Assembly: GCA_003542325.1 (NCBI GenBank)
Contig: DPKV01000067.1
Span: 1 to 9,180 of the forward strand
Source: Anaerolineaceae bacterium
GTDB lineage: Bacteria; Chloroflexota; Anaerolineae; Anaerolineales; Anaerolineaceae
DNA: 9,180 bases
Reading direction: 5' to 3'
The notes beneath the pieces were generated by a model. That model saw only the letters and a program-made list of their open reading frames with translations. It made no database searches and had not been told where the DNA came from. The position numbers were made by a program, and so were the translations under genes. Shown piece after piece: positions 1 through 9,180 of this stretch. Numbering within the stretch: position 1 is the first letter of the stretch; each line of letters opens with the position of its first letter.

Positions 1-1211
1 AGCGGGCTGGCATGTTCAGCTATCTTGACCAGCAGGTTATAGGCAGCCAGACCCAGAGGATAGTCGATGTTCAGGATCAGGGCGTCGCTCTTCTTTAGGA
101 AAGACCAATCCATCGCCACCCCGGAAAAGGAGTTGGGTCTGAGGCGGGGGTCAATGGTCTCGGGATTGAGGGAGGCCAGCTCAATGATTTGAGCTTCCAC
201 GTCAAAGGCGTGCTCGCTGGGGAAACGGTGAATACCGCATTGCTTTTCATATTCCATCTGGTCGTTAAGCAGCTCAATACCTTCCGGGGTGGACTGAAAC
301 TTCTTCATGATGTAATACAGGAAGTTTTCTGGGCGTGAGGGTACCTCTTCGTGGTTGATATCCCGCCATTCCGACAGCAAGGCTTTATCGCCGTCATTGT
401 GCAGGTAATCCGCCAGGCGTTCCTGGTAGGATAGGGCGAAACCCGTCATTAAATTGGGGATGCTGTGGGTGTTGCTGGAGACGAAATAGACCGGGTGGTT
501 TGCGATTTCAGGGTAGCGGTGTTCAATGTTGTCCCACCAAAACCGGGTCGCTCTTCGGTATTCATTTAAGGATCCGCTGAAGAGCTGGATTGCCAGGTCC
601 ATTTTCTCTGCCTTGATCCGTTTGAGCATGGTTTTGAATTGATCTCCCCAGATGGTGTCCAACCGGAAAAGCCCGTCCAATGAGAGTTGAAGGGTGTCGG
701 CCAGTGCCTGCATATCCTCAGCCGTTCCTTGTTCAACCGCTTCAATTTGAGTTTCTGAGTAATCCTGCAAGAGGGTATGTAATTTATTCCATTCGATCTG
801 GAAAGCCGTCATTAACGGAATGACATCGTCAATATCCGAACGGGAGGCAATATAACAGGCCAATAAATCCTTCCCGTTATAAAAACAACGCCGCCTGCGG
901 GCGCGGGCAGACACTTCAGTCCAGTTTTCGACATTTTCCTGACCTGCCTGCATGAACACCGTTGCGCTCTGCCCCATCATGACAACCTTTACATCAATAA
1001 TGCAGGCCGGCAGGCGCAGTACGGCATAAATGAACGAGGACAGGTCAGGTCTTTCCGACCGCGCGAAAGGGTGCAGGGAGGAATTCATCCCGGCGTGGAC
1101 CTCTTCCAGCGTCCGGATGTGGACCCGTGTTGTTGACCGCAGCAAAGAATAAATGGTGCGGAGATACAGATCGATTTCATCAGATGCACGGGTTGGGACT
1201 GTTCGTTCCAT
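1..1211 (-). CDS. Unrecognised conserved-looking protein, C-terminus cut by window edge
   Basis: I do not recognise this gene and assign no function. Reading back from an ATG at 1211 the frame stays open for 403 codons to the left edge, so this is the N-terminal part of a longer protein, not a broken gene. The start is supported by an AAGGA-type ribosome site four to five bases upstream. No signal peptide or clear membrane segment is visible, so it is probably cytoplasmic. Notable stretches are an acidic/helical N-terminus (DEIDLYLRTIYSLLRS, about residues 11-26), a basic run RARRRRC at 103-109, a segment rich in acidic and aromatic residues (SDIDDVIPLMTAFQIEWNKLH, roughly 125-145) and NIDYPLGLAAYNLL near 381-394, just before the edge. 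The last looks like the opening of a further folded domain. Its neighbour across the gap at 1212-1398 is divergent, so no operon partner is visible. Confidence is high that it is a real gene, nil for function. Confidence 0.5.
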   Translation of the reverse strand, partial: MERTVPTRASDEIDLYLRTIYSLLRSTTRVHIRTLEEVHAGMNSSLHPFARSERPDLSSFIYAVLRLPACIIDVKVVMMGQSATVFMQAGQENVENWTEVSARARRRRCFYNGKDLLACYIASRSDIDDVIPLMTAFQIEWNKLHTLLQDYSETQIEAVEQGTAEDMQALADTLQLSLDGLFRLDTIWGDQFKTMLKRIKAEKMDLAIQLFSGSLNEYRRATRFWWDNIEHRYPEIANHPVYFVSSNTHSIPNLMTGFALSYQERLADYLHNDGDKALLSEWRDINHEEVPSRPENFLYYIMKKFQSTPEGIELLNDQMEYEKQCGIHRFPSEHAFDVEAQIIELASLNPETIDPRLRPNSFSGVAMDWSFLKKSDALILNIDYPLGLAAYNLLVKIAEHASP

Positions 1212-1398
1212 AATTTCCTTTAATTTCTGATAGTATGGATGATTTACAGGTTTTGATGATTTTTATTTTACCTTCTTTTAGGTTGTACTGCCTTTTTTTG
1301 TCACATCCAGCGGATGTTTGGTGAAATTAGGAATGACACCTGATATAATGAATCCTGCGAAAGCCAATAGCAATAGATTAGAAAGATAGACACTCTAA
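1212..1398. promoter_or_regulatory. Divergent intergenic region with start signals for both flanking genes
   Basis: This 187-bp AT-rich gap separates two divergent genes and must hold both promoters. For the plus-strand gene there is a good extended -10, listed separately. For the minus-strand gene the candidates are weaker: TAAAAT at 1265-1270 or CATACT at 1232-1237 (both read on the minus strand), neither with a convincing -35. The minus-strand ribosome site AAAGGA lies at about 1216-1221. Several T-runs (for example 1293-1299) make the plus strand pyrimidine-rich. I see no hairpin, riboswitch or repeat here. Confidence 0.5.
1341..1349 (+). promoter_or_regulatory. Extended -10 promoter for the HAD-rsmI unit
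   Basis: A perfect TATAAT at 1344-1349 is preceded by TGA, forming an extended -10 (TGn-TATAAT). The region 17 bases upstream (GTGAAA, 1321-1326) is a poor -35, which is normal for extended -10 promoters. A start near 1356 would give a leader of about 43 bases before the ATG at 1399. This is the most convincing promoter in the window, judged by consensus match only. Confidence 0.5.
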
Positions 1399-2022
1399 AT
1401 GACCATTAAGACGATTATTTTTGATTTTGGAAACGTCCTCTACCGTCCCCCGAGTATGGCGTGGTTCAGACACTGGAAAAAACTGCTTGGTTTTGGGGGA
1501 AACGCCAATATTGAAGCATTGATTTCGAACCCTGATGGCTCGGATTATATGCGGGATGTCTTTATCGGGAAAATCTCCGAAAAAGAGATGTGGACGGATG
1601 CTGTAAAGAAGCTGGGACTGAAACAGAGTCACATTGATTATTTTTATAAACGGTTTTCTTCAAAACGGCGATTAAACAAGCCCATGGTCAGGCTTCTCAG
1701 TGAACTCCATCAGGATTATCAAACAGCCATTCTGAGTAACGCTGGCGACCAAACCAGGACGATCATTGTGGATGTGCTTGAATTGGACCAATGGGTGGAT
1801 ACCATTATCATTTCAGCGGAAGAAATGATGGCGAAACCCGATCCGGAGATCTACGAACTTGCTCTGGAACGGTTGAATGCCGCTCCGGAAGAATGTCTGT
1901 TCGTTGACGACCAGCTTCTGAATGTGACAGCAGCCAAAGCCCTGGGTATGCAGGCTGTCCAATTTACGGATAATGACCAAACGATCCGTACCATCCGCGA
2001 AAAACTGGCGCAGGTGGATTGA
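1399..2022 (+). CDS. HAD-superfamily hydrolase (subfamily IA, YihX-like)
   Basis: This 207-residue protein is a small haloacid-dehalogenase-type hydrolase, most likely a cytoplasmic phosphatase of sugar phosphates or other small phosphate esters. All four HAD motifs are visible: the nucleophile in IFDFGNVLY (Asp9), the serine of ILSNAG (Ser113), the lysine of AKPDPEIY (Lys146) and the paired acid residues of CLFVDDQ (Asp170/Asp171). Motif I is DxG, with Gly11 where most HAD phosphatases have a second Asp. The same DxGNV pattern occurs in E. coli YihX (glucose-1-phosphate phosphatase), so this is a subfamily feature and not necessarily a defect. Residues between about 14 and 85 form the helical cap. 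The ATG lacks a strong ribosome site (AGAAAG about 13 bases upstream). The gene is followed two bases later by the rsmI ATG, so the two are probably co-transcribed. The substrate cannot be told from sequence. Confidence 0.5.
2012..2017 (+). promoter_or_regulatory. Ribosome binding site deciding the rsmI start
   Basis: AGGTGG sits seven bases before the ATG at 2025. It is only one base from the alternative in-frame TTG at 2019, which overlaps the upstream stop codon. The spacing therefore favours the ATG as the true rsmI start. Confidence 0.5.
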
Positions 2023-2024
2023 CC

Positions 2025-2693
2025 ATGCTCTATCTGGTCGCAACGCCAATCGGCAACCTGGGTGATATCACCATGCGGGCAGTGGAAGTGCTGCGTTCGG
2101 TGGATTTGATCGCCAGCGAGGACACCCGGAAAACCTCCATCCTTTTGAACCATTATGATATCCATAAACCTCAAAAGTCTTATCATGCCTTCAATGAAAA
2201 ACAGGCTGTTCCCAGGCTGATCGGATTGCTGCTTGAGGGTCAATCCATCGCCGTGGTGACCAATGCCGGCACCCCGGCGATCTCCGATCCCGGATATTCT
2301 TTGGTGAGAGCTGCGATTGAGAATGGGATTCCCGTGACGTCCATCCCGGGGCCGGCCGCGGTTATCCTGGCGGTTACGCTTTCTGGGTTGCCCGCACATA
2401 GCTTCACTTACAAAGGGTTTCCTCCCCGGAAGTCCGGTGCACGGCAGCGATTCCTTGCGGAGGATGCTGAATCACCCCATACGCAAGTCTTCTATGAAAG
2501 CCCCTATCGAATTGAAGCTTTTCTGGAAGATGCTTTGAAGGTTCTGGGTGACCGTCAGGCTGCGATTGCCAACGACCTGACCAAGAAATTTGAGACCATT
2601 CTGCGAGGCAGTTTGAGCTCTCTGATTGAGGAAATACAAAAAGAAACACCACGGGGAGAATACACCGTGGTGATTGAAGGCAAGCGGAGTTAA
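2025..2693 (+). CDS. rsmI: 16S rRNA (cytidine-1402-2'-O)-methyltransferase RsmI, short form
   Basis: RsmI adds a 2'-O-methyl group to C1402 of 16S rRNA in the decoding region of helix 44, using S-adenosylmethionine. The 222-residue protein has the family signature throughout: [13 protein letters not shown] at 4-16, SEDTR at 31-35, SYHAFNE at 52-58, [12 protein letters not shown] at 80-91, IPGPAA at 107-112, GFPPRK at 131-136, FYESPYR at 156-162 and LTKKFE at 185-190. It is shorter than E. coli RsmI (about 286 residues) and ends directly after the methylase domain (EYTVVIEG), so the usual C-terminal helix-turn-helix extension is absent. NAGTP replaces the more usual DAGTP. I chose the ATG over the TTG at 2019 on ribosome-site spacing. 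The gene follows the HAD hydrolase by two bases and is convergent with yhhQ after a six-base gap. Its 3' end also carries the probable yhhQ terminator on the opposite strand. Confidence 0.5.
2632..2672 (-). terminator. Intrinsic terminator of yhhQ, embedded in the rsmI coding sequence
   Basis: An exact 8-bp inverted repeat (CACCACGG at 2647-2654, CCGTGGTG at 2665-2672) encloses a 10-base loop. Read on the minus strand it is followed at once by TTTCTTTTTGTATTT. This hairpin plus U-tract begins 27 bases after the yhhQ stop, as expected of a Rho-independent terminator. On the plus strand no T-run follows the stem, so it should act only on minus-strand transcripts. Confidence 0.5.
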
Positions 2694-2699
2694 GGTGGA

Positions 2700-3440
2700 T
2701 CAGTTAAACTTGAAGGGGGACAAATTCGTTTCCTTATCAAAAATATCGACACCTTCCAAACGTTTCAGGCCGTTCACAATCCAATAGGTGACCGGGGTCA
2801 TCACAGCTTCAAGACCGACCTTGAAGATGTAGTTGGTGACGGTCAGGCTCCAGAACAGACTCCAGGGGAATACGCCCAATGCTGTAGCGACCAGGATGAA
2901 GACGAAGGTGTCTGCCCCCTCACCGATAACGGTGCTGCCGATGGTCCGGGTCCAAAGGAGTTTCCCTTTGGTGAGCACTTTTAAAACTGCCATCAGGATG
3001 GCATTGGAGAAGGAGCCGGCGAAGAACCCCGCCAGGCTGGCGATGATGATCCCGCCGGAACTTATCCCACCGAGGACCAGGTTATAGGCTTCCTGTCCAA
3101 CATCCGCCTGCCAGGTGGCTTCCCCAGGCAGGACCTGCACCAACCAAAAAACCAGCGCGCTGAAGGCGAGGGTGCCAAAACCGATCCAGATGATTCGGCG
3201 GGACCGTTTGAAACCGTAGACCTCGGTGATCACATCACCAAAGATGTAACTGATTGGGAACAGGATTGTCCCGGCATCGAAACTCAATCGAATGGACCCA
3301 AGACTGACCCCCCAGTCGATGATCTTGGCAGAGGAGGCGATATTGCTGAGAACGAGGACGACGACGAAAATAACTGTGATAATATCAAGATACTTAAATG
3401 GCTGAGGAGTTGATTCGGTTTTGCTTTTTTCGTTTTTCAT
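2700..3440 (-). CDS. yhhQ: Queuosine precursor transporter, YhhQ (Vut_1) family
   Basis: This 246-residue integral membrane protein belongs to the YhhQ/QPTR family, which imports queuosine precursors such as preQ0, preQ1 or queuine across the cytoplasmic membrane. The hallmark segments are present: FDAGTILFPISYIFGDVITE at 54-73 followed by VYGFKRSRR, and SNAILMAVLK at 145-154 with LWTRTIGSTVIGEGADT at 162-178. About six hydrophobic segments are visible, starting near 19-35, 50-68, 83-103, 128-155, 175-195 and 198-222. The N-terminus is short and charged with no cleavable signal. The start ATG at 3440 has a GGAG ribosome site seven bases upstream. A gene for Tgt, the enzyme that inserts the precursor into tRNA, lies at the right edge of the window, which supports this assignment. 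The precise precursor is unknown. Length is close to the family norm. Confidence 0.5.
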   Translation of the reverse strand: MKNEKSKTESTPQPFKYLDIITVIFVVVLVLSNIASSAKIIDWGVSLGSIRLSFDAGTILFPISYIFGDVITEVYGFKRSRRIIWIGFGTLAFSALVFWLVQVLPGEATWQADVGQEAYNLVLGGISSGGIIIASLAGFFAGSFSNAILMAVLKVLTKGKLLWTRTIGSTVIGEGADTFVFILVATALGVFPWSLFWSLTVTNYIFKVGLEAVMTPVTYWIVNGLKRLEGVDIFDKETNLSPFKFN

Positions 3441-3468
3441 AACATTACTCCGGAATTGATTTTGATTA

Positions 3469-3474
3469 ATTATA
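3469..3474 (-). promoter_or_regulatory. -10 element for yhhQ in the 41-bp divergent gap
   Basis: Read on the minus strand, 3469-3474 is a perfect TATAAT. A start near 3462 gives a leader of about 22 bases that still contains the GGAG ribosome site. The -35 region would fall inside the first codons of rsmE and is weak. The overlapping plus-strand TATACC (3471-3476) could serve as the -10 of rsmE. If both are real, the two promoters occupy the same bases. Confidence 0.5.
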
Positions 3475-3481
3475 CCTGCCT

Positions 3482-4225
3482 ATGAACCGCTTTTTTATAA
3501 CCCCACAGAATTTCAAAGATACAAAGGTCTCTTTTCCAGCGGATATTGCGCATCAAATCCGGCATGTTCTCCGGCTTAGGCAGGAGGATCTGGTGGAGGT
3601 GCTGGACAATTCCGGAAAGGTATATCGCGTCCGGCTGGCGATGGAACCCGGTTCAGGCCTGGTCAACGGGCTGGTACTGGATGTACGTGAGGGCCAAACT
3701 GAACCGGCGGTGCCGGCTGTCCTTCATTTTGGTCTGACCAGCCGGGAAAAAGTGGAGTGGGTCCTGCAGAAAGGCACTGAGGTAGGGGTTTCCGTTTTTC
3801 AGCCTTTTATATCCGAGCGGACATTAATTCAGTCCATTGAACTGCCAACCCGAAAAATTCAACGCTGGGAACGGATCATTCAGGAAGCCGCCGAACAGGC
3901 GAATCGCTGCCGGCTGCCGGAATTTAGACTGCCGCTCCCATATTCGGAATGCCTTCAAAGAGCAGTCACTGAAAATGGACTGAACCTGGTGGCCTGGGAG
4001 GGTGCTGACCCGACAGGGCAGACATTCAAGGGTGCGCTTGAGCTCTATCACAATGGCAGGATAGGGTTGTTTGTCGGTCCGGAAGGCGGTTTTTCAAAGG
4101 AAGAGGCTGACCTTTCCTCTTCACTTGGCTGCCGGATCGTTTCCCTTGGTCATCGAATTCTACGTATGGAGACGGCAGCCATTCTTTTCCCGGCACTGGT
4201 CTTATCTGAGTTGAATGCGTTATAA
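3482..4225 (+). CDS. rsmE: 16S rRNA (uracil-1498-N3)-methyltransferase RsmE
   Basis: RsmE methylates N3 of U1498 in 16S rRNA on the assembled 30S subunit. U1498 faces the mRNA channel next to helix 44. The 247-residue protein matches the family's usual length. Residues 1-70 form the PUA-like RNA-binding domain (MNRFFI start, HQIRHVLRL at 24-32). The rest is a SPOUT methyltransferase with KGTEVGV at 97-103, EQANR at 138-142, GPEGGFS at 199-205 and LGHRILRMETAA at 222-233, the last two forming the knotted S-adenosylmethionine site. The ATG is the only plausible start, because an in-frame stop lies 15 bases upstream. No Shine-Dalgarno precedes it, and a possible -10 (TATACC) ends six bases before it, so a leaderless mRNA is possible. 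The gene is divergent from yhhQ and followed by the lipid kinase after 86 bases. Confidence 0.5.
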   Translation: MNRFFITPQNFKDTKVSFPADIAHQIRHVLRLRQEDLVEVLDNSGKVYRVRLAMEPGSGLVNGLVLDVREGQTEPAVPAVLHFGLTSREKVEWVLQKGTEVGVSVFQPFISERTLIQSIELPTRKIQRWERIIQEAAEQANRCRLPEFRLPLPYSECLQRAVTENGLNLVAWEGADPTGQTFKGALELYHNGRIGLFVGPEGGFSKEEADLSSSLGCRIVSLGHRILRMETAAILFPALVLSELNAL

Positions 4226-4311
4226 TCTACCCTCAGTTGGTACATTCGTCCATTTAATTGAAGTAACTTCCAGGCCGTTTTTGGGTTATTGACAATATAG
4301 TAAAGGTAGGA
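4226..4311 (+). promoter_or_regulatory. Short intergenic region with weak promoter-like elements
   Basis: This 86-bp gap may let the lipid kinase be expressed separately from rsmE. A TATAAT at 4221-4226 overlaps the rsmE stop but has no good -35. TTGACA at 4289-4294 is a perfect -35 match but has no -10 at the right distance. GAAGT-A-ACTTC at 4260-4270 is a small palindrome. A purine-rich ribosome site (AAAGGTAGGAG, 4302-4312) runs into the start. I see no terminator for rsmE, so read-through is likely. Confidence 0.5.
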
Positions 4312-5241
4312 GTGAAGGTGAGTAACTATTGCTTAATCGTTAACCCGATCGCAGGGCGAGGGGCGGCGAAAAAGATGCTACCTGTAATCGAATCATTATT
4401 GGAATCATATCAGCTTAGTTATGATGTCGTCTTCACTGAATATCCCGGTCATGGAATTAAGCTTGCGGCAGAAGCCGGCGGCAATGGCTGTAAGACAGTG
4501 GTGGCGGTTGGTGGGGACGGTACCGTTAATGAGGTGATTAATGGCTTAATGCAGGCTGCCAACGCCGGCCATTTAACTTCCGATCTGGCTGTCCTGCCCG
4601 TTGGCCGGGGGAATGATTTCTCATTTGGTATGGGAGTCCCCCAGGACCTGGAAGAGGCTTGCAGGATACTCATCGAAAACAAGACCAAGCCCATTGACAT
4701 CGGTTTTGTGCGCGGGGGTGATTATCCCCAGGGCCGCTATTTTGGCAATGGCGTGGGGATTGGATTTGATACGATTGTGGGCTTTGAAGCCGCAAAATTA
4801 CCCTCATTCATCAGCGGTATTCCAGCCTATTTAATCGCGGCCGTAAAAACAATCTTTCTCTATTTCCGTGCACCGAATCTTCGATTGGACATAGATGGCG
4901 AGGTGATCGAACAACCCTGTTTGCTCGTTTCGTTTATGAACGGAAAACGAATGGGCGGTTTCTTTATGTTTGCACCTGAATCCAAATGTGATGATGGGCT
5001 GCTGAGTCTGTGCATCACCCGGCAGGTTACACGGGGGCAGGTACTGGGCTTATTCCCGAAAATCATGAGCGGTACACAGGAATCGCATCCTGCGATCAAC
5101 ATGCCCGCCGGGAAGTTGATTCAGGTCACTGCCCTGACCGGCTCACTGCCCGTCCATGCAGATGGGGAAACGATTTGTGAAGCCGGGAGTGAATTGGAAG
5201 TATCCATCCTCCAGAAGAAACTACAGTTGGTTTGTGAGTAA
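4312..5241 (+). CDS. Diacylglycerol kinase family lipid kinase (YegS/BmrU/DgkB type)
   Basis: This 309-residue protein belongs to the soluble diacylglycerol-kinase catalytic family, which phosphorylates diacylglycerol or a related lipid at the inner face of the membrane with ATP. The visible motifs are the nucleotide-site NPIAGRG at 11-17, VGGDGTVNEVINGL at 66-79 (the family signature), PVGRGNDF at 96-103, FGNGVGIGFDT at 144-154, and a C-terminal HADGE near residue 286 corresponding to the usual DGE motif. Length agrees with family members of about 300 residues. The start given is a GTG. A second GTG two codons later (4318) is better spaced from AGGAG at 4308-4312 and may be the true start, with little effect on the protein. 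Its stop overlaps the acyltransferase ATG by one base (TAATG), so the two are coupled. Exact lipid substrate is inferred; a sphingosine- or other lipid-kinase role is possible. Confidence 0.5.
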   Translation: MKVSNYCLIVNPIAGRGAAKKMLPVIESLLESYQLSYDVVFTEYPGHGIKLAAEAGGNGCKTVVAVGGDGTVNEVINGLMQAANAGHLTSDLAVLPVGRGNDFSFGMGVPQDLEEACRILIENKTKPIDIGFVRGGDYPQGRYFGNGVGIGFDTIVGFEAAKLPSFISGIPAYLIAAVKTIFLYFRAPNLRLDIDGEVIEQPCLLVSFMNGKRMGGFFMFAPESKCDDGLLSLCITRQVTRGQVLGLFPKIMSGTQESHPAINMPAGKLIQVTALTGSLPVHADGETICEAGSELEVSILQKKLQLVCE

Positions 5242-5966
5242 TGATGCTGAGTAGATGGTTGATTAATCACCTGATTAAATTCATCACACGGATCATTTTG
5301 TGCGTGGATGATTCCGAACTTGCCAAAATCCCGGACCATGGACCTTTGCTCGTCGTAGTCAACCATGTCAACTCACTGGATGCGCCGGTGATGATCAGCC
5401 ATTTGCATCCCCGGCCGACAACCAGCCTGGTGAAGAAAGAGACCTGGGATAGTCCAATCCTTGGTTTTCTGTTCAATATCTGGGATGGCATCCCGCTTGA
5501 CCGGGATAATGCTGATTTTGCTGCCTTCAGCCTGGCTCAGAAAGCTCTATTGGAAGAGAAAATCCTGGCCGTAGCGCCGGAAGGTACCCGGACGCGGGAT
5601 GGTCTTCTAATTCAGGCTAAACCCGGGATTGCGATGTTGGCCATTAAAGCCGGTGTTCCGATATTACCGGTGGCCTACTTTGGACATGAAGGTTTTGTCG
5701 ATAACCTCAAGCACTTGCGGCGGACCCCCATGAAAATTCGGGTGGGTGAACCATTCCATATTCAACTGAACGGTCTTGCCAGGAGTAAAACACTGATGCA
5801 GGAAGTCGCCGACGAGATGATGATCGAAATCGCAAAACTCATGCCAGAGGAATACCGCGGATATTACGCAAAACAGGTCAACCACCAACAGAAATATATC
5901 CTAACCGATGGATTGGCGGGGCAGCATATTGCGAAGCCGCTTGGGGTGCAATTTTCCCAGGCCTAA
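5241..5966 (+). CDS. plsC: 1-acyl-glycerol-3-phosphate acyltransferase (PlsC family)
   Basis: PlsC-type enzymes transfer a fatty acyl chain to lysophosphatidate, giving phosphatidate for phospholipid synthesis at the cytoplasmic membrane. The 241-residue protein has the catalytic NHX4D motif as NHVNSLD (His42, Asp47), GIPLDRDN at 83-90, the substrate-binding APEGTRTRDG at 112-121, and GVPILPVAYFG at 138-148. A hydrophobic N-terminal stretch (about 6-21) probably anchors it. The ATG overlaps the lipid-kinase stop, and a second ATG follows directly, so the start is uncertain by one codon. Together with the upstream kinase, the two would feed phosphatidate by two routes: kinase acting on diacylglycerol and acyltransferase acting on lysophosphatidate. 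The last 66 bases overlap the 3' end of the convergent rsmF gene, and no terminator is visible between them. Acyl-acceptor specificity cannot be read from sequence. Confidence 0.5.
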   Translation: MMLSRWLINHLIKFITRIILCVDDSELAKIPDHGPLLVVVNHVNSLDAPVMISHLHPRPTTSLVKKETWDSPILGFLFNIWDGIPLDRDNADFAAFSLAQKALLEEKILAVAPEGTRTRDGLLIQAKPGIAMLAIKAGVPILPVAYFGHEGFVDNLKHLRRTPMKIRVGEPFHIQLNGLARSKTLMQEVADEMMIEIAKLMPEEYRGYYAKQVNHQQKYILTDGLAGQHIAKPLGVQFSQA

Positions 5967-7370
5967 ATTTCGACCGGCCGGGTCTGTCACCAACAGATAC
6001 TGGCCGTCTGGTTTAAGGGAACTGTCCGGGTGCCGGATATCTCTTCCGGCGATCCATTGTGGGACGTCTGCCTCAGCTATTTGAATTATTCCCTGTACAA
6101 AGTGATGACCAAAGCGACTGACAAATTCCGCGGAAGGCTCAAAATCCTCCCCGATTTTACGTCCAAGCGGCATCCCGATATATTCAAAGGGCAGCGTTTG
6201 GAAACCGCTGAGGTAGCGGGAGGGGATCAGGAAGGTTTGATCGTGGCGGCCAAATAATTCGAGTCCCTGATATTCCAACACTTCCGACACATACAATCCA
6301 TAATTCACGGAGATGATCCCGGCGATATGATCCTTTTCAGAATCGGACAGCCTGCGAAGGTTCGTCCGATCAAAGTCGCGCGTGGGTGGCAGCGTGGGTT
6401 GGGATGGCATGGGCGCAGTCTTGCGGAGAAGCGCGCAGAAGAAGCCGGACATCCCTGTGATATGCGGCCAAAGGTGGAGAGCGTGCAGCAGGGAGGGATC
6501 ATAGGTTTGGTCTTCAAATTGAGTCAGGCCGGGAACTTGGTATGGAAACTTTTGGGAGACGTCCACGATTTCAAAATTGTGGGGGAGGGCACGCAGAAGT
6601 GCATCCAAAACCGCCTCGTCTTCTTCAGGCGCAAGCGAACAGGTGGCGTACACCAATTGACCGCCGACCTTGAGACATTGCAGTCCGCTGGAGAGGAGCT
6701 GAACCTGACGGTCTTTCAGGCGCAGACGTTCGTCCCGTGTGGTCTCCCGGAGGGGGTGGTTCGGCGTCGGGCGCAGGTTTTCCATGCTGCACGGCGCATC
6801 CAGAAGGACGAGGTCAAAGGTTTCGGGATACCAATCCCCAAAGGATTCGCCGGGGTAATTGGTGACGGCGAAGTTAGCGCCGCCCCAGTTGGCAAGCACG
6901 GCTTTGAGGGCGGCTATCCGGCTTTTACTGCCGTCATTGGCGAGGATGAAACCGCGGTCAAGGGTCCGGTCGATGAGGTGGGTCGTTTTACCACCCGGCG
7001 AAGCGGCCATATCCAGAATCAACGGATGGGGATTCTCGAGGTCGAATAGTGAGACCGGCACCATGGAGGCGGCGTCCTGCAGGTAGTAGCCGCCCAAACG
7101 GTGCTCGATGGTTGTCCCGGGGGATGATTGGGCTGATTGGATGGTCCAGGCGTTTTCACAAAAAGGAATGGGTTGGGTCTGCCAGCCATAGTGTTCCGCC
7201 AGGGCATGGATTGTCTCTGCGGGATCATCCGTTTTGAGGGGGTTGATCCGGATGCCGGTGGGCAATGGCTGCGATTGGAGATCGAGGATTTGCTGGATTT
7301 CTTCTACGGTGAGCGTTCCCACGAAACGGGACAGGCTGTGGTTTAAGGGGTTCGAGGCGTTTTCGGTCAC
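5901..7370 (-). CDS. rsmF: RsmF-type 16S rRNA m5C methyltransferase (NOL1/NOP2/Sun family)
   Basis: RsmF-type enzymes make 5-methylcytosine in 16S rRNA; E. coli RsmF acts on C1407, in helix 44. The predicted 489 residues are close to E. coli RsmF (479). In order: RINPLK at 41-46; S-adenosylmethionine motif DMAASPGGKTT at 120-130; motif IV DAPCS at 191-195; motif VI YATCSLAPEEDEAV at 241-254, with Cys244 the expected nucleophile; and a C-terminal PUA-like region (about 400-489) that supports the RsmF subgroup. The residue after DAPCS is Met, where most members have Gly (CSGxG), and the following ENLRP is atypical. I prefer the GTG at 7370: GGGAG lies eight bases upstream and the GTGA overlaps the preceding stop. 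The frame stays open to a TTG at 7388 but that start has no good ribosome site. This is the last gene of the tgt operon. Another m5C target (for example C1400-region or C967-like) cannot be excluded. Confidence 0.5.
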   Translation of the reverse strand: MTENASNPLNHSLSRFVGTLTVEEIQQILDLQSQPLPTGIRINPLKTDDPAETIHALAEHYGWQTQPIPFCENAWTIQSAQSSPGTTIEHRLGGYYLQDAASMVPVSLFDLENPHPLILDMAASPGGKTTHLIDRTLDRGFILANDGSKSRIAALKAVLANWGGANFAVTNYPGESFGDWYPETFDLVLLDAPCSMENLRPTPNHPLRETTRDERLRLKDRQVQLLSSGLQCLKVGGQLVYATCSLAPEEDEAVLDALLRALPHNFEIVDVSQKFPYQVPGLTQFEDQTYDPSLLHALHLWPHITGMSGFFCALLRKTAPMPSQPTLPPTRDFDRTNLRRLSDSEKDHIAGIISVNYGLYVSEVLEYQGLELFGRHDQTFLIPSRYLSGFQTLPFEYIGMPLGRKIGEDFEPSAEFVSRFGHHFVQGIIQIAEADVPQWIAGRDIRHPDSSLKPDGQYLLVTDPAGRNLGLGKLHPKRLRNMLPRQSIG

Positions 7371-8197
7371 CGGGTTGTCTCCCGCCAATGGTTTAAGACA
7401 AAGAAGATTTCGTCTTTGAATACTAATTCATCCACAACACTCCCATCAGGCAGGTTTTCATGGACCAGGCTGCGATGCTGGTCGAGGAGGGAATGTGTCC
7501 CGGCCAGGTTTTGGGTCGGCAGGGAGATGGCCAGGCAGTCCACTTTCAGGCTGGCCCAGAACGCCCGGTTGCACCCTGGCTGGCGTTTTTCGAAGCGGTG
7601 GGCTTCCTTGAAGAAAATGCCCAAATCCGCTCTGATCTCAGGCGGGTGGACAAGGATATCCCTGTTTTCAGCCAGTGGTTCCATACCCAGGATGGAAAAA
7701 TACTGGTTGATGAAATCCACCCGCGGCTGGACGATGTCATAGGCGTGGTATTGGGTCGATACTGGCAGCCCCATCCAGGGAAAGGCAAGGGGATGCAGGG
7801 CACAGGCCAGGTCGAGGATACTGGCGGGTTTTCCGGTTAGGGCGAACAACCGCTCGTAGAGTTCCGTTTGATAGGGGATCCGTTCAGCGGTCGAGGCATG
7901 TTCACGAAGCACAGTCAGGGCTAAATCCTGAAGCTCTGGGGAACCTAATTCGGGATGATCCATGGCTGCCAATTGCCTGGTCAGGTTGGTATAATCCGGT
8001 TCGCCTAAATAAGGGGCAATGATGTTATGCAGCTTGCGGCGGACGGTTTTGTAGACTGCTTTCTCGGAAGGCTGACGCAGTATTTCCTGCTGGATGAGGT
8101 CCAGAACGGTATCCGGGTTGAGCCCCGCTGACCGGTATTTGCTCGAGTCCAGAACCCGTGCCAGAAGCGCTTGCGTGTCCAGGTCCGCCAGGTTCAT
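7367..8197 (-). CDS. Divergent Arm/Rmt-type (FmrO family) methyltransferase paralogue, probably altered or inactive
   Basis: This 276-residue protein is a paralogue of the gene just upstream, sharing its domain order: a helical N-terminal rRNA-binding part (KLHNIIAPYLGEPDYTN at 55-71), the conserved HASTAER at 100-106, and a Rossmann methyltransferase part with DLACALHPL at 129-137 and YDIV at 153-156. Three sites that define the family are changed. The motif I glycine is Ala (DLACAL for DLACGL). The segment equivalent to LLKTIPCLE reads FFKEAHRFE (195-203). The SFPxxSLGGRxKGM segment reads ISLPTQNLAGTHSLL (224-238), losing the basic GGRxKGM stretch. It may be a non-catalytic partner or have another target; this is inference. 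The ATG overlaps the upstream stop by four bases (ATGA), and its own stop overlaps the rsmF GTG in the same way, so translation of all three is probably coupled. No frameshift or internal stop is present, so it is maintained as a gene. Confidence 0.5.
   Translation of the reverse strand: MNLADLDTQALLARVLDSSKYRSAGLNPDTVLDLIQQEILRQPSEKAVYKTVRRKLHNIIAPYLGEPDYTNLTRQLAAMDHPELGSPELQDLALTVLREHASTAERIPYQTELYERLFALTGKPASILDLACALHPLAFPWMGLPVSTQYHAYDIVQPRVDFINQYFSILGMEPLAENRDILVHPPEIRADLGIFFKEAHRFEKRQPGCNRAFWASLKVDCLAISLPTQNLAGTHSLLDQHRSLVHENLPDGSVVDELVFKDEIFFVLNHWRETTR
7379..7383 (-). promoter_or_regulatory. Ribosome binding site deciding the rsmF start
   Basis: Read on the minus strand this is GGGAG, eight bases before the GTG at 7370. 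It lies inside the end of the preceding gene. It would be downstream of the alternative TTG at 7388 and so argues against that longer form. Confidence 0.5.
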
Positions 8198-9003
8198 TTG
8201 GTCACCAGAAAGGCTATTTCGGAGTCGAATGTAAACTCATTAATTGACCAGGGCTTGCCTTCCATCATACCCAGAAAGTGGTCCCGGTAATACGTGGGCA
8301 TGCCTTTCCTTCTCCCGCCAAGACTGGCAGCGGGGAAGGAGACCAGGATGTGTTTGGCCCTGATCGATTCCAGCAGGGGCAGGGCGACGTTTTTATCCAC
8401 TTGTTCCAGACAGGGAATGGTCTTCAACAGGAAAGCGACCTGGGCTGTTTCGGCGGGCGGCTGTCCAATCAGATCGCAGGCAGCGGTCTGGCCGTCAATC
8501 CGGCAATGGTCAAAGAAAGTCTGAATGAAATCCAGCATGTCGGCATAGATATCGCAGGCCTGATAGGTAAAACGTTCTCCCAGCGGCATCCAGGGGATTG
8601 AGAGAGGAGTCAGGCCGCAAGCCAGGTCCAGAATGCCGGTGACCGGGGCAATGGGAGCCAGGCAGGTTTGAAAGAAGTTTTCAAGGATCGGCAGCCGTTC
8701 GGCTGTGGAAGCGTGCATACTCATCTGTGTCCGGCAGAATTGCTGGACCGATTCGGCGTGGACATCTCCGGGCAGAGTGGCTAATGCAGCCAAAGTATTT
8801 GCATAATCGGGTGAATGTTTGAAGTAAGCCCCGCCGACCTGATGCAGTTTATTGCGGACGTCTTTGACGGCCGAATTTCCTTTTAAGCCTTTTTGGAGGG
8901 TCGCTTCGGCGAGCCTGCGGATCAGGTCAGTGGAAATGTGTGTGTATTTACGGCCGGCCTGGACCTCGGCGATGAGTTGTTTGACCTGTGTGTTATCTGT
9001 CAT
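8194..9003 (-). CDS. Arm/Rmt-type 16S rRNA (guanine-1405-N7)-methyltransferase homologue
   Basis: Enzymes of this family (RmtA-H, ArmA, Sgm, FmrO) methylate N7 of G1405 in helix 44 and make ribosomes resistant to 4,6-linked aminoglycosides such as gentamicin, kanamycin and amikacin. The 269-residue protein matches the motifs I recall from RmtB (251 residues) end to end: KLHQVGGAY at 52-60, HASTAER at 97-103, S-adenosylmethionine motif DLACGLTPL at 126-134, CDIYADM at 150-156, LLKTIPCLEQ at 192-201 and VSFPAASLGGRRKGM at 221-235. All positions I associate with cofactor and RNA binding look intact, so activity is likely. The ATG overlaps the end of tgt by 11 bases and has GGAA upstream; the stop overlaps the next gene by four. 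Its place inside an operon of translation genes, without any mobile element, suggests a resident gene and not an acquired resistance gene. The exact target base is inferred from the family. Confidence 0.5.
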   Translation of the reverse strand: MTDNTQVKQLIAEVQAGRKYTHISTDLIRRLAEATLQKGLKGNSAVKDVRNKLHQVGGAYFKHSPDYANTLAALATLPGDVHAESVQQFCRTQMSMHASTAERLPILENFFQTCLAPIAPVTGILDLACGLTPLSIPWMPLGERFTYQACDIYADMLDFIQTFFDHCRIDGQTAACDLIGQPPAETAQVAFLLKTIPCLEQVDKNVALPLLESIRAKHILVSFPAASLGGRRKGMPTYYRDHFLGMMEGKPWSINEFTFDSEIAFLVTK

Positions 9004-9180
9004 GACGTTCCAGCCGTTCCGTCAGTTGGGTCATGAACCGCAGGTTGTGCAGTGTCGCCAGCCGATAAAAGAGCCAATCGCCAGTTTTAAACAAGTGGTG
9101 CAGGTAACCCAGGGAATAATGGGTGCAAACCGGACAGTCACAGAACTCCGAGACCGGGCGGGTGTCCTTGATATATTTTT
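8993..9180 (-). CDS. tgt: tRNA-guanine transglycosylase Tgt, C-terminal end only
   Basis: Tgt replaces the wobble guanine of tRNAs with GUN anticodons by preQ1, the first tRNA-bound step of queuosine synthesis. Only the last 61 residues are in the window; the gene continues past the right edge. The fragment shows the complete zinc site: CDCPVC followed after 25 residues by the His of TLHNLRF, the exact CxCx2Cx25H spacing of the family. YLHHLF between them is also typical. The stop codon TAA is at 8995-8993, and the gene overlaps the next ATG by 11 bases, so tgt heads the visible part of the operon. The yhhQ transporter in the same window would supply its substrate. The translation was made by hand because the frame enters from outside. 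Confidence 0.5.
   Translation of the reverse strand, partial: KYIKDTRPVSEFCDCPVCTHYSLGYLHHLFKTGDWLFYRLATLHNLRFMTQLTERLERHDR

What the first reader, a model, noticed from the sequence alone, without database searches (positions are those of the whole stretch)
7367..9003. Tandem Arm/Rmt pair: one intact, one with the catalytic signature eroded
The two proteins align over their whole length and share HASTAER, yet the second has lost the motif I glycine and the GGRxKGM stretch while keeping an open frame and 4-bp coupled translation. This is the pattern of an active subunit plus a pseudo-enzyme partner (compare Trm61/Trm6 or METTL3/METTL14), or of a paralogue with a new target. I know of no described two-protein G1405 methyltransferase.
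Basis: partly seen in the sequence, partly recalled or inferred. Interest (0 to 1): 0.8.

Follow-up and report, generated by a model that had tools for sequence, protein, structure and literature searches.

The report
Paired ribosome methylases, one repurposed
This Chloroflexota genome carries two neighbouring, anciently diverged copies of a ribosome-methylating enzyme family best known for aminoglycoside resistance, and the second copy, which looks eroded at first sight, keeps its cofactor-site residues and has its own strictly conserved active-site motif, so it is likely a working enzyme with a new predicted target rather than a dead partner.

Summary
In detail: gene A (8194-9003, -) and gene B (7367-8197, -) are tandem Arm/Rmt (Pfam FmrO) proteins overlapping by ATGA, 26% identical. 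"Eroded" does not hold. Of 147 genomes of the same family, 105 have both genes, 11 only A, 8 only B (partly contig breaks), 23 neither. A lies upstream of B in 98 of 98 same-strand pairs. B is one clade (100/100, signature columns removed) spanning seven families of the class. B keeps SAM-site and HxSTxER residues (D129, D180, E105, R106 in 352 of 352 distinct B sequences) and replaces A's K-x-x-P-x-L-E by its own K-E-x-[H/P]-R (K, E, R in 352 of 352) right after strand 4, the motif IV place. The 'lost' motif I glycine is Gly in 298 of 352 and Ala in the known G1405 enzyme RmtC. In the 8 closest pairs dN/dS is 0.12-0.22 for B, 0.08-0.23 for A. B sits beside rsmF (100 of 104 family copies), A beside tgt (108 of 112). 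Best reading: A is a predicted m7G1405 methyltransferase; B a re-specialised, likely active 30S methyltransferase acting near the decoding centre. Activity, target and A-B binding are untested; a pseudoenzyme subunit is the main rival.

The parts
8194..9003 (-). Gene A: predicted 16S rRNA m7G1405-type (Rmt/FmrO) methyltransferase, 269 aa
   Evidence: Pfam FmrO 156.3 bits; Sgm 3lcu E 2.2e-36; AF2 mean pLDDT 96.2
8695..8715 (-). A: HASTAER, residues 97-103
   Evidence: H97, E102, R103 in 113 of 113 family A proteins
8605..8628 (-). A: motif I DLACGLTP, residues 126-133
   Evidence: D126 and G130 in 113 of 113 family A; position 132 is N in 102 of 113, T in 9, T here
8401..8424 (-). A: motif IV region KTIPCLEQ, residues 194-201
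   Evidence: K194 and P197 in 113 of 113 family A
8299..8319 (-). A: GGRRKGM, residues 229-235
   Evidence: G234 in 113 of 113, M235 in 109 of 113 family A
8194..8197 (-). ATGA overlap of A stop and B start
   Evidence: the same 4-bp overlap in 55 of 98 same-strand pairs
7367..8197 (-). Gene B: diverged Rmt/FmrO paralogue, 276 aa
7880..7900 (-). B: HASTAER, residues 100-106
   Evidence: H100, E105, R106 in 352 of 352 distinct B sequences
7790..7813 (-). B: motif I DLACALHP, residues 129-136
   Evidence: D129 352 of 352; P136 351 of 352; position 133 Gly 298, Ala 54
7721..7738 (-). B: motif II acid and B-specific Arg, DIVQPR, residues 154-159
   Evidence: D154 351 of 352, R159 352 of 352
7574..7609 (-). 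B signature KEAHRFEKRQPG, residues 197-208, just after strand 4 (190-196)
   Evidence: K197, E198, R201 in 352 of 352; position 200 His 220, Pro 131, Arg 1; strand positions from the model
7475..7522 (-). B: altered loop after strand 5, residues 226-241, in place of GGRxKGM
   Evidence: no residue at the Gly of KGM in 101 of 101 family B proteins in the alignment
5901..7388 (-). Downstream rsmF-like gene (m5C1407 methyltransferase family), overlaps the end of B
   Evidence: Pfam RsmB/F 123.8 bits; best NCBIfam RsmF, 262 bits, below its 588 cut-off; next to B in 100 of 104 family B copies
8993..9180 (-). 3' end of tgt (queuine tRNA-ribosyltransferase), overlaps the start of A
   Evidence: Pfam TGT; next to A in 108 of 112 family A copies

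Best explanation
Gene A encodes a predicted 16S rRNA m7G1405 methyltransferase and gene B an anciently diverged, independently conserved paralogue that likely still binds SAM and the 30S subunit but would methylate a different, still unknown decoding-centre position. Shown by calls: the pair, its conserved order, its place between tgt and rsmF, the single origin of B, purifying selection on both, retention of SAM-site and HxSTxER residues in B, and B's own invariant K-E-x-[H/P]-R motif at the motif IV place. Inferred: that A is active on G1405 (it falls below NCBI's curated Rmt cut-off), that B is catalytically active, and that B's target lies in or near helix 44. The predicted course is that Tgt, A, B and RsmF are made from one transcript and that A and B dock in turn on the same 30S surface, B using its rewritten motif IV and the loop after strand 5 to seat another base; either modification may tune RsmF at C1407.
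Against: No assay: activity and target are unmeasured. KGM, whose Met I recall as lining the G1405 pocket in RmtC, is replaced in B, which would also fit loss of catalysis. B is cleanly missing in 7 family genomes that keep tgt-A-rsmF, and both genes in 23 of 147, so neither is essential. Invariance at an active site can persist for ligand binding without catalysis. B was a little less constrained than A in 5 of the 8 closest pairs. B falls below NCBI's Rmt cut-off.
Confidence: 0.58

Rival explanations
1. B is a catalytically silent, SAM-binding partner of A, so that the two form a two-protein G1405 methyltransferase.
For: A upstream of B in 98 of 98 same-strand pairs, 55 with 4-bp overlap; co-occurrence 105 both, 11 A only, 8 B only, 23 neither of 147, Fisher p 2.4e-12 without correction for kinship; KGM lost in B.
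Against: B keeps the SAM-site residues and has a new invariant active-site motif; one PF07091 match only in 59 of the 77 matched genomes of the phylum sample, and A without B in 7 family genomes; A and B are not adjacent in f20 genomes that have both and in the f145 genome; known Rmt enzymes act alone (recalled).
Confidence: 0.2
2. B also methylates G1405 (or the same base at another atom), a redundant or conditional second copy.
For: Same fold and HxSTxER; RmtC shows that K-x-x-P and R-x-K-G-M need not be kept exactly.
Against: Strictly conserved B-only residues kept across seven families point to a distinct task; both genes are kept in 105 of 147 family genomes.
Confidence: 0.1
3. B is a 30S-docking helper for RsmF or for subunit assembly that uses SAM binding only as a switch.
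For: B next to rsmF in 100 of 104 family copies, kept when A is elsewhere; Sgm and RmtC are reported to block RsmF at C1407 (PMC12406665, passages).
Against: In f20 and f10 B sits next to rsmE instead (L167, L172, L174); tgt-A-rsmF loci exist without B.
Confidence: 0.1

Closest known systems
Arm/Rmt (FmrO, PF07091) 16S rRNA m7G1405 methyltransferases: Sgm, RmtB, RmtC, RmtF, ArmA
   Different: B has K-E-x-[H/P]-R in place of K-x-x-P-x-L-E and has lost KGM; both genes lie beside tgt and rsmF in Chloroflexota genomes, not beside mobile-element genes in the window
RmtC
   Same: Ala at the motif I glycine and no Pro in the motif IV region, as in B here; yet reported to methylate G1405 (PMC12406665, passages)
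   Different: RmtC keeps GM of the KGM loop and lacks B's Glu, His and Arg of the motif
Trm6/Trm61 and METTL3/METTL14 heterodimers (recalled)
   Same: Two homologous methyltransferase-fold genes
   Different: There the silent partner lost SAM binding (recalled); B keeps the SAM-site residues, and A occurs without B
RsmF, RsmI, RsmE housekeeping methyltransferases
   Same: Act around the decoding centre (C1407, C1402, U1498; PMC12406665, passages); members of these families are encoded in this window
   Different: Other families; neighbours, not relatives, of A and B

Membership tests
FmrO/Rmt protein family (PF07091) | Score over Pfam's 27-bit cut-off along the protein | tested here: met
   A 156.3, B 124.2 bits
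NCBIfam Rmt equivalog NF000466 (16S rRNA G1405-N7 methyltransferase) | Score over the curated 250-bit cut-off | tested here: not met
   A 197.3, B 156.0 bits; so neither is filed as a proven G1405 enzyme
Arm/Rmt m7G1405 methyltransferases | HxSTxER and SAM-site acids | tested here: met
   A and B
Arm/Rmt m7G1405 methyltransferases | K-x-x-P-x-L-E and G-x-x-K-G-M stretches of the typical members | tested here: not met
   A has both; B here has neither. RmtC lacks part of both, so this is a typical, not an absolute, feature
Arm/Rmt m7G1405 methyltransferases | Methylates N7 of G1405 | not testable with these tools
   needs an assay for A and for B
Two-subunit methyltransferase with a pseudo-enzyme (Trm6/Trm61-like) | Partner has lost SAM-binding residues | tested here: not met
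   D129 and D180 in 352, D154 in 351 of 352 distinct B sequences
Two-subunit methyltransferase with a pseudo-enzyme (Trm6/Trm61-like) | The two proteins bind and need each other | not testable with these tools
   no complex prediction or assay available; A occurs without B

The most novel reading that the evidence does not exclude
B founds a second, unrecognised specificity in the Arm/Rmt family: a chromosomal rRNA methyltransferase with a K-E-x-[H/P]-R motif IV that modifies a decoding-centre nucleotide no known enzyme modifies, so that Anaerolineae ribosomes carry a doubly altered A site as part of normal ribosome building.
Probability: 0.4. Interest if true: 0.78.

Novelty: new variant of a known kind. 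Interest (0 to 1): 0.58.

Why it matters
The Arm/Rmt enzymes are known mainly as aminoglycoside-resistance factors. A pair kept across most of a bacterial family in an rRNA/tRNA modification gene cluster suggests a housekeeping branch of the family, and a paralogue with a rewritten but invariant active site would be a natural experiment on how the target base is chosen. It may also bear on where the mobile resistance genes came from (inference).

Tried and rejected
Rejected: B as a decaying pseudogene. 101 of 105 family B copies read are open over at least 255 aa, the other 4 being short pieces, of which three run off a contig end (L051, L117, L142) and one (L046) begins at one; dN/dS is low. 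In one search, 9 of 113 B matches show one stop inside the profile's span, but each has an open frame of 266-280 aa, so I take these for profile ends reaching past the gene (not checked one by one). Rejected: recent local duplication (B is one clade over seven families). Rejected as evidence: the motif I Gly to Ala change. Considered: a changed target in 16S rRNA; of 57 pattern matches in 50 of 147 genomes 45 are exact, 12 have 1-2 mismatches and some of these may be chance. The window's own genome gave no match. dN/dS was limited to 89 of 4371 pairs (94 loci with both genes) with dS under 1.6; the medians over these 89 (A 0.39, B 0.35) are high because most are near saturation. In the 108-row tree A and reference rows are mixed and RmtB and RmtC are long branches; the 52-row tree left both out and kept Sgm. 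The one scan of genome contigs gave 3 loci. Of the 240 sequences taken, 4 under 200 aa were dropped before the residue counts; of 362 B sequences, 10 identical or contained ones were dropped. Genes between A and B differ in the three of seven spread-out loci looked at: a sensor kinase and response regulator in L144, opposite-strand genes in L069, one 505-aa ORF in L042 (my reading of the translations, no family search). The RmtC papers of 2019 (JBC) and 2023 (PNAS) are not held; what I say of RmtC pocket residues is recalled.

Full report
What is there. The window is one whole contig (C12, 9180 bases) of a 1.84 Mb, 67% complete genome. Of the three named relatives found by one scan, two are Anaerolineaceae MAGs and one is a Chloroflexi MAG. 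On the minus strand lie the end of tgt, gene A, gene B and an rsmF-like gene, each overlapping the next: tgt/A 8993-9003, A/B 8194-8197, B/rsmF 7367-7388. The window also holds rsmI (TIGR00096 over its cut-off), an rsmE-family gene (TIGR00046 over its cut-off) and a queuosine-precursor transporter (TIGR00697 over its cut-off). RsmF, RsmI and RsmE act at C1407, C1402 and U1498, near G1405 (PMC12406665, passages seen).

The pair is a family trait. PF07091 is found in 127 of 147 genomes of the family: two matches in 108, one in 15, three in 4. In a sample of 400 genomes of the phylum 77 match, 59 of them once. With separate profiles for B and A at E 1e-80 or less: both in 105, A only 11, B only 8, neither 23. 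Of the 11 A-only genomes, G016, G073 and G133 show a B fragment at a contig end and in G092 A runs to the contig end. The other seven (G098, G151, G154, G155, G160, G161, G163) have tgt-A-rsmF with no B between (L044, L088, L110, L145, L076, L100, L063) and one PF07091 match in the genome. Of the 8 B-only genomes five show two or three PF07091 matches and three (G067, G140, G156) show one. Five of five genomes of genus g20 have neither, so the pair can be lost. In 98 of 98 same-strand A+B loci (97 of the family, window included, and one of f10) A is upstream; 55 overlap by 4 bp, 36 more lie within -16 to +39 bp and seven are 0.5-2.8 kb apart.

Neighbours. In the family loci fetched, window left out, B is followed by rsmF in 100 of 104 copies (3 at contig ends, 1 without) and A is preceded by tgt in 108 of 112 (2 at contig ends, 2 without: L111, L154). 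Where A and B lie on different stretches, B is with rsmF (L078, L091, L109, L112, L127, L141) and A with tgt (L079, L090, L155, L126, L106), except L111, where no tgt was seen. In f10 (L174) the order is tgt-A-B-rsmE-rsmI, and in f20 (L167, L172) B is beside rsmE; L175, also f10, showed none of these neighbours beside B. B thus keeps the company of decoding-centre methyltransferase genes in nearly all loci seen.

B is not eroded but rewritten. In 101 family B proteins H100, E105, R106, D129, A131, C132, P136, D154, R159, D180, K197, E198, H200, R201 and R205 are invariant. In a wider set of 352 distinct B sequences, 236 of them from searches with B queries and so chosen for likeness to B, K197, E198 and R201 are still 352 of 352, and also in all 129 clusters at 70% identity; position 200 is His in 220, Pro in 131, Arg in one; residue 205 is Arg in all 220 His forms and Asn in 129 of 131 Pro forms. 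So B has two subtypes, K-E-x-H-R...R and K-E-x-P-R...N. The Pro form also keeps Gly-Gly and the following Tyr (132 of 132), nearer to A. Invariant residues use several codons. K197-E198 come directly after strand 4 (190-196) and before a helix in the model; by the general layout of Rossmann-type methyltransferases (established knowledge) this is motif IV, at the active site.

Origin and selection. In a 108-row tree B is one group of 42 rows, SH-aLRT 100, with members in families f1, f10, f20, f124, f134, f144 and f145. In a 52-row careful tree with the signature columns removed it is 100/100. The split is thus older than the family. dN/dS (Nei-Gojobori, my script) in the 8 pairs with dS under 0.5 in both genes is 0.08-0.23 for A and 0.12-0.22 for B; B is the higher in 5 of these 8, and in 39 of all 89 pairs with dS under 1.6.

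Reading. Retained cofactor-site residues, retained HxSTxER and Tyr63 (its RmtC counterpart recalled as flanking the flipped base), and a new invariant set at motif IV speak for an enzyme that changed its target, not for a dead subunit. Whether B needs or binds A could not be tested. Resistance is not argued: G1405 methylation by A would be expected to affect 4,6-linked aminoglycosides, but neither activity nor phenotype is known for these organisms.

Literature. Searches of the held open-access library for this family in Chloroflexi, Chloroflexota or Anaerolineae gave no paper; a search for FmrO listed 4 papers and a broader one 20 of 99, none on this subject by title and start of abstract. 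Subscription papers are mostly not held, so this is no proof that none exists. Papers were seen only as listings or passages (PMC12406665, PMC12340973, PMC9311965).

Noticed in passing
L073:2661-3362, and 31 further family loci: A second, diverged RsmI-like protein (46-153 bits to the window's RsmI, the lowest cut by a contig end; most rsmI on the other strand score 200-337) lies just upstream of tgt, so a second decoding-centre methyltransferase family also has a diverged paralogue in this cluster.
   Followed up: partly
L154:4545-5366 (G031): A 99% complete single-contig genome with one FmrO protein only, A-like but on a long branch and without the KGM stretch, followed by rsmF and with no tgt seen before it.
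   Followed up: partly
B residues 200 and 205 (window 7598-7600 and 7583-7585): His/Pro at 200 and Arg/Asn at 205 change together in 349 of 352 distinct B sequences; they may touch, or only mark two lineages.
   Followed up: partly
window 3-1211 (-): Partial protein of Pfam DUF6909 (441.9 bits), no NCBIfam match at 1e-5; function unknown.
   Followed up: no
window 2700-3440 (-): Queuosine precursor transporter (TIGR00697 over cut-off) a few kilobases from tgt: a possible link of queuosine salvage with decoding-centre modification.
   Followed up: no
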